From Paenarthrobacter sp. PH39-S1 (GTDB taxonomy: Bacteria > Actinomycetota > Actinomycetes > Actinomycetales > Micrococcaceae), in contig NZ_JASISR010000002.1 in NCBI RefSeq assembly GCF_030063245.1, forward strand, positions 62,001 to 126,000: 64,000 nt of DNA, written 5' to 3'. Positions 1-64,000 of this stretch are shown one piece after another. Every line of letters starts with the position of its first letter. The first letter of the stretch is position 1. The notes beneath the pieces were generated by a model. The model worked only from the letters and a program-made list of their open reading frames with translations. It was not told the origin of the DNA and searched no databases. The translations under genes and the position numbers were made by a program.

Positions 1-1
1 G

Positions 2-1807
2 ATGGTCGGGAAAAAGTTTGACTGGGTGAAGGTCGCCTCGGCCGAGCAGGCGGACGACGGCGTGGCGTCCGGCGAGTACGCCTTTGCCCTGAAAATCCCC
101 AGCGACTTCTCCGCCAGCCTCGCTTCGCCGGAGAACTTTGACTCCGCCCGGCAGGCCATCCTGAGCGTCACCACCAATGACGCCAACAATTACCTGCTCA
201 CGTCCATCGTGGACAAGGTGACCACGCAGGTCCACGAATCTGTGGCCAAGGAGGTGGGACAGAGGACGGCGGACGCGCTGCTCACCGGGTACGGCACCAT
301 TCACACGCAGCTAGTGAAAGCGGCCGACGGCGCCGGCCAGCTCGCGTCGGGAGCGGCAAGTTTTCGGGACGGTGCGGCACAACTGCACACCGGGACGGGG
401 GCGCTCAGCACCGGCGCGGACACGCTGCTGAACGGCCAGACCCAATTGGTGGCTGGAGCGAATCAGCTCAATAACGGAGCCGTCCAGCTGAGCAACGGAC
501 TGGGCCAGCTGCAGTCCCAAACCGCCTTGCTGCCCGCGGACAGCCAGGCCCTCTCCTCCGGGGCAGCCCAGGTCGCGGCGGGAAACGCGGCGCTGAACAG
601 CAAGGTGCAAAGCGCCGTCGGCTCTCTGGATCGGCTGGACTCCGCCGCACAGGGCCTCCTCAACGACAAGGCGAAGCCGGCCCTCGATCCGCTGGTGCAG
701 AATGGGACCATGTCCGCCGCGCAGGAGCAAAAGGTCCTCGACCAGCTGCAGGCGCTGCCGGCAAGCCCGGCCCTGACGGATGCCCGGACCAAACTCCACA
801 TCGACGCCGCGGACGTGCAGAAGCTTGCGGACGGCTCGCAGGCGGTTTCCGGTGGGGCCGCGAAATTGGCCGGCGCTGCTCCGACTCTCACGGCCGCCAT
901 CTCCGAAGCCAACGGCGGCGCGCGGCAGCTGGCCTCCGGCACGGCGACCCTGGCCGCCACCCAGCAGACCGTGTTCGATGGCGCCAACCAGCTCGCGGCG
1001 GGAGCGAAAACGCTCGATGAGGGCGCGGCAGGGCTTGACGACGGTGCGAAGAAGCTGTCCGACGGGGCCACGACGCTCGCGGATTCTCTGGCACAGGGAG
1101 CCGGCCGGGTACCCAATCCCAACGATGCCCAGAAGGCCAACGCCGCCAAGGTCATCTCGGACCCGATCGCGGTGAACTCGCTCTCGCAGGCGCAGGCTGC
1201 CAATTACGGTTCCGGGCTGGCTCCGTTCTTCCTGGTCCTGGCGCTGTGGATAGGGGCGTTTATGCTGGTGCAGACGATGCGGCCGATCACCCAGCGCGCT
1301 CTGGCCTCCAACGCACCCTCGTGGAAGATAGCGGTGGGCGGTTGGCTGCCGTTCTTCGTCGTCTCCACCCTGCAGGCCGTTGCGATGTATCTTGTGGTCT
1401 ATTTCGGGCTGGGCCTCGACCCCACCCACCCCCTCCTGACCCTGGGCCTGCTGCTGCTGGCCTCGATGGCCTTCACCGCCATCATCCAGGGTGTGGTGGC
1501 GCTCTTGGGCAGCGTCGGTAAATTTGTGGTCCTGGTCCTGCTGGTGCTCCAACTGGTGAGCTCGGGCGGCACCTTCCCCTGGCAAACAACCCCGGGACCG
1601 TTGCACGTGGTGCATCAGATCATGCCGATGGGGCACGTGGTCGAAGGCATGCGGCACCTTATTTACGGCGCCGATCTGGCACCCCTGGGCGCGATCGTTC
1701 TCGGCCTGATCGGCTACACGCTGTTTGGCCTGCTGCTATCGGTCATCGCCGTGCGGAAACACAAGTTCTGGACATTGAAGACCCTGCTGCCGGAGATCGC
1801 GGTATGA
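2..1807 (+). CDS. YhgE/Pip family membrane protein, 5'-truncated by window edge
   Basis: The frame is open to the window edge, so the N-terminus, probably including the first membrane segment, is missing. The visible 601 residues have the YhgE/Pip layout. A long extracellular-type region (about 90-380) carries degenerate repeats rich in Gly, Ala, Leu and Gln (patterns like GAxQLxxGAxxL). It is followed by about five hydrophobic segments between residues 405 and 590, resembling an ABC-2-type permease domain. Relatives include phage infection proteins and small-molecule or lipid exporters, but the role is unsettled. The stop overlaps the start of a TetR regulator by four bases (ATGA), so the pair is probably one transcript and the regulator may control it. 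Confidence 0.85.
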   Translation: MVGKKFDWVKVASAEQADDGVASGEYAFALKIPSDFSASLASPENFDSARQAILSVTTNDANNYLLTSIVDKVTTQVHESVAKEVGQRTADALLTGYGTIHTQLVKAADGAGQLASGAASFRDGAAQLHTGTGALSTGADTLLNGQTQLVAGANQLNNGAVQLSNGLGQLQSQTALLPADSQALSSGAAQVAAGNAALNSKVQSAVGSLDRLDSAAQGLLNDKAKPALDPLVQNGTMSAAQEQKVLDQLQALPASPALTDARTKLHIDAADVQKLADGSQAVSGGAAKLAGAAPTLTAAISEANGGARQLASGTATLAATQQTVFDGANQLAAGAKTLDEGAAGLDDGAKKLSDGATTLADSLAQGAGRVPNPNDAQKANAAKVISDPIAVNSLSQAQAANYGSGLAPFFLVLALWIGAFMLVQTMRPITQRALASNAPSWKIAVGGWLPFFVVSTLQAVAMYLVVYFGLGLDPTHPLLTLGLLLLASMAFTAIIQGVVALLGSVGKFVVLVLLVLQLVSSGGTFPWQTTPGPLHVVHQIMPMGHVVEGMRHLIYGADLAPLGAIVLGLIGYTLFGLLLSVIAVRKHKFWTLKTLLPEIAV

Positions 1808-2478
1808 GGGCCGTCCCAGCCCGCGCCGCGGAAACCCGGCGGCCGGGACGGACCAATGCCACGAGGCAAAAGCTCTTTGATGCGTCCATGCTGCTGATCG
1901 GCGAACGTGGACCGGCCAATGTCACCGTGGATGAGATCGCCGCGGCGGCGGGTGTGTCCAAGGGGACGGTCTATTACAACTTCGGCAGCAAATCGGAGAT
2001 GATCGGGCAACTGCTCGAACACGGCGTCGGGATGCTTGAATCCCGCCTCGTTGTTCGGAACGTGGGCCGAAAGCACGGCCCAGCTGGGGCTGCGGCCGGG
2101 GCTGCGGCTGGGGCTGCGGCTGGGGCTAATGATGCCGTGGATGACTTGCAGGAAATGCTCGGGGCCATACTGGATTTCTTCGCCGAATATCCCTCATTCG
2201 CGCAGTTGCTGGTCGGCGAGATGTGGCGCACGCCAGGCGAATGGCATGAGACGCTGACGCTGCTGCGCGAGCGGCTGGTCAGCGTCCTCGGCACCGCCGT
2301 GGAGCGGGTGTCCCGGGAGCATGCCGTAGATGCCGGCATCCCCCCGGCAAGCGTCGCCGGCGCAATATTCGGCGCGACGTTCGTCATCGGGCTGGACCGC
2401 TTGGTTTTCCAGCCGGAACGTTCCCGCGAACAGGCCCTGGCTACGGTCATGACCGTCATCCGCGGCTACCTCCGTTAG
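1804..2478 (+). CDS. TetR/AcrR family transcriptional regulator
   Basis: A 224-residue regulator. The N-terminal TetR helix-turn-helix covers about residues 18-65, with the typical VTVDEIAAAAGVSKGTVYYN core. The C-terminal half is a ligand-binding domain of unknown specificity. The start codon sits inside the stop of the YhgE/Pip gene, so the two are translationally coupled and it probably represses its own operon. A low-complexity Gly-Ala stretch at about residues 94-108 (GAAAGAAAGAAAG) comes from three and a half tandem copies of a 12-base unit at 2086-2127, between the DNA-binding and effector domains. Copy-number change there would keep the frame. Confidence 0.88.
   Translation: MRAVPARAAETRRPGRTNATRQKLFDASMLLIGERGPANVTVDEIAAAAGVSKGTVYYNFGSKSEMIGQLLEHGVGMLESRLVVRNVGRKHGPAGAAAGAAAGAAAGANDAVDDLQEMLGAILDFFAEYPSFAQLLVGEMWRTPGEWHETLTLLRERLVSVLGTAVERVSREHAVDAGIPPASVAGAIFGATFVIGLDRLVFQPERSREQALATVMTVIRGYLR
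2086..2127 (+). repeat. 12-bp in-frame tandem repeat in TetR gene
   Basis: Three full copies and a half copy of GGGGCTGCGGCY. The unit is a multiple of three, so gain or loss of a unit changes only the length of a Gly-Ala linker. Confidence 0.85.
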
Positions 2479-2517
2479 CTCGGACAGACTGATCCGGCAT
2501 TCAGGGACGCAGTGAAG

Positions 2518-3045
2518 TCAGACCGCCCGGGGGACGGCGAAACTGACAGCCTGGGCGTCCTGGCCGTCCAGTTCGGCCCAGGATCCAGCATGCTCAAAGA
2601 CCGCCAAGGCGCTTGTGGGATAGCTCATGGCCAGATTAGTGTAGGCGTCCTCGGCCGAATCCCTGGAGGCCAGCCGCAGCCCAAGGTCCTGCAGACCCGG
2701 CAGGTGGCTGATGACCAGCAGCGTCCGCACCGTTTCCGGCAGATGATTGATCACCGTCAGCATCTCGGCAGCCGAAGCCGCATAAAGCCGGTCCTCAAGT
2801 TTTGGGGTCGGAGCCTTCTCCCCGAGCTGCTGGCAGACCCAGGTACAGCTTTGCCGGGCCCGGAGGGCGCTGGAACAGAGGATGAAATCCGGAATGACGC
2901 CATTGTCAACCAGCCATTTGCCCGCCACCACGGCATCCGCATGCCCGCGCTGCGCCAGCGGCCGGTCGTGGTCGGCGACACCCAGCGGATACGCGGCTTT
3001 CGAATGTCGCATCAAAACCAGCCGCTTCACGTGGTGATCACTCAT
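2518..3045 (-). CDS. SixA-like phosphohistidine phosphatase (histidine phosphatase superfamily)
   Basis: A 175-residue cytoplasmic protein of the branched phosphoglycerate mutase/SixA family. The catalytic histidine is in the N-terminal LVLMRHSKA motif (about residues 9-17). DRPLAQRG follows, and a second conserved histidine lies in LLVISHLPGL (about 110-120). The length fits SixA-type proteins, which remove phosphate from phosphohistidine. The true substrate cannot be read from sequence. The gene stands alone on the minus strand, convergent with the TetR gene. Confidence 0.85.
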   Translation of the reverse strand: MSDHHVKRLVLMRHSKAAYPLGVADHDRPLAQRGHADAVVAGKWLVDNGVIPDFILCSSALRARQSCTWVCQQLGEKAPTPKLEDRLYAASAAEMLTVINHLPETVRTLLVISHLPGLQDLGLRLASRDSAEDAYTNLAMSYPTSALAVFEHAGSWAELDGQDAQAVSFAVPRAV

Positions 3046-3115
3046 GCACTGAGTCTAGTGACAGGTTTCGCTGGTGGCAGGTTTCGGACCCGCCGCAGTG
3101 CCAGTTCGTCGGCGG

Positions 3116-3168
3116 GCGGCACCATCAGATGCGCGGTGTCCGTTCGCCGGCGGCGGCACCATCAGATG
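3116..3168. repeat. 16-bp direct repeat at the 3' end of the winged-helix gene
   Basis: The 16-mer GCGGCACCATCAGATG occurs at 3116-3131 and 3153-3168. The second copy overlaps the last codons of the minus-strand winged-helix gene. This looks like a short local duplication of the gene's end. Confidence 0.75.
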
Positions 3169-4034
3169 GAGTACTCCGGCGCGGCCCACACCACGACTTC
3201 GGGATGCTCGTAGAAACGGTAGCCCTCACCACGGACCGTGCGCACCGTGTTCGCCAGTCGGCCCAGCTTGGACCGGAGCCGGCGGATGTGGACGTCGATG
3301 GTCCGCTCGTTCGGCACCTCGTCCGCATTGCCCCACAGTCCGTCCAGCAGCTCGTCGCGGCCAACCGTACGCGTGCCGTGCTCGACAAGATAGTTCAGCA
3401 GCTCGAATTCCTTGAACGTCAGGTTCAAGGTCTCGCCGTCCAGGTGCACCTCACGACGTGCCAGATCGATCAGCACGCCGGACGGGCGCGATTCCTGTAC
3501 GGTGCGCAGCCGGGCTGCCTCCTGACGCTGGCGGGCAAGAACCGTCGGATCACCGAACGTCGAGCGGACCACTTCGAGAGCCGTGCCGGGAGTGTCTGCG
3601 GGAGCTATCGCCACGGCGGCATAACTCTGTGCCTGCGGCACCAGCGACTGGACATGTGCCCGAATATCCTGTGCCAGCTTGGCCAGAGACGTTCCTGCGG
3701 CGGCAGCGGTTTCCTCATCCACGCCGACATACACGACGAACCCACGGGCCACGTTGTCCGCCGCCGAGGCGCGGGCACTTTCAACACCGGAGATGACGGG
3801 GGTGGGAGCTGTCAGGGGTGCATCGGCACTGTGGGCGGCGGGTCGGTTCTGGCCGAATCCGGCCGGTCGGGTTTCCTGCTCATGGCCGAACCCGTGCGGA
3901 GGAACGGCCGCGAGATAGCCGGCCCGCGCGGCGAACGGAGCGCGGAAACTGTTGGGATTGTTGACGGCATTTACTGCGGCCGGCTTGCCTGCATTGCGGA
4001 CGGAGATGTGGACGTATCCGGAAGCTACTGACAT
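3162..4034 (-). CDS. OmpR-type winged-helix DNA-binding protein lacking a receiver domain
   Basis: 290 residues. The C-terminal third (about 190-285) is a clear OmpR/PhoB winged helix: LTFKEFELLNYLVEHG, then ERTIDVHIRRLRSKLG and TVRGEGYRF. There is no receiver domain. The N-terminal 90 residues are low-complexity, and residues about 95-160 form an alpha/beta region (GFVVYVGVDEETAAAAGTSL) followed by a helix, with none of the acidic pocket or lysine of a receiver. It is therefore probably not controlled by phosphorylation in the usual way. Similar stand-alone proteins occur in Arthrobacter relatives, with unknown targets. It is divergent from the two-component operon at 4698. Confidence 0.8.
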   Translation of the reverse strand: MSVASGYVHISVRNAGKPAAVNAVNNPNSFRAPFAARAGYLAAVPPHGFGHEQETRPAGFGQNRPAAHSADAPLTAPTPVISGVESARASAADNVARGFVVYVGVDEETAAAAGTSLAKLAQDIRAHVQSLVPQAQSYAAVAIAPADTPGTALEVVRSTFGDPTVLARQRQEAARLRTVQESRPSGVLIDLARREVHLDGETLNLTFKEFELLNYLVEHGTRTVGRDELLDGLWGNADEVPNERTIDVHIRRLRSKLGRLANTVRTVRGEGYRFYEHPEVVVWAAPEYSI

Positions 4035-4697
4035 GGGATTACCTCAATGTGAATGGCCGACGTCGCGGCGCGAATGCTTTTCCTCACCCGGCCGATAAGC
4101 CGGTGAAATGCCCATCAGGGGCAGGCCAGATGGGCCGATAATGCCTGAACTCAGGGGTAGCGGGTCAGGCCTGCATTCGACAACAGCACATGATCCTTCC
4201 AGTGGTTTCACCGGGGAGGGTCGCTGCGGCTGCAGATGCCATTGAGTGGATGTTCACAATCAGAGTGTGCTACGTAACAAAGCGAACACGCAAGTAACAT
4301 TGCGCCAAAGTGTCCGCATAATGAGATGGATAACCTCAATGTGTCCAAGGTCACAGGCGGTTCAGATTGTCGCTTATTCAGCTGTTATTCGAAGAACCGG
4401 CTGAGTTTCCGGCTGAGAGGCCTGAAAATCATTCGATTCTTCGTTGAACCGAGCAGGCCGGAGCATCATCGGTGACCAGGCCCGGACGCTGAAGGCAATG
4501 TCACCAGTGCCCCGCCATGCAACGGACCCGCTCCTGCATAGTTTTCGGCCGTTTAGGCCGTTTAACTGCATCGAGAGCCGACGACGAAAGTCCCGTCTGA
4601 CTGTTACCCGGGCGCACGGGTGGCTAGTCTGGGGTTCACAGCTAAAACTTTGCCGGCGCCCAGCGCCGGCAAACCCCATTGCCAGAGAGTTATAGCC
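4035..4697. other. Long divergent intergenic region upstream of winged-helix and response regulator genes
   Basis: About 660 bases with no convincing gene. Several stretches (4180-4400) are noticeably AT-richer than the surroundings. The 11-mer ACCTCAATGTG occurs near both ends of this AT-richer part (4043 and 4333). It must hold the promoters of both divergent genes, but I cannot place them with confidence. Open frames here overlap each other on both strands and lack family resemblance. Confidence 0.6.
4649..4673 (+). promoter_or_regulatory. Perfect 11-bp-arm inverted repeat before response regulator
   Basis: TTTGCCGGCGC, a 3-base loop, then GCGCCGGCAAA. The structure ends 24 bases upstream of the response regulator ATG and just before its GAGAG ribosome-binding site. 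As RNA it is a very stable hairpin in the 5' leader; as DNA it could be an operator for a dimer. It has no T-run, so it is not a typical terminator. Confidence 0.7.
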
Positions 4698-5441
4698 ATG
4701 GCATCTTCGCGCTCTTTCACAGAACATCTCCCCCGTCTCACGCATCAGGACGGCTCGCCGATCCGCGCTCTCGTCGTGGACGACGAAGCGAGCCTGGCCG
4801 ACCTGATGCGGATGGGACTGCGGATGGCCGGGTGGGACGTTGTGGTGGCCCACGATGGAAATCAAGCCATCAAAACCGCGCGTGAATTCCGACCCGACGT
4901 GCTGGTGCTGGACGTCATGCTTCCCGGGGTCGACGGCGTCGAACTCCTTGGCAAGATCCGCACCTTTGCACCCGGTGTGCCGGCGCTCTTCCTGACCGCG
5001 AAGGATACCGTGGAAGACCGTGTCACCGGGCTCGCCGCCGGCGGCGATGACTATGTCACCAAACCGTTCAGCATGGAAGAAGTCCTGCTCCGGCTGCACC
5101 GCATCGTCCAGCGCTCCGGCGTGACGGCAGAGGACGCCGCCGAGCTGGTAGTGGGGGATCTGACCCTGAACCAGGACACTCGGGAGGTGATCCGCGGCGG
5201 GGCGCTGATCGCACTCACGGCGACGCAGTATGAACTACTCCGCTACCTGATGGAAAACCCTCGCCGGGTGCTCAGCAAGGCACAGATTCTTGACCGGGTC
5301 TGGAACTACGATTTCGGTGGCCAGGCCAACATCGTGGAACTCTATATCTCCTACCTGCGCAAAAAGATCGACGCCGACCGTCCGCCCATGATCCACACCG
5401 TGCGGGGTGCTGGTTATGTGCTGAAACCGGCCGCTCCGTGA
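4698..5441 (+). CDS. OmpR/PhoB family response regulator
   Basis: 247 residues from the ATG at 4698, chosen because GAGAG lies 8 bases upstream and the receiver starts soon after. The receiver has the acidic pair VDDE, the phospho-acceptor Asp72 in VLVLDVMLPG, the Thr in LFLTAK and the Lys in YVTKPF. The C-terminal winged helix contains LTATQYELLRYLMENP and HTVRGAGYVLK. It is closest in style to actinobacterial MprA/TcrX-type regulators. Its stop overlaps the GTG of the histidine kinase gene, so the two form a coupled two-component operon. The signal and regulon are unknown. Confidence 0.92.
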   Translation: MASSRSFTEHLPRLTHQDGSPIRALVVDDEASLADLMRMGLRMAGWDVVVAHDGNQAIKTAREFRPDVLVLDVMLPGVDGVELLGKIRTFAPGVPALFLTAKDTVEDRVTGLAAGGDDYVTKPFSMEEVLLRLHRIVQRSGVTAEDAAELVVGDLTLNQDTREVIRGGALIALTATQYELLRYLMENPRRVLSKAQILDRVWNYDFGGQANIVELYISYLRKKIDADRPPMIHTVRGAGYVLKPAAP

Positions 5442-6952
5442 GCCTGCCCGCTTCCGTCATTTTGCACAGGCCCGGGCGATGGGGCCGCCCCCGACAGCGT
5501 TGGTCCCGGTTAGGATCCTGGCATCTTCGGACCAAGCTTGTGCTCGCCACGATGGCGCTGCTGACCGCCATTTGTTTCATAGTGGGTCTGGTCAGCTATG
5601 CTGCCGTCCAGGCTTCTCTGACCCATCAGTTGGACGACACCCTGGCCGAGGCGTCACACCGGGCCACGACCTTCAGCGCCGGCCCACCCCCGCAAGGATC
5701 CGCCGGTGACCATCCGAATCCGCTGAACGCCCGCGGCACCGGCATCGGCACCCTCAACGCGCGTATCTCCGCCGGTGCGGTGACAAGCGCCGGCCTGCTG
5801 TCCAGGGATCAGACCATGCCCGGAATCACCGCCGGAGACGCGGCCACGCTCCTCGGAATTCCGGCCGAAGCTCCCCCGGTGGACCGGACCCTCTCCAACG
5901 GCGACTACCGTCTGGTGGCCGCCTCCATGCCGGACGGGGACATCATCGTGACCGGCCTTCCGCTGGCGCCCAACAACGCCACGCTGGCATCCCTGGTGCT
6001 CGCCATTGTGCTGATCTCCCTGGGCGGCCTGCTGGCCCTCGGGCTTGCCGGAACCTTCATCATCCGCCGCACCCTCGAGCCGCTTGAGGAACTTTCCGCT
6101 GTTGCCACCCGGGTGGCAGGGCTGCCGCTGGACGCCGGGGAGGTCGCCCTGGCGGTGCGGGTGCCGGCCAAGGCGGCAAATCCCGAGACCGAGGTCGGCA
6201 ACGTCGGGCATGCCCTGAACAAGATGCTGGACAACGTCTTCAGCGCCCTGCAGGCCCGGCAGAAAAGCGAAACAAAGGTGCGCCGGTTTGTCGCCGATGC
6301 AAGCCACGAGCTGCGCACCCCGCTCACGGCCATCCGCGGCTACACGGAGCTGCTCCGGATGACCGAGACGCTGAGCCCGGACGGCCGGAATTCTTTGGAC
6401 CGGGTGGAGTCCCAGTCCAAACGGATGGGAACCCTGGTAGAGGACCTGCTGCTGCTGGCCCGGTTGGATGAGGGCCGCGCCCTGGACCTCAAGGAGCTGG
6501 ACCTGACCGAGGTGATAGTGGAGAGCGTCAGCGACATCCGCGTCATTGCCCAGGATCATCTATGGAAGATGGACGTGGCAAGTGAGCCGCTGCGCATCCG
6601 CGGCGACGAAAACCAGCTCCGCCAGCTGCTCATCAACCTGCTCACGAATGCCTACAAGCACACGGACGCCGGCACCACGGTCTTCACCGCCGTCCACCGG
6701 GCAACGGATGGTTCCATCGTACTGACCGTCACCGACAACGGCCCCGGCATCCCAGAGGAATTCCAGGAGCAGGTCTTTGACCGCTTTGCCCGCGCCGACT
6801 CCGCCCGTTCCGGCGCTACGGGCACCACGGGTCTGGGGCTGGCCATCGTGCAGGCGATTGCCAATGCGCACGGGGGCCGAATCGAGCTCACCAGCAGACC
6901 CGGGCGCACCACGTTCGCCATCCGGCTGCCCGCCGCGCTGGTCATCGCATAG
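5438..6952 (+). CDS. Membrane sensor histidine kinase (HAMP-HisKA-HATPase)
   Basis: 504 residues with a GTG start overlapping the regulator stop (GTGA). The first membrane segment is at about 33-55, a 120-residue extracytoplasmic sensor follows, and the second membrane segment is at about 180-207. A HAMP linker comes next, then the HisKA domain with the phospho-acceptor His290 in DASHELRTPLTAIRGY. The ATPase domain shows the N box (LLINLLTNAYKHT), G1 (DNGPGIP) and G2 (GLGLAIV). It phosphorylates the partner regulator just upstream. The periplasmic domain gives no recognisable ligand clue. Confidence 0.92.
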   Translation: MSLPASVILHRPGRWGRPRQRWSRLGSWHLRTKLVLATMALLTAICFIVGLVSYAAVQASLTHQLDDTLAEASHRATTFSAGPPPQGSAGDHPNPLNARGTGIGTLNARISAGAVTSAGLLSRDQTMPGITAGDAATLLGIPAEAPPVDRTLSNGDYRLVAASMPDGDIIVTGLPLAPNNATLASLVLAIVLISLGGLLALGLAGTFIIRRTLEPLEELSAVATRVAGLPLDAGEVALAVRVPAKAANPETEVGNVGHALNKMLDNVFSALQARQKSETKVRRFVADASHELRTPLTAIRGYTELLRMTETLSPDGRNSLDRVESQSKRMGTLVEDLLLLARLDEGRALDLKELDLTEVIVESVSDIRVIAQDHLWKMDVASEPLRIRGDENQLRQLLINLLTNAYKHTDAGTTVFTAVHRATDGSIVLTVTDNGPGIPEEFQEQVFDRFARADSARSGATGTTGLGLAIVQAIANAHGGRIELTSRPGRTTFAIRLPAALVIA

Positions 6953-7075
6953 AGCCGACGGCGACGGCAGGCACTGACGGCTGCGGCAGCACTGACGACG
7001 GCGGCGGGCACCGTCAACCGCGGCACGCCTGCCGCCGTGCCGCCAACCGCGGCGCCGCCCCACCGTCGTCGCCCG

Positions 7076-8341
7076 TCAGCTACGGAGCGGACGCCGGAAA
7101 CTGAACTGCGTGACGCGGTGCATCTGGTCCAGCAACCGGACGTCGTTGCGCCGGTTGAGCAGGATCAGGGCCCACGCACCCGCCACCACGGCCACCACTG
7201 CCCCGATCCCCACGGACCAGCGGGCCCCGAACACGGTTCCGATCCAGCCGATCAGCGGCGCCCCGATCGGAGTTCCGCCCTGCAGCACCACCATATACAC
7301 CGCCAGCACCCGTCCGCGCATGACCGAATCGGTGGAAAGCTGGATGCTGGTATTGCAGGCATTCATGAACGTCAGGGACGCGAGTCCCACCGGTATCAGC
7401 GCCACGGCGTACAGCCAGTAGCTGGGCATCAGCGCCGCAATCCCCGCGAACAAGGCAAACGCGAGGACGCCGCCGATCACGTAGCGCATCCGGGTGCCCT
7501 GCCGGCGGGCGGCCAGCAGGGCAGCGGCCAGCGTGCCCAGCGCCATCACGGAGCCCAGCAGGCCGTACTCCCCCGGGCCAAGGTGAAACACGCTCGTGGC
7601 CATCAGCGCATTGGTGATCTGGAAGTTCATGCCGAACGTCCCGACCACGCCGACCAGCACCATGATCATCATCAGATCGGGGCGCTGGCGGATGTAGCCC
7701 AGGCCCTCCCGGATCTGGCCCTTGCCGCGCGGCGCCCGCTCGGATGGATGCAGCTCCTCTGTGCGCATCCGCAGCAGCGAGATCAGCACGGCAATGAAGC
7801 TTGCGGCGTTGAGCAGGAATGCGGTCCCGGTGCCGAACCACGCGATCAACAGACCGGCGACGCCGGGACCGGCCAGTCGTGCCAGGTTAAAGGACGCGCT
7901 GTTCAGGGCGACGGCGTTGGGAACGTCTTTCTGTTCCACCACCTCCGAGACAAACGCCTGCCGGGACGGCGCGTCGATCGCGCTGGCCACGCCCAGCAGC
8001 AGTGCCAGCGTGAAAACCTGCCACAGCTGGACCGTGTTCGTCACGACCAGCAGACCCAGCGTCAGCGCGCAGATGGCCATCGCCGTCTGCGTGCAGAGCA
8101 GGATCCTGCGCTTGGACACGCGGTCTCCCAGCAGCCCCGCGTAGGGCCCAATGAAAATGATGGGCAGAAACTGCAGCCCGGTAGTGATGCCCACGGCAGT
8201 GCCGGAATTATTGGTCAGGATCGTCAGGACCAGCCAGTCCTGGGCGACCCGCTGCATCCAGGTTCCGATATTGGAGACCAGTGCCCCGCCGACCCATAAC
8301 CGGTAGTTGTAGACCTTCAGGGCCCGGAACATGTCCTTCAT
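7076..8341 (-). CDS. MFS transporter (MFS_3/EntS-like efflux family)
   Basis: About 421 residues, twelve predicted membrane helices. The start at 8341 (MKDMFRALKVYNYRLWVGG) is preferred over an upstream in-frame start because it overlaps the stop of the MarR gene by four bases (ATGA) and matches family N-termini. The loop between helices 2 and 3 reads GLLGDRVSKRRIL, an MFS motif A. Families of this type export drugs or siderophores. Coupling to a MarR regulator suggests inducible efflux; the substrate is unknown. Confidence 0.88.
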   Translation of the reverse strand: MKDMFRALKVYNYRLWVGGALVSNIGTWMQRVAQDWLVLTILTNNSGTAVGITTGLQFLPIIFIGPYAGLLGDRVSKRRILLCTQTAMAICALTLGLLVVTNTVQLWQVFTLALLLGVASAIDAPSRQAFVSEVVEQKDVPNAVALNSASFNLARLAGPGVAGLLIAWFGTGTAFLLNAASFIAVLISLLRMRTEELHPSERAPRGKGQIREGLGYIRQRPDLMMIMVLVGVVGTFGMNFQITNALMATSVFHLGPGEYGLLGSVMALGTLAAALLAARRQGTRMRYVIGGVLAFALFAGIAALMPSYWLYAVALIPVGLASLTFMNACNTSIQLSTDSVMRGRVLAVYMVVLQGGTPIGAPLIGWIGTVFGARWSVGIGAVVAVVAGAWALILLNRRNDVRLLDQMHRVTQFSFRRPLRS

Positions 8342-8850
8342 CTGGCGCTCATTCCCTGCAGGATTCGGGCGGCCTCGCGGAGCACTGCGCGCTCCTGGGG
8401 TTCCATCGCGGCCAGTCGCTCGGCAAGCCACGCGGTACGGTGACTGCGCGCGTCCGCCAGCACACCCGTCCCAGCGTCCGTGATATTCACTAGGACCTGC
8501 CGCCCGTCCGTGGGGTGTTCGCGGCGCGTGACCAGACCGGCCATTTCCAGCGCGTTGACAATCCTGGTCATCGACGGCGCCTGAATATGCTCCCAGTCGG
8601 CGAGCTGACGCAGGGTCATCGGAGCATGATGGATGGCTGCAAGGACCGAGTATTGGCCCGGCGAGACGGCCTCGCCGCTGGCCTCCGTGCGCAGCCGCCG
8701 CGAGGTGCGCATGACTGCGATGCGCAGATCCACCGCCAGTGGGCCCGCGTCCGGCGCGGAGCCGTCGTCCGGATCCTTTTCACGTGCGGTTCTTGCCTTC
8801 GTCGTCGGCTTGGTCGCTGCCACAGTCATCAGCCCGCTCATTAGGTGCAT
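8338..8850 (-). CDS. MarR family transcriptional regulator
   Basis: 170 residues. The winged helix spans about residues 65-130, with SPGQYSVLAAIHHAPMTLRQLADWE, SMTRIVNALEMAGLVTRRE, and the wing residues DGRQVLVNIT. Lysine- and Glu-rich residues precede the domain. It is the first gene of a two-gene operon with the MFS transporter and probably represses it. The AT-rich sequence just upstream (8850-8905) contains near-symmetric TTAC/GTAA elements that could be its operator, which I cannot confirm. Confidence 0.88.
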   Translation of the reverse strand: MHLMSGLMTVAATKPTTKARTAREKDPDDGSAPDAGPLAVDLRIAVMRTSRRLRTEASGEAVSPGQYSVLAAIHHAPMTLRQLADWEHIQAPSMTRIVNALEMAGLVTRREHPTDGRQVLVNITDAGTGVLADARSHRTAWLAERLAAMEPQERAVLREAARILQGMSAR

Positions 8851-8961
8851 TTCAAGCTACATAGTTACCGTAAGTCATTACCCTTGCTAAGTAAATCCTG
8901 AGTTTGGCCGGTCGCCAAAAGATTGCGCAGCAGATGACACAAAAGCTGTCCGTTATCAAAA

Positions 8962-8991
8962 TGTGACACTCGGCGGCGAGTCCGGTATTGT
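8962..8991 (+). promoter_or_regulatory. Candidate promoter of the c-di-AMP riboswitch/transglycosylase transcript
   Basis: A -35-like TGTGAC (8962-8967) and a -10-like TATTGT (8986-8991) are separated by 18 bases. Transcription would start near 8998, just ahead of the riboswitch. The match is moderate and based on sequence only. Confidence 0.45.
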
Positions 8992-9044
8992 GATGAAGGC
9001 GCCAAAATCAGCAAATCATTGCTCCCTGGTGTCCGTGGCCGGTT

Positions 9045-9229
9045 CGCCGAGCTCTGCCCCCGCCCACGTTCCGTTCGAGAAACGGCAGAGACGGGGGACC
9101 CACATCCGGGCTTCCGCAGGAAGCCCTTGGGGTTAAGCCATCCGGTCCGTGCCGCTCCTTGCCGCGCAGATCGGACGGCCGGATGCTCTCATCCGAACCC
9201 GACAGCTCACCTCGCAGGCGTCGAGAGAG
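9045..9229 (+). promoter_or_regulatory. c-di-AMP (ydaO-yuaA) riboswitch
   Basis: The leader has the hallmarks of the ydaO-yuaA class. A 5' stem region reads GGGGGACCCA, followed by GGGGTTAAGCC and a long variable stem. The highly conserved 3' block is CCGAACCCGACAGCTCACCT followed by CGCAGGCG (9193-9220). Complementary runs CTCTGCCCCCG (9051-9062) and CAGAGACGGGGG (near 9086-9097) can pair. In actinobacteria this class typically sits in front of resuscitation-promoting factors and cell-wall hydrolases and shuts them off when c-di-AMP is high, as is the case here. Confidence 0.85.
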
Positions 9230-9238
9230 GTTTGCAGC

Positions 9239-9901
9239 ATGTCCGAAAACGTTCAGCACGGCCGACGCCGCGTCACACCGACCCGTCGAAAGTCAGCAGT
9301 CCGGCAGCTATGGGAAGCGGCCCCGAAGCCAGGTCCCGTGGGACAGCGAATGACCGCCATCGCTGTCGCCGGCTTCCTGCTCGTGGGGATGGGCGCGTCC
9401 AATGCGGCCCTGAACCACGACGGATCCACGACTGTTGCGCCCACAGCCGACGCACCCGTCTCTGCGCCAGGCAATGTACCAATGGCCTTCACCCGCACGG
9501 ACGTGAAATCCAGTGCCGCGCCCGCCGCGACGCCCAACGTCAGCGGCGCTGCCTCGGGCGTCCAGGTGCTCGGCGCGAACGGCGGCGCCGTCAACGATCC
9601 GGCCGGTGCGCGGGCCTACGCCGCCAGTGTGCTGGCGTCCTTCGGCTGGGGCCAGGATCAGATGACCTGCCTGGTGCCGCTGTGGACCCAGGAATCCGAC
9701 TGGACGACTACCGCGGAAAACCCGTCCAGCCTGGCCTACGGAATAGCCCAGTCGCTTCCCGCCGAGAAAATGGACAGCACCGGAGCGGACTGGAAGAACA
9801 ACTACCAGACGCAGATCCAGTGGGGACTCGATTACATTCAGAACCGCTACGGCTCACCGTGCGGTGCCTGGCAGCACGAAACGGCCATGAACTGGTACTA
9901 A
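9239..9901 (+). CDS. Secreted transglycosylase-like cell-wall protein
   Basis: 220 residues from the ATG at 9239 (MSENVQHGRRRV), which lies directly behind the riboswitch. A basic N-terminal stretch precedes a membrane or signal segment at about 39-58 (MTAIAVAGFLLVGMGASNAA). A Ser/Ala/Pro-rich linker follows, then a C-terminal lysozyme-like domain of about 95 residues. That domain has the acidic residue context WTQESDW, then AYGIAQ, and ends CGAWQHETAMNWY. It is expected to cut peptidoglycan outside the membrane. Control by c-di-AMP would tie wall turnover to osmotic or growth state. Confidence 0.85.
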   Translation: MSENVQHGRRRVTPTRRKSAVRQLWEAAPKPGPVGQRMTAIAVAGFLLVGMGASNAALNHDGSTTVAPTADAPVSAPGNVPMAFTRTDVKSSAAPAATPNVSGAASGVQVLGANGGAVNDPAGARAYAASVLASFGWGQDQMTCLVPLWTQESDWTTTAENPSSLAYGIAQSLPAEKMDSTGADWKNNYQTQIQWGLDYIQNRYGSPCGAWQHETAMNWY

Positions 9902-9904
9902 GCG

Positions 9905-9962
9905 GCCCTCGACCACGCGCCCCCGCAGGAGCTGCCCTCGACCACGCGCCCCCGCAGGAGCT
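9905..9962. repeat. 29-bp perfect tandem duplication downstream of upp and the transglycosylase gene
   Basis: Two adjacent identical 29-base copies at 9905-9933 and 9934-9962, beginning GCCCTCGACCACGCGCCCCC. They fill the gap between the convergent stop codons, so the duplication affects no protein. Confidence 0.9.
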
Positions 9963-9966
9963 GCGG

Positions 9967-10602
9967 TCAGCCCACCACGCCGTAGAGCCGGTCGCCCGCG
10001 TCGCCTAGGCCTGGCACGATATAGGAATTCTCGTCCAGTTTTTCGTCAATCGAGGCGAGCACGATCGTGACGTTCCTGCCTTCGAGCTCCTCGCGCAGCT
10101 TTGCCAGGCCCTCCGGGGCCGCCAGCAGGCAGATGCAGGTGATGTCATCCGCGCCCCGGGCAAACAAGAACTTGATTGCCTCGCGCAGGGTACCCCCGGT
10201 GGCCAGCATGGGATCCAGCACATAGACCTGGCGCCCGGTCAGGTCATCCGGCAAACGCTCGGCGTAGGTGATCGCCTCCAGCGTCTCCTCATTGCGGGCC
10301 ATTCCCAGAAAGCCGACCTCCGCAGTGGGGAGCAACCGCGTCATCCCCTCCAGCATGCCCAGGCCGGCGCGCAGAATCGGGACTACCAGCGGCGTGGGCT
10401 TGCGCAGCCCGGTGCCGACCGTCGTCGTCACCGGGGTTTCGATGTTGACCGGCTCAACCCGGACATCACGCGTTGCCTCGTAGGCCAGCAGCGTGACCAG
10501 CTCTTCGGTCAGCAGCCGGAAAATCGGAGAAGTGGTGTTCTTATCCCGGAGAACGGTGAGTTTGTGGGCAACGAGCGGGTGGTCCGCAACAAGTACGCGC
10601 AT
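9967..10602 (-). CDS. upp: Uracil phosphoribosyltransferase
   Basis: 211 residues, the standard Upp length. It makes UMP from uracil and PRPP in pyrimidine salvage. The PRPP-binding loop is [15 protein letters not shown] (about 129-143). The uracil-binding C-terminus has [28 protein letters not shown] is also conserved. It is divergent from tadA across only 22 bases, so the two promoters must overlap or sit within the neighbouring genes. Confidence 0.97.
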
Positions 10603-10624
10603 AGGTAAAAGTTACCATTGAGCC

Positions 10625-11137
10625 GTGACCCCAACAGCGAAGTTCCCCGCGGCTCCCGCACCCGGCGGCGGCCGAGACCGTGCTCAGCACCGCGAATGGA
10701 TGGGTCTGGCGCTGGAACAGGCCGAGCTGGCCGCAGCCACCGCGGACGTGCCGATCGGCGCCGTCGTCCTGGGTCCCGACGGGTCGGTCCTGGGCGCTGG
10801 CTGCAACGAGCGCGTTGCCTTGGAAGATCCGACGGCGCACGCTGAGATGGTCGCGATCCGCGCGGCGGCGCGGGCGCTGGGCTCGTGGCGGCTGGACGGC
10901 TGCACGCTCGCGGTCACGCTGGAACCTTGCGCCATGTGTGCTGGAGCCATTGTGCTGGCCAGGCTCCCCCGAGTGGTCTTCGGGGCCTGGGACGAGAAAG
11001 CCGGTGCGGCCGGATCCGTTTTCGATATTCTGCGCGAACGACGGCTCAATCACTGGGTGGAGGTGTTCCCCGGCGTCCGGGATGGCGAGTGCGCCGCCCT
11101 GCTGCAGGACTTTTTCGCCGGCCGGCGCCTTCCGTAA
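10625..11137 (+). CDS. tadA: tRNA-specific adenosine deaminase
   Basis: 170 residues from a GTG start. It converts A34 to inosine in tRNA-Arg(ACG). The zinc-dependent deaminase signature is complete: HAE (in DPTAHAEMVAI, about 70-80) with the catalytic Glu, and PCAMCAGA (about 101-108). The first 20 residues are a low-complexity Pro/Ala/Gly tail. The antisense strand of its last third is read as the C-terminus of the serine recombinase frame. Confidence 0.95.
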   Translation: MTPTAKFPAAPAPGGGRDRAQHREWMGLALEQAELAAATADVPIGAVVLGPDGSVLGAGCNERVALEDPTAHAEMVAIRAAARALGSWRLDGCTLAVTLEPCAMCAGAIVLARLPRVVFGAWDEKAGAAGSVFDILRERRLNHWVEVFPGVRDGECAALLQDFFAGRRLP

Positions 11138-13026
11138 GTTGTTGCGCCCGAGCCGTTCCCCGCCCACCCGCGACCCTCGACCGGCGCGAACCCGGCCCTG
11201 GACAGCGGCGCTTTTGGGAAGCAGGCCGTCCGTCCGGTAAAGTAACTGCGTTGGTGACGTGTCCGAGCGGCCGAAGGTGCAACACTCGAAATGTTGTTTA
11301 GGTGAGAGCCTAACGTGGGTTCAAATCCCACCGTCACCGCCAAGTTAGTCACGTTGGAACCCCCGGTAAGCGAAAGCTTGCTGGGGGTTTCGTTTTGCCC
11401 GCCTTTGTCCGCCGCTGTGCCGTGAGTTTTCTGCCCGGATGCCTCAGTGGTCATTGAGCTGCTGTTCTGGCCCTGTGTGCGCCCCGTATGGTCAGCTCCA
11501 GCCATCAGGACACCGGCGACCACATCACTCTTCGGAGCCTGTTGGACTTTCGGATGGCTGGTGTTCGCTTCAGCGTCCTCGTCGGCATCAATACGCAGCT
11601 CTTTGAACATGGCCTCATTCAAATTTTGGCGCTCCGTGTCAGTGGCGTGTTTCGCATAGAGCGTGCGTGCATTGCTCAGTAGTCCGAGTACCACTTCAAG
11701 ATGGCCGAGTAGGTTGTTGGTCTGTTGCTGCGCGCTTTGGATCAGGCGAGCGGCGTCGGCCAGCTCGACACTAAGTTTCGCCTGGCGGATCTTGAGATCC
11801 TCGACAGGTAGCGCGTCAGCCATGTAGGCATCAATTAGCTTTTGCTTCTGCCGCTCCAAGCGAATCAGGCGTCGTCGCTGGTCGGCCACGAGCGCATCAG
11901 TTTCATCTTGCTGAGTATCGAATCCGGAAATGATCTCTCGACGTAGCCGTTCAATTTCGGGCTGGCTGAACCGGATATGCTGCCATTCATCTTCGACTAG
12001 CTTCTCGATCTTGCCTACGGAGACGTATGGCAATTTGCAGTCAGTGCGTCCAGTGTGACGTCCGAGGCAGAAGAAATAGGCGTAGGTTCCACCTTTGCCA
12101 CGGGAGTGTCCGTAGCTCATTCGTCCATCGCAGCGATTACAGACCAACGCACCCTTGAGGTAGTGCGTGTGCCGCCAAGCCCGGTCACCCGCGAGGCGCC
12201 GGCCGGCCAGCACGTTCTGGACGGTATGCCAGGTCTCGGGCGAAACCAGGGCTTCGTGTTTGCCCTCGTGGAGAACGCCCTTGAACCTGACTTGCCCCAT
12301 GTAGTACGGATGAGACAAGATGCGGTGGACCTGCGAGTTGTTTAGTGGCGATCCAAGCAGCGTCTTGGTTTTGCGGCTCTTCAATCCACGGGCCTCGAGT
12401 TCATCCCGAATGCTCGAGATACTCCACTTCCCTGTGGCGTAGGCATCGAATGCCCAGATAATATGCGGCGCCCGTTCGGGATCCGGGACAATCCCCTTGA
12501 TCTCTATCCCGTCGACACGGGCAATAGTGTTTAGGTAGCCGAGCGGCGCATAGCCTGGTGTACCGCCACGACGAACCTTCTCGGCCATGCCCTTCTTGGC
12601 CTCAGTACTGAGGTTCTTTGAATAGAACTCGGCAATAACGGCCATGATGCCGTGTGTCAGCGTGCCCGCCGGCGTATCGTCGATCTGCTCCGAAACCGAC
12701 ACGAGGACTGCACCGGCTTTGCGGATAGCCAGCAGGATTGCGACGTCGTCCGCCCGGTCACGCGCCAGCCGATCTACTTTGTGAACGATGACGTAGTCGA
12801 TATCGCCCTCCGCCACGCGGACCAGTAGTGCTTGCAGACCATCTCGGTCGGCCGATCGAGCAGACGCGCCAGCATCTACAAACTCCTCGATTACAACCCC
12901 ACCGAGCTCGCCAGCCTTTCGGATACAGGCGGCACGCTGGGCCGGAATGGAATACCCCTCCGCCTCACCACCCTTGGTCGCTTGTCGAGCGGTCGACACA
13001 CGCAGATAGATAATGGCCGACTTCAT
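11050..13026 (-). CDS. Large serine recombinase (integrase/resolvase type), C-terminus reading through tRNA-Ser
   Basis: Starts at 13026 (MKSAIIYLRVSTARQ), with catalytic Ser11 in YLRVSTARQ. The resolvase domain covers about 1-150 (KVDRLARDRAD). The recombinase domain follows (GYAPLGYL). A zinc ribbon (CNRCDGRM, then two more Cys) comes next, then a coiled-coil of about 70 residues. A real C-terminus is expected near residue 550. Here no stop occurs before the tRNA, so the frame continues antisense through tRNA-Ser (VGFEPTLGS is that tRNA's antisense translation) and tadA to 11050. Such tails are often artefacts of integration beside a tRNA. Longer upstream starts exist. It probably integrates and excises this island. 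Confidence 0.85.
   Translation of the reverse strand: MKSAIIYLRVSTARQATKGGEAEGYSIPAQRAACIRKAGELGGVVIEEFVDAGASARSADRDGLQALLVRVAEGDIDYVIVHKVDRLARDRADDVAILLAIRKAGAVLVSVSEQIDDTPAGTLTHGIMAVIAEFYSKNLSTEAKKGMAEKVRRGGTPGYAPLGYLNTIARVDGIEIKGIVPDPERAPHIIWAFDAYATGKWSISSIRDELEARGLKSRKTKTLLGSPLNNSQVHRILSHPYYMGQVRFKGVLHEGKHEALVSPETWHTVQNVLAGRRLAGDRAWRHTHYLKGALVCNRCDGRMSYGHSRGKGGTYAYFFCLGRHTGRTDCKLPYVSVGKIEKLVEDEWQHIRFSQPEIERLRREIISGFDTQQDETDALVADQRRRLIRLERQKQKLIDAYMADALPVEDLKIRQAKLSVELADAARLIQSAQQQTNNLLGHLEVVLGLLSNARTLYAKHATDTERQNLNEAMFKELRIDADEDAEANTSHPKVQQAPKSDVVAGVLMAGADHTGRTQGQNSSSMTTEASGQKTHGTAADKGGQNETPSKLSLTGGSNVTNLAVTVGFEPTLGSHLNNISSVAPSAARTRHQRSYFTGRTACFPKAPLSRAGFAPVEGRGWAGNGSGATTYGRRRPAKKSCSRAAHSPSRTPGNTSTQ
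11253..11342 (+). tRNA. tRNA-Ser (anticodon CGA)
   Basis: The acceptor GGTGACG pairs with CGTCACC (11332-11338), and the discriminator is G followed by an encoded CCA at 11340-11342. The anticodon loop CTCGAAA lies between CAACA and TGTTG, giving anticodon CGA, which reads UCG. A long variable arm (TAGGTGAGAGCCTA) is typical of tRNA-Ser. The T arm is GTGGGTTCAAATCCCAC. The 3' end is the boundary of the mobile region. Confidence 0.96.
11358..11396 (+). terminator. Rho-independent terminator of tRNA-Ser
   Basis: A hairpin of AACCCCCGGTAAGC and GCTTGCTGGGGGTT (G-U pairs at two places) around a GAAA loop, followed by TCGTTTTG. The interrupted T-run may mark where the mobile element joined the chromosome. 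Confidence 0.75.
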
Positions 13027-13317
13027 CGTTGCAGACTCAGGCTCAAACAACGTCAGGCCGCCGTCAGTAGCTGACAGGTGGCTTGTTTCAAGAGAACGAT
13101 TTGTGGTGGTCTGCGTCCCGGCAATTTTGCCGCCGGGTGAGCTCTTGGGTCTGTGCATGCTCGGACGATAGCTCCGATCCAAAACGTCTTCAAGTGTCCG
13201 ATCGGGTGCAATTAGAGACGATACGACGAGGGGCGTCGGGGGTCGATCGAGCTATTCACGACGAAAAGAATGTGATGCGGAAATTGCAACAGGCTCGTGC
13301 ATGCCGCGTTAGCCAGC

Positions 13318-13360
13318 GTCAATAACCATTATTGACTCGATTCCGCTTATGCCTCATAAT
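13318..13360 (+). promoter_or_regulatory. Pilin promoter with overlapping palindrome
   Basis: The perfect palindrome GTCAATAACCATTATTGAC (13318-13336, 8-base arms) overlaps the -35 TTGACT (13332-13337). A 17-base spacer leads to the -10 CATAAT (13355-13360). The pilin ATG at 13372 would be almost leaderless. The overlap suggests a repressor operator, although a recombinase-binding site is also possible because it lies just upstream of the recombinase gene. Confidence 0.55.
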
Positions 13361-13371
13361 CCAACCCAGAA

Positions 13372-14005
13372 ATGTGGACTCATACAAACACACAATTATC
13401 TGGACGAGAGAATCGACGAGGCTTTACGATCGTCGAACTTCTGATTGTGATTGTTGTCATTGGTATTTTAGCGGCAATTACGATTGTGGCGTATAACGGC
13501 GTACAAGATAGAGCAAAAACAACCAACGCACAGACGACCTCAACCGGTCTCATAAAGAAGATAGAATTGTACAGTGTCGACAAGGGCACTTATCCGACGG
13601 CGCTTGCGCAAATGACAGGTGCGGGTGCTGCGTCTCAACCCTATTACGTGACAAACATTACGTTTATACCTCCATTCCCTGTCGCGACATCTACGCCGAA
13701 CACGCTTACTTATGTCACCTGTGAGTCGGGAACTGGCTACCAGATATTCTACTAGAATTATCAAACAAAGGCGCTGGGCTTCTATACTGGCGGTGCGCAA
13801 ACTAACTGTGCAGCTGCTCCGTAGTCGCACATCGTTTGCGGTATCTTGAAACTTATATTCGTCGCCCGACGGGAAGTCTGCGGTGATTTACTACTCCCTG
13901 CGCGGTAATCAAACTTGCAGCTCGGTTTCTTCTTTGGCTATCACAAGCACAACCTACTAAGCTGACACTACGCAGCGCGTAGGCTCCCTGCCCACTCTTT
14001 CGTAG
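13372..14005 (+). pseudogene. Type IV pilin-like gene, decayed by stop codons and a frameshift
   Basis: The N-terminus has a class III prepilin signal: RRGFTIVELLIVIVVIGIL, cut after Gly, followed by the hydrophobic pilin helix. The open frame ends at TAG 13753-13755 after GYQIFY. Reading past it gives NYQTKALGFYTGGAQTNC and a stop at 13822. One base out of phase, 13856-13957 continues with pilin-like sequence (SPDGKSAVIYYSLRGNQTCS), then TAA, then ADTTQR, where related pilins usually have a Cys. Cysteines fall where pilin D-region disulfides are expected. It is lower in GC than its surroundings. The 127-residue truncated form could still be made, but I read this as a relic. Confidence 0.65.
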
Positions 14006-14260
14006 TCGAGGTGTCAATTTCTAGGCTAGAAGATATGTCGCACGTTCCTGACTCCTCCCAACGGGAGGATCAGTCCCCGACCTTAAAGACTAGCCAACCG
14101 CGTGAACTCGGGCCAATTCGGAGGTTCTTCAGCGACGCGAACGGACGGACGACAGGACGGGTCACTCCAGAGGCGAAACACTACCCGGCGAGCATTTCTT
14201 CGATCCGTTCCCGCAGCTTGTTGTTCCAACCTTGCGTCAGAAGGGCCGCGAAGCGGCAAG

Positions 14261-14306
14261 GCCCCTGCCTCCCTTATGAACAAAGGGAAGTGGGGGTTTT
14301 GCTTTG
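14261..14306 (+). terminator. Rho-independent terminator-like hairpin
   Basis: GCCCCTGCCTCCCTT and AAAGGGAAGTGGGGG form an imperfect stem around ATGAAC, followed by TTTTGCTTTG. The block TGGGGGTTT is shared with the tRNA-Ser terminator at 11382-11390, so it is also a candidate right-hand junction of the element. No gene is visible between the pilin relic and 14433. Confidence 0.5.
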
Positions 14307-14432
14307 TCCCGAAATTAGCCCCTCAGTAACGCAGCGGTAACGAACTTCTCGCGATGCCCTGCGCTCAGTACCCCCGGGAGCAGTGCGCAGTCCGCGATCG
14401 ACTCGCTCACCGAGGCGGCCGAGTCCCTGGTT

Positions 14433-15507
14433 ATGCGAAGGGATAGGCGCATGGCTGCAACGGATCTCGACCCGATTGAGGTCATCGCCCTCGACATGGC
14501 ACGGGCCGACATGCACTACATAGCTACCTCGTTGATCGGCCTTCCGTCTTCCGCGGCCGCCGCGGAGGTCGCCCTTGTCCAGTACAGAGCCATGGCTGCC
14601 TTCGAGGCGCAGCTCCACTTCGAAAAGACCCTTGGCTGGCGCCTGGAGACAAACTGGGACGCTGGCACTGCGAAGGCCGCTCGAATGAGCGGCAAGTTCT
14701 TTGCCGACACCAAGCGAAACCTGCAGGGAGTCGTCACTCATTTCGACGAGCTTCTCCGGGCGAACCACGGCGCTTTCTTCCCGCCTAACCGGCGAGGCCG
14801 ACGCTTCGATTTTCTCCGCGACGACCTGTCGGTTGTCATCCTTGAAGGTAGCCCGTACACGAGCCTTGTCAGCGCGCACTATCTGACGGGGCTCGCGCCT
14901 GAGCAGGTCGGCGACCTTTCAACCGTCGGTCCCGCCATAGGGCGACTTAGCATTGGTGTCGGTAACGTCGCTGCTGCTCTTCTGAATGACTCCGGCATTG
15001 AGTTGCATCAGCACGGACCCGTCCCGCCTTTTAGGTCTAGCGGCAGCCCTCCTGACCGTCCAGAGCGCTTCCTCGTCCGCGGTGCTGAGCGTGTCCCGAT
15101 CACTGTGTGCGTGGTGTGAAGCCGCCGCTCGCCAGCATCGATTCGTCGCCCTCTTCCAGTCCCTGACAGCCCTCGAAATTATGCGAAATGATGGTGGCCG
15201 GCCCTCTCAATCCGCTGAAATGATGGCATTCCTGGACGACCCTGAGTCGGTGTGGGTTCTGGGGCAGTCAAAACTTAGTAACGGGCTGGTTCATCTCGGG
15301 CTTCAGGACATCGCTGCGAGCCTTGGCGCCCGGAGCACAGTCGACGACGCCGTACGTGCCTACACGGGGCAGGACCCCGACGCGGCTGCCGCCCGTGTCG
15401 TGAACCACCTGACCCGATTCGTCGACCTTTTGACGAGATGGATGCTGTCGCCAACCCCCGATGGAAACTTGTTCCTTGCGGCTATGCACCCTGCTCCTCT
15501 GGAATGA
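14433..15507 (+). pseudogene. Unknown protein, apparently split by a frameshift
   Basis: The first frame runs 14433-15119; a likely start is the ATG at 14451 behind GAAGGGAT (MAATDLDPIEVIALDMARAD). The second, one base out of phase, runs to 15507. Coding character passes from one to the other at about 15000-15030: the first ends in a Pro/Arg-rich tail, while the second looks helical (LLGLAAALLTVQ, then RFVALFQSLTALEIMR and VVNHLTRFVDLLTRWML). Joined, they would be about 350 mostly helical residues, with no recognised domain. Coding-like sequence also extends upstream to 14364 without a start codon. A 33-codon frame (15504-15605) overlaps its stop. Confidence 0.5.
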
Positions 15508-16020
15508 TCGCGGGCGCAATCCGAAAACTAGCGGGCGAGATCGACGCACACCTGACTGATCTCGACGAGCGGAGTGTTCAGGGGATCCAATCGTCCAAAT
15601 CATGACGCGATGGCTGCGCGCGCCCGGTGCACGATGTGTGCCGGGACCTGGTCGATTCGAATTTTCTAGCCGTCAATCACATCTGCCCGAAGAGCACCGG
15701 TATCAAGCCGGCGTTCGACCAAAGGCGAACGGCTACCTCAATCACGTCCCGTCCTCCAGCAAGCACGACATGGAACGGAATCGCGGGCCGGTCCCACCAT
15801 TCGCCGATTTCGACCGGGTGTGCCCATGTGTCTGCCGCAGACTTCAGCGAACGTACAAGCCAGATGGCTCGAACATTTGGCCCGCTGACTCTGATCCAAC
15901 ACATGCGCGACACGCATTGAGTCGGGACGCTCACGCGTCCTGTCTGCGGTGCTTGCAAGCTACCCCTCGGTGAAACTCGTGCCCGTAAGCCACGTAGGCG
16001 TACCTCACGACTGGGCTAAT
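15508..16020. other. Island stretch without a convincing gene
   Basis: Short frames overlap on both strands. The most protein-like is on the minus strand at 15677-15958 (it contains EWWDRPAIPFHVVLAGGRDV), but it lacks a believable start and matches no family I know. It may be another decayed gene. Confidence 0.4.
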
Positions 16021-16203
16021 TCAAGGCTCTGGGCTAGTTGATGACCAGGTTGCGCGCCGCCATAATAGATGCTGTTTTGGCCGGACCCCAGTAAGCGTGG
16101 GCCGTCGTCCGATGCTTGATTTGTTGAGGTGGCCGTAGATCGTGGAGCGCGGAACCTGAAGCAGGTCGGCGATGCGTTGGACAGTGTGGTTGCCGGCGCA
16201 CGT
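16021..16203 (-). pseudogene. Resolvase/invertase C-terminal helix-turn-helix remnant
   Basis: The minus strand encodes NHTVQRIADLLQVPRSTIY followed by GHLNKSSIG, the helix-turn-helix at the end of small serine recombinases (resolvase/Hin family). It then runs into unrelated sequence and stops at 16021. The catalytic domain is absent. It is a fragment left by an older transposon or invertase. Confidence 0.65.
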
Positions 16204-16209
16204 ACTCCG

Positions 16210-16245
16210 ACTGACGGCCGCCCCGTTGTCGGGGCGGCCGTCAGT
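16210..16245 (-). terminator. Strong hairpin downstream of the DJ-1/PfpI gene
   Basis: ACTGACGGCCGCCCCG, loop TTGT, then CGGGGCGGCCGTCAGT: a perfect 16-bp stem. It is 24 bases past the stop of the minus-strand DJ-1/PfpI gene. There is a short TTT on the plus side and no T-run on the minus side. Confidence 0.7.
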
Positions 16246-16268
16246 TTCAGTCCGCTGTTGGTGTTAGG

Positions 16269-17048
16269 TTAGTGCTCCGCTTCTGCCGCTGCCTTCTTCT
16301 TGGCGTTTTTCTCGGCGTCCTTCTCGGCGCGCAGAGCCTCCGTCTCGTGCTGTTCCTCGGCTTTTTCCTGGTGGATGACCTCAGCGAAGAGCTTCTCCAT
16401 CTCCTTGGCCACGCCGGCGGCTGAGGCCGGGTTCTGGCCGGTCACCAGGCGGTCGTCAACCACGACCTTCTCCTCAAAGACATCAGCGGAGACGTGGGTG
16501 GCGCCCTGTTCCTCAAGTCGGTCTGCCAAAAAGAACGGGATCACCTTGTCCTTCCCTGTGGCAACCTCCTCGTCGTTGGTGAAGGCGGCCACCTTCCGGC
16601 CCTCGACGAGGCGAAGCCCGTTCTCCAATTCCACTTTCAGCAGGCCGGCCGGTCCGTGGCAGACCGCGCCCACCAAGCCGCCGGCGTTGTAGACGCTGGC
16701 CACCAGATTCTGCAAGCCTTCGCTGTCCGGGAAGTCCCACATGGTGCCGTGGCCGCCCACGAGGAAGACGGCGTCGTACTGGTCGGGATCAACGACGTCG
16801 ACGCGGGCAGTGTTGTAGAGACCGGCGCGCGTGGTCTCGTCCTCCGTGAAGGCGACCTGGATGGGATCTTCTGAGTCCACTTCGTCGCGCGGGGGCTGGC
16901 CGCCTTGGATGGACGCAAAGTCGACGAAATGCCCGGAATCCCTGAAGACCTTCCAGGGATGTGCAGCTTCGGCCACGTTGTAGCCGGTCTTCTCTCCGGT
17001 ATCGCCGATCTCGGAAACGCTGGTCAGTACCATGAGGATTTTCTTCAT
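16269..17048 (-). CDS. DJ-1/PfpI family protein (type 1 glutamine amidotransferase-like)
   Basis: 259 residues from the ATG at 17048, which has AAAGGA upstream. The Hsp31/PfpI-type fold is indicated by VFLVGGHGTMWDFP (about 93-106) and the nucleophile elbow GAVCHGPAGLL with the reactive Cys. A His-containing region and ALNPASA-like segment (TGQNPASAAGVAKEM) follow. Such enzymes act as glyoxalase III, chaperones or deglycases; which applies is unclear. An unusual 35-residue C-terminal tail of Glu, Lys and Ala (EKAEEQHETEALRAEKDA) is predicted to form a charged helix. It appears intact inside the degraded island. Confidence 0.85.
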   Translation of the reverse strand: MKKILMVLTSVSEIGDTGEKTGYNVAEAAHPWKVFRDSGHFVDFASIQGGQPPRDEVDSEDPIQVAFTEDETTRAGLYNTARVDVVDPDQYDAVFLVGGHGTMWDFPDSEGLQNLVASVYNAGGLVGAVCHGPAGLLKVELENGLRLVEGRKVAAFTNDEEVATGKDKVIPFFLADRLEEQGATHVSADVFEEKVVVDDRLVTGQNPASAAGVAKEMEKLFAEVIHQEKAEEQHETEALRAEKDAEKNAKKKAAAEAEH

Positions 17049-17185
17049 GAAGTGTTCCTTTCGTCTAACTTCCACCCTACGCCCAGCCCAATTCGGGCCC
17101 TCCCTCCCCGTCTGAGACGGTGGTAGTCGTCTGCACCTCGAATCACCCGTACGAGGCCTCCTCGGCCGCAGTCGGATATTTATGT

Positions 17186-17518
17186 TTAGCCATACAGGCT
17201 CATCGAACCGAGGTACCCATCGTTACCACGCGGCGTCGGCTTAGCGTGCAACCGAAGTTCGACATTCGGGAAGATGAGTCCAACGTCAGGCAGCCGGCCA
17301 GCTTGCTTGTGATCAACGACTGTCTCGTAGTCATCAATGCTGTAGTAGTCGGTGACCCCGAGGGCTTCAATGCGAGGCTCTGATTCCTCGATGATCCTGA
17401 GGTATTCTTCCCATGCGTCGGCACCAAACTGGTTGTTGAGGGCGGTGCCCGGAGCATGGAGGTGCGGATCCCATCGGCGCCACACTGAACCGCGAGGGTC
17501 CGCGTGAGAGGAGTCGTC
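17186..17518 (-). pseudogene. TrlF-type (PHP-AAA) defence ATPase, N-terminal remnant
   Basis: The minus strand encodes DPRGSVWRRWDPHLHAPGT, then NNQFGADAWEEYLRIIEESE, EALGVTDYYSIDDYE and VGLIFPNVELRL. This matches the conserved start of TrlF family proteins, a PHP-type metal site (DPHLHAPGT) followed in full-length forms by a large AAA-like ATPase. No start codon remains in frame before a stop at 17519, and the match ends near 17220. About 900 residues are therefore missing. TrlF-like proteins occur in anti-phage and toxin islands. Confidence 0.65.
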
Positions 17519-17801
17519 CTACTGCTCTAATTACCACCAGGAAAGGAACCCGATGAAGCGCATCTGGAGTAATTTCTGGCACTGCTCCCGGCTTGGATCC
17601 AAGTCGCGGTCGATTCTGTCACCGGAGCCGGAATGACGGTGGCGTGAATGCCCTCCTCGCCCATCATTGGGCAGTCTGTTGCGCCATGTCCAATCTGCCG
17701 TGCGTTCTGCGACGACCGCACCGATTGTTTACTTCCCGGCTGCGCGGTCCCGACCACTCGCGCCCTAACGGCGCTACGACTCCGATCAGGACATACGGTG
17801 A

Positions 17802-18086
17802 TGGGCAACGCAGGCCGTCGATCTGCGTATTCGCCTCGGTGCAGAAAACATCGAAGAGGATGACGTCGAGGCTGCGATCGGAGCTGACCGCGTTTTCGAC
17901 CTCGTGAATGTGGCCCTGGCGGTGCTGGCTACCATGACGCAGCCTCTCGGCGACGAGTCCGACGAATGGCTGTTCTTGACTCGAATTTATGAGTACCTTG
18001 GAAATCCACAGAGACTAAACGTGAGAGACCGGATGATCGGTCTGGGTATTTACCCGAAGACCCATGGCTCGACGAGACCGGCATGA
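17802..18086 (+). pseudogene. C-terminal remnant of an unknown protein
   Basis: The frame starting just after a TGA at 17799 reads as convincing protein without a usable early start: VDLRIRLGAENIEEDDVEAA, then GADRVFDLVNVALAVLATM and DEWLFLTRIYEYLGNPQR, ending at 18086. Coding-like sequence before the TGA (YDSDQDIR) suggests the stop arose by mutation. A short product from the GTG at 17904 is possible. I do not recognise the family. The sequence from 17519 to 17801 contains no other convincing gene. Confidence 0.45.
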
Positions 18087-18240
18087 GGGCGGTCGCTAGC
18101 GTGAGTCCGCTGGTAGTCCTTCTCTGCCGACACCTACTCGATCCTCATCGGCGGATCTCACAATCGTAAACACGGTCTCAAAGGAAACTGGAGCATCTCT
18201 AATGGGGATGCTCCAAGCACACGGCGGGCAAGGAGAAACA

Positions 18241-19056
18241 ATGACCATCTGGACATGCGCCACGTGCGCCATCGAGCACCCCTGCACCCCGATCCCGCCC
18301 CAACTCTGTGAGATCTGCACCGACGAGCGGCAGTATGTGCCTGCGAGCGGCCAGCGCTGGACCACGCGGGAGGAACTCGCCGCTGCCGGCCACCAAATAA
18401 CTGTGCGAGAACTCGAACCAGATCTGTACGCGGTGGAGTGCGTCCCCGAATTCGGCATCGGCCAGCGCGGCCTGCTCCTGCGCACCGCACACGGGAACCT
18501 GCTCTGGGAGCCGCCTGGCTTCATCGACGACGCCGGAATTGCGGCCATCCGTACGCTCGGCGGTATCACCGTCATCACCGCCAGCCACCCGCATCTGACC
18601 GGTTCCTCGATTCAGTGGAGCCACGCCTTCGGAAGCGTCCCGGTATACGTAGCCGCCGCCGACAAAACGTGGATCAGACGCCCGGACCCGGTCATCCAAC
18701 TGTGGGATACGGCCCTTGAGCTCCTCCCCGGCGTCCGGATGATCCCATGCGGCGGGCATTTTGCCGGCAGCAGCATCGTCCATTGGCGGGACGGCGCCGC
18801 CGGACAGGGCGCTATCCTGACTGGAGATACCATCGGCATCGGCGCCGATCGGGCTTCGGTGAACGTCATGCGCAGCTACGTCAACAACATCCCCCTTCCC
18901 GAACGTGCCGTGCGCAAAATTCTCGATACCGTCATGCCGCTTCCGTTCGATCGGATCTACAGCGCCTTCCGTGCCGTCGGATCCGGCTCCCGCCCCATTG
19001 TTGACTGGTCTCTGCAGAGGTATATCAGCTGGATCCGCGGGGAGGTGGAGGAGTAG
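18241..19056 (+). CDS. MBL-fold metallo-hydrolase-like protein with N-terminal zinc-binding cysteines
   Basis: 271 residues from the ATG at 18241, preceded by AAGGAG. The N-terminus carries four cysteines in CATC and CEIC pairs (about 5-28), likely a small zinc knuckle. The rest resembles a metallo-beta-lactamase fold. The usual HxHxDH is replaced by ASHPHLTGSS; a later His (CGGHFAGSS) and Asp (LTGDTIGI) are kept. Metal binding is therefore plausible but altered. It lies at the right edge of the island. Function is unknown, although similar proteins occur in many actinobacteria. Confidence 0.75.
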   Translation: MTIWTCATCAIEHPCTPIPPQLCEICTDERQYVPASGQRWTTREELAAAGHQITVRELEPDLYAVECVPEFGIGQRGLLLRTAHGNLLWEPPGFIDDAGIAAIRTLGGITVITASHPHLTGSSIQWSHAFGSVPVYVAAADKTWIRRPDPVIQLWDTALELLPGVRMIPCGGHFAGSSIVHWRDGAAGQGAILTGDTIGIGADRASVNVMRSYVNNIPLPERAVRKILDTVMPLPFDRIYSAFRAVGSGSRPIVDWSLQRYISWIRGEVEE

Positions 19057-19301
19057 CTCGGGGCAATGACTGAAGAGAGTGCGGAAGACGGCGGTCATGG
19101 GCGAACGGCGTACGGGTCGGTGACCGGTGATGGGCAAAAGTCCGACGACGGCGAAAGGACGTGTCGCTGGAAAGGTCCGACGACGGCGTGGCTCCTGAGG
19201 TGATCGCCGCCGAGATCGTGACAGGAGCGGTCAGGACCAAGGAGATTTCGCCGCCAGCATCGCGCCGTAGACGGGACCTAGCGGCCGCAACTGTCGGCTT
19301 T

Positions 19302-19637
19302 TCAGCCGTGGCGCGGCGCGAACATGATCACCCCGACCCCGATCAGGCAGACGGACGCGCCGAGCAGGTCCCAGCGGTCCGGCCGGAATCCGTCCAGCGC
19401 CATCGCCCAGAACAGGGAACCGGCGACGAAGACTCCCCCGTAGGCGGCGAGAATACGACCGAAATTCGCATCGGGCTGGAGCGTGGCGACGAATCCGTAC
19501 AGCCCCAGGGCAATCACGCCCAGCCCGGCCCACCACCAGGCTTTACCTTCCCGGACGGCCTGCCAGATCAGCCATGCCCCGCCGATTTCGGCCAGGGCGG
19601 CGAGCGCGAAAAGGACGATTGATCTGATAATTGTCAC
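19302..19637 (-). CDS. YnfA family (UPF0060) small membrane protein
   Basis: 111 residues from the GTG at 19637, the standard YnfA length, with four membrane helices. Signature segments are [30 protein letters not shown] and [18 protein letters not shown]. It resembles small multidrug-resistance-type proteins and may be a transporter. A longer upstream frame is rejected because family alignment begins at this GTG. It is divergent from the membrane protein gene at 19771. Confidence 0.9.
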
Positions 19638-19770
19638 CCGTCCAGTGTCCTCTGACCGGGCGGGCAATCCCGCCGCGGCGCGGCCGCGAATAGTAGGTAA
19701 ACTTGGCTGCGTATCCGGCCGCCGGCCGGAGAAGTGATGGAAGTTGCCCGCCGGGAGCCGAAGGAGAGCC

Positions 19771-20415
19771 ATGACCGTCGTTTCCGCGCCGTTCCGCTGG
19801 CTGCGCTCCGGAGCCATCGGCGTAACCGTACTGTCGCTCGCGGCGGGTGCGCACACGCTGGCCGGCGGGAGCCTGCCGGCACCGCTCATCCTGGCGGCGC
19901 TCACGGCGCTGACCGGGCTCGCATCCGTGACAGCCACCGGCTTCCGCATTCCGCTGCCCCTGATGGCCACTCTGCTCGGCGCCAGCCAGCTGCTGCTGCA
20001 CGGTGCTTTTGATCTGCTGTCAGCCCCCGGCATGGCCGGTTTCCCTGATCCGGCCATGCACCATCACCTCGTGTCCTCGGCCGCCGGCCCGGTCCCCGTT
20101 GCGGCGGCAATGCCCGCCATGGCGGCCGGCCCGGCAGCCCCAACCGCGGCCTTGACCTTGACCTTGGCCATGACGCTCGCCCACATCGGCGCCACGCTCG
20201 CCTGCGCCGTCGTGCTGGCCAAGGGCGAAGACGCCCTCTGGCTGCTCGCTGGCTGGCTCCGCCCGCTCGTGCGGCCGGCCGCCCGCTCCGGCGCCGCCGT
20301 CGCGCCGTTGGTCCGTGTTCTGACGCCCGAAGTGCCGGTGCGCCCGCAGCCGCGCCGCAATCTGCGCGCGGACAGCCGACGCGGGCCGCCGGCGGCCGCG
20401 GTCCCGCTCACTTAG
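19771..20415 (+). CDS. Hypothetical membrane protein upstream of YcnI
   Basis: 214 residues from the ATG at 19771, with AAGGAG 7 bases upstream. About five hydrophobic segments are visible, at roughly 13-30, 35-52, 58-77, 118-125 and 133-155. A central loop is rich in His and Met ([12 protein letters not shown], then [12 protein letters not shown]), which could bind copper. The C-terminus is a basic Pro/Arg tail. Proteins like this often precede ycnI-type genes in actinobacteria. A role in copper handling is an inference from the neighbour and the Met/His loop. Confidence 0.7.
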
Positions 20416-20500
20416 CACCCTTCCGGCGGATCCGGCGGGGTGTCCCTTACCCACCGAACTGCGGCATGCCGTTCACGCATGCCCGTCGAAAGGCCACGTC

Positions 20501-21217
20501 ATGAACTACCGCTTCACCAAAACCAAGTACCGCGCACTGAAAACCACCCTCGTTGCCGGAGCCACCGTCGGCCTGATGACCAGCGGCCTGGCCGCGGCCT
20601 CCGCGCACGTGGAAATCACCCCGGACAGCACCGCCGCCGGGTCGTATTCCCTGCTGACGTTCAGCATCGGGCACGGCTGCAACGGCTCCCCCACGGACAA
20701 GATCACCATCAATCTCCCGCAGGAAATCAACGACGCCACGGCCACGGTGAACCCGAACTGGACGATCAGCAAGACGACCGAAAAGCTCGCGACGCCGCAG
20801 AAGCTCTCCAACGGCAGCTCCGTCACCGAGCGCACCAGTCAGGTCATTTACACCGCCACGACACCGTTGGATGCGCATCAGCGGGACGCCCTGGTGCTCT
20901 CCCTGCAGCTGCCGGACACCGCCGGAAAGACGCTGTACTTCCCGACCCTGCAGAACTGCGAAACGGGCGAGACGAACTGGGCGGATGTGGCTGCGGCCGG
21001 CCAGGACCCCGAATCGCTCAAGGCCGCGGCTCCGATGGTTGCGGTGACGACGGCCGAGGCCAGCGGAACGGCGACTCCCGCGTCCGCGGTTGAGCCGATG
21101 TCCGACGGCGGCAGCCAGACGCCCGGCTGGATCGGGTTGGCAGCGGGCGTCCTGGGTCTGGGCATGGGTGGAGTTGCGCTGGCACGCAGCCGCGGCGGGA
21201 AGCACGACGCCAGCTAA
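20501..21217 (+). CDS. ycnI: YcnI-like copper-associated protein (DUF1775)
   Basis: 238 residues. The signal peptide covers about 1-35 (cut after ASA), leaving His as the first mature residue in HVEITPDSTAAG, the copper-binding brace of YcnI-type proteins. The DUF1775 beta-sandwich follows. A C-terminal membrane helix at about 208-228 (GWIGLAAGVLGLGMGGVAL) with a basic tail should hold it on the outer face of the membrane. YcnI proteins bind Cu(II) and help copper acquisition or homeostasis. Confidence 0.87.
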   Translation: MNYRFTKTKYRALKTTLVAGATVGLMTSGLAAASAHVEITPDSTAAGSYSLLTFSIGHGCNGSPTDKITINLPQEINDATATVNPNWTISKTTEKLATPQKLSNGSSVTERTSQVIYTATTPLDAHQRDALVLSLQLPDTAGKTLYFPTLQNCETGETNWADVAAAGQDPESLKAAAPMVAVTTAEASGTATPASAVEPMSDGGSQTPGWIGLAAGVLGLGMGGVALARSRGGKHDAS

Positions 21218-21371
21218 CCGCCGCACTCCGTGGCAGATTGGGCCCGGCGCTGCTGCAATGGAGCGCCGGTCCCGCCCCGCCGCCGCCGTGAAAGGTCACG
21301 ATCGGGGAAATAGTCGGCCGGTACCTGCGGCGGAGATTGACTCCGGCAACCGATCCGGCAAGTCTGGTTCA

Positions 21372-22058
21372 ATGATGACTCGGGGACATGCGAAGGCACT
21401 GACAGTTCTAACAGCGGCGGCCGCGGTCGCGGGTCTGGCTGGCTGTGGAGGGTCGACGGCGCCGGCGGGACCGTCGTCGACCGGCGCCGGCACGCCGTCG
21501 TCCGCGTCGAGCAGCACCAGCAGCGCCAGCAGCACCGCCGACAGCCCGTCCGTCAGCGCTCCGCCGTCGACTATTCCCTCCCCCAGCACCGAACCATCGA
21601 TCGTTCCCTCTCCCAGCAGCACCGCCGTTGCTGGCCCGGCTCTGTGTACGGCGGCCATGCTGCAGGGCTCCGTTGATGACACCGGCGGCGGGGCGGCGGG
21701 CGGCATCTATATGAAACTGATCCTGCAGAACGCCTCTGCCGCGACCTGCATCCTGGACGGCTATCCCGGCGTTTCCCTGGTCGGCGGCGGCAATGGCACC
21801 CAGCTCGGCGCGCCGGCCAACCGCAACGCTGAACTTCCCTCCGCCGGCCCGATCACGATGGCACCGGGGTCCCGTGCCGCCGCCGTGCTGCATTATACGC
21901 AGGCCGGGAACTACCAGGGCTGCACGCAGGCGCCCGCGGATGGCCTGCGGATTTACCCGCCGAGCGCCACCGACGCGCTGTACATTGCCCACCCGCTCAC
22001 GGCATGCACCGACACGGCCACGGTGCTGATGACAATCGGAGCCTTTCAGAGCCCCTGA
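21372..22058 (+). CDS. DUF4232 domain lipoprotein
   Basis: 228 residues. A lipoprotein signal (LTVLTAAAAVAGLAGC, lipidated Cys about 25) is followed by a 60-residue Ser/Thr/Pro/Ala linker. The C-terminal DUF4232 domain (about 90-228) contains KLILQNASAATCILDGYPGV and ends in LTACTDTATVLMTIGAF. Two Cys pairs probably form disulfides. It is an exported protein anchored to the membrane. Its function is unknown. Two adjacent ATG codons (21372 and 21375) could start it. Confidence 0.82.
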   Translation: MMTRGHAKALTVLTAAAAVAGLAGCGGSTAPAGPSSTGAGTPSSASSSTSSASSTADSPSVSAPPSTIPSPSTEPSIVPSPSSTAVAGPALCTAAMLQGSVDDTGGGAAGGIYMKLILQNASAATCILDGYPGVSLVGGGNGTQLGAPANRNAELPSAGPITMAPGSRAAAVLHYTQAGNYQGCTQAPADGLRIYPPSATDALYIAHPLTACTDTATVLMTIGAFQSP

Positions 22059-22121
22059 CGCCTCGAGGCCCGGCCTCCGTCCCGCGGAGCGGGCGCTCCG
22101 GAACGTCCTGGTGGTCACCGG

Positions 22122-22670
22122 CTAGAAACGGATCAGCGAATCCAAGTCCACTGCCTGCGTCTCCGGGCGCCTGCCATGCTTCATCACGTGCAGCCGGTAC
22201 GCGGCCAGCACGAACCCCGCGGAGGTCAGGGTCTGCAGCGCACCGCCCCACACCGGGGCCGTGATCACCATGCCCAGCAGCGCGGCCACACAGGCGCCGG
22301 CGCCGGCGGTGACAATCACGCGCGTCCGCTCCAGCACGCCATAGGCCAGGACTCCGCCGCCCAGGGCCAGCCACGCCAGGCAGCCCTGCAGGATCCCGGT
22401 GGTCCCGCCCAGCAGAACGCCCAGCACCATGCCCCCCGCCGTGTACAGGTAGGGCTTCAGCTCGGCCCGCAGGACCGGCGGATTCCGCAGGAACCACAAC
22501 GCGGTGGCGCCGGCGTACAGGAATGCGGCGATGAGGTAATAGGACGGCACGGCACCCTTGTCGGAATTGGCCATCAGGGCCATGGCTGCTCCGCCCAAAA
22601 AGAGCGCGGCCATGCCTGCCATGGGGAACCAGTTGTTCCCCATATGCCGCGAACCCACGGCCCCCTCCAT
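22122..22670 (-). CDS. Hypothetical membrane protein, five to six helices
   Basis: 182 residues, almost entirely hydrophobic helices: about 14-35, 43-60, 72-95, 97-112, 118-138 and 140-160. A short charged tail follows (MKHGRRPETQAVDL). No domain is recognised. MGNNWF at 22643 is an alternative start. It is divergent from the Lhr gene. Confidence 0.7.
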   Translation of the reverse strand: MEGAVGSRHMGNNWFPMAGMAALFLGGAAMALMANSDKGAVPSYYLIAAFLYAGATALWFLRNPPVLRAELKPYLYTAGGMVLGVLLGGTTGILQGCLAWLALGGGVLAYGVLERTRVIVTAGAGACVAALLGMVITAPVWGGALQTLTSAGFVLAAYRLHVMKHGRRPETQAVDLDSLIRF

Positions 22671-22847
22671 CTCCGACTTGTTTGCTCTGCCGCTGATGAG
22701 GCCCCGGAGTGAGCACAGGGAACGGCAAAGGCAGCATTGCCACTTATACCGTCAGAGTACAGCCCGATGAGCCCTGCGGCGTGCAGGCGCACCCGGGGAG
22801 GAAAATGTCGGGGCCGTGAGAGATGATGGAGCCGTGGCGGGAAGCAA

Positions 22848-25800
22848 ATGAGTCCTCGGATGAACACCACGGAACGGTCCACGTCGGAACGTGCCGCGGA
22901 GCCAACGATGGATCAGTTCACGGCGGCAACCAGGGAGTGGTTCCTGGGTGCTTTCCCTGCGCCCACGCCAGCCCAGACGGGCGCTTGGCGGTCCATCGCC
23001 GCCGGATCACATTCACTGGTCATCGCCCCTACCGGCTCCGGCAAGACGCTCGCTGCCTTCCTCTGGGCGCTCGACCGGCTGATCGCCGTCGAACGCGATC
23101 CACAGGGTCCGGCGGGCACCCGCGTGCTGTATATTTCGCCGCTGAAGGCGCTCGGTGTGGACGTGGAGCGGAACCTGCGCGCGCCGCTGATCGGCATTAC
23201 CCAAACGGCGAAGCGCCTTGAGTTGCCGGCGCCGCACATTTCCGTCGGCGTACGGTCCGGAGATACGACGGCGTCCGAGCGGCGCACGCTGTTGAGCCAT
23301 CCACCGGACATTCTCATCACCACCCCCGAATCGCTGTTTCTGATGCTCACGTCCAAGGCCCGTGCCACGCTGGCCCAGGTGGAAACGGTCATCCTCGATG
23401 AGGTGCACGCCGTCGCAGGGACCAAGCGCGGGGCGCACTTGGCGCTCTCGCTGGAGCGGCTCGACGCCCTGCTGGACCGGCCGGCGCAGCGGATCGGCCT
23501 GTCCGCCACCGTGGAGCCGAGGGAAACCGTGGCCCGGTTCCTGGCGGGCTCGGCCCCGGTGGAAATCGTGGCGCCGGTGACGGCCAAGAATTGGAATCTG
23601 TCCGTCACGGTGCCGGTGGAGGATATGACGTCGCTGCCTGCCCAGGTGGGAATGGACGCCGGGCAGGGCCCGGGCATGGCCCCGGGACCGGCGCCGAATA
23701 CCTCGATCTGGCCGCATGTGGAGGAAAAGATCGTGGATCACGTGCTGGCGAACAAGTCCACGATTGTCTTTGCCAATTCCCGGCGGCTGGCGGAACGGCT
23801 GACGGCGCGGCTGAACGAGATCTACGCGGGGCGCCTGCTGCTGGACGGATTGGCTGCCGCTGACGGGCAGGGCCCGGCGGCGGCGCAGCGGCCGGCGGAC
23901 GCGGAGGGCCCGACGCGGGCTGCGGGTCAGGGCCCGACGCGGGCTGCGGAGGAGCAGGCGGCCCGGACCCCGGAACACTCGGCCCGGACGCCGGGGCTGT
24001 CACCGCCCGCACAGCTGATGGCGCAGGCGGGTGCGACCAGCGGGGCGGAGCCGGTCCTGGCCAAGGCCCATCACGGCTCTGTCTCCAAGGACCAGCGGGC
24101 CTTGATCGAAGATGATCTCAAGTCCGGCCGGCTGCGCTGTGTGGTGGCCACCTCCAGTTTGGAACTGGGCATCGATATGGGCGCTGTGGATCTGGTGATC
24201 CAGGTGGAATCTCCGCCCTCGGTGGCGAGTGGGTTGCAGCGGGTGGGCCGGGCAGGGCACCAGGTGGGCGAGGTCTCGCAGGGCATACTTTTCCCGAAAC
24301 ACCGCGCAGATCTTGTGCACTCCGCCGTCACAGTGGAGCGGATGCTGGCGGGCCGGATCGAGTCCTTGTATATTCCGGCGAATCCGCTGGATATTCTGGC
24401 CCAGCAGACCGTCGCGGCGACGGCGCTGGGCAGTATCGATGTCGAGGAATGGTTCGATACGGTCCGGCGGTCGGCGCCGTTTGCCACGCTGCCGAGGTCT
24501 GCCTTCGATGCGACCCTTGATCTGCTGGCAGGCCGCTACCCCTCCGATGAATTTGCTGAACTCCGCCCCCGCATCATCTGGGACCGGACCGGAGGCACCC
24601 TTACGGGGCGCCCCGGAGCCCAGCGGCTGGCCGTGACATCCGGCGGTACCATTCCGGACCGCGGGCTGTTCGGCGTCTACATCGTCGGCTCCGAGCAGGA
24701 GGCCGCTCCGGGTGCAAAAGCCAAGGGCGGCCGGCGGGTTGGCGAACTCGACGAGGAGATGGTCTACGAGTCCCGGGTCGGCGACGTCTTTGCCTTAGGC
24801 GCCACCAGCTGGCGCATCGAAGACATCACCCATGACCGCGTACTGGTCTCTCCGGCATACGGGCAGCCGGGAAAGCTGCCGTTCTGGAAGGGTGATTCGC
24901 TGGGCCGGCCGGTGGAACTGGGCCGCGCATTGGGCGCTTTCATGCGCGAACTGTCCGGAGCGGATCCGGCTGCCGCGCTGCAAAGGTGCCGTGCAACGGG
25001 CCTGGACGACTGGGCAGCCGGCAACCTGCTCAGCTACCTCGCGGAGCAAAAGCAGGCCACCGACGTCGTCCCCAATGACACCACCCTGCTGGTGGAGCGC
25101 TTCCACGACGAACTCGGCGATTGGCGGGTTGTCCTGCACAGCCCGTATGGAATGCCCGTGCATGCACCGTGGGCGCTGGCCGTGGGGGCCCGGCTGCATG
25201 CCCGGTATGGTTTGGACGGATCCGCGATGGCTTCCGACGACGGCATTGTGCTGCGGGTGCCGATGATGGACGACGAGCCGCCCGGCGCCGATCTTTTCCT
25301 CTTCGATGCCGATGAGCTGGACAATATCGTCACCGCGGAAGTAGGCGGTTCTGCGCTGTTCGCGTCCCGGTTCCGCGAATGTGCCGCCCGCGCGCTGCTG
25401 CTGCCGCGGCAGAATCCGGGCAAACGCTCCCCGCTGTGGCAGCAGCGACAGCGCTCAGCCCAACTGCTCGACGTGGCCCGGAAATATCCCACCTTCCCGA
25501 TCGTGCTGGAAACCGTGCGCGAATGCCTCCAGGACGTTTATGATTTGCCCGCGTTGAAGGAAATTGCGGCCGGAATCGAACGGCGCGAACTGCGGGTTGT
25601 GGAGATCACTACGCAGCAGCCCTCGCCGTTCTCCCGCTCCCTGCTCTTTGGCTATGTGGCTTCCTTCCTCTATGAGGGCGATTCGCCGCTGGCCGAGCGC
25701 CGGGCCGCCGCGTTATCGCTGGACCCCACGCTGCTCAATGAACTGTTGGGCCGGGCTGAACTGCGCGAGCTGCTGGACCCAAAGGTCATCGAGCAGACGG

Positions 25801-27854
25801 AGGCGGAACTCCAGCGGCTGGCCCCGGACCGGAGAGCCAAAGGGATGGAGGGCGTGGCGGATCTGCTGCGCATCCTGGGCCCGTTGAGCGAGGACGAGGT
25901 CTCCGCGCGGCTTGAACCTGAACCCGTTCCCGCGCTGCCCGACCAGGCGACCCAGGTCCAGCGGCACCTGACCGCCTTAGTGACGTCCAACCGCGCGCTC
26001 AAAATCAAGATGGCCGGCGCCGAACGGTATGCCGCTATCGAGGACTCCGCGAGACTTCGCGATGCCCTGGGTATTCCGCTTCCTATGGGTGTCCCGCTGG
26101 TCTTTATCGAACCCGTCGCGGATCCGCTCGGGGATCTGCTGGGCCGCTACGCCCGCACCCACGGGCCCTTTACCGCAGCGGAAGCCGCCGTCCGGCTGGG
26201 CCTGGGCGTCGCCGTCGTCCGCACCGGCCTGGCCAGACTCGCTGTGGACGGACGCGTGGCCGAGGGAGAGTTCCGTCCCACCCGCGCCTTACCCACCCAG
26301 GTTGGGACCCCTGCGGACGCGACGGACCCTGCGGGCGCGACGGACCCTGCGGGCGTGACGGACCCTGCGGGTGGAACCGGTACCACACCGGCGCCGGCCC
26401 TTTCGGAATGGTGCGATGTCGAGGTGCTGCGCAGGCTGCGTCGCCGCTCCCTGGCAGCCCTTCGCGCCGAGGTCGAGCCGGTGGATCCCGCCACGTATGC
26501 GCGCTTCCTCCCTGGCTGGCAGCACGTTCGTACGCCCGCCGGTTCCAACCGGGCGTCCCAACCCGCGGAGCTCCGGGGGCTGGACGGTGTCCTGACCGCC
26601 GTGGACCAACTGTCCGGGGTACCGGTCCCGGCCTCTGCGTGGGAAACTTTGGTGCTCGCCGGTCGGGTTGGCAACTACGTCCCCGCCATGCTCGACGAGC
26701 TCACCGCCACCGGGGAACTCCTATGGTCCGGCGCGGGCTCACTGCCGGGAAATGACGGCTGGATCAGTCTGCATCTGGCCGAATCCGCGCCGCTGACGCT
26801 GAATCCGCAGGCGGGGTTCGAACCCAGCGATCTGCAGCGGCGGTTGCTCGCCCACCTTGCCGGCGGTGGATCCTACTTCTTCCACCAGCTGCGCGAAGCG
26901 GCCGGGAACGGGGACACCGCCCGCGCGGTGAACGGCAGCCGAACGCGAACAGAACCGGCTCCGGCGGTCGCCGACAGTGAGGTGCTGACCGCGCTGTGGG
27001 AACTCGTCTGGGCCGGCCGGATCAGCAACGATACCTTTGCACCCGTCCGGGCGCTGCTCGCGGGTGGCCATACCACCCACCGGCAGCGTCCCACCGCCCC
27101 GCGGCTGCGCTCAGCGGGGCGGTACGGGCGGCTCGGGCGCGCCGGGGGGTCGTCTTCCGGCCCGGGGACGATTGCCCGGGGTGCCCCGCCACTGGCGGCG
27201 GGACGGTGGAACGTGCTGCCGGACAAAGAAGCGGACACCACGGTCGCCGCTCATGCCATGGCGGAGCTGCTGATGGACAGGTACGGCATCGTCACCCGCG
27301 GTTCGGTGATGAATGAGAACATACCCGGCGGCTTCGCCCTGATGTACAAGGTCCTGGCCCGGCTGGAGGAATCCGGACGCACCCGGCGTGGCTACTTCAT
27401 TGAGCATCTCGGGGCGGCGCAGTTCGCCGTGCCATCAACGGTCGACCGGCTGCGCACGTTTTCCGAAGACGCCGCACTGCGCCAGCCCGCACCGGTGGCA
27501 CTTGCGCTGGCGGCAACGGATCCGGCTAATCCGTACGGTGCCGCGCTGGCCTGGCCGGCGCTGGACGTGGGTCACCGGCCGGGCCGCAAGGCCGGCGCCT
27601 TGGTGGTCATGGTCGACGGCGAACTGGTGCTGTATGTGGAGCGCGGCGGCAAGACGATGCTCGCCTTCACCGACGACCCCGATGCCCTGACCCTGGCCGG
27701 ACACGCCCTCGCAGCAGTGGTTAAACGCGGGTCCGTCGACAAGCTGGCCATCGAAAAGGTGAACGGACGGGGGATCCTGGACACCCTGCTGGCTGGAGCC
27801 TTGGTGGAAGCCGGCGCCTACACCACTCCACGCGGACTGCGGATCCGTGCCTGA
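22848..27854 (+). CDS. lhr: Lhr-type ATP-dependent DNA helicase
   Basis: 1668 residues, matching long actinobacterial Lhr (superfamily 2). RecA1 has Walker A PTGSGKT (61-67), DEVH (about 184-187) and LSATVEP. RecA2 has SSLELGIDMGAVDLVIQVE and QRVGRAGH. The winged helix, Lhr core and long C-terminal domain follow. Lhr is a 3'-5' helicase of DNA repair. The C-terminal half of long Lhr resembles uracil-glycosylase-associated folds. Low-complexity Ala/Gly/Pro repeats are inserted at about 340-390 and 1155-1185. The end overlaps nei2 by 8 bases. Confidence 0.95.
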   Translation: MSPRMNTTERSTSERAAEPTMDQFTAATREWFLGAFPAPTPAQTGAWRSIAAGSHSLVIAPTGSGKTLAAFLWALDRLIAVERDPQGPAGTRVLYISPLKALGVDVERNLRAPLIGITQTAKRLELPAPHISVGVRSGDTTASERRTLLSHPPDILITTPESLFLMLTSKARATLAQVETVILDEVHAVAGTKRGAHLALSLERLDALLDRPAQRIGLSATVEPRETVARFLAGSAPVEIVAPVTAKNWNLSVTVPVEDMTSLPAQVGMDAGQGPGMAPGPAPNTSIWPHVEEKIVDHVLANKSTIVFANSRRLAERLTARLNEIYAGRLLLDGLAAADGQGPAAAQRPADAEGPTRAAGQGPTRAAEEQAARTPEHSARTPGLSPPAQLMAQAGATSGAEPVLAKAHHGSVSKDQRALIEDDLKSGRLRCVVATSSLELGIDMGAVDLVIQVESPPSVASGLQRVGRAGHQVGEVSQGILFPKHRADLVHSAVTVERMLAGRIESLYIPANPLDILAQQTVAATALGSIDVEEWFDTVRRSAPFATLPRSAFDATLDLLAGRYPSDEFAELRPRIIWDRTGGTLTGRPGAQRLAVTSGGTIPDRGLFGVYIVGSEQEAAPGAKAKGGRRVGELDEEMVYESRVGDVFALGATSWRIEDITHDRVLVSPAYGQPGKLPFWKGDSLGRPVELGRALGAFMRELSGADPAAALQRCRATGLDDWAAGNLLSYLAEQKQATDVVPNDTTLLVERFHDELGDWRVVLHSPYGMPVHAPWALAVGARLHARYGLDGSAMASDDGIVLRVPMMDDEPPGADLFLFDADELDNIVTAEVGGSALFASRFRECAARALLLPRQNPGKRSPLWQQRQRSAQLLDVARKYPTFPIVLETVRECLQDVYDLPALKEIAAGIERRELRVVEITTQQPSPFSRSLLFGYVASFLYEGDSPLAERRAAALSLDPTLLNELLGRAELRELLDPKVIEQTEAELQRLAPDRRAKGMEGVADLLRILGPLSEDEVSARLEPEPVPALPDQATQVQRHLTALVTSNRALKIKMAGAERYAAIEDSARLRDALGIPLPMGVPLVFIEPVADPLGDLLGRYARTHGPFTAAEAAVRLGLGVAVVRTGLARLAVDGRVAEGEFRPTRALPTQVGTPADATDPAGATDPAGVTDPAGGTGTTPAPALSEWCDVEVLRRLRRRSLAALRAEVEPVDPATYARFLPGWQHVRTPAGSNRASQPAELRGLDGVLTAVDQLSGVPVPASAWETLVLAGRVGNYVPAMLDELTATGELLWSGAGSLPGNDGWISLHLAESAPLTLNPQAGFEPSDLQRRLLAHLAGGGSYFFHQLREAAGNGDTARAVNGSRTRTEPAPAVADSEVLTALWELVWAGRISNDTFAPVRALLAGGHTTHRQRPTAPRLRSAGRYGRLGRAGGSSSGPGTIARGAPPLAAGRWNVLPDKEADTTVAAHAMAELLMDRYGIVTRGSVMNENIPGGFALMYKVLARLEESGRTRRGYFIEHLGAAQFAVPSTVDRLRTFSEDAALRQPAPVALALAATDPANPYGAALAWPALDVGHRPGRKAGALVVMVDGELVLYVERGGKTMLAFTDDPDALTLAGHALAAVVKRGSVDKLAIEKVNGRGILDTLLAGALVEAGAYTTPRGLRIRA
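26319..26372 (+). repeat. 18-bp in-frame tandem repeat in lhr
   Basis: Three adjacent copies of GYGACGGACCCTGCGGGY encode three ATDPAG/VTDPAG units in a linker of the C-terminal half of Lhr. A second, shorter duplication at about 23906-23950 encodes a doubled QGPTRAA. Confidence 0.85.
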
Positions 27855-28650
27855 GGGCGATACCGTCTGGCGGCAGGCCCGGCAGCTGGATCAGGCGCTC
27901 GCCGGTAAAGTCCTCACACGCTGCGACATCCGCGTGCCGGCATTCGCCACGGTGGACTTCACCGGCTCCATCGTTGACGGCGTTGATTCACGCGGCAAAC
28001 ACCTGCTCATCCGGGTAGCCGGCCAGCTGATCCACTCGCATCTGAAGATGGAAGGGAGCTGGCATATTTACCCGGCCGGTCCGGCGCCGAAGTGGCGCCG
28101 CCCCGCTTTCACCGCCCGTTGCATCCTTGGCACCGTAGACGTGACCGCCGTCGGATTTTCGCTCGGACTGCTGGAGGTTCTGCCGCAGGACCGCGAACTG
28201 GACGCCTTCGGCTATCTGGGCCCTGACCTGCTCGGTCCGGATTGGGACGCCGCGGAGGCACTTCACCGGATCTCGGCCGAGCCCCGGCGCGCCGTCGGGC
28301 TGGCGCTGCTGGACCAGCGGAATCTTGCCGGGATCGGCAACGTCTTCCGCTGCGAGCTCTGTTTTTTGGCCGGCGTACACCCTGCCCTCCCGATCAGCGA
28401 GGTCGCCGCCCTGCCCAAGCTGATCGAGCAGTCCAAGCGGCTGCTCGAGGCCAACAAGAACCGCTCCTCGCGCAGCACCACGGGCGGTCCCGCCCGGGGT
28501 GATGCAGCCGTCTGGGTCTATGGGCGGGAGTCCCGGCCGTGCAAGCGCTGCGGCACCCTGATCAGGCACAGCACTCTCCCGGATCCGCAGTTTCCAGCGC
28601 AACGGGCCCGCGACATCTACTACTGCCCCCGCTGCCAGCCCCCGCCCTAA
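27847..28650 (+). CDS. nei2: DNA glycosylase/AP lyase, Nei2-type (Fpg/Nei family)
   Basis: 267 residues from the GTG at 27847, overlapping lhr. The catalytic N-terminus is MPEGDTVWRQ: the mature Pro1 is the nucleophile and Glu2 is conserved. The helix-two-turn-helix has NLAGIGNVFRCELCF, and the zinc finger is CKRCGTLIRH plus YYCPRCQ. It removes oxidised pyrimidines and cuts the abasic site. The lhr-nei2 pairing recurs in actinobacteria and supports a shared repair role. Confidence 0.94.
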   Translation: MPEGDTVWRQARQLDQALAGKVLTRCDIRVPAFATVDFTGSIVDGVDSRGKHLLIRVAGQLIHSHLKMEGSWHIYPAGPAPKWRRPAFTARCILGTVDVTAVGFSLGLLEVLPQDRELDAFGYLGPDLLGPDWDAAEALHRISAEPRRAVGLALLDQRNLAGIGNVFRCELCFLAGVHPALPISEVAALPKLIEQSKRLLEANKNRSSRSTTGGPARGDAAVWVYGRESRPCKRCGTLIRHSTLPDPQFPAQRARDIYYCPRCQPPP

Positions 28651-28730
28651 AGTCCCTGAACGGGCCGGCCCCAAAATCGTCACCCCCACCGCAAGATTTC
28701 CGTCCACACCCAACCCACCCCGCCCAACCC

Positions 28731-28790
28731 AACTAGGTCGCACTTGCGGCACCCATTCGAGCGTTTGAGTGCCATAAATGCGACTCAGTT
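28731..28790. repeat. 60-base imperfect palindrome (possible REP-like element)
   Basis: The outer arms AACTAGGTCGCA and TGCGACTCAGTT pair with two mismatches, and the inner GGCAC and GTGCC also pair. It lies between nei2 and the pseudouridine synthase gene. The core GTCGCACT recurs in a similar palindrome at 41055. Confidence 0.55.
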
Positions 28791-28810
28791 GGGGCCGGTA
28801 GGATTAAAGC

Positions 28811-29731
28811 GTGATGAAATCCCCGCTTCCGGTGCGCAATGGCGTGAACGCGACCCGCCTCCGCCTGCCCCAGGACGGACCCTGGGCCACGGCGATGGAG
28901 TACGTGCTGGAGCGGTTCGGACACGTGGATTCCATCGGCATCATGAACCGGTTCGAGCGCGGCGAGGTGCGTGCCCTGAGCGGAACCATCGTCACCCCGG
29001 ACACCCCGCTGGCCGAACACACGTTCATTTGGTACTACCGCGAGGTGCCGCCGGAGGTGCGGCTGCCCGTGGAGCTGGAGGTGCTGCACCAGGACAGCGA
29101 TCTGGTGGTGGTGGACAAGCCGCATTTTTTGCCGACCACCCCCGGCGGAGGTTACGTCGCCGAATCAGCGCTGGTCCGGCTGCGCAACCTACTGGATCTG
29201 CCGGAGCTGGTGCCGATCCACCGGCTGGACCGGATGACCGCCGGCGTCCTGCTTTTTGCGGCCAACCCGGACACCCGGGGGAAATACCAGCAGCTCTTTG
29301 AAAAACGCGCGGTGCGCAAGCGCTATGAGGCCGTGGCTGCGGTGCGCCCGGAGCTGGACCTGCCCCGGGTGGTCAACTCCCGGATGATCAAGTCCCGCAC
29401 CTATTTGCTGGCCCAGGAGGTCGAGGGCGATGCGAACGCGCAGACCCACGTCGAGCTGCTGCAGACGTCCGACGACGGCGGCGGCACACTGGGTAGATAC
29501 GGTCTTGAGCCGCACACCGGCAAAACGCACCAGCTGCGCGTCCATATGGCGGCCCTGGGTCTTGGCATCCTGAACGATCCGTTTTATCCCACCCTGCTGC
29601 CTCAGGCTGCCGATGATTACGCTAAACCGCTGCAGTTGCTGGCGCGCAGTATCGCCTTCACCGATCCGCTCAGCGGGCGTCAGGTCGAATACCGCAGCGG
29701 CCGTCAGCTCAGCGCGTTCCCGCCAGCATAG
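28811..29731 (+). CDS. RluA family pseudouridine synthase
   Basis: 306 residues. The catalytic motif IHRLDRMTAGVLLFA contains the essential Asp (about 140). LVVVDKPHFLPTTP and HTGKTHQLRVHMAALG are also typical. It lacks a clear S4 domain, and the N-terminal 90 residues are the type seen in actinobacterial RluA-like proteins. It isomerises uridine in rRNA or tRNA; the target site is unknown. The 3' end overlaps the convergent macrodomain gene by 28 bases. Confidence 0.9.
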   Translation: MMKSPLPVRNGVNATRLRLPQDGPWATAMEYVLERFGHVDSIGIMNRFERGEVRALSGTIVTPDTPLAEHTFIWYYREVPPEVRLPVELEVLHQDSDLVVVDKPHFLPTTPGGGYVAESALVRLRNLLDLPELVPIHRLDRMTAGVLLFAANPDTRGKYQQLFEKRAVRKRYEAVAAVRPELDLPRVVNSRMIKSRTYLLAQEVEGDANAQTHVELLQTSDDGGGTLGRYGLEPHTGKTHQLRVHMAALGLGILNDPFYPTLLPQAADDYAKPLQLLARSIAFTDPLSGRQVEYRSGRQLSAFPPA

Positions 29732-30243
29732 ACCGTACGGAACACATCCGCTGTTGCGCGGCTGAACAGGACGAACTCGACGAGTTCAATGCTGTCCTCC
29801 GGTTCTTGGCGTTGATGCTGCCGGACGGCGTCGAAGGCCAGCGCCGCCACCTGCCCGGCGGGCCAGCCATAGATTCCGGCGCTAACGGCGGGAAAAGCCA
29901 GCGACCGCGCCCGCAGACGAGCCGCCAGCCTTAAACTCTCGGTGAAGCAGGAGGTCAGCAGCGCGGGATCGTCCTGCCCCGCGTGCAGATTCGGCCCCAC
30001 CGTATGAATCACCCACTGTGCCGGCAGCCTAAACCCCTTGGTTGCCACGGCAGCCCCTACCGGCAATCCGTCGGGAAGCATCGTCCGTCGAAGCTCCCGG
30101 CAGGCGGCGAGCAGCTCAGGACCCGCGGCACGGTGGATGGCTCCATCCACCCCACCGCCGCCCATCAGCGCCGAATCCGCGGCATTGACCACCGCATCCA
30201 CGGCCCGGCCGGTGATGTCTCCTTCCACGATGCTGATCCTCAT
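29704..30243 (-). CDS. Macrodomain protein (O-acetyl-ADP-ribose deacetylase type)
   Basis: 179 residues from the ATG at 30243 (MRISIVEGDITG). An upstream start would add 40 residues with no domain. Macrodomain signatures are VDAVVNAADSALMGGGGVDG, AIHRAAGPEL, VIHTVGP and FPAVSAGIYGWP. It binds ADP-ribose and probably removes it or its acetyl ester. The Asn and Gly-rich loop of the MacroD class are both present. Confidence 0.9.
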   Translation of the reverse strand: MRISIVEGDITGRAVDAVVNAADSALMGGGGVDGAIHRAAGPELLAACRELRRTMLPDGLPVGAAVATKGFRLPAQWVIHTVGPNLHAGQDDPALLTSCFTESLRLAARLRARSLAFPAVSAGIYGWPAGQVAALAFDAVRQHQRQEPEDSIELVEFVLFSRATADVFRTVYAGGNALS

Positions 30244-30392
30244 GCGGCCAGTCTGCCACTGACCGCCGACCCGGACCACCGGTTCCACCCGGACGGCCAA
30301 CCGCGAGCACCGGACCACCCGGACCGCCGCTGGCACCACGCCGCCGCAGTCGACCACTACCACTGCGTGCGCGCAGCGGTTAGATTGAATCG

Positions 30393-31028
30393 GTGGACCT
30401 CTTGAGTGCAGGCGACTGGGCCTTCGCGCTCTATCCGATCATGGCCGCGGCGGTGGCACTTGACGCTGCTGTTCCGCCCATCCCCTCTGAGGTCATGGTG
30501 GTGACCTCCGGATCGCTCTCAGCCAACGGCCAGGTGATCCTGCCGCTGGCCCTGGCGGCGGCGGTGACCGGCTCGATGCTGGGAGATTTGGTGGTCTACG
30601 GCCTTTTTAAGCGCCGGCTGACCCATGTGTTGGACCGCTTCCGCTGGGGCCGATCGGTGCATAAAGGCATCCGCAGGGCCGCAGCCAGGGGCGGCCGCTC
30701 CTCCACCGCAGCCGCGATGGTGGCCGGCCGTTTCATCCCCGCCGGGCGCACGGCCACCATGGCCGCGGCCGGGATTGCCAATGTCCCCACAGTCCGCGTT
30801 CTGCGCGCGAGCGCTCTCGGCTCCGTGGTCTGGGCCTGCTGGATGGTCGGCCTGGGCTACCTCACCGGCCGCAATACCAGCCTGCCGTTTTGGGCGAACT
30901 CGCTGATCGGCGTCGGAGTTGGCATCGGCGTCGGGGTCCTGATGGCCGCCGTCATCGGACTCCGACGACGCCGTGCGGCTTCACACGGTGCAGCCGATCC
31001 CGATCCCGGAGATGTTTTTGGCCGGTAG
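30393..31028 (+). CDS. DedA family membrane protein
   Basis: 211 residues from a GTG start. The DedA/SNARE-associated layout is visible: a re-entrant region with PPIPSEVMVV (about 28-37), GSMLGDLVVYGLFKR, then GRFIPAGRTATMAAAGIA with the conserved Arg, and two C-terminal helices. DedA proteins are proposed lipid scramblases or transporters acting on undecaprenyl phosphate or phospholipids. It is monocistronic. Confidence 0.87.
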   Translation: MDLLSAGDWAFALYPIMAAAVALDAAVPPIPSEVMVVTSGSLSANGQVILPLALAAAVTGSMLGDLVVYGLFKRRLTHVLDRFRWGRSVHKGIRRAAARGGRSSTAAAMVAGRFIPAGRTATMAAAGIANVPTVRVLRASALGSVVWACWMVGLGYLTGRNTSLPFWANSLIGVGVGIGVGVLMAAVIGLRRRRAASHGAADPDPGDVFGR

Positions 31029-31069
31029 CCGTCCTGGCCGCCGTGATCGGGGCCTTCCGGCCGGTGGCG

Positions 31070-31378
31070 TCAGGGAACTGGAATCCACTTTCCCCTGATC
31101 CGGCGGGTGACCCGGAGCGGTCCGGTCACCGCGACGGATTCCACGGCATGCCGCACGCTCATCCCGGCATTGCGGGCCTGACGGTTCTCGTCGTCGTACT
31201 GGCCCGCCTCCACCGTAAAGCGCAGGCTGATCTGCGGCACCCCGCCAACAATATCCAACTGGTTGGCCTCCACCAGGTGAATGGAACCCAGCGCTTCGAC
31301 GGCGGTGGACATCACGGAATCCGGGGCACTGCCCGGGCGGAGACCGGAGATCTTGAGAATCGCGCGGAAAGAGGGCAT
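31070..31378 (-). CDS. Conserved hypothetical protein
   Basis: 102 residues from MPSFRAILKI at 31378. An alternative start 8 codons upstream exists. Alternating strands are visible (AILKISGL, VEALGSIHLVEAN, PQISLRFTVEAG), and a basic C-terminus ends RVTRRIRGKWIPVP. It appears to be a small alpha/beta cytoplasmic protein. I do not know the family's function. It stands alone between dedA and the DUF1684 gene, which are both on the other strand. Confidence 0.7.
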   Translation of the reverse strand: MPSFRAILKISGLRPGSAPDSVMSTAVEALGSIHLVEANQLDIVGGVPQISLRFTVEAGQYDDENRQARNAGMSVRHAVESVAVTGPLRVTRRIRGKWIPVP

Positions 31379-31641
31379 AGCTCCCAGCCTACCGAAGACC
31401 ATCCCGCCTCCCCCACCCTCGATGAGACACTGCCCGCACTAGGACGGCTGGGCCGCACCAGCGGATGGTTGCGGGCAAAAACCGGCAAATTCAAAAAGCG
31501 AGGACGGCATGCAGGCCGGGACCTTCCCTTCCCACCAGGGCAACCGGGTCCCCTTGCCCTTGTCCGCCGGGTCTAGAGTTAAAGCATGCGGCCGCGAGGC
31601 CGCGGGACGAAGCATGTATCCGCAGCCGGTAAAGGAATTCT

Positions 31642-32448
31642 GTGTCCAGCAACGAACCCTCCGCCAGCGCCGAATTCCAGAAGTGGAACCGCTTCCGGGA
31701 CAACCGCGACACCTCGTTGTCGGCCGACCACGGCTGGCTGAGCCTGACGTCGCTGCAGTGGCTTCCTGCCCGCCCGGCCCCGCTGGAGTTGCTGCCCGGT
31801 CTGTGGAGCGCCGAGGCCGATGGGGCCGTTTTGACTGCGGAGCCCGGCGACCGCCTGACCCTGCTCGGCCCGGGCACGCCGGTCGCGGGCACACTGACCG
31901 CAGCTCTGGCGGATGAGGAATCCCTGCTGTGGGTGCGGTCGGGCAGTATCGTGGCCGAGTTGGCGCGGCGCGGCGGCCGCTATGCGGTCCGGACCAGGGA
32001 TTCACAGTCGCCCACGCTGCGGGCGTTCGACGGCGTTCCCGCCTTCGCTTACCGGGCAGACCTGGTGCTCCCCGGCAGATTCGAGCCGTACCCGGTGGCG
32101 CGGCCGGTTCCCCGTAACACCGCCAATCCCCAGGTCACCGCCACCGCCGCCGTGACGGGTGAGGTGACCTTTGACCTGAACGGCCGGACGCACCGTCTTC
32201 TGACCGAAGATGGCGGCGACGGCGCGCTGGAAGTTACATTCCATGACTCCACCAACGGCAGCAGCACGGCCGGCTGGCGCAAGCTCACCATCCCGGTCCC
32301 CGCAGCGGACGGAAGCGTGCTGCTGGACTTCAACCGTGCGGTCAACTACCCCAGCGCTTTCACGGCCTTCGGCACCTGTCCGATGCCGGTCCGCGGAAAC
32401 ATCCTTGACACCTCCATCGAAGCCGGTGAAAAGACCCCACCCGCCTAA
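31642..32448 (+). CDS. DUF1684 domain protein
   Basis: 268 residues from a GTG with AAAGGA upstream. The DUF1684 family is recognised by the N-terminal FRDNRDTSLSADHGWLSLTS and the C-terminal LLDFNRAVNYPSAFTAFGTC segment. Alternating beta strands run between them (about 55-190). Family members are widespread in soil actinobacteria, are predicted to be cytoplasmic, and have no settled function. A 200-base leader upstream contains a short GC-rich palindrome (CGGCCGCGAGGCCG) near 31590. Confidence 0.85.
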   Translation: MSSNEPSASAEFQKWNRFRDNRDTSLSADHGWLSLTSLQWLPARPAPLELLPGLWSAEADGAVLTAEPGDRLTLLGPGTPVAGTLTAALADEESLLWVRSGSIVAELARRGGRYAVRTRDSQSPTLRAFDGVPAFAYRADLVLPGRFEPYPVARPVPRNTANPQVTATAAVTGEVTFDLNGRTHRLLTEDGGDGALEVTFHDSTNGSSTAGWRKLTIPVPAADGSVLLDFNRAVNYPSAFTAFGTCPMPVRGNILDTSIEAGEKTPPA

Positions 32449-32519
32449 GCTGGCTTCCGCCGCCGCGAAAATGCAGACGCGCTGAACCGGCCCACTGCGC
32501 TCCCGCGGCCCCCACCGGC

Positions 32520-33728
32520 TCAGATGATCGCGGAAACGCCCGTGATCGCCCGGCCGGTGATCAGCGTGTTGATTTCGTGCGAGCCCTCGTAGGTGTAGAT
32601 CGCCTCGGCGTCGGCAAAAATCTTGGCCATTCGGTAGTCGGTGACAATTCCGTTGCCGCCCAGCAGCGATCGGCCCATCGCCACCGTTTCACGCATCCTG
32701 GCCGTGGTGAAGGCCTTCGCCAGCGCGACCTGCCCCATCCGCGCACCGGCACTTCCGCCCGCATCGGCCGCATCGCGAAGCCCAGCAATCCGCACCATCA
32801 TGGCCAGGCTCGCCGTCGCATTTCCCAGCATCTGGACCAGCTGCTGCTGGATTAATTGGAAGCGCGCCAGCGGTCGCCCAAACTGTTCGCGTTCGACAGC
32901 GTACGCGCGGGCGACGTCGAACGCGGCCAACTGCTGCCCTACCGCCTGCCACGCCACCATCACCCGGGAACCCAGGAGCAGCTGATTGGTATCGGCGAAC
33001 GCATCGATCCCCGCAAACCGATCCGCCTCCGCAATTGTCACGTTTTCGAGCAGAATATGGGCATTCTGCACCGTCCGCAGCGCAATCTTGTGCTCAATCC
33101 TGGTCCGCGTCACGCCGGGCAACTGAGCATCGAGGATGAAACCGCGGGTCTGGCCGGTGCCGGTGTCCTTGGCCCAGAGCAGCATGTAATCGCAGAACGT
33201 CCCATTGCCGATCCAGCGTTTGGACCCGTTGACGACCCAGCTGTCCGCGGCTCCGCCGGTCCCGCGGAACCGGGTTGCCGTCGTCGTCATTCCACCCGCC
33301 ACGTCACTGCCATGATCCGGCTCGGTGAGGGCAAAAGCGCCGGTAATCCGCAGTGCCATCGCATCCGCCAGCAGCCGCGATTTCTGCTCGTCCGAGCCGA
33401 ACTCCTGCAACGACTGAACGAACAGGTCATGGTGGACCAGGAAGAACGTGGCCAGCGAGGTATCCACCCGGGTCATTTCCGCCACCACGAAACCGGCAAA
33501 AAGGTGACTGTACCCCTGCTGTGCAGGTGAGCTCAGACCCAGCCCGGCCAGCTTGGGCAGAATATGGGCCGGGAATTCCGCGGCATTCCACCAATCAGTA
33601 GCATAGGGCGCCACCTCTGCGGCCAGGAACTCCCGCAGCTGCGCCATCTTGGCCCGCTCCGCGGCAGAGAGCAGAGCCTCAAAATCGTAGAAATCCGCCG
33701 GGGGCAGATCGTCGTGCGGACTCCCCAC
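32520..33728 (-). CDS. Acyl-CoA dehydrogenase (glutaryl-CoA dehydrogenase-like)
   Basis: 402 residues with a full acyl-CoA dehydrogenase fold. The FAD/substrate loop has GAFALTEPDHGSDVAG. FAD dimer contacts include REQFGRPLARFQLIQQ. The C-terminal catalytic Glu lies in YTYEGSHEINTLITGRAI, as in the glutaryl-CoA dehydrogenase branch. It introduces a 2,3 double bond, and possibly decarboxylates if the substrate is glutaryl-CoA. It lies immediately downstream of the SDR gene and overlaps it, so the two form a beta-oxidation-type operon. Confidence 0.9.
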   Translation of the reverse strand: MGSPHDDLPPADFYDFEALLSAAERAKMAQLREFLAAEVAPYATDWWNAAEFPAHILPKLAGLGLSSPAQQGYSHLFAGFVVAEMTRVDTSLATFFLVHHDLFVQSLQEFGSDEQKSRLLADAMALRITGAFALTEPDHGSDVAGGMTTTATRFRGTGGAADSWVVNGSKRWIGNGTFCDYMLLWAKDTGTGQTRGFILDAQLPGVTRTRIEHKIALRTVQNAHILLENVTIAEADRFAGIDAFADTNQLLLGSRVMVAWQAVGQQLAAFDVARAYAVEREQFGRPLARFQLIQQQLVQMLGNATASLAMMVRIAGLRDAADAGGSAGARMGQVALAKAFTTARMRETVAMGRSLLGGNGIVTDYRMAKIFADAEAIYTYEGSHEINTLITGRAITGVSAII

Positions 33729-34504
33729 TATTTGGGCTGCATCCGGATCGCGCCGTCCAGCCGGATCGTCTCGCCGTTCAGCATTTCGTTCGCCACAATA
33801 TGCTCCACCAAGGCCGCATATTCGGCCGGCTTCCCGAGCCGGGACGGGTGCGGAACCGCAGCTCCCAGCGAATCCTGAGCCGCCTGCGGCAGCCCCGCCA
33901 TCATGGGTGTTTCGAAAATTCCCGGCGCGATGGTCACCACCCGGATCAGCGAGCGCGCCAGCTCCCGCGCCACCGGGAGCGTCATCGCTGCCACTGCGCC
34001 CTTGGATGCTGCGTAGGCGGGCTGGCCGATCTGCCCGTCAAAGGCCGCGACGGACGCGGTATTGATGATGACGCCGCGCTCGGACGTACCGAATCCGCCC
34101 TCCAGCGGGTCTGTGGCCGCCATCGCCTGCGCGCCCAGCCGCAGCACATTAAAGGTGCCGATCAGATTAATTTGGATGACCCTGCTGAAGTTCTCCAGCG
34201 GCAGCACGCCATCGCGACCCAGCACCTTGCCCGGCGTCGCGACGCCCGCGCAGTTCACCAGCACACGCAGCGGGCCCAAGCGGGTCGCGGCGTCCACGGC
34301 GGCCTGCACCTGCTCCTCGTTGCTGACGTCAGCGGCCACAAAAACCGCCCGGTCGCCCAGTTCTGCGGCCAGATCCGCACCGGCAGACTGCTGCAGATCA
34401 ACCAGCACGACGGCGGCGCCAAGCCCATGCAGGCGTCTGGCCGTTGCGGCGCCCAGGCCGGAGGCTCCTCCGGTAATTAATGCGACGGCATTGCTGATGT
34501 CCAT
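33728..34504 (-). CDS. SDR family 3-hydroxyacyl-CoA dehydrogenase-like enzyme
   Basis: 258 residues. The NAD-binding motif [14 protein letters not shown] (12-25), Asp for adenosine (LVDLQQS), NCAGVA, catalytic Ser in [11 protein letters not shown] and YAASKGA are all present. The order and spacing match type II 3-hydroxyacyl-CoA dehydrogenases (HSD17B10-like). It probably oxidises hydroxyacyl-CoA after the dehydrogenase and hydratase steps. It is first in the operon with the acyl-CoA dehydrogenase. The matching hydratase survives only as a fragment just upstream. Confidence 0.9.
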
Positions 34505-34546
34505 AATTCCTCCACGTCGAGGTTGCGATGGTCCGTACTGAAATTG

Positions 34547-34750
34547 TTAATGAAGCCTAACTGAAATGCCCGTGGGCGGGAACCCGGCGCCGGGGCCGAT
34601 CATCTGGGGCAATAGAAACGAAACACCGCAGTCCGGGGTCAGTCCAATTCCTGCATCGACGCTCAGAAACGATGCCATGGGCGAGGCAAGCACGAAGTCG
34701 GCATTTAGGACCAGTCCGAGACCGGCATTTGCTGCGGCACCAGCCAATCA
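34547..34750 (-). pseudogene. Enoyl-CoA hydratase fragment
   Basis: The minus strand encodes GAAANAGLGLVLNADFVLAS, then DAGIGLTPDCGVSFLLPQMI and GPG. This is the central oxyanion-hole region of enoyl-CoA hydratase/isomerase. A stop codon directly precedes it, and the match is lost after GPG near 34590. About 60 of the expected 260 residues remain. It is presumably the remains of the hydratase that completed the beta-oxidation set. Confidence 0.65.
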
Positions 34751-34903
34751 AACGTGCCGATGTCGGCCGGAGGGGTTCCCGTCTGTGCGAACAACTTCTC
34801 CAGCGCGAGCACGGGCGCGTCGGGTTCCGGGGAATCACGAGGTGCCGACTGGTTTCGGTTGGGACCACCAGCACGCTCCGAATGCCACGGTAATGTTACG
34901 GCC

Positions 34904-36145
34904 ATGAGAACCGATGCGGCGCAGTGGTCATTGCGGGCCCAGGTGGCCGCGGACGCGATTAACGCCGGATTTGGACATCGGCTTCTCGGGCTGCCGGGCA
35001 CGTGGCTGGCCCATTCCCGCTGCCCGACCCGTCGCAGCTTCTCGCCGTGGGCCGAATGGAATTACTGGTGGCAGGCGCATTATCTGGATGCCCTGGTGGA
35101 TTCGGCCTGGCGGCAGAGCACGGAACAGTCGTCACGTACCGGCCGGGCAACGCGTGGGGCGTTCCGTGCCGCGGGCCGACCGACGGATCGAGCAGATCCG
35201 TTCCTGCAGGCCCGGCGGCTGCTGCGGACCATTCGCCTGCGGAATTTCCTGCGCCTGACCAACAACTATTACGACGACATGGCGTGGCTGGCGTTGGCGG
35301 CAGGTCGAATGGACGCCATGTTCAGCATCGTCCATTCCAGCTCCCACAATCCCGGCGCCCGGGGCACCAACGGCATGCGCTGCGGCCGCCGAGCCGGCAG
35401 GGTGCTGGGTACCCAGCTGGCCCGAGCCCACACCAATGATCTGGGCGGGGGCATCTTCTGGTCCCGGAAACGCGACTACAAAAACACACCGGCCAGCGGC
35501 CCCTCTGCCCTCTATTTCGCCCGCAACGGCCAGCCCGATCGCGCACAAAGCCTGGTCGATTGGCTCCGGGACACGTTGTACGACCCGGGCCAGGGCCTCT
35601 ACCTGGACGGAGTCCACCCGCAGGCGGCCGGACCGGAAATCGAACGAACCATCTACAGCTACAACCAGGGTCCCGTGCTCGGCGCGATGCTGGAGCTTGG
35701 CGGCGAGCGCAACCTGGCGCATGCTGCTGACTTGATTGACGCCGTCGCCCGTCAGCTGACCGCGAAAACAGTGGAAAACGAGGTACTGGAGAACGACGGC
35801 GGCACCCGAAGCCCGCTACGGCTGCACGGCGGAGGCGACGGTGGCCTGTTCACCGGAATTCTCATCCGGTACCTGAGTTTCGCAGCCCGGCATTCGGCCC
35901 TGCCCGAACGAACCCGACGGCTGGCTGCAGACCTGGTCCTGGACACGGCCGACGAACTCTGGGCGGGAAGGCGAACCGATCCAAAGCCTGCTTTCAGCAG
36001 CGATATCAGTCTTCCGGCGGAAGTAAGCTATCGGGCCGGGCAGCCGGTGGAATTGTCCACCCAGCTCCAGGCGTGGATGACGTTCGAATCCGCCTTCCAG
36101 CTCAGCAGACCGCTCGCTGGCAACTGTGTTGGCGTAGTTGGCTAA
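34904..36145 (+). CDS. Glycoside hydrolase family 76 protein
   Basis: 413 residues from the ATG at 34904; the longer frame upstream overlaps the hydratase remnant. The (alpha/alpha)6-barrel hallmarks are FSPWAEWNYWWQAHYLDALV, the catalytic Asp pair in NNYYDDMAWLALA (about 120-132) and YSYNQGPVLGAMLEL. Family members act on alpha-1,6-mannan. No signal peptide is visible, so it is probably cytoplasmic, unlike secreted GH76 mannanases. It may act on imported oligosaccharide or an internal glycan. Confidence 0.85.
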   Translation: MRTDAAQWSLRAQVAADAINAGFGHRLLGLPGTWLAHSRCPTRRSFSPWAEWNYWWQAHYLDALVDSAWRQSTEQSSRTGRATRGAFRAAGRPTDRADPFLQARRLLRTIRLRNFLRLTNNYYDDMAWLALAAGRMDAMFSIVHSSSHNPGARGTNGMRCGRRAGRVLGTQLARAHTNDLGGGIFWSRKRDYKNTPASGPSALYFARNGQPDRAQSLVDWLRDTLYDPGQGLYLDGVHPQAAGPEIERTIYSYNQGPVLGAMLELGGERNLAHAADLIDAVARQLTAKTVENEVLENDGGTRSPLRLHGGGDGGLFTGILIRYLSFAARHSALPERTRRLAADLVLDTADELWAGRRTDPKPAFSSDISLPAEVSYRAGQPVELSTQLQAWMTFESAFQLSRPLAGNCVGVVG

Positions 36146-36354
36146 CTTGGCGTACATCGCGGCAAGAACGCTGAGTGGTCCGTGTCGCAGGTTATGAAGA
36201 ATGGTTGACTGCGAAGACGGCGGCGTCGCTACTGAAGTTGGAGAGCGCAGCTTAACCAGAGGTGCAGGTGACTGCGGATTTCACATAGTCGTCGTTGAAA
36301 TGGGCACCCCCGCAATGAAATAAGAATTCCGCAACGGAAACGTGCTGTATTTAG

Positions 36355-36370
36355 CGTGATCCTGATCACA
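36355..36370 (+). promoter_or_regulatory. CRP/GlxR-like binding site
   Basis: CGTGATCCTGATCACA fits TGTGA-N6-TCACA at 9 of 10 fixed positions, and its core GTGATCCTGATCAC is a perfect palindrome. It lies 24 bases before the iron box, upstream of the iron transporter. Confidence 0.55.
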
Positions 36371-36393
36371 AAAGAAGCCTTTTGCTTGGAAAG

Positions 36394-36412
36394 TTAGGAT
36401 TGGCTCACCTAA
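36394..36412 (+). promoter_or_regulatory. DtxR/IdeR iron box
   Basis: TTAGGATTGGCTCACCTAA agrees with the consensus TTAGGTTAGSCTAACCTAA at 15 of 19 positions, including both TTAGG/CCTAA ends. It sits 77 bases before the start of an iron(III)-binding protein gene. An iron-loaded DtxR/IdeR repressor should shut this operon off when iron is plentiful. Confidence 0.75.
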
Positions 36413-36488
36413 AGTCGGTTGAGGAAGCCGGGTGACCGCCCTTCCTCCCCTCCACTTCCCTGATCCATAATGGAAAGGCCCTCCTGAC

Positions 36489-37541
36489 GTGAAGTTCCCC
36501 CTTTTGGTAGCATCCAAATCTGCGGCCGGCATCGCCGCCGTCACCGTTGCCCTGCTGACGCTGTCTGCCTGCGGGAGCGGCAGTTCCACCGGTTCGGGAA
36601 GCAGTGGAGGCGCCGACGGGATCACCGTCTACAACGCCCAGCACGAGACGCTGACCAAGTCCTGGGCCGACGCGTTCACCAAGGAAACCGGCATCAAGGT
36701 CACGCTTCGCAGCGGCGACGACTCCGAGCTGGCCGCCCAGCTGACCCAGGAGGGCAAAAACTCGCCGGCGGACGTGTTCCTGACCGAGAACTCCCCTGCC
36801 ATGACGCAGGTGGAAAACGCGGGCCTGTTCGCGGACATCGACAAGGACACCGTGGCACAGGTTCCTGAGCAGTTCCGCCCCTCCACCAACAAGTGGACCG
36901 GCATTGCCGCCCGCAGCACGGTCTTCGCCTACAACAAGACCAAACTCTCCGCGGACCAGCTGCCCAAGTCCATCATGGATCTGGCCGATTCCGCCTGGAA
37001 AGGCCGCTGGGCAGCCTCCCCCTCGGGCGCGGATTTCCAGGCCATTGTCTCCGCCATGCTGGAGCTCAAGGGCGAGGACGCCACACTGAGCTGGCTGAAG
37101 TCCATGAAGGAAAACTCCAAGGCCTACAAGGGCAACAGCACGGCCATGAAGGCGGTCAACGCCGGAGAGGTGGAAGGGGCGATCATCTACCACTACTACT
37201 ACTTCGGCGATCAGGCCAAGACCGGTGAGAACAGCAACAACGTGTCCTTGGAATACTTCAAGAACCAGGACCCGGGCGCATTTGTCAGCATCTCCGGCGG
37301 CGGTGTCCTGGCGTCCAGCAAGCACCAGACACAGGCCCAGCAGTTCCTGAAGTTCATTACCGGCAAGGGGGGCCAGACGGTCCTGCAGACGGGCACGTCG
37401 TTCGAATACCCCGTGGCCAGCGATGTTCCCGCCAATGACAAGCTCACCCCGCTCGCGGACCTTGACGCTCCCAAGATCGATCCTGCCAAGTTGAACTCAC
37501 AGAAGGTCAACGAGCTCATGACCAGTGCAGGGCTACTCTAG
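36489..37541 (+). CDS. Iron(III) ABC transporter substrate-binding lipoprotein
   Basis: 350 residues from a GTG. The lipoprotein signal ends in LLTLSAC (lipidated Cys about 28), followed by a Gly/Ser linker. The periplasmic-binding fold of the FbpA/FutA class is seen ([19 protein letters not shown], then [11 protein letters not shown]). The tyrosine cluster [13 protein letters not shown] (about 233-245) is the expected Fe(III) ligand site. The gene starts an operon with permease and ATPase 5 bases downstream, behind an iron box. Confidence 0.92.
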
Positions 37542-37546
37542 AACCT

Positions 37547-39142
37547 GTGGAAAAAACGACGGCGGCGCCGCTGACAGCGGATCCGGCCAAGGTACCCGGA
37601 CCGGCGGGGGGCAGGGGCAACAGCTCCAGCCCCCCGCCAGCCGTGGTGCTGATCTGCGTTCTGATAGCGGCATTTGCGCTGCTGCCGCTGGGCTATGTGG
37701 TGGACATGACCATCGGCGCGGGCTGGGATACTATTTCCACCCTGGTCTTCCGTCCGCGGGTGGCCGCGCTGCTGATGAATACCATTGCCCTGGTGGTCAT
37801 CACCGTGCCGCTGTGCGTGGTCCTCGGTGTCGGCGGCGCCTGGCTGGTGGAGCGCACATCCCTGCGCGGGCACAAGGCCTGGTCGCTCCTGCTGGCGGCC
37901 CCGCTGGCCATTCCGGCCTTCGTCAACAGCTATGCCTGGGTCAGCGCGGTGCCGTCGCTGAGTGGGATCTTCGGTGGCGTGCTGATCTCCACGCTCTCCT
38001 ATTTCCCACTGGTCTATATTCCGGTCGCCGCCACGCTGAGCCGGATGGACCCGGCCCTGGAGCAGTCCGGCGCCTCCCTGGGCCTGGGATCCTGGCGGGT
38101 GTTCGCACGCGTCGTGCTGCCGCAGCTGCGGCTTGCGGTCGCTGGCGGCGCGCTGCTGGTGGCCCTGCATCTGCTGGCCGAATACGGCGCGTTTGCGATG
38201 ATCCGCTTCGACACCTTTACCACAGCCATTTACGAGCAGTACCAATCCACATTCAACGGCGCCGCGGCCAATATGCTCGCCAGCGTGCTGGTCTTTTTTT
38301 GTCTGTTGCTGCTGCTCGCGGAGTCCCGAACCCGTGGCAACGCGAGGTATGCGCGAATTGGCTCCGGCGCGCAGGCCGCACCCACCCGACTGGAGTTAGG
38401 ACGGTACAGGTTCCCCGCACAGCTGGGCCTGCTCGGCCTCACCGCGCTGGCCCTCGGCGTGCCACTTTTTCACGTGGGCCGTTGGCTGATCGCCGGCGGC
38501 GCCGGGATCTGGGTGCGCCCGGAGTTGCTGACCTCGCTGCTGCAGACGCTCGGTTACGGTGTGGCCGGGGCCCTGCTCACCACGGTGCTCGCGTTCCCGT
38601 TGGCCTATCTCGCCGTCCGGCACCCGGGTTGGCTGAGCAAAACCCTGGAGGCAGTGAACTACATCAGCAGCTCCATGCCGGGCATCGTCGTCGCGCTGGC
38701 GTTTGTGACCATAACGGTGCACGGGCTTCCCGTCATCTATCAGACCTCCGCCGTACTGGTCGGCGCCTACGTGCTGCTGTTCATGCCGCGCGCCCTGGTC
38801 AATCTGCGCGCCGGGCTGGCGCAGGCGCCCAGGGAGCTGGACGAGGCCGCCCGGGCTCTGGGCAAGACGCCGCTTACCGCCTTCCTGAAGGTGACGCTGC
38901 GGCTCAGTGCCCCGGCCGCGGCGGGCGGCGCCGCTCTGGTCTTTCTGGGCATTGTGAACGAGTTGACCGCCACCTTGCTGTTGGCACCGAACGGGACAAC
39001 GACGCTCGCCACCGAATTCTGGACCCTCAGCAGCGAGATCGACTATACGGGAGCGGCCCCCTATGCGATGCTGATGATCCTGCTGTCGGCCCCGATGACC
39101 TATCTCCTCTTCTCGCAATCCAAGAAAGCAGCCGGACAGTGA
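37547..39142 (+). CDS. Iron(III) ABC transporter permease (FbpB-like, fused two-domain)
   Basis: 531 residues from a GTG five bases after the binding-protein stop. About twelve membrane helices are arranged as two tandem permease halves, each with an EAA-type loop ([13 protein letters not shown]-like near 170, [20 protein letters not shown] near 430). This two-in-one architecture is standard for FbpB/SfuB. It forms the membrane channel for Fe(III). The stop overlaps the GTG of the ATPase gene, so all three are coupled. Confidence 0.92.
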
Positions 39143-40293
39143 CTGAACCGCACCAGACTCAGCAGCGGCCGCGTCACCCTCGTGGTCCGCGGGCCCGGCG
39201 GACGTCCCCGCCGGTGGCCGCCACCACGGATAACCATCTTTTGGTTGAGGGGGTCCGCAAGACGTTCGGCAGCACGGAGGTCCTCAAGGGTGTGGATCTG
39301 GCCGTCGCGAAGGGACGGACGACGGCGATCGTGGGACCTTCCGGGTCGGGCAAGACGACGCTCCTGCGCTTGATCGCGGGTTTTGAGGCTCCGGATGCGG
39401 GCACTGTTTCGCTCGACGGGCAGGTCGTGGCCGGACCGGCGGACTGGGTGCCCGCGCACCGTCGCAACGTCGGCTACGTGGCGCAGGACGGTGCATTGTT
39501 CCCGCACCTGACGGTGGGGCAGAATGTGGCGTTCGGCCTGGCATCCCGGGGGAAGGGCGCGGCGGACCGCGTCGCGCACCTGCTGGAAATGGTTTCGATG
39601 GACCCGTCCTACGCCAAGCGCCGTCCCTATCAGCTCTCCGGCGGCCAGCAGCAGCGCGTCGCCCTCGCCCGCGCACTGGCCCGGGAGCCCGAGCTGATGC
39701 TGCTCGATGAACCGTTTTCCGCCCTGGATGCCGGCCTGCGGGTGGCAACCCGGCGCGCCGTGGCCCAGACACTCTCCGCGGCCGGGGTCACCACCATCCT
39801 GGTCACGCACGACCAGGCGGAGGCGCTCTCCTTCGCGGACCAGGTAGCCGTGATGCGGAACGGCGCGCTGGCGCAGATCGGTAATCCGTTTGTGGTCTAC
39901 ACCCGGCCGGCGGACCGGGCCACCGCGGAATTCCTAGGCGACGCCGTCATTTTGGAGGCCTGGATGGAAGGCTCGCTGGCCACCTGTTCGCTGGGCGGAA
40001 TACCGGTCCGTCGCCCACCGTCCCAGGGCCGCGTGCTGCTGATGTTGCGGCCGGAACAGATCCGCATTGCCGAGGATGGGCCGATCCACGGAACCGTGGT
40101 GGACACGGATTACTTTGGGCCCGAAACCACTGTCCGGCTGCAGCTGGAACCGCTCGCGCCCTCCGGTGATCCGCATCAACCCAAGGGCGGAGAGATCATC
40201 AGCATCCGGCATTGGAACGCCATGCTGGCCCGACCCGGTGTGCGGCTGAGCCTGCGCGTTGTGGGCGAGGGAGTGGCATTTCCGTTCGACTGA
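39139..40293 (+). CDS. Iron(III) ABC transporter ATP-binding protein (FbpC-like)
   Basis: 384 residues starting at the GTG overlapping the permease stop. A longer open frame upstream is spurious. A basic, disordered tail of about 30 residues precedes the ATPase. Walker A is GPSGSGKTT, signature [15 protein letters not shown] and Walker [13 protein letters not shown], followed by the switch His ([10 protein letters not shown]). A C-terminal TOBE-like domain ([15 protein letters not shown]) follows. It energises the Fe(III) transporter. Confidence 0.92.
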
Positions 40294-40393
40294 TCGGCCT
40301 TGCTCGTGCCCCAATGCGGAACTCCGGCTGGGAGCGTTCCGGTAACTGCCCAGGCACCGGCATCAGCGCAAGCACCGGCACCGGCACCGAACA

Positions 40394-40987
40394 CTAGTTC
40401 GGCATCCTCTTCTGTGGAAACGGAGTTTCCCCGCGTGCCAGCATCTGCACAAGTCCGTTGATTTTCCTGGTTCGCGCAGCCTCCGATTTCACCGCGTTCA
40501 CACGATAGATCAGGGCATACCGGTTGCTGGCCGTCAGCACCTCGAACATGGCCTGCGCCTGCGGCTCCGCGGCAATGGCCGCAGCCAGATCCGCCTGAAC
40601 CTCCGCCGATCCCTGACCCGCATAGGCTCTTTCCCAACGCCCATCCGCCCTCGCCGCGGCCACAGCGGCCTCCCCCGCAGTGTGCATTCGGCCGTCGGCC
40701 TGCAGCCGGGCAACGTTGAGCACATTGTTCTTGGACCAGACGCTACCGCGGCGCCGCGGAGTGAACCGGGTCAGATAGCTGCCCTCGTCCCGGCGCCCGA
40801 TTACGCCGTCGATCCAGCCGAAGCACAGAGCCTCGTCGAGCGCCGCCGCGTAGGTCAGCGCGGTTACGGTACTACCCTTCTTATGCAGCACCAGCCGGAT
40901 GCCGGGGCTGGTGCTGTGGTTTTCCGCCAGCCATCGGCGCCAGGCTGCGGCATCGGGCAGGAGTAGTTCGGGCAGTTCTGCAACCAT
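40394..40987 (-). CDS. YdeI/OmpD-associated family protein
   Basis: About 197 residues (start MVAELPELLL; MRM is two codons longer). The YdeI signature is present: WRRWLAENHSTSPGIRLVLH, ALCFGWIDGVIGRRDEGSYL and TPRRRGSVWSKNNVLNV. The C-terminus SEAARTRKINGLVQMLARGE matches the family's closing helix. Members are small cytoplasmic proteins linked to stress and antimicrobial tolerance, with no known catalysis. It is convergent with the iron transporter operon. Confidence 0.86.
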   Translation of the reverse strand: MVAELPELLLPDAAAWRRWLAENHSTSPGIRLVLHKKGSTVTALTYAAALDEALCFGWIDGVIGRRDEGSYLTRFTPRRRGSVWSKNNVLNVARLQADGRMHTAGEAAVAAARADGRWERAYAGQGSAEVQADLAAAIAAEPQAQAMFEVLTASNRYALIYRVNAVKSEAARTRKINGLVQMLARGETPFPQKRMPN

Positions 40988-41049
40988 GCGCACACCCTAA
41001 CGCGCCACCCAATCCCCCGCCACCCCTCACCCAACACCCGCTCTCGCCA

Positions 41050-41110
41050 TCGATGTCGCACTACGCGCCCATCCCGGCCGCGAACATGGGCGCGAAGTGC
41101 GTCGCCGATC
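41050..41110. repeat. Large imperfect palindrome (possible REP-like element)
   Basis: GTCGCACTACGCGCCCAT (41055-41072) pairs with ATGGGCGCGAAGTGCGTCGC (41086-41105) with few mismatches across a 13-base loop. It is in the gap between divergent YdeI and NUDIX genes and shares GTCGCACT with the palindrome at 28737. Confidence 0.6.
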
Positions 41111-41135
41111 GCTGTGGATGGGGTAAAACAGAAGG

Positions 41136-41675
41136 ATGAGCGTACGAACACCAGACCCTTATCCAGGCTGGCTTTCCGAGGATGACCTCTTCGAAGCCCG
41201 CAACCGGCTGCCGATGGTCTACGTGGAGGCGGTGCCGGTCCGGCTGGACCCGCTGGGCTACGTGAACGAGGTGGGGCTGCTATTGCAGGCGAACGACGAC
41301 GGCGCCATGGTACGTACGCTGGTTTCCGGCCGCGTGCTGTACCGCGAAACCATCCGCGCGGCGCTGCTGCGGCATCTTGAAAAGGATTTGGGCACCTTCG
41401 CGCTGCCCCAGTTGCCCATCAGTCCCGTCCCATGCACCGTCGCCGAGTACTTCCCGGCTCCTTCCCAGACGGGATTCACCGACGAGCGCCAGCATGCCGT
41501 CGCCCTGGTGTACGTCATCCCAGTGACAGGCGAATGCAATCCGCGGCAGGACGCCCTGGAACTGAGCTGGATGACCCCGCAGGAGGCACTGAGCCCGATG
41601 GTGCAAAGCGAATTCGCAGGCGGACGCGGCGATCTGGTGCGTCAGGCCCTGGCCTTCGCCGGCGTCTGCGGCTGA
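41136..41675 (+). CDS. NUDIX hydrolase-like protein (DUF4916 type)
   Basis: 179 residues. The overall strand/helix order resembles a NUDIX domain: VYVEAVPVRLDPLGYVNEVG, then VLYRETIRAALLRHLEKDLG in place of the classic GX5EX7REUXEE box, and HAVALVYVIPVTGE. The NUDIX box is degenerate, as in the DUF4916 branch. Hydrolytic activity is therefore uncertain. An imperfect 23-base tandem duplication surrounds its stop codon (near 41658-41710). Confidence 0.78.
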   Translation: MSVRTPDPYPGWLSEDDLFEARNRLPMVYVEAVPVRLDPLGYVNEVGLLLQANDDGAMVRTLVSGRVLYRETIRAALLRHLEKDLGTFALPQLPISPVPCTVAEYFPAPSQTGFTDERQHAVALVYVIPVTGECNPRQDALELSWMTPQEALSPMVQSEFAGGRGDLVRQALAFAGVCG

Positions 41676-41793
41676 TGAACAACCATCGCCGGCTTCTGCG
41701 GCTGACGAACGCGCCAGTTCGGGCTGGCGGTCTTAACCACGCACCGCTTTCCTATACTGGGATAACCACGTGCAACGATTTGAGGGCCATAAC

Positions 41794-42858
41794 ATGACGG
41801 ATTCCGCAGCGCCCGGCACCGGGGAGACCGGTGCCGGGGAGGACTCGAAGACGGTTCCCGTCTCCCTGGTACGACCGGGTCATCTGGTGGCAGCCCCGGA
41901 TGGGTCCAGCACTAAAATCCTCTCCGTCAGCTGGGAGCAGGACGACTACGGCCAGGCGGCCGTCGCCATCCTCGGCTGCGGCGGCGGAAAAACGATCCGG
42001 GTTTCGGCCGCGTCCACGATCCGATTGGCCGGACCGCCGGCCCCGCATGTCTCTCCCGGCGCCCGGACCGGCGGCACAGGGCCGCGTTCCAGCTCCGCTG
42101 GCACAGCACCGCGTTCCGGGTCCGCTGGCACAGCACCGCGTCAGCGCGTGGGAACCGCAGCGGTCTCCGGCAACGACGGCACGTCGCGGCCCGGGGCCGG
42201 GCGACCCGCGCCGGAAGCCGCACCGAAGATCCCCGCGGATGCCGGAACTCCGGAGGCCGTCGTTGCTGCCGCCGCTGCCGCCCACGGCGGGCACGAGACG
42301 GTCCAGCGGCTGGCAGGGAGGCTGGCCAAGGGTCTCAACTACAAGTCCGGGGCGAATCTGCAGGTTGTCCGCGATCTGGTCCAGGTGCTGTTTGTCGAAC
42401 TGCAGGACGACAGCAACGCCGTCGCCGTCGCCGGCCTTATTGTGGATCTGCCCTACGACGCCAACCCAGGGCGCTGGAATCCGATCGAGCACTGCCTGGC
42501 GGTGAGTTATTACCTTGCACGCAGCAACGGCGACGCGCACCGCGCCGAACAGCTGGCCGAGGCGCTGCGGGCACCGGACCGGGCGGAGCTGGATGCGTTC
42601 CGGGCGAAAATCAACGCCACCGTGCGGCAGCGCAGCCTCGATGAGCCGAATCTGTACGACAAGGAAATCAACCGCAGCATCGCCAACGGTGAACGCGATC
42701 AGGAGCCGCAGTGGCGTGAGCTGCGCCTGAACACGTTGCTGCATCTGCTGGCCCACGGCGGCTCCCGGACGCACGACGACGCAGAGCTGCTGCGCCGGAT
42801 CAACAACGAACTGACCGAGATCCGAACCCGCACCAGCCGCTCCGAGCACTCCGGCTGA
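41794..42858 (+). CDS. Uncharacterised protein with low-complexity linker
   Basis: 354 residues from MTDSAAPGTG at 41794. A small beta domain is at about 20-80 (PVSLVRPGHLVAAPDGSS). A linker at 85-150 contains a duplicated 30-base unit (SAGTAPRSGSAGTAPR). A helical C-terminal domain from 155 onward reads AVAVAGLIVDLPYDANPGRW and NPIEHCLAVSYYLA. I do not recognise the family with confidence. The helical domain looks like a repeat-type scaffold. It is predicted cytoplasmic. Confidence 0.65.
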   Translation: MTDSAAPGTGETGAGEDSKTVPVSLVRPGHLVAAPDGSSTKILSVSWEQDDYGQAAVAILGCGGGKTIRVSAASTIRLAGPPAPHVSPGARTGGTGPRSSSAGTAPRSGSAGTAPRQRVGTAAVSGNDGTSRPGAGRPAPEAAPKIPADAGTPEAVVAAAAAAHGGHETVQRLAGRLAKGLNYKSGANLQVVRDLVQVLFVELQDDSNAVAVAGLIVDLPYDANPGRWNPIEHCLAVSYYLARSNGDAHRAEQLAEALRAPDRAELDAFRAKINATVRQRSLDEPNLYDKEINRSIANGERDQEPQWRELRLNTLLHLLAHGGSRTHDDAELLRRINNELTEIRTRTSRSEHSG

Positions 42859-42969
42859 GCCGGTATTGCCGGAAAGGCGCGCATACGCGTCCCTGCCCTC
42901 GGACAGCCAGGCACGGCCGCCGCCGCCGGAACCCTAGCCGCCGGGCGCCGCCTCGGGTAGATTCGGGCC

Positions 42970-43686
42970 ATGGGCAATAACGAGCTTTCAGTGCACATCA
43001 ACGCCGACGCCGAGCAGGTCTGGCGGATGCTCCGGGAGCCGGCCCGAATCGCCCAGTGGCACGGCTGGGAGTCGGATAGCCTGTCGGATGAGATTGCGGA
43101 GATCTACTATGCCAAGGTCAGTGAGAGCACCGATCATCTGACGCTACATTTGGAGATGGGCGACGTCTTCACGCTCACGCCGATGGCAGATGGCACCGTT
43201 CTGACCATGACCCGCGGCAAGGCCACCGGGCAATGGGCCGCCTACGACAGCGACATCACCGCAGGCTGGGCGATCTTCATCCAGCAGCTCCGTTTTGCGC
43301 TTGAGCGGCACCCGCACGGCACCCGTCGCACGATTTTCGCCGACGGCATGACCGCCTCGTCCCGCTCGCTCTGGGAAGCGCTGGGCATCGATACCGGCTG
43401 GCTGCCCGAATCCGGGGAGGACTATGAGCTGTCGCTGAGCACCGGAGCCGAGCTCCAAGGCAAGGTCTGGTACCGCTCAGAAACGCAGCTGGGGCTTACC
43501 GTACACGGCTACGCCGAACGCGGCGACGGCCTCCTCGTGCTCGCGGAACAGGCACCGCTCGCCGGGATCCGGCCGGCAAAAGGGGCGCAGGTCATCGCTT
43601 CCACTTACGACCTCGGCGCCGCCGCCCTCGAGGAAATTTCCGAACAGTGGGACGCTTTCATGGAGCAGAACTTCCCCGAGGGCTGA
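42970..43686 (+). CDS. SRPBCC-fold protein
   Basis: 238 residues, predicted to hold an SRPBCC/Bet v1-like N-terminal domain (SVHINADAEQVWRMLREPARI, then TLHLEMGDVFTLTPMADGTV). A second similar module may occupy the C-terminal half. Such proteins bind hydrophobic ligands in a deep cavity. No ligand can be assigned. It is separated from the preceding gene by 110 bases and is convergent with the symporter gene. Confidence 0.75.
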   Translation: MGNNELSVHINADAEQVWRMLREPARIAQWHGWESDSLSDEIAEIYYAKVSESTDHLTLHLEMGDVFTLTPMADGTVLTMTRGKATGQWAAYDSDITAGWAIFIQQLRFALERHPHGTRRTIFADGMTASSRSLWEALGIDTGWLPESGEDYELSLSTGAELQGKVWYRSETQLGLTVHGYAERGDGLLVLAEQAPLAGIRPAKGAQVIASTYDLGAAALEEISEQWDAFMEQNFPEG

Positions 43687-43750
43687 GGGGCTCACCCCCT
43701 TGGGGGTGACGGGGAGTGCGACGGAGAGGTCGACGTGGAGAGGGAGAGTC

Positions 43751-45538
43751 TCAGGCGATCGGTTCCTTGGGCAGTTCGCGCGCCACCTTCTGCACCTTGG
43801 GATCGTCTTCATCCGCACCGTAATCCGAGGCGCGGGTGAGGTCCCGCCCCTCCGCAACCTTCAGCGCCCGCAGGACCAGGGTCAGCACCACCGCCACAAT
43901 AATGTTCACGGCAAAGGCCATGATGGCGATGTAGACCTGAACGTTTGTCCCCGGAATCGACGCGATGGAGCCGCCGAAGTGCGCCTTCGTCACCGGATTG
44001 ACCACGCCGTAGGCGGCCACAGTGCCGTAGATAATGCCCGCAGCCCAGCCGGTAAAAAGCGCCCATCGGTGGAACCAGCGCGTGTAGAGACCGGCCACGA
44101 TGGCGGGGAAGGTCTGCAGAATCCAGATTCCGCCAAGGAGCTGCATATTGATCGCCGCGGACTGATCCATCGCGATCACGAAGATCAGGGCCCCGAACTT
44201 CACCACCAGCGAGACGAGCTTGGAGACCTTCGCCTCCTGCCGGGCGGTGGCCTGCGGCCTGAAAACCTCCCGGTATATATTGCGGGTGAACAGGTTAGCC
44301 GCCGCGATGGACATGATCGCCGCGGGCACGAGCGCTCCAACGGCGATGGCCCCCAGAGCGATCCCGGCGAACCAGGACGGGAAGTTGTCCAGGAACAGCT
44401 GCGGGACCACCAGCTGGGGGTTAATGCTGCCGTTGAGCTCCGTCGGCTTGGTGCCAGCGGCGATGGCGACGTATCCCAGCAGCGCCAGGAAGCCCAGCAT
44501 GAGTGAGTACAGCGGGAGCAGCGCGGCGTTCTTGCGGATGGTGTTGCGGCTCTTGGAGGCCAGCACTCCGGTGACCGAATGCGGGTACATGAACAACGCC
44601 AGGGCCGAGCCGAGGGCCAACGTCCAGTAGGCGGAAAAACTGGAGGCGCCCGGAATCACCGATCCCACAGGCTTGCCGGTGGCAGCGCTCACGGCGCCCA
44701 GTTTGGTTTCCGCCGCACCGAAGATGTGCTCCCAGCCGCCGAACTTACCCGGCAGGTAGATGATGGCCACCAGCACGGCAAGGTAAATCAGCACATCCTT
44801 GACGACGGCGATCATCGCCGGAGCGCGCAGACCGGAGGTGTAGGTGTAGGCGGCCAGCACCACAAACGCCACAATCAGCGGCAGGTCATTGAGGAACCAG
44901 TTCGCACCGCTGCCCACCCCGAGCACCGTCAGCACCGACTTGATGCCAACCAGCTGCAGCGCGATGTACGGCATAGTGGCCACGATGCCGGTCACGGCGA
45001 TGGCCAGCGTGAGCGTCCTGCTGCCGTACCGTCCGCCCACAAAGTCCGCGGTGGTGACAAAACCGTGCCGGTGCGAGACGGACCAGAGCCTGCTCATCAG
45101 CAGGAACACGATCGGATACAGCACCACAGTGTATGGCACGGCAAAGAATCCGCTGACGGCTCCGGTGGCCCACATGGCGGCGGGTACCGCGACAAAGGTG
45201 TAGGCCGTGTAGAGGTCCCCGCCGAGCAGGAACCAGGTGATCCAGGAGCCGAATTTCCGGCCGCCCAGACCCCACTCATCGAGGGTATGCAGCCCCTCCT
45301 TGCCACCGCCACGCCAGCGGGCCGCATAAAAACCAAGCACCCCGACCAGCAAAAAAAGTACGACGACGACGGTCAGCGCCACGCCGTCGACCGGTTTCAC
45401 CGCGCCCGCCGCCAGGACCGCGGGCGCAGACAGAGGCGCGGAGAGTGGAGTGGACGCAGGAGAGGACAAAGGAGCAGCCAGGGATGCGGGCAGAGCCCCG
45501 GGCAGGAAGCCGGTCGCCACACCCGTCAGCGCGCTCAT
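43751..45538 (-). CDS. Monocarboxylate/sodium:solute symporter (SSS family, MctC/ActP-like)
   Basis: 595 residues with about 13 membrane helices. SSS features include DEWGLGGRKFGSWITWFLLG, GGRYGSRTLTLAIAVTGIVA and IAVGALVPAAIMSIAAANLF. A Pro/Ser/Ala-rich N-terminus contains a doubled PLSAP unit. Close relatives take up acetate, propionate and pyruvate. Its neighbour is the small DUF3311 protein, with which it overlaps by four bases, a common partnership for these permeases. This fits the glyoxylate shunt genes 6 kb downstream. Confidence 0.88.
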   Translation of the reverse strand: MSALTGVATGFLPGALPASLAAPLSSPASTPLSAPLSAPAVLAAGAVKPVDGVALTVVVVLFLLVGVLGFYAARWRGGGKEGLHTLDEWGLGGRKFGSWITWFLLGGDLYTAYTFVAVPAAMWATGAVSGFFAVPYTVVLYPIVFLLMSRLWSVSHRHGFVTTADFVGGRYGSRTLTLAIAVTGIVATMPYIALQLVGIKSVLTVLGVGSGANWFLNDLPLIVAFVVLAAYTYTSGLRAPAMIAVVKDVLIYLAVLVAIIYLPGKFGGWEHIFGAAETKLGAVSAATGKPVGSVIPGASSFSAYWTLALGSALALFMYPHSVTGVLASKSRNTIRKNAALLPLYSLMLGFLALLGYVAIAAGTKPTELNGSINPQLVVPQLFLDNFPSWFAGIALGAIAVGALVPAAIMSIAAANLFTRNIYREVFRPQATARQEAKVSKLVSLVVKFGALIFVIAMDQSAAINMQLLGGIWILQTFPAIVAGLYTRWFHRWALFTGWAAGIIYGTVAAYGVVNPVTKAHFGGSIASIPGTNVQVYIAIMAFAVNIIVAVVLTLVLRALKVAEGRDLTRASDYGADEDDPKVQKVARELPKEPIA

Positions 45539-45942
45539 CGGACTGCGCCGCCGTCGGTTGTACCGCCGCCCGCGCCGCCGTCGGTTGTACCGCCGCCACC
45601 GCGGCCGCCACCGCGCCCGCCGCCGTGGGACATCCCGCCGTCGTCTGAACCACCATCTGCACTACCGGCAGCTGGCCGCTTCAGAACTTCCCGGCGCCGA
45701 CGGTCCTCCCTGCTCGTCAGGGCGTAGCAAATGCCGATCAGCACCGCATCAATGGGAACCCAGAGCATTTGGTACCAGTAAAAAAACGGCAGACCGCCTA
45801 CCCGGGGCGTGGCCCGGGCATACATCGGCACGATCAGCGGGAAGACGATGGCGATGATCAGCAACACCCCGCTGATCAGGTAAGGGACGGGTTTCGCCGG
45901 CCCCCGGGTCGGGATATCCTGCGGAAGTTCCGTGTTGTACAT
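45535..45942 (-). CDS. DUF3311 small membrane protein, partner of the symporter
   Basis: 135 residues from MYNTELPQDI at 45942, which has AGGAGA upstream. Two membrane helices (about 20-40 and 55-78) include LPFFYWYQMLWVPIDAVLIG. The C-terminus is a Gly-rich tail with a doubled GGGTTDGGA unit. DUF3311 proteins are encoded next to SSS monocarboxylate permeases and may act as accessory subunits. It is divergent from tgt. Confidence 0.85.
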   Translation of the reverse strand: MYNTELPQDIPTRGPAKPVPYLISGVLLIIAIVFPLIVPMYARATPRVGGLPFFYWYQMLWVPIDAVLIGICYALTSREDRRRREVLKRPAAGSADGGSDDGGMSHGGGRGGGRGGGGTTDGGAGGGTTDGGAVR

Positions 45943-46090
45943 GAACGTCTCCTGGATGAGGGGTGCAGCTGAGGGAGTCCAATGCGTTCTGACATACCCA
46001 GCGTACTTATCTTCCGGGGCGCCGCCACCCCTGCGGGGCAGGAATTTTCCGGCGGCGGGCGTGTGTCGGCGATGCTGGCAAAATGGGGAG

Positions 46091-47383
46091 GTGCCTTCCT
46101 CCGCTAAGCAGTCCCAGTTCTCCTTTACCATCGACCAACGCCTGAGCGATTCCTGCAGCCCCACGGCGGGGCAGACCGGCGCCAACGGGGGCCGCTTTCA
46201 CGGCCGCACCGGCACCATGGTGACGCCGCACGGCGAAATCAAGACCCCCGCGTTCATCGCCGTGGGCACGAAGGCCACCGTAAAAGCCGTGCTGCCCGAG
46301 TCGATGCAGGAGCTCGGCGCGCAGGCGCTGCTGGCGAACGCCTACCATTTGTATCTGCAGCCGGGGTCCGATCTGGTGGACGAGGCCGGCGGCTTGGGCA
46401 GGTTCATGAACTGGGCCGGCCCCAGCTTCACGGACAGCGGCGGGTTCCAGGTGATGTCGCTGGGCTCGGGCTTCAAGAAAGTCATCACCATGGACACCGC
46501 GCAGGCCGGCGGGTCCGGTGCGGACAGCGGTTCGGACGATAGGGTCGCGGCGGGCAAGGAGCGGCTGGCACATATTGACGACGACGGCGTCTGGTTCAAG
46601 TCGCATTTAAACGGCGACCGGCACCGCTTCACCCCGGAGGTGAGCATGCGCGTGCAGCACCAGTTGGGTGCGGACGTCATGTTTGCTTTTGACGAACTCA
46701 CCACGCTGATGAACTCCCGCGGCTACCAGGAGATGTCGCTGGAGCGGACCCGGCTCTGGGCCGAGCGCTGCGTTGACGAACATTTCCGGCTGACCGCCGA
46801 GCGGGAGGACAAGCCGTACCAGGCCCTGTTTGGCGTCATCCAGGGTGCCCAGTATGAGGATCTGCGCCGGAAGGCCTCGCGCGATCTTGGCGGCATGAAC
46901 TTTGACGGCTTCGGCATTGGCGGGGCGCTGGAGAAGGAAAACCTGGGCACTATTGTGCGCTGGTGCAACGAGGAACTTCCGGAGGACAAGCCGCGGCACC
47001 TGCTGGGCATTTCGGAACCGGATGACATCTTCACCGCCATTGAAAACGGTGCGGACACCTTCGACTGCGTCTCCCCCACCCGGGTTGCCCGCACCTCCGC
47101 TTTCTACACGCCGCGTGGACGCCGCAACCTCTCCAATGCACGCTTCAAACGGGACTTCGGGCCGCTAGTGGACGGCTGCGACTGCTACGCCTGCGCCAAC
47201 TACAGCCGCGCCTACATCCACCACCTGTTCAAGGCCAAGGAGATGGTCTCGGCGACGCTGGTGTCCATCCATAATGAGCGCTTCGTGGTCAAAATGGTCG
47301 ACGACGCCCGGCTGGGCATCGAGGACGGCAGCTTCTTCGAATTCAAGGCCCGGACGCTGGCGGATTACTACGCCGTCCGCTGA
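46091..47383 (+). CDS. tgt: tRNA-guanine transglycosylase
   Basis: 430 residues from the GTG at 46091. A longer upstream frame is rejected because it crosses the divergent promoter. It exchanges guanine 34 for a queuosine precursor in GUN tRNAs. Catalytic Asp in FTDSGGFQVMSL, second Asp in GISEPDDI and PTRVARTSAFYT regions, and zinc ligands CDCYAC plus His (YIHHLF) are seen. An insertion of about 25 Gly/Ser/Asp-rich residues follows FKKVITMDTAQ. With yhhQ nearby it forms a queuosine salvage set. Confidence 0.94.
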   Translation: MPSSAKQSQFSFTIDQRLSDSCSPTAGQTGANGGRFHGRTGTMVTPHGEIKTPAFIAVGTKATVKAVLPESMQELGAQALLANAYHLYLQPGSDLVDEAGGLGRFMNWAGPSFTDSGGFQVMSLGSGFKKVITMDTAQAGGSGADSGSDDRVAAGKERLAHIDDDGVWFKSHLNGDRHRFTPEVSMRVQHQLGADVMFAFDELTTLMNSRGYQEMSLERTRLWAERCVDEHFRLTAEREDKPYQALFGVIQGAQYEDLRRKASRDLGGMNFDGFGIGGALEKENLGTIVRWCNEELPEDKPRHLLGISEPDDIFTAIENGADTFDCVSPTRVARTSAFYTPRGRRNLSNARFKRDFGPLVDGCDCYACANYSRAYIHHLFKAKEMVSATLVSIHNERFVVKMVDDARLGIEDGSFFEFKARTLADYYAVR

Positions 47384-47434
47384 CAGGCGTCCTGTCGGCT
47401 TGGACGGAGCCGGTATGCCGGTCCAAGATGGAGG

Positions 47435-48278
47435 ATGTCCTCACACAGCTCTGCCCCAGCGGCCCTGCACCGACCGTCCATCGCACTGACCATTGCCGGC
47501 TCGGAAGCCACCGGAGGCGCGGGAGCGCAGGCCGATTTGAAGACGTTTCAGCAGTTGGGCGTATTCGGTATCGCGGCGCTGACCTGCATCGTGTCGTTTA
47601 ATCCGAAGGACAAGTGGAATCACCGGTTCATGCCCGTGGATGCCGAGGTGATCGCGGATCAGCTGGAGGCCTCCTTCGCCGCCTACGGTCCGGATGACCT
47701 GGATACCGTGAAAATCGGCATGCTCGGCACGCCCGCCGCTATCGGTACCGTTGCGCAGGCCCTGCAGGCGCGCCCGTCGAAGAATCTGGTGCTTGATCCG
47801 GTGCTGATCTGCAAAGGGTCAGGAGCCGGGAGCTGCGCTGGATACGGACACGGCGCTGAAGAACCAGATCCTTCCGCTGGCCACCTTTGTCACACCCAAC
47901 CGTTTCGAAGCCCTCTCCCTCTCGGGCATGGAAGCGATCGACGACGTTGAGGACCTCAAGGAAGCGGCGCAGCGCATCTATGCGATCAGCGGAGCCGTGG
48001 TGCTGGCCAAGGGCGGCGTCCGGCTGTCCGGACCCGACGCCGTCGACGTTTATTACGACGGAGGGACCCTGGAGGTGCTCAGCTCAGCGAAGGTCGGCGA
48101 AGCGGCCGTCAGCGGCGCCGGCTGCTCGCTGGCAGCCGCGGTCGCGGCGGAGCTGGCCAAGGGTGCGGCGACGTTGGACGCGGCAAGGACCGCCAAGGAA
48201 TTTGTTACGGCGGGGATCAAGGCCCGGGTGTCCTCGCACGCACCCTTCGACGCCCTCTGGCAGGGCGGCGTCCGCTAG
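47435..48278 (+). pseudogene. Pyridoxal/HMP kinase (PdxK/ThiD family), frameshifted
   Basis: The first frame carries the N-terminal ribokinase-like half: IALTIAGSEATGGAGAQADL, VKIGMLGTPAAIGTV, LVLDPVLICKG. One base, probably the T at 47819, shifts it, and it ends wrongly at 47950. Skipping that base restores QEPGAALDTDTALKNQILPL, VTPNRFEALSLSG and the catalytic VSGAGCSLAAAVAAELAKGA region to 48278. The joined product would be about 280 residues, normal for the family. This could be a real mutation or a sequencing error. Both halves keep strong coding character, which favours a recent change. Confidence 0.85.
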
Positions 48279-49090
48279 AAACTTCCGCCCGGCACCGCGG
48301 CGGATCCGTCCTCTAAAACGCTCCCGTCCGGGCGTGCGCCGGAAATTCCATACGTCGGCTCGCGCTTCTTGATCCATTTGATGACGACGGCGGTCAGCGG
48401 CACGAAGAGGTACTCGACGAGCGTTTTATAAACGAATCCGACCAGAACATAGTTGGCAAACATCCCGAACCCGGTGATGCCGATAATGGGCGCCGCGATG
48501 GAACAGAAAATCAGCGTGTCCACGAATTCGCCCACTCCGCTGGAACCCATCAGCCGCACCCACAGCCGGCGTTCACCCTGGCGGGCCTTCAGCCGGACCA
48601 TCACCAGGGAGTTGATGGTCTGTCCGGCCACGAATCCCAGAAGGCTGGCCAGCACAATCTGCGGCACCGGTCCCAACGCGCCCTCCAGTGCCGTCTGCTT
48701 CGTCTGGCCGAATTCGTCCGTGAACCCCGGCAGGATGATGATGATCCAGTAGGTCAGCGAGGCGAAGACGGAGAGCGCAAAAGTGGTCAGAATGGCCCGG
48801 CGCGCGACTTTGAATCCGTACACCTCGCTGATCACATCACCGAGGATGTAGGCGAACGGGAAGAGGAAGAAACCGCCGTCCGTGGTTATTGGCCCGAATT
48901 GGACTCCCTTGGCGCCGCCGATGTTGGACAGGATGACGATGACCGCCATGAAGGCCATCATGATGCCGAAGTAGGGGCTGCCGATCGAGGCGAAGCAGGC
49001 GGCGGTGGCGGCTGGCTTGTGCCGGGCAGCGCGATGCGCGGCTGACTCGGCCGGGGAATTTTGCAGGGGCTTTTGTTCCGGTGATGGCAT
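48275..49090 (-). CDS. yhhQ: Queuosine precursor transporter
   Basis: 271 residues from the ATG at 49090; a TTG four codons earlier is possible. About six membrane helices are present. Family signatures are SNIGGAKGVQFGPITTDGG, FPFAYILGDVISEVYGFK and TLIFCSIAAPIIGI. It imports 7-cyano-7-deazaguanine or a related base for tRNA modification. It lies two genes from tgt and is convergent with the kinase. No Q biosynthesis genes (queC-E) are in this window, consistent with salvage. Confidence 0.9.
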   Translation of the reverse strand: MPSPEQKPLQNSPAESAAHRAARHKPAATAACFASIGSPYFGIMMAFMAVIVILSNIGGAKGVQFGPITTDGGFFLFPFAYILGDVISEVYGFKVARRAILTTFALSVFASLTYWIIIILPGFTDEFGQTKQTALEGALGPVPQIVLASLLGFVAGQTINSLVMVRLKARQGERRLWVRLMGSSGVGEFVDTLIFCSIAAPIIGITGFGMFANYVLVGFVYKTLVEYLFVPLTAVVIKWIKKREPTYGISGARPDGSVLEDGSAAVPGGSF

Positions 49091-49102
49091 GACAAATCTC
49101 AA

Positions 49103-49313
49103 TCTGGAATAGTGGTTGGCTGCCTCGACGGTTCGGTAACCGTCCGCGGCGCTGTATTAGCACTGGATCCGTCTGCACCCGGATCGGAATCAATCCTGCC
49201 ACGCCTTAGTCGTGAATGCCTCCGAGGCTGGCTCTGGCTGGACTGCCGCTGATATGGACGGAGGCCTTGGAAATTTCACCGGCATCTGTCCAAAACGCCG
49301 GCATGACGCTCAG
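49103..49313. other. Gap between yhhQ and ramB
   Basis: Holds the yhhQ promoter region and the ramB 3' end. No preQ1 riboswitch or clear terminator could be recognised. Confidence 0.4.
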
Positions 49314-50810
49314 CTAAGGGGTGGAGTGCGCCTGCAGGAACCGGTAGACCTCGGTCTCGTCCACCCCAGGGAATGCGCCCTGTGGCATGGCCGCGAGCAG
49401 GTGCGAATTGGCGCGCGTGCTGGGCCACGCATTGCCGGCCCAGCACGCGGACAAGCCGGCCGGCGGGCGCCGGCAGCACGACGCGTCCGGGCAGCCGGAC
49501 TTCGAGCGCTCCGTCGTATCGCGGCCGCGGAACCATTTCACATGCGCATACGGCACGCCAATGCTCAGCGAATATTCCCCCGACGAATGCCGCTCCGTGC
49601 GGGCCGTGCACCAGTAGGTTCCGACGGCCGTATCCGTGTATTGATTGAACGCGCGGAACTTGTCCGGGATATCGAACACTGCCCGTGATGTCCAGAACCG
49701 GCACACCGCCTGCCCCTCGATGGCGCCGGTGTGATCGGCGGGAAAGTTCACGCCGTCGTTCTCATAGGCCTTATGGATGATCCCGCTCTCATGAACCTTT
49801 TGAAAGTGGCAGGTGATGCCCAGATGCTCCGTGGCCAGGTTGGTGAAGCGGTGCGCGGCCGTTTCATACGAGACCGCAAACGCGTCGCGGATATCCTCGA
49901 TGGCGAGCTCCTTGGCTGCCTTCGCTTCTTTGAGGTACTCCACGGTGGCGTGCTCGGGCATCAGCAGCGACGCCGCAAAATAGTTCGTGTAGACGCGCTG
50001 ACGCAGGAAGTCCGCATAGTCGACCGGAGTCGTATGACCCAACACGTAGTGACCCACGGCCTGCAACAGCACAGACCGCGGATCATGATCCGAACGCTGG
50101 CCCTGGGTGAGATAAATTCGGTGATTCTTCAAATCCGTCACGGACCGGGTGGAATGGGGCAGGTCACCAACATAATGCAGACCGAATCCGAGGTGCTCGG
50201 CGATGTCCGCAGCGACATGGTGGGACAGTGGGCCGCGGTCATGACCCACCGCCTGGAGCAGGTTCTGCGCCTCCCGCTCAATATCGGGGTAATAGTTGTT
50301 CTGCGCCCGCATCTCGGCCCTCAGTTCGGTGTTGGCCCGGCGCGCCTCCTCCGGTGTCGCGGACTGTTCATCCAGGCGGCGCTCCAACTCGTGCTGCAGA
50401 CCCACGAGGGATTCCAAAACCTCTGTGGAAAGTCGTGAACTGACGCGGACTTTCGGCAATCCCAGCGACTCGTACAACGGCCCGCGCTGCGCCCGCTCCA
50501 ACTGGATTTCCAAGGCCGCCCGGCGGCTGGGCGGCTCCGCGCCGAGCAGCTGGTCCATGCCCACGTCCAGCGCCCCGGCGAGGTGCTGGAGCAACGTCAG
50601 TTTGGGCTCGCGCTTGCCGTTTTCAATCAGCGAAAGCTGCGACGGCGCTGTCCCCACCTTCGCGCCGAGATCGTCCAATGTCATGGACTTTTTTTTGCGC
50701 AAATGCCGCACGCGCCGGCCCAGCGCAATGATGTCGAGTTCGCCTTCCTGCCCGGCGTCAGGGTCCTTGCGGGTGCTCGTCGTGCTTCGATTCCAACCTG
50801 CATTGTCCAT
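49314..50810 (-). CDS. ramB: RamB-type regulator (XRE helix-turn-helix, ImmA/IrrE, ScfR-like)
   Basis: 498 residues. The N-terminal XRE helix-turn-helix is at about 28-85 (VRHLRKKKSMTLDDLGAKVG, APSQLSLIENGK). An IrrE/ImmA-like domain follows (VLLQAVGHYVLGHTTP, where HYVLGH replaces HExxH). The C-terminal cysteine-rich part (SGCPDASCCRRPP) may bind metal or acyl-CoA. In corynebacteria and mycobacteria RamB represses or activates glyoxylate-shunt genes in response to acetate. It is divergent from aceA by 200 bases, which supports control of aceA here. Confidence 0.9.
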   Translation of the reverse strand: MDNAGWNRSTTSTRKDPDAGQEGELDIIALGRRVRHLRKKKSMTLDDLGAKVGTAPSQLSLIENGKREPKLTLLQHLAGALDVGMDQLLGAEPPSRRAALEIQLERAQRGPLYESLGLPKVRVSSRLSTEVLESLVGLQHELERRLDEQSATPEEARRANTELRAEMRAQNNYYPDIEREAQNLLQAVGHDRGPLSHHVAADIAEHLGFGLHYVGDLPHSTRSVTDLKNHRIYLTQGQRSDHDPRSVLLQAVGHYVLGHTTPVDYADFLRQRVYTNYFAASLLMPEHATVEYLKEAKAAKELAIEDIRDAFAVSYETAAHRFTNLATEHLGITCHFQKVHESGIIHKAYENDGVNFPADHTGAIEGQAVCRFWTSRAVFDIPDKFRAFNQYTDTAVGTYWCTARTERHSSGEYSLSIGVPYAHVKWFRGRDTTERSKSGCPDASCCRRPPAGLSACWAGNAWPSTRANSHLLAAMPQGAFPGVDETEVYRFLQAHSTP

Positions 50811-51012
50811 TTCTTGAGCATAAGCGAAGAACTGCCAATCTTTCCAGTGATTGACACTAGAAAGTCCTTGAAAACCCCGGAATAGTTGTTTTTACGAAGA
50901 AGGAACGTGAATCCCGATCCGGAACAGCACTAATCACCAAGTTTGTTCATCCGGGACGGACCACCGCCAGATCGACAGCAGCACCCGGGATTTACCGCAA
51001 AGGAGCGAGACC

Positions 51013-52338
51013 ATGACCGCAGAAAACGAATCCGCAATGACGCCTGAGCAGAACAACGAACAAACTGCCGCCGCCCTCGAACTCGAGTGGGCAGCCAACC
51101 CCCGCTGGGAAGGCGTGACCCGGGACTACACGGCCGCCGACGTCGTCCGTCTCAGCGGCCGGGTTCGGGAGGAGCAGACGCTCGCCCGCCGCGGCGCCGA
51201 GAAACTCTGGGATCAACTGTCGGCGGGACGGGCGGACGGCAGCTACATCCACGCACTGGGCGCGCTGACCGGTAACCAGGCCGTACAGCAGGTCAAGGCC
51301 GGCCTCAAGGCTATCTACCTCTCCGGCTGGCAGGTCGCAGCGGACGCCAACACCTCGGGCAACACCTACCCGGACCAGTCGCTGTACCCGGTTAACTCGG
51401 TTCCCACGGTGGTCCGCCGGATCAATAACGCACTGCTGCGGGCGGACCAGATCGAATTCGCCGAGGGCATCCAGAGCGTCGAGGACTACCTGGTCCCGAT
51501 CATTGCCGACGCCGAGGCCGGTTTCGGCGGGCCGCTGAACGCCTACGAGCTGATGAAGTCCATGATCCAGGCCGGCGCCTCGGGCGTGCACTGGGAAGAT
51601 CAGCTCGCATCGGAAAAGAAGTGCGGCCACCTCGGCGGCAAGGTGCTGATCCCCACCCAGCAGCACGTCCGCACGCTGAACGCGGCCCGCCTCGCCGCGG
51701 ATGTCTCCGGTACCCCGACGGTGGTCATTGCCAGGACGGATGCGGAAGCGGCCACCCTGATCACCTCCGATGTGGATGAGCGGGATCAGGAATTCATCAC
51801 GGGCGAGCGTACGGCAGAAGGTTTCTACAAGGTCCGCAACGGAATTGAACCATGCATCGCCAGGGCCAAGGCCTACGCGCCCTACTCCGACCTCATCTGG
51901 ATGGAGACCGGCACCCCGGATCTTGCCCTGGCCCGGAAATTTGCAGAGTCGGTCAAGTCCGAGTTCCCCGATCAGATGCTCGCGTACAACTGCTCGCCGT
52001 CGTTCAACTGGAAGAAGCATCTGGACGACGCCACCATCGCCAAGTTCCAGCACGAACTCGGTGCCATGGGCTTTACGTTCCAGTTCATCACCCTTGCCGG
52101 CTTCCATGCCCTCAACTACTCGATGTTCGATCTCGCCCACGGTTACGCCCGCGACGGCATGAGCGCCTACGTCGAACTCCAGGAACGCGAATTTGCGTCC
52201 GAAGACCGCGGCTACACCGCAACCAAGCACCAGCGTGAAGTTGGAACCGGCTACTTCGATCAGGTAGCGACGGCTCTGAACCCCTCCGGCAGCACCCTCG
52301 CCCTGGCCGGATCAACCGAAGCACAGCAGTTCCACTAA
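51013..52338 (+). CDS. aceA: Isocitrate lyase
   Basis: 441 residues with AAAGGAGCGAG upstream. It cuts isocitrate to glyoxylate and succinate. The catalytic loop is KKCGHLGGK with Cys204. [20 protein letters not shown] carries metal ligands. ICL signature segments [16 protein letters not shown] and [20 protein letters not shown] are present. It sits divergent from ramB and before aceB, so regulation by acetate through RamB is likely. Confidence 0.97.
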
Positions 52339-52408
52339 CGGGATGGGCGGGCCCTGGCCCGGACGACACCCGCGCCGGGATGGGGGCCGGTCCACCCTCC
52401 GCCACCTC

Positions 52409-52467
52409 ATCGACTGTGCACTAGATGTCCCTCTGGCCCTCATTCGGACACCTAGTGCACAGTCGAT
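52409..52467 (+). promoter_or_regulatory. 22-bp inverted repeat (long hairpin) between aceA and aceB
   Basis: The left arm 52409-52430 and right arm 52446-52467 are complementary at 21 of 22 positions around a 15-base loop. The core is ATCGACTGTGCACTAG. The hairpin ends 10 bases before the AGGAGAAG ribosome-binding site of aceB. There is no T-run. It could be an operator pair, a processing/stability hairpin, or a relic of a mobile element end. Confidence 0.85.
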
Positions 52468-52489
52468 CCACTCCACAGGAGAAGCTCTC

Positions 52490-54154
52490 ATGAACTCGAC
52501 CAACAGTCTGAATGGAATCACCTTCAACGGCATCACTTTGACCGCGCAGCCCATCCACCGTCAAGACGAGGTACTCACCCCGGAGGCTTTGGATTTCATT
52601 GCCGCCCTGAACCGGGCCACCGCCGGGCGGCGCGAGGAGCTGCTGCAGGCCCGGCAAACACGGCGCACCCGGATCGCCAACGGTGCAGATCCGCGGTTTC
52701 TGCCGGAGACTTCCGCCATCCGCGAGGATCCGCATTGGCGCGTTGCTCCCCCGGCCCCGGGCCTGGAAGACCGACGGGTGGAAATCACCGGCCCGGTTGA
52801 CCGAAAAATGACCATCAACGCCCTGAATTCCGGTGCAAAGGTCTGGCTGGCCGACATGGAGGATTCGTCCACGCCCAGCTGGGGCAACGTTATCCGGGGC
52901 CAGCTCAACTTGACGGATGCGTTGGAACGGCGGATCGATTTCACCTCGCCGGAAGGCAAGGATTACACACTGGGACCACAGGACTCGCTGCCCACCATCG
53001 TGGTCCGGCCCCGCGGCTGGCACCTGCCGGAGAAGCATATGCTGGTGGGCGGCGAACCGATTGCCGGCGGGATCGTGGATTTCGGTCTGTATTTCTTCCA
53101 CAATGCGCGCCGGCTGATTTCCCAGAGCAAGGGACCGTACTTCTACCTGCCGAAGATCGAGAACCATCTGGAAGCCCGGCTGTGGAATGACATTTTTATC
53201 CTGGCCCAGGACCTGCTCGGTATCCCGCAGGGCACCATCCGTGCAACGGTATTGATTGAAACCATCACGGCAGCGTTCGAGATGGAAGAAATTCTCTATG
53301 AGTTGCGCGACCACGGAGCAGGCTTGAACGCCGGCCGTTGGGATTACTTGTTCTCCGTGATCAAGAACTTCCGCGCCCGGGGACCGCGTTTCGTACTCCC
53401 GGACCGGAACCAGATCACCATGACGGCACCGTTCATGCGCGCCTATACCGAACAACTGGTGCGCGCCTGCCACCGCCGGGGCGCGATGGCGATTGGCGGC
53501 ATGGCCGCCTTTGTCCCGAACCGCCGCGACCCGGAGGCCAACGCCATCGCCATGGACAAGGTGCGTGCGGATAAGAACCGTGAAGCCAACGACGGCTTTG
53601 ACGGTTCCTGGGTGGCCCACCCGGATCTGGTGCCGGTGGCCATGGAAGTTTTTGACGCCGTACTCGGCGGGCGCCGCAGCCAGTTGGACCGCCACCGCGA
53701 TGACGTTGTCCCGGATGACAGGGCGCTGCTGAACATCGCCGGGACCGAGGGGTCGATCACCGAGGCCGGCATCCGGAGCAACCTCTGGGTCGGCATCCAG
53801 TACATCGAGTCCTGGCTGCGGGGCCACGGTGCGGTCGCCCTGAACAATCTGATGGAGGACGCCGCCACCGCGGAGATTGCCCGCTCGCAGATTTGGCATT
53901 GGATCCATGTCCAGGCCATCACTGACGACGGCGAAATCGTGACGGCGCCTTGGGTCAGCGAACTGCTGGACGAAGAGTTCGACAAGCTGCCTCGCTTCGA
54001 CGGCGACCGGTTCGACGACGCCCGGGAGATTTTCGAGGAGGTCGCCCTCGGCGATGAGTTCCCGGAGTTCCTGACGGTTCCGGCCTATGCCCGATTCCTG
54101 TGCGAAGCCGTGGATGCCGAGCCCGCATGGGAGAAGGATAAGGTCGCCGCCTGA
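52490..54154 (+). CDS. aceB: Malate synthase A
   Basis: 554 residues from the ATG at 52490 with AGGAGAAG 5 bases upstream. Condenses glyoxylate with acetyl-CoA to malate. Family signatures are [20 protein letters not shown], catalytic Arg in [27 protein letters not shown] with the metal Glu, and [17 protein letters not shown]. The A-type length (without the inserted domain of GlcB) is as expected. Together with aceA it completes the glyoxylate bypass. Confidence 0.97.
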
Positions 54155-54419
54155 GCGCGGTGCTGGTGCAGGTCGGGCCCGCTGACAGGGCCAGCCGGCG
54201 CCAACAACAGATTTGGTTGACCTGCCGGACGCCTTCGCCACAGCAGACCCGATGGTCGGGTCCCGGCAGGCCAACCGAAAATCCGCCATCGATGAGGCAG
54301 TTCGCGCCCGTGTTGCTCGACAATATGGGTGCGCACTGCGTCATCGATGCAACGGACGAGAAGTCCCCCGACACCGAGGGAAGGGGAATACCACCGGCGG
54401 CGGCGGGGTTTGCCTGACT
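54155..54419. other. Gap between aceB and the DsbA-family gene
   Basis: Frames in this 265-base stretch belong to no recognised family. No terminator is obvious. Confidence 0.4.
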
Positions 54420-55151
54420 ATGAAGATTGAAATCTGGTCCGACGTCGTGTGTCCTTGGTGTTACATCGGGAAACGCCGTTTTGAGACCGCCCTCGCCGCC
54501 TTCGAGCACAAAGCCGACGTCGAGGTGCAGTGGCGCAGCTACCAGCTGGATCCGTCGCTTCCGGAGCACTACGACGGCACGGAACTGGACTACCTGAGCG
54601 AGCGCAAGGGTATGGCGCCGGATAATGTGCGGCAGATGTTCGGCCATGTCACGGAGCAGGCTGCCGCCGAAGGGCTGAGCTACGACTTTGACAAGGCCGT
54701 TGTCGCGAACAGCTTCAAGGCGCATCAGTTACTGCACCTGGCTGCGGCGCATGGCAAGGGCGACGACGTTAAAGAGGCGCTGCTGTCGGCCCACTTTGAG
54801 CACGGTGAGGACATCGGCAGCCGCGACTTCCTCCTCCACACCGGCACCGCAGTCGGCCTCCCCACGGGCGAGATCACCCAGATGTTGGAGACCGACAAGT
54901 ATGCCGACGACGTTCGGGCCGACTTCGACGAGGCAAGCCGTCTCGGGGTCACGGGTGTCCCGTTCTTTGTGATCGACCGCAAATACGCTATCTCCGGCGC
55001 CCAGCCGGCGGAGCTTTTCGGCCAGGCGCTCAACGAGGGGTGGGCAGAAGCCCATCCGCTGGTGATGGTGAATCAGCCCGGCGGAAACGGTTACGAAACG
55101 GACGATAGCGGCGAAGTCTGCGGTCCGGATGGCTGCGCCGCGACCCCGTAG
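54420..55151 (+). CDS. DsbA family (FrnE-type) oxidoreductase
   Basis: 243 residues from the ATG at 54420 (MKIEIWSDVVCPWCYIGKRR). The active-site CPWC has Cys11 and Cys14. The cis-Pro region is GVTGVPFFVIDRKYAISGAQ, and the helical insertion is typical of FrnE. No signal peptide is present, so it acts in the cytoplasm. The FrnE group handles thiol exchange in polyketide synthesis or oxidative stress. A C-terminal Cys-rich end (GEVCGPDGCAATP) is unusual. It is convergent with a decayed glycosidase. Confidence 0.88.
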   Translation: MKIEIWSDVVCPWCYIGKRRFETALAAFEHKADVEVQWRSYQLDPSLPEHYDGTELDYLSERKGMAPDNVRQMFGHVTEQAAAEGLSYDFDKAVVANSFKAHQLLHLAAAHGKGDDVKEALLSAHFEHGEDIGSRDFLLHTGTAVGLPTGEITQMLETDKYADDVRADFDEASRLGVTGVPFFVIDRKYAISGAQPAELFGQALNEGWAEAHPLVMVNQPGGNGYETDDSGEVCGPDGCAATP

Positions 55152-55674
55152 GGGTCCAGGTCGATAGTCTCGACGGCGGTGCCGCTCAACGTCCGCAACG
55201 CCGCCGAACCCAGCCCGACCGTCGTCGGCCCCGCATGCTGACTCAGCAGACCAACGAACTCGCGGCCGTCGTCGTCAGCAAGATACTCAAGCGGATAGGT
55301 GCACAAAACGGTCCCGCGCCGTGGTTCTTGACGATCACGGCCGGATTTCCCTGTCCGTCAATGGCCACCACGTTTCCGTCCGTGGGCCGGACCGGCAGGA
55401 ACGCCCGGGCATGCTCATTGCCCGCCGCTTTGAAACGCAGCACTCCGCCTTTGGCCAGAGTGCCGAAATCCTCCGCAAAGGTCAGCTCCACCACGTCATC
55501 GTCAATCGGGTTGTCCAGGCCGTGGTGCCCTGGTTGCTGGCCCAGCAGGTGATGCTTCCGCCACCGCCGGAGCTCTCCGAAGAACTGGCCGATTTGTTGC
55601 TTCCGCCGCATGCGGACGCAGTCAGCGTGCGGCGCGGCGATAGCCGCCGTCGCGGCGAGGGTACGAATTTTCAC
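55091..55674 (-). pseudogene. Glycoside hydrolase C-terminal remnant, frameshifted
   Basis: One minus-strand frame (55674-55310) reads DNPIDDDVVELTFAEDFGTL, GGVLRFKAAGNEHARAFLPV and VVAIDGQGNPAVIVKNHGAG. The next frame continues from about 55306 with CTYPLEYLADDDGREFVGLL. A missing base near 55310 would join them in frame. This style (NEHARAFLPVRP, then CTYPLEYLA) resembles the C-terminus of cellulase/mannanase-like glycosidases. The catalytic part is absent. It lies next to the sugar-catabolic cluster, which suggests the cluster once had its own glycosidase. Confidence 0.5.
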
Positions 55675-55836
55675 TGCATGGCTTACTTGTCTATGTGCGC
55701 CTGTAAAGCCAGGGATCCGGCCCAGGCACCAAACTAGGGGGCCTTCTGCCGGCTGTCAATCAAAAGTCCGTAATTGATCGGCAAATTCTTTTGGGGCGGT
55801 AGGACGGCAGGGAAGACTGAGAGGTGGGATGGCGCC

Positions 55837-57057
55837 CTAGGCCTGCCTCAGGAGCAGGGCTTCCACGCTGGCGGGGGCAAGGACATGGTCAATTACCATG
55901 CGGCTTGCCCCCAGGACGCCCGCCTGGTCGGCCGCCATGGACTGGACAATACGCAGCCGGGCGGTGGCCAACGGCAGCGACCGCTGGTAGACAATTTCGC
56001 GCACGCCGGCCATAAGGTAGTCGCCGGCCGTCAACAGCCCTCCGCCGATGACGATGATGGACGGGTTGAGGAGGTTTACACAGCTCGCCAGCACGTCGCC
56101 CACGTCCCGCCCGGCCTGCCGCATGGCCGCAATGGCGGGAAGGCTCCCTCTGTGCGCCAGCTCCAGCACGTCCTCGCCGGTCGCCGCCGGAATACCGCCG
56201 GCCGTCAGGGCAGCCGCAACGGCAGGGCCCGAAGCCAGCGCTTCCAGGCAACCGTAGTTCCCGCAACGACATAACACGTCATTCCCGCGCGGCACGCGAA
56301 CGTGCCCGATGTCCCCCGCAGTACCGTCGGACCCGCGCTGTAAAAGTCCACCGCTGATGAGTCCGGCGCCGATTCCGGTCGCCACCTTGACGAACAACAG
56401 ATCCTGCGCATGCGGCCAATACATCGCGCGCTCCCCGAGCGCCATAATATTCACGTCGTTGTCCACCAGCACCTCGGTGGCAAAGGACCGCTGCACGTAT
56501 CCTGGGACGTCGAAGCCATCCCAGCCGGGCATGATCGGCGGGTTTGCCGGGCGTCCGGTGGAATGCTCCACCGGCCCCGGCAGCCCGATCCCTATCCCTG
56601 CCAGTTCCCGTCCCTGCCGTCCAGCCTGTGCCAGGAGCTTTCCGCAGTCTGCCACGACCAGATCGAGCACCGTCTGCGGACCCGCCGAAATCTCAATGGA
56701 GGCACGGGATTCGCACAGCACCCGTCCGCCCAGATCTGTTAGCGCCACGAGCATGTGGGTTGCGCCGATGTCCGCGGCAAGAACCACGCGGGCTGTGGGC
56801 TGAAAAGCCAAGCGCGACGGCGGTCTGCCGCCGGAGGAGACTGCCTCGCCTGCCGGGCCAATCAGCCCGGAGGCCGCGAGGGCGTCTATTCTGCTGGCCA
56901 CCGTGGACCGGGCAAGCCCGGTGATCTCCGCCAATTCCGCCCGGGTGCGCGCATGTCCGTCGCGGAGCAGCTGAAAAAGATCTCCCGCGCGTGAAAAGCT
57001 TGTACCTGAGCCCGCAGGTACAGCCGGCCAAGCGCCGGTCAGAGGTGGCATTAGCAT
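55837..57057 (-). CDS. ROK family transcriptional repressor
   Basis: 406 residues from MLMPPLTGAW at 57057; an upstream start adds 19 residues. The winged helix is at about 30-80 (ARTRAELAEITGLARSTVAS, RIDALAASGLI). The ROK kinase-like domain has VLAADIGATHMLVALTDLGG and the zinc motif GNDVLCRCGNYGCLEALAS (one Cys set intact). ROK regulators bind a sugar and release DNA. It is divergent from the sugar operon starting at 57281 and probably represses it. Confidence 0.92.
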   Translation of the reverse strand: MLMPPLTGAWPAVPAGSGTSFSRAGDLFQLLRDGHARTRAELAEITGLARSTVASRIDALAASGLIGPAGEAVSSGGRPPSRLAFQPTARVVLAADIGATHMLVALTDLGGRVLCESRASIEISAGPQTVLDLVVADCGKLLAQAGRQGRELAGIGIGLPGPVEHSTGRPANPPIMPGWDGFDVPGYVQRSFATEVLVDNDVNIMALGERAMYWPHAQDLLFVKVATGIGAGLISGGLLQRGSDGTAGDIGHVRVPRGNDVLCRCGNYGCLEALASGPAVAAALTAGGIPAATGEDVLELAHRGSLPAIAAMRQAGRDVGDVLASCVNLLNPSIIVIGGGLLTAGDYLMAGVREIVYQRSLPLATARLRIVQSMAADQAGVLGASRMVIDHVLAPASVEALLLRQA

Positions 57058-57128
57058 GCCTAATTGATAGCACGCCGCACTTATCGCTGTCACAATCAAA
57101 TTGCTGATGGCCATTTCTCCACTTTTGC

Positions 57129-57157
57129 TTGACGTTCGGCAAAAGGCGTCCTACGTT
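57129..57157 (+). promoter_or_regulatory. Candidate promoter of the sugar-catabolic operon
   Basis: TTGACG (57129-57134) and TACGTT (57152-57157) are separated by exactly 17 bases. Downstream, GGATGCGTCGA is duplicated (near 57216 and 57231), a possible operator for the ROK regulator. These are sequence matches only. Confidence 0.55.
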
Positions 57158-57280
57158 GATCAGGACGCTCCCGCGTCGATGCAAAATGTATTGATGAATG
57201 ATGTCCTTAGTTGGGGATGCGTCGATCAAGGATGCGTCGACCTGGAGCAGACAGTCCCTTCATACCTGTCAGGAGAACCC

Positions 57281-58015
57281 GTGACTTACTCTCTTCAGCT
57301 TTACACCGTCAGAGGCCCCCTGGAGAAGGATCTTCCGGGAACCATCAAGCGGGTGGCCGCGATCGGCTATACCGCCGTGGAGCCCTACAACTTTGTGGCG
57401 ACTGCCGGTCAGCTGGCGGCGGCACTGACGGCCAATAATCTCACGGCGCCTTCCGGCCATGCACCGTTGCTGCGCGAAGACCAGCACCAGATTTTTTCCG
57501 CTGCGCAGCAGCTCGGCATTTCGACCGTGATTGATCCGCATGTGGACGCCAGCCGGTGGAGAAGCGAAGAAGGCATCATCGCCACGGCCAAGGCGTTGAA
57601 CGCCGCGGCCGCGAAGGGCGCCGGGTACGGTATCCGAGTGGGCTACCACAATCACGAGTTTGAATTGCAGTCCCGGATCAATGGCCGCTCGGGGCTGGAG
57701 GTCCTGGCGGATCATCTTGACCCCTCGGTGGTACTGGAAGTGGATACCTACTGGGCCGCCGTGGGTGGCGAGGACCCGGTGGAGCTGCTCGGCCGGCTCG
57801 GGGACAGGGTCAAGCTGATTCATCTCAAGGATGGCCCGCTGACCAAGGAAGACAAGGATCAGGTGGCCGTTGGACAGGGCAGCGTGCCCATCTGGGATGT
57901 CATCGCGGCCGTCACCGGGCTGGAGGTCGGCGTCGTCGAACTTGATGACTTCAACGGCGACATCTTCGACGCCGTGACCGAGAGCTTCAACTACCTCAAG
58001 GCGGGACGGAACTAG
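57281..58015 (+). CDS. TIM-barrel sugar isomerase/epimerase-like enzyme
   Basis: 244 residues from the GTG at 57281 with AGGAGA upstream. The xylose-isomerase-like TIM barrel is seen in YSLQLYTVRGPLEKDLPGTI, IRVGYHNHEFELQ, VVLEVDTYWAAVGGEDPVEL and KLIHLKDGP. His and Glu/Asp metal ligands (HNHEFE, EVDTYW, HLKDG) are conserved. In the levoglucosan pathway a protein of this family performs elimination or hydration on a 3-keto sugar. It is first in a four-gene operon and one base from the next gene. Confidence 0.88.
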   Translation: MTYSLQLYTVRGPLEKDLPGTIKRVAAIGYTAVEPYNFVATAGQLAAALTANNLTAPSGHAPLLREDQHQIFSAAQQLGISTVIDPHVDASRWRSEEGIIATAKALNAAAAKGAGYGIRVGYHNHEFELQSRINGRSGLEVLADHLDPSVVLEVDTYWAAVGGEDPVELLGRLGDRVKLIHLKDGPLTKEDKDQVAVGQGSVPIWDVIAAVTGLEVGVVELDDFNGDIFDAVTESFNYLKAGRN

Positions 58016-59173
58016 ATGGGTCAGCAACCGAACCAGCGCAGCAGCCGCCCAACGGCCGAACGGACGGGTCCCGTGGGCATCGCAGTCATCGGCGCGGGGG
58101 TCATCAGCAAGGAATACCTGACCAACCTGACCAGCTTTCCGGACGTGAAGGTCCACATCGTGGCCGACATGTTGGAGCAGGTCGCCGCTGAACGCGCCGC
58201 GGAATTCGGCATCGGCGCCTCCGGAGGCGTGCGGGCGGCGCTGGACCACCCGGACGTGGAGATCGTCGTCAACCTGACCATTCCCGCCGCCCACGTCGAG
58301 GTGGCGACGGCCGCAGTCAACGCCGGCAAGCACGTCTGGAGCGAGAAGCCCTTTTCGATGGACCGGGACAGCGGACTGGGCCTGCTCAAGGCCGCTGATG
58401 CCGCAGGCCTGCGTCTCGGTTGTGCGCCGGACACCTTCTTGGGCGCGGGGATGCAAACCGCTCTGCGCATCATTGCCCGAGGGGACATCGGCGCGCCGCT
58501 CACGGCGCTGACCCTCATGCAGTCTCCCGGGCCCGAGTCCTGGCATCCCAACCCTGCGTTCCTCTTCCAGGAAGGTGCGGGTCCGCTGTTCGACATCGGC
58601 CCGTACTACCTCACTGCGTTGGTGCAGACCTTTGGTGCCATCACCAAGGTGGCCGCCTTCGGGTCCACATCCCGCAAAACCCGGATCATCGGCTCAGGCC
58701 CGAAGGCAGGCGAGGAATTCGCAGTCACGGTCCCCAGCCATGTCAGCGCGATTGCACAGTTTGCCGGCGGCGAGTCATCACAGAGCATCTTCAGCTTCGA
58801 CTCGCCCCTCAAGCGCGCCGGCTTCGTGGAGATCACCGGGACCGAGGCGACCATCGCCATCCCGGATCCCAACATGTTCGACGGCGACATCGTCCTGACC
58901 CGCCGCGGCCGGGACGATCCCGAGACCATTGGGGCCGTGGGCGCCACCAGCACCCGGGGCTCCGGCGTGCTCGAAATGGCCCGCGCCATTAGGGCAGGCC
59001 GTCCGCACCGGGCGCAGGGAGCCGTTGCCTATCACGTGCTCGACGCCATGGTGTCCATTGCCGAGTCCGTTAACACCGGTCAATTCGTTTCCCTGCAGAG
59101 CAGCGCAGATGCCGCGCAGCCGCTGCCGGAGGACTGGGACCCCACCGCCGATACGCTGAAAGTTGCGCGGTGA
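58016..59173 (+). CDS. Gfo/Idh/MocA family oxidoreductase
   Basis: 385 residues, starting directly after the isomerase stop. The NAD(P)-binding motif is GIAVIGAGVISKEYL (about 21-35). VEIVVNLTIPAAHVEVATAA and GKHVWSEKPFSMDRD (catalytic Lys) follow. The C-terminal sheet domain has EGAGPLFDIGPYYLTALVQ, with a conserved Asp and Tyr at the active site. It oxidises or reduces a sugar hydroxyl. Its stop overlaps the next oxidoreductase gene by four bases. Confidence 0.9.
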   Translation: MGQQPNQRSSRPTAERTGPVGIAVIGAGVISKEYLTNLTSFPDVKVHIVADMLEQVAAERAAEFGIGASGGVRAALDHPDVEIVVNLTIPAAHVEVATAAVNAGKHVWSEKPFSMDRDSGLGLLKAADAAGLRLGCAPDTFLGAGMQTALRIIARGDIGAPLTALTLMQSPGPESWHPNPAFLFQEGAGPLFDIGPYYLTALVQTFGAITKVAAFGSTSRKTRIIGSGPKAGEEFAVTVPSHVSAIAQFAGGESSQSIFSFDSPLKRAGFVEITGTEATIAIPDPNMFDGDIVLTRRGRDDPETIGAVGATSTRGSGVLEMARAIRAGRPHRAQGAVAYHVLDAMVSIAESVNTGQFVSLQSSADAAQPLPEDWDPTADTLKVAR

Positions 59174-60351
59174 GCATCCCCCAGCCGGATCCGCCCGCGG
59201 CCGGTTCGCCTGGATCGGGCCGCCCGCTGGGCGTGGCCGTAGTCGGCTACGCCTTCATGGGCAAGGCGCATTCGAATGCCTGGCGCAATGTCAGCGCTTT
59301 CTTCGACGTGCCCGCTTTTGCGCAAAGGGTGCTGGTGGGCCGGGACGCGGAAGCCGTCGAGGCGGCGGCAGCACGCTATGGTTGGGCCGAATCGGCCACC
59401 GACTGGCGGGAAGTGATTTCCCGCGACGACATTGACATCGTGGACATCTGCGCACCGGGGGCCCTGCATGCCGAGATTGCAGTCGCCGCGCTGGCGGCCG
59501 GGAAACACGTGCTGGTGGAGAAGCCGCTGGCAAATTCACTCACCGAGGCCGAGTCCATGGTTGCCGCGGCGCAGCAGGCGCGTGACCGCGGCGTCCGGTC
59601 CATGGTCGGCTTCACCTATCGCCGCGTTCCCGGGCTGGCGCTGGCCCGCGGCCTGATTGCCGGCGGAAAACTGGGCGTGATCCGCCAGGTCCGCGCGGCC
59701 TACCTGCAGGACTGGCTCGCCAATGACGAATCGCCCATGACGTGGAGGCTGCGCAGGGAATCGGCCGGTTCCGGGGCGCTCGGTGACATCGCCAGCCACG
59801 CAATCGATCAGGTGCAGTTCCTGCTCGACGACACCGTCACCGAGGTCTCCGGCCGGCTGCACACTTTTGTCAGCGAACGGCCCGGTCCGCACGGCCCGGA
59901 ACCGGTAACGGTCGACGACGCCGCCTGGGCCACACTGTCCCTCGCCGGCGGCGCGGTGGCCAGCGTCGAGGTCTCCCGGATGGCCCGGGGCCGGAAAAAT
60001 GCCCTGCAGATCGAGGTCTTCGGCAGCAAAGGCAGCCTCCGGTTTGATCTGGAGAACCCCAACGAGCTGTCCTTTTTCGACGGTACGGATCCCATCCGGG
60101 AACAGGGGTTCCGCCGTATCCTCGTCACGGAACCCGAGCACCCTTACCTCGATGCCTGGTGGCCGCCGGGACATGTGCTTGGCTGGGAGAACAGCTTCAC
60201 ACACGAGATCAGGGACTTCCTGCTGGCCGTCGGCTCCGGCACGGACCCGTCGCCGTCGTTCGAAGACGGACTGGCCGTCCAGCGCGTGCTGGTTGCCATC
60301 GAGGAATCGGCAGCAGCCAAAAACTCCCTCATCCAACTAGCCCACCGCTGA
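59170..60351 (+). CDS. Gfo/Idh/MocA family oxidoreductase, levoglucosan dehydrogenase-like
   Basis: 393 residues from a GTG overlapping the previous stop. The Rossmann motif is [17 protein letters not shown], then [20 protein letters not shown] and [13 protein letters not shown] with the catalytic Lys. The C-terminal half has [20 protein letters not shown] and [15 protein letters not shown] (catalytic Asp/His). These segments resemble published levoglucosan dehydrogenase of Pseudarthrobacter, which oxidises C3 of the sugar with NAD. Related enzymes act on inositol and other sugars, so the substrate is an inference. Confidence 0.88.
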
Positions 60352-60391
60352 CCAGCAGCCGATTCCCACAGCCGATTCCAAGGAGGCAGCC

Positions 60392-61393
60392 ATGACCCGT
60401 CCGTATACCCTTTTCACCGGTCAATGGGCCGATCTGCCCTTCGAGGAGGTTGCCAGACTCGCATCCGACTGGGGCTATGACGGGCTGGAAATCGCCGTAT
60501 CGGGGGACCATCTGGACGCCTCCCGATGGGACGACGACGACTACGTTGCCGGCAAGCTGGCCGTGCTGGAAAAGTACAACCTCAAGGTCTGGGCCATCTC
60601 CAACCACCTCAAGGGCCAGGCGGTCTGTGACAACCCGATCGACTTCCGGCACCAGGCGATCGTAGGCACCAGGGTGTGGGGCGACGGCGACCCCGAGGGC
60701 GTGCGGCAGCGTGCCGCCGAGGACATGAAGAACACCGCGCGGCTGGCCAGGAAGCTGGGCGTGAAGACCGTCGTCGGCTTCACCGGCTCTTCCATCTGGC
60801 AGTACGTAGCCATGTTCCCGCCGGTTCCCGAATCCGTCATCGACGCCGGCTACCAGGACTTTGCCGACCGCTGGAACCCGATCCTGGACGTCTTTGATGA
60901 ATGCGGCGTCCGCTTCGCCCACGAGGTCCACCCCTCCGAAATCGCCTACGACTACTGGACCACGGTCCGCACGTTAGAGGCCATCGGACACCGGGAAGCC
61001 TTCGGCATCAACTGGGACCCCAGCCATTTCATGTGGCAGGGCACCGATCCGGTCTCCTTCATCTGGGACTTCAAGGACCGGATCTACCACGTCGACTGCA
61101 AGGACACTAAAATGCGCCTGACCGGGCGGAACACCGTCCTCGGTTCGCACCTGCGGTGGGGGGATCCTCGCCGCGGCTGGGACTTCGTCTCCGCCGGACG
61201 CGGGGACGTGCCCTGGGAATCTAGCTTCCGCGCGCTGACCGCCATCGGCTATGACGGACCCATCTCCATCGAATGGGAAGACGCGGCAATGGACCGGCTC
61301 GAGGGCGCTCCCGAGGCCCTGGCGGCATTGAAAAAGTTCAATTTCTCCCCCTCCGGCCAATCCTTCGACTCCGCCTTCAGCAACCAGGACTGA
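60392..61393 (+). CDS. TIM-barrel sugar isomerase/epimerase-like enzyme (second copy in cluster)
   Basis: 333 residues, with AAGGAGG upstream. It is longer than the first TIM-barrel gene and only distantly similar. Key segments are [64 protein letters not shown] and RIYHVDCKD. Its metal ligands are Glu, Asp/His, His and Glu (ISIEWEDA). Together with the first barrel it would supply the elimination and hydration steps of a 3-keto-sugar route. It ends the operon. Confidence 0.88.
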
Positions 61394-61478
61394 GCGCGAA
61401 TCGGCTGCCTTACGGCCCTCGCAATTGGCCACGACAAGTGGGGGTACGCTGCGCCTGGTCTGTTGGGGCATCGCGGCT

Positions 61479-61500
61479 TTTACTGACGGTTCGCGGTAAA
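61479..61500 (+). promoter_or_regulatory. Candidate TetR operator just before the TetR gene
   Basis: TTTAC and GTAAA form ends of an imperfect palindrome 9 bases before the ATG, overlapping a possible -10 (TAAAGT). Autoregulation is typical of TetR genes; the match is weak. Confidence 0.35.
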
Positions 61501-61508
61501 GTGTCTGT

Positions 61509-62282
61509 ATGCCTCGAATAGCCGCCCCGACCAACGCGGAGCAGCGCGAACAGACCCAGCGCAAGATCCTGGATGCCTTCGGCACGCTGCTCTTCACGCA
61601 CGGCCTGCCCGGGCTCACCATGACCGACGTCGCCCGGCAGGCCGACGTCGGCCGGACCGCCGTCTATAACTATTTTACTGATCTGGAGCAGCTCCTGGTT
61701 GTTTACGCGCTCGATGAAACGGAGCGCTTCGTCACCGACCTGAAGACCGAGTTGACGCTGCTGGACAACCCGGTGGACCGGCTGGCCCTGTACATCCAGG
61801 TGCAGATCCAGGATTTGGCCCGACGCCATCTGCCACCGGGACCCGCCATGCGTTCGGTCCTCTCGCCCGAGTCCTTTGCCAAACTCGGTGTCCACGTGGG
61901 GGAACTCAACGCTCTGCTGCAGGACATTCTGCGCGACGGCATGGAGCAGGGCTATCTTCCGCCCGCCGACGTCGACAGCCTGGCCCCGCTGATCCACGGC
62001 TCCCTCACGGCGAGCGCGTCCCGCGGAATGGATCAGTCAGGCGCGGATCAGTCAGGCGCGGATCAGCCGGGCGCGGATCAGCCGGGCGCGGATCAGCCCG
62101 GCGCGACGCGGCTTGACGCCCACATTGCCGGAACCGTCAGATTTATCCAGGCCGGCGTCGGAATCCGGTTCGATACCGAAGGACGTCCTGTCAGGCGGTT
62201 CCCGGCGGCAGTTCCGGCAGCAGCCCCTGCTTCAGGCCCGGCGCCGGGCCTGGTTTCAGGCCGGGCGGACCGCCGGGGCTAA
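61509..62282 (+). CDS. TetR/AcrR family transcriptional regulator
   Basis: 257 residues. TetR helix-turn-helix at about 15-62 (GLPGLTMTDVARQADVGRTA, VYNYFTDLEQLL). An effector domain of about 110 residues follows. A linker (about 174-199) carries five copies of DQSGA/DQPGA from a perfect 15-base tandem repeat. A tail of Ala/Pro/Gly ends the protein. It lies after the sugar operon, but the ROK protein is the more obvious local regulator of that operon. Confidence 0.85.
   Translation: MPRIAAPTNAEQREQTQRKILDAFGTLLFTHGLPGLTMTDVARQADVGRTAVYNYFTDLEQLLVVYALDETERFVTDLKTELTLLDNPVDRLALYIQVQIQDLARRHLPPGPAMRSVLSPESFAKLGVHVGELNALLQDILRDGMEQGYLPPADVDSLAPLIHGSLTASASRGMDQSGADQSGADQPGADQPGADQPGATRLDAHIAGTVRFIQAGVGIRFDTEGRPVRRFPAAVPAAAPASGPAPGLVSGRADRRG
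62031..62105 (+). repeat. 15-bp in-frame tandem repeat, five copies
   Basis: Five adjacent units of GATCAGYCVGGCGCG at 62031, 62046, 62061, 62076 and 62091 encode DQ(S/P)GA. Slippage here would only change linker length in the TetR protein. Confidence 0.9.
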
Positions 62283-62298
62283 GCCAACCGCCCGCGGG

Positions 62299-63282
62299 TC
62301 ATGGCGCCGTCGTCGTCGTTGCGGTTGAAGAAATACCGGCGGTCGGCGTTGCACTAGGGCTCAGGTGCGGGCAGGAGAGCAGCCCCGGCGTCTGGTCCAC
62401 AGTTCCCGCGTCCACGAGAACGGTAAAGCCTCCGGTCAGATAGACGTCGACGCTGGCATCCGTGCGGCCGTCCTGGACGTAATCCGTGCCGGCCAGATTC
62501 CGCTGTAGATTAAAGGCTGCGGACTGGCCGGCGGCACCGGAAACAATCACTGCCGAGCCAGTATAGTTGGTGACTTTGTTGGCTATAGTATCCACCTGAA
62601 AACCGCGGCCTTTCAGCTCCGCCGCCACGGTCGCAGCCAGCCCCTCACGCCGCGTGCTGTTGTAGACATTGACATGCATATCTTTGTTCGCGGGATAGTC
62701 GAACGTGGCAGCCGGACAGCTCCGTACCGCCGGCGCACTGGCCTGTCCGGAAGGGAGGGTGATAGCGCCGCGCCAGAGCAACACCGCGAAAATAACCCCG
62801 GCAATCACCACAGCTGACAGTAGAGTCAGGATCACGCCGTGCACCAGCCGGTGGCGGAACTGCACGGCGTTTTCGGCATCCTCCACCGGCGTAAACACCC
62901 GCTGCAGATCGGGTCCGCTGACCACACGGTGGCCGTGAAATACAGCGATATCCTTGGACCGCCGCAGTTCACGCCGGTGTGCCCGAAGCGCTCGCTTGTC
63001 CTCGTGGCGCTCTAGTTTCGCAGCCTTCCGCGTCTCGCTGGCGCGCTTTCGTTCCAGTTCCTTCGACGGCGCAGCCGCCCTGGATGAGGACGGACCTGTT
63101 TTGGATGACGGGGCCGCCCTGGACGACGGCCCTGTTTCGGTCAACGCCGCTTTGGTCGACGGCCCTGTTATGTACGGCAGCCCGTGTCTGGACTGTCGCC
63201 CGTGCCGCGGGGGCAGCCCGGACGTCGGCGTGAGAGCGGGCCGGGCCGGAATATCCGGCGCAGGCGGATCATCAGTCATCAA
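62299..63282 (-). CDS. LytR C-terminal domain (LytR_C) membrane protein
   Basis: 327 residues. The N-terminal 90 residues are Ser/Ala/Lys-rich, with repeated GPSSKA-like units and a charged helix (ELERKRASETRKAAKLERHE). One membrane helix is at about 150-172. The extracytoplasmic LytR_C domain is at about 185-300 (HVNVYNSTRREGLAATVAAE, GSAVIVSGAAGQS). The domain occurs in cell-wall glycopolymer attachment proteins. The start overlaps the VapB-like gene by 11 bases. Confidence 0.88.
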   Translation of the reverse strand: MMTDDPPAPDIPARPALTPTSGLPPRHGRQSRHGLPYITGPSTKAALTETGPSSRAAPSSKTGPSSSRAAAPSKELERKRASETRKAAKLERHEDKRALRAHRRELRRSKDIAVFHGHRVVSGPDLQRVFTPVEDAENAVQFRHRLVHGVILTLLSAVVIAGVIFAVLLWRGAITLPSGQASAPAVRSCPAATFDYPANKDMHVNVYNSTRREGLAATVAAELKGRGFQVDTIANKVTNYTGSAVIVSGAAGQSAAFNLQRNLAGTDYVQDGRTDASVDVYLTGGFTVLVDAGTVDQTPGLLSCPHLSPSATPTAGISSTATTTTAP

Positions 63283-63571
63283 TTACCAGCACGCGGGCAT
63301 GGAGAATTGTCCGCTGATGCAACGCCGTCCGGACTGCCCGGTGCAGACCGTCTTCCAGGTACAAAGTATTCCGCCACTGCACTACATGCGGGAACAGATC
63401 CCCGAAAAACGTCGAGTCCTCAGCCAGCAGCGCCTCAAGGTCCAGAGTGGTTTTCGTGGTGACCAGCTCGTCCAAACGGACCTGCCGGGGGGCGACCGCG
63501 GCCCAGTCCTTGGGCGAGACGTAGTCATGCTCAGGGTACGGGCGTCCGTCGCCAACGGCTTTGAAGATCAC
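63272..63571 (-). CDS. VapB-like conserved small protein
   Basis: 99 residues. It starts MIFKAVGDGRPYPEHDYVSP and ends with VQWRNTLYLEDGLHRAVRTA, LHQRTILHARVL. This matches a widespread actinobacterial protein often labelled as a VapB-family antitoxin. No toxin gene is adjacent: the neighbours are LytR_C downstream and a HAD-like gene upstream on the other strand. It is conserved in sequence, so a core role other than antitoxin is likely. Confidence 0.8.
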   Translation of the reverse strand: MIFKAVGDGRPYPEHDYVSPKDWAAVAPRQVRLDELVTTKTTLDLEALLAEDSTFFGDLFPHVVQWRNTLYLEDGLHRAVRTALHQRTILHARVLVIDD

Positions 63572-63692
63572 TTGTCCAGCCTAGAGAAAAGCATCGGGCA
63601 TGGGAACTCGACGGGCCAATGCGTCGTGGAGGGCCTGCCAATGGTTGTCGCCCGGCTGGTCAAGCGGGCGGGTGGACTGCAACTATGAACTC

Positions 63693-64000
63693 ATGGTTTC
63701 CGCTGCTGTTCCCCTGGCCCTGCTGCTCGACGTCGACGGTCCGATTGCCAGTCCGGTAACCCGCGATGTCCGGCCACGCATCATCAAGGATCTGCTGCGG
63801 CTCGCGCATGCCGGCGTCCCTGTCATCTTCAATACCGGCCGCTCCGATACGTTCATCAGGGAACAGGTGATGGCGCCAATGATCGCCGAGGGAATGCCCC
63901 CCGGAACGTTGGTTCACGCGATCTGCGAGAAGGGCGCGGTGTGGTTCAGTTACACGGCCGACAGCGTTGGACCACTGCACGTGGACGGCTCGTTGGCGGT
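63693..64000 (+). CDS. HAD-like hydrolase, 3'-truncated by window edge
   Basis: The frame from the ATG at 63693 (MVSAAVPLALLLDVDGPIAS) stays open to the last base, giving 102 residues. LLLDVDGP carries the HAD nucleophile Asp and the second Asp. VPVIFNTGRSDTFI matches motif II (Thr and Gly-Arg). The EKGAVWF context resembles sucrose/trehalose phosphate phosphatase-type (C2) HADs. The rest of the gene lies beyond the window. Confidence 0.75.
   Translation, partial: MVSAAVPLALLLDVDGPIASPVTRDVRPRIIKDLLRLAHAGVPVIFNTGRSDTFIREQVMAPMIAEGMPPGTLVHAICEKGAVWFSYTADSVGPLHVDGSLA

What the first reader, a model, noticed from the sequence alone, without database searches (positions are those of the whole stretch)
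11050..13026. Serine recombinase frame continues antisense through the tRNA-Ser gene into tadA
No stop separates the recombinase from tRNA-Ser. About 100 C-terminal residues would be antisense tRNA and antisense tadA. This marks the junction of a mobile element with the tRNA 3' end and suggests the integrase's natural stop was replaced on integration. If translated, the C-terminus would differ between integrated and excised states, which could tune integrase activity.
Basis: partly seen in the sequence, partly recalled or inferred. Interest (0 to 1): 0.55.

Follow-up and report, generated by a model that had tools for sequence, protein, structure and literature searches.

The report
Serine integrase split by own integration
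A small mobile element carries a recombinase gene whose docking site lies inside the gene itself, so that inserting at the end of a tRNA gene cuts the recombinase gene in two and swaps its last part for tRNA-derived letters; this trick was known from archaea with an unrelated enzyme, and here it appears in a family of bacterial enzymes.

Summary
The frame 11050-13026(-), a large serine recombinase, runs without a stop through tRNA-Ser(CGA) into antisense tadA. The run into tadA is chance (24% of random positions in this window stay open as long). The missing stop is not. The element is about 2.9 kb, from core CCGCCA 11337-11342 to CCGCGA 14246-14251. It sits on the tRNA 3' end, and its attP lies inside the integrase reading frame. 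The rest of the integrase is coded in frame at the far end (14181-14249, minus; 22 residues). I tabulated 15 such elements from two phyla. In most other subfamilies the cut-off part is 100 or more residues with helix-turn-helix motifs, lies about 5-40 kb away and, where tested, is under purifying selection. One natural uncut relative (L207, 780 aa) shows the joined protein. Self-splitting ('suicidal') integrases are described as exclusive to archaea and are tyrosine recombinases; this is a bacterial serine counterpart. What the swap does is untested, and no circle was seen. The window's copy falls in a clade mixing Saccharibacteria and Actinobacteria and carries a Saccharibacteria-like pilin gene.

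The parts
11343..13026 (-). integrase N-part: Resolvase, Recombinase and Zn-ribbon domains plus tail down to the attP core; what the element itself codes at this end
11050..11342 (-). host-derived C-terminal extension of the integrase frame: antisense tRNA-Ser, then antisense tadA; its length is chance
11253..11342 (+). tRNA-Ser(CGA), target gene; left half of attB
11337..11342 (+). attL core CCGCCA (TGGCGG on the integrase strand)
11353..11360 (+). integrase-side attP arm GTTGGAAC (codes for S-N of the G-S-N in the integrase tail)
11356..11391 (+). hairpin inside the integrase codons that stands where the tRNA terminator should be (replacement terminator, inferred)
   Evidence: z -4.8; family 51 of 73 with z below -2
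13372..13755 (+). type IV prepilin-like cargo gene, low G+C, like Saccharibacteria pilins
14181..14249 (-). detached integrase C-terminus AALLTQGWNNKLRERIEEMLAG*, in frame with the N-part across attP
14223..14230 (+). distal attP arm GTTCCAAC
14246..14251 (+). attR core CCGCGA (one change from CCGCCA)
14255..14303 (+). displaced host terminator of tRNA-Ser; outside the element
   Evidence: the hairpin is nearly palindromic and BLAST aligned it on the minus strand

Best explanation
This is a tRNA-targeting large serine integrase whose attP lies inside its own gene. In the excised circle the frame runs through attP into a C-terminal segment coded on the other side (22 residues here; a segment with helix-turn-helix motifs in most other subfamilies whose far end was found). 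Recombination with the CCA end of a tRNA gene cuts the gene: the N-part stays at attL and runs antisense into the tRNA, the C-part is left at attR. The tRNA stays whole and gets a new hairpin from the element. Shown by sequence: the split layout, the common frame, the target site, purifying selection on the C-part where it is long. Inferred: that the circle forms, that the whole protein is the integrating form, and that the cut enzyme cannot integrate again, so that integration locks itself until an intact copy arrives or a special excision route acts.
For: Target: 58 of 61 relatives and 16 of 23 further rows (one, L186, repeats L006) end facing a tRNA 3' end; 0 of 14 other serine recombinases overlap a tRNA (20 fetched, 6 without a hit). 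Same reading phase at the tRNA in 49 of 58 and 16 of 16. Distal ends with a matching inverted arm: all 15 tabulated elements continue in frame (ends were picked partly for an open frame). Profile search: helix-turn-helix segments upstream of an integrase lie on the integrase strand in 15 of 15 hits with E up to 2.1e-9. HTH_7 'of resolvase' in the detached part, E 5e-13, 2e-10, 1.8e-9. dN/dS 0.16-0.38 in 5 pairs, not all independent. Natural uncut protein L207. Host side of the far ends carries a terminator-like hairpin in 15 of 21, 0 of 21 in controls 300 nt out; eleven Pro-type ends are 28% alike upstream, 69% downstream. Window: rejoined flanks match empty tRNA sites best at exactly this place in 3 of 4 same-genus genomes, a tie in the fourth; like distal ends stand in Saccharibacteria and Nocardioides copies.
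Against: No circle was seen. Of 27 elements searched by arm, 6 gave a clear far end, one (L021) a weaker one, and three more (L023, L025, L027) only an HTH segment by profile; 17 of 27 gave none, in part because contigs end or the element may exceed the stretch fetched. An automatic check of phase gave the expected phase in 11 of 14 hits with an arm candidate, but several candidates, among them all three exceptions (L079, L094, L076), have 3 mismatches. G104's far segments are broken (46 and 63 residues). In the window the detached part is 22 residues without HTH and its core has one change. 9 of 58 rows have another phase. Arms pair with their own partner (mean 7.8 of 9) only moderately better than with other elements' ends (6.7; shuffled 6.1). 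The Foldseek search of the HTH model gave nothing significant (best E 0.19).
Confidence: 0.85

Rival explanations
1. The cut is a switch, not suicide: the shortened integrase with its host-coded tail is the excising form and the full protein the integrating form, so the DNA state itself sets direction.
For: The N-part keeps all three recombinase domains. Its frame is kept open into the tRNA, in one phase, in most relatives. Fusion of a directionality factor to a serine integrase is used to control its direction (PMC5737554; title and start of abstract seen in the listings).
Against: The host-coded tails differ between tRNAs and end at varied places (6 to 2763 nt past the CCA among the 50 open rows), so they share little beyond the T-loop peptide.
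Confidence: 0.25
2. The detached C-part is a gene of its own once integrated: the tRNA CCA reads NTG in the right frame at attR and gives it a start codon, making a small helix-turn-helix regulator.
For: 13 of 15 and 20 of 23 (some the same elements, one the uncut L207) junction codons are NTG (TTG 14, ATG 3, GTG 3). The long part is under purifying selection.
Against: TGG at the core makes NTG automatic. On that side everything upstream of the core is host DNA, unrelated between elements, so the element supplies no promoter or ribosome-binding site. Selection is equally explained by the joined protein in the circle.
Confidence: 0.2
3. Mere overlap: attP happens to sit at the end of the gene, the tail beyond is dispensable and the open frames are leftovers.
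For: In the window, in G008 and in several Saccharibacteria copies with a stop soon after, the distal part is only 18-31 residues.
Against: A shared W-N motif in the short parts, HTH motifs and dN/dS below 0.4 in the long ones.
Confidence: 0.1

Closest known systems
Suicidal integrases of archaea (SSV1, pTN3, pT26-2)
   Same: Recombination site inside the integrase gene; integration splits it into an N and a C part.
   Different: Those are tyrosine recombinases, stated to be found exclusively in archaea (PMC8371274, abstract and passages). Here the enzyme is a large serine recombinase in bacteria; the catalytic part stays whole and a C-terminal, often HTH-bearing, part is cut off.
phiRSM1/phiRSM3 Int (Ralstonia filamentous phages)
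   Same: Serine recombinase; tRNA-Ser 3' end in reverse orientation; core TGGCGGAGAGGGT, which begins with the same TGGCGG as here (PMC3816273, PMC4471427, passages).
   Different: Small resolvase-type enzyme; attP lies between ORF14 (Int) and ORF15, so Int is not cut.
Integration-dependent immunity of mycobacterio- and Gordonia phages
   Same: attP inside a gene, so that integration changes that protein's C-terminus (PMC5559632, passages).
   Different: The cut gene is the repressor, in phages with tyrosine integrases, and its C-terminus is an ssrA-like degradation tag.
Serine-recombinase AICEs of mycobacteria in tRNA-Leu
   Same: Actinobacterial elements using serine recombinases at a tRNA gene; called rare (PMC3218068, passages).
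   Different: No cut integrase is described in the passages seen.

Membership tests
Large serine recombinase (serine integrase) | Resolvase, Recombinase and Zn-ribbon domains in this order | tested here: met
   PF00239 E 1.4e-31, PF07508 4.9e-13, PF13408 3.5e-9
Large serine recombinase (serine integrase) | attP with inverted arms round a short core shared with attB | tested here: met
   own-pair arms 7-9 of 9, mean 7.8, against 6.7 for mixed pairs and 6.1 shuffled; centre at core+5.0 to +6.5 in 14 of 15, G133 at +3.5
Large serine recombinase (serine integrase) | catalyses attP x attB recombination | not testable with these tools
   needs protein or plasmids
Suicidal integrases (archaeal, SSV type) | attP inside the integrase reading frame; gene split on integration | tested here: met
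   by sequence only
Suicidal integrases (archaeal, SSV type) | tyrosine recombinase | tested here: not met
   only serine recombinase domains matched
Suicidal integrases (archaeal, SSV type) | host is an archaeon | tested here: not met
   named relatives are bacteria; archaea were not searched as a group
Suicidal integrases (archaeal, SSV type) | the separated parts are inactive | not testable with these tools
   needs an assay
phiRSM-type tRNA-Ser serine integrase | target is the 3' end of tRNA-Ser, core TGGCGG | tested here: met
   against passages
phiRSM-type tRNA-Ser serine integrase | attP outside the integrase gene | tested here: not met
   against passages
Integration-dependent immunity | attP in a repressor gene with a C-terminal degradation tag | tested here: not met
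   the cut gene is the integrase; degradation tags were not tested

The most novel reading that the evidence does not exclude
Integration itself re-programs the enzyme: the full integrase carries a detachable DNA-binding domain that serves only attP x attB recombination; on integration the domain is cut off, replaced by host-coded residues, and re-started from the tRNA CCA codon (NTG) as a separate regulator. DNA state, enzyme form and regulator would thus be one switch, used by elements that move between Saccharibacteria and actinobacteria.
Probability: 0.2. Interest if true: 0.92.

Novelty: new variant of a known kind. Interest (0 to 1): 0.8.

Why it matters
A 2021 review states that recombinases which disrupt their own gene occur only in archaea (PMC8371274, passage). 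A bacterial family that does the same with an unrelated enzyme class would show that the layout arose at least twice and make its purpose testable in ordinary bacteria. It also points to serine integrases that use the ends of several tRNA genes (98.6% identical enzymes stand at tRNA-Ala and tRNA-Lys), and to gene traffic between Saccharibacteria and actinobacteria. It warns annotators that recombinase ends reading 'GFEP' are antisense tRNA.

Tried and rejected
A direct repeat of the tRNA 3' end was sought as the far junction in the window, the own genome and 21 elements (20 could be tested; for G149 no tRNA was found): none convincing, as expected of a short serine-integrase core; the arms then gave far ends. 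Element reaching to about 18230, where synteny resumes: rejected, since displaced terminator and distal arm lie at 14223-14303. Free copies: the 5 phage and 1 plasmid hits with E below 1e-20 reach at most 31.4% identity; the 60 rows shown of 216 reach at most 31.7%. Viral contigs: no relative. Empty-site searches for G552 and G036 did not lead to their far ends. One of six dN/dS pairs was cut in the wrong frame by my script (13 codons) and dropped. Fold search of the HTH model: nothing significant; by sequence the profile matched five solved chains, best 2lvs, E 2.1e-9. Rows left out before counts: L005 (contig ends inside the gene) and L009 (the window itself); L211-L217, the weakest loci; L253 and L263 (junction not cut); one short row from the tree. 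Paper searches listed no serine integrase cut by its own integration that I could recognise from titles, abstract starts or the passages read; the library lacks most subscription journals.

Full report
Observation. The frame 11050-13182(-) has no stop; its likely start, ATG at 13026, gives 658 residues. It is a large serine recombinase: Resolvase, Recombinase and Zn-ribbon domains. It runs antisense through tRNA-Ser(CGA), 11253-11342(+), and ends inside tadA. The other two antisense frames of this tRNA have stops; a run of 97 or more codons is open at 24% of random positions on this strand of the window. The reach into tadA is therefore chance; the missing stop before the tRNA needed explaining.

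Relatives sit at tRNA ends. Of 61 loci chosen by sequence similarity alone, with the window counted as one, 58 have a tRNA gene facing the end of the recombinase: Ser, Ala, Pro, Arg, Lys, His, Val, Leu, Asn. L005, whose contig ends inside the gene, was left out. Of 23 further rows, 17 of them from the class of a Saccharibacteria genome, 16 do, adding Gln and Ile (L186 repeats L006; L211-L217, the weakest loci, were not looked at). Without a facing tRNA are L029, L034, L038 and L188, L198, L200, L202, L205, L207, L210; six of these ten still end in a GFEP-like peptide (L029, L034, L038, L188, L200, L202) and L198 runs off its contig. Of 14 other serine recombinases of the window's family none overlaps a tRNA (20 fetched, 6 gave no hit). 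The reading phase at the T-loop is the same in 49 of 58 and 16 of 16; the nine exceptions are L008, L013, L030, L031, L033, L035, L117, L119 and L124, several of them visibly broken. In one search, 50 of 58 frames run past the CCA, six have stops more than 400 nt upstream, and two stop within 10 nt before it. Nearly identical enzymes (98.6% over 491 residues) sit at tRNA-Ala and tRNA-Lys.

The far end. No convincing direct repeat of the tRNA end exists. In the window the synteny with two same-genus genomes resumes at about 18230, with a third at 21651, but a match to the tRNA's own terminator stands displaced at about 14254-14303. That hairpin is nearly palindromic and BLAST aligned it on the minus strand, so its orientation rests on the later alignment. 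The DNA just before it, read on the integrase strand, is TCGCGG-CCCTTCTGACGCAAGGTTGGAAC. Saccharibacteria-class genomes (G615 twice, G982, G664, and L007, a record titled Candidatus Saccharibacteria) and Nocardioides (G608, the genome of L003) carry TGGCGG followed by a like sequence at the far end of their elements; a second copy in L007 has Ns before it. With the integrase tail this makes an attP whose arms (GTTCCAAC / GTTGGAAC in the window) stand round the core TGGCGG, the tRNA end CCGCCA. Rejoining the window's flanks gives an empty site whose downstream part matches same-genus empty sites best at exactly this place in 3 of 4 genomes; in the fourth, G078, it ties with a place about 110 nt away.

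attP is inside the gene. Across the junction the integrase frame stays open and goes on into a conserved end: AVSVTHSWNKAAWDQV (G615), AVTLTRGWNNGAWRQV (G664), AVLLTQGWNPGTRSQV (L007), AALLTQGWNNKLRERIEEMLAG (window). In other subfamilies the far segment is mostly 100 residues or more with helix-turn-helix motifs: G133 at 22.1 kb, G151 at 20.6 and 24.6 kb, G037 at 18.7 and 20.8 kb, G040 at 12.9 kb, G165 at 40.5 kb, G608 at 9.9 kb, G756 at about 5 kb (coordinates), and more by profile; G104 has broken ones of 46 and 63 residues. Pfam finds HTH_7, helix-turn-helix of resolvase, at E 5e-13 (G151), 2e-10 (G037) and 1.8e-9 (G608); in G133 other HTH models pass their cut-off but HTH_7 does not, and in G040 no HTH model does. 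AlphaFold2 on 18 such segments gives an all-helical model (pLDDT 80, pTM 0.41); Foldseek found no significant match.

Frame. In all 15 elements tabulated the segment continues the integrase frame. Part of this is by choice, since among arm matches I picked those with an open frame; where an HTH motif is present it fixes the frame independently and agrees. A blind check, which took HTH segments by profile and then looked for the best arm, gave the expected phase in 11 of 14; the three others (L079, L094, L076) rest on arm candidates with 3 mismatches, as do some of the 11, and for L079 and L094 the better hand-picked place is in phase. Every HTH segment with E up to 2.1e-9 in that search lay on the strand of its integrase (15 of 15); one weaker hit (E 2.9e-7) did not. 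Arms fit their own partner with 7.8 of 9 on average, other elements' ends with 6.7, shuffled ends with 6.1. Of 27 elements searched by arm, 17 gave no far end.

The segment is coding. dN/dS between copies is 0.16, 0.33, 0.30, 0.19 and 0.38, three of these sharing one sequence; a sixth pair was spoilt by my own frame error. In eleven Pro-type far ends the sequence is 69% alike on the element side and 28% on the other. On that other side a terminator-like hairpin stands in 15 of 21 (z below -2), in none of 21 controls 300 nt further out, as expected if it is the tRNA's old terminator. On the attL side the element brings a hairpin of its own within the integrase codons in 51 of 73 cases, 4 of 73 in controls. 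So the tRNA keeps its end and probably gets a new terminator.

An uncut gene exists. L207 (G773, same class as L007) is a 780-residue frame with Resolvase, Recombinase, Zn-ribbon and then HTH motifs, with arms GGGGGTTTG / CAAACCCCC (by eye) round ATGGTGGAC in its own codons and no facing tRNA in its locus. It was the only uncut one among the places listed when 197 and 392 genomes were searched with an HTH segment; 18 and 31 of these genomes had matches. L103/L253 (G128) is a broken relative that still holds the joined junction.

How it most likely works. Shown: layout, frame, target, selection. Inferred: the circle makes the full protein, which integrates the element; integration cuts the gene, leaves a catalytic part with a host-coded tail and strands the C-part at the far end. 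The simplest outcome is self-locking, as discussed for archaeal suicidal integrases, where excision would need a complete integrase gene from elsewhere (PMC8371274, passages). The alternative, that the cut enzyme is the excising form, is open. A further possibility rests on the junction codon: because CCA reads TGG, the detached part begins with NTG in 13 of 15 and 20 of 23 (overlapping sets, one the uncut L207) cases; this could be a start codon or an automatic by-product.

Comparison. Archaeal suicidal integrases share the principle but are tyrosine recombinases, and the review calls self-disrupting recombinases exclusive to archaea. phiRSM phages share the tRNA-Ser end and the TGGCGG core but keep attP outside Int. 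Integration-dependent immunity puts attP in the repressor gene. Serine-recombinase integration into tRNA genes was called rare in 2011. Eight answered paper searches showed no serine integrase of this kind in titles, abstract starts or passages read. I file it as a new variant: serine integrase by domains, suicidal by layout.

Exchange between phyla. In a tree of 66 enzymes the window's sits in a 99/93-supported group of five with Saccharibacteria-class G918, Nocardioides, a Propionibacteriales MAG and a 5-kb contig labelled Bacteroidetes that may be misbinned; the labels need at least six changes ('Actinobacteria' there is my label and includes that contig). The next group out, of 13, holds 7 Saccharibacteria rows, 5 of the other label and the window. 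The element's pilin gene matches a pilin of L007 at 44% over 129 columns, E 2e-22, and its G+C is 0.46-0.49 in a window mostly between 0.60 and 0.70.

Limits. No experiment, no circle observed. The window's copy has the short C-part and a changed core, so it may be inactive. Phases and ends in broken copies are uncertain, and related elements are not independent samples.

Noticed in passing
window 13372-13755: Prepilin-like ORF with Saccharibacteria-type sequence, the only other clear gene of the 2.9-kb element; divergent from the integrase, as a pilin is in L007. Suggests transfer from a Saccharibacterium to an actinobacterium.
   Followed up: partly
L007:2679-6131: Saccharibacteria contig with what look like two tandem remnants of the same element (two distal ends, two integrase tails) separated by an N-run; five pilin genes on the locus.
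   Followed up: partly
L235:8389-12146 (G773): Uncut 780-aa integrase next to a pilin ORF on a large contig, no facing tRNA; why it is uncut is unexplained.
   Followed up: partly
L220/L221 (G982), integrase on minus strand: Possible minimal element of about 1.8 kb with little more than the integrase gene between distal end and tRNA-Ser.
   Followed up: no
L011 and L012: 98.6% identical integrases at tRNA-Ala(TGC) and tRNA-Lys(TTT): one enzyme, several tRNA targets. The T-loop may serve as a shared recognition half-site (guess).
   Followed up: partly
window 14304-18230: About 4 kb without counterpart in the same-genus genomes compared, beyond the element's far end; holds ORFs 14433-15119 and 14986-15507 without Pfam match and 16269-17075 (DJ-1/PfpI-like by eye).
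   Followed up: no
L003:6136-10512: Nocardioides recombinase frame open for 1458 codons through the tRNA into host DNA; probably chance in high G+C, but a trap for annotation.
   Followed up: no
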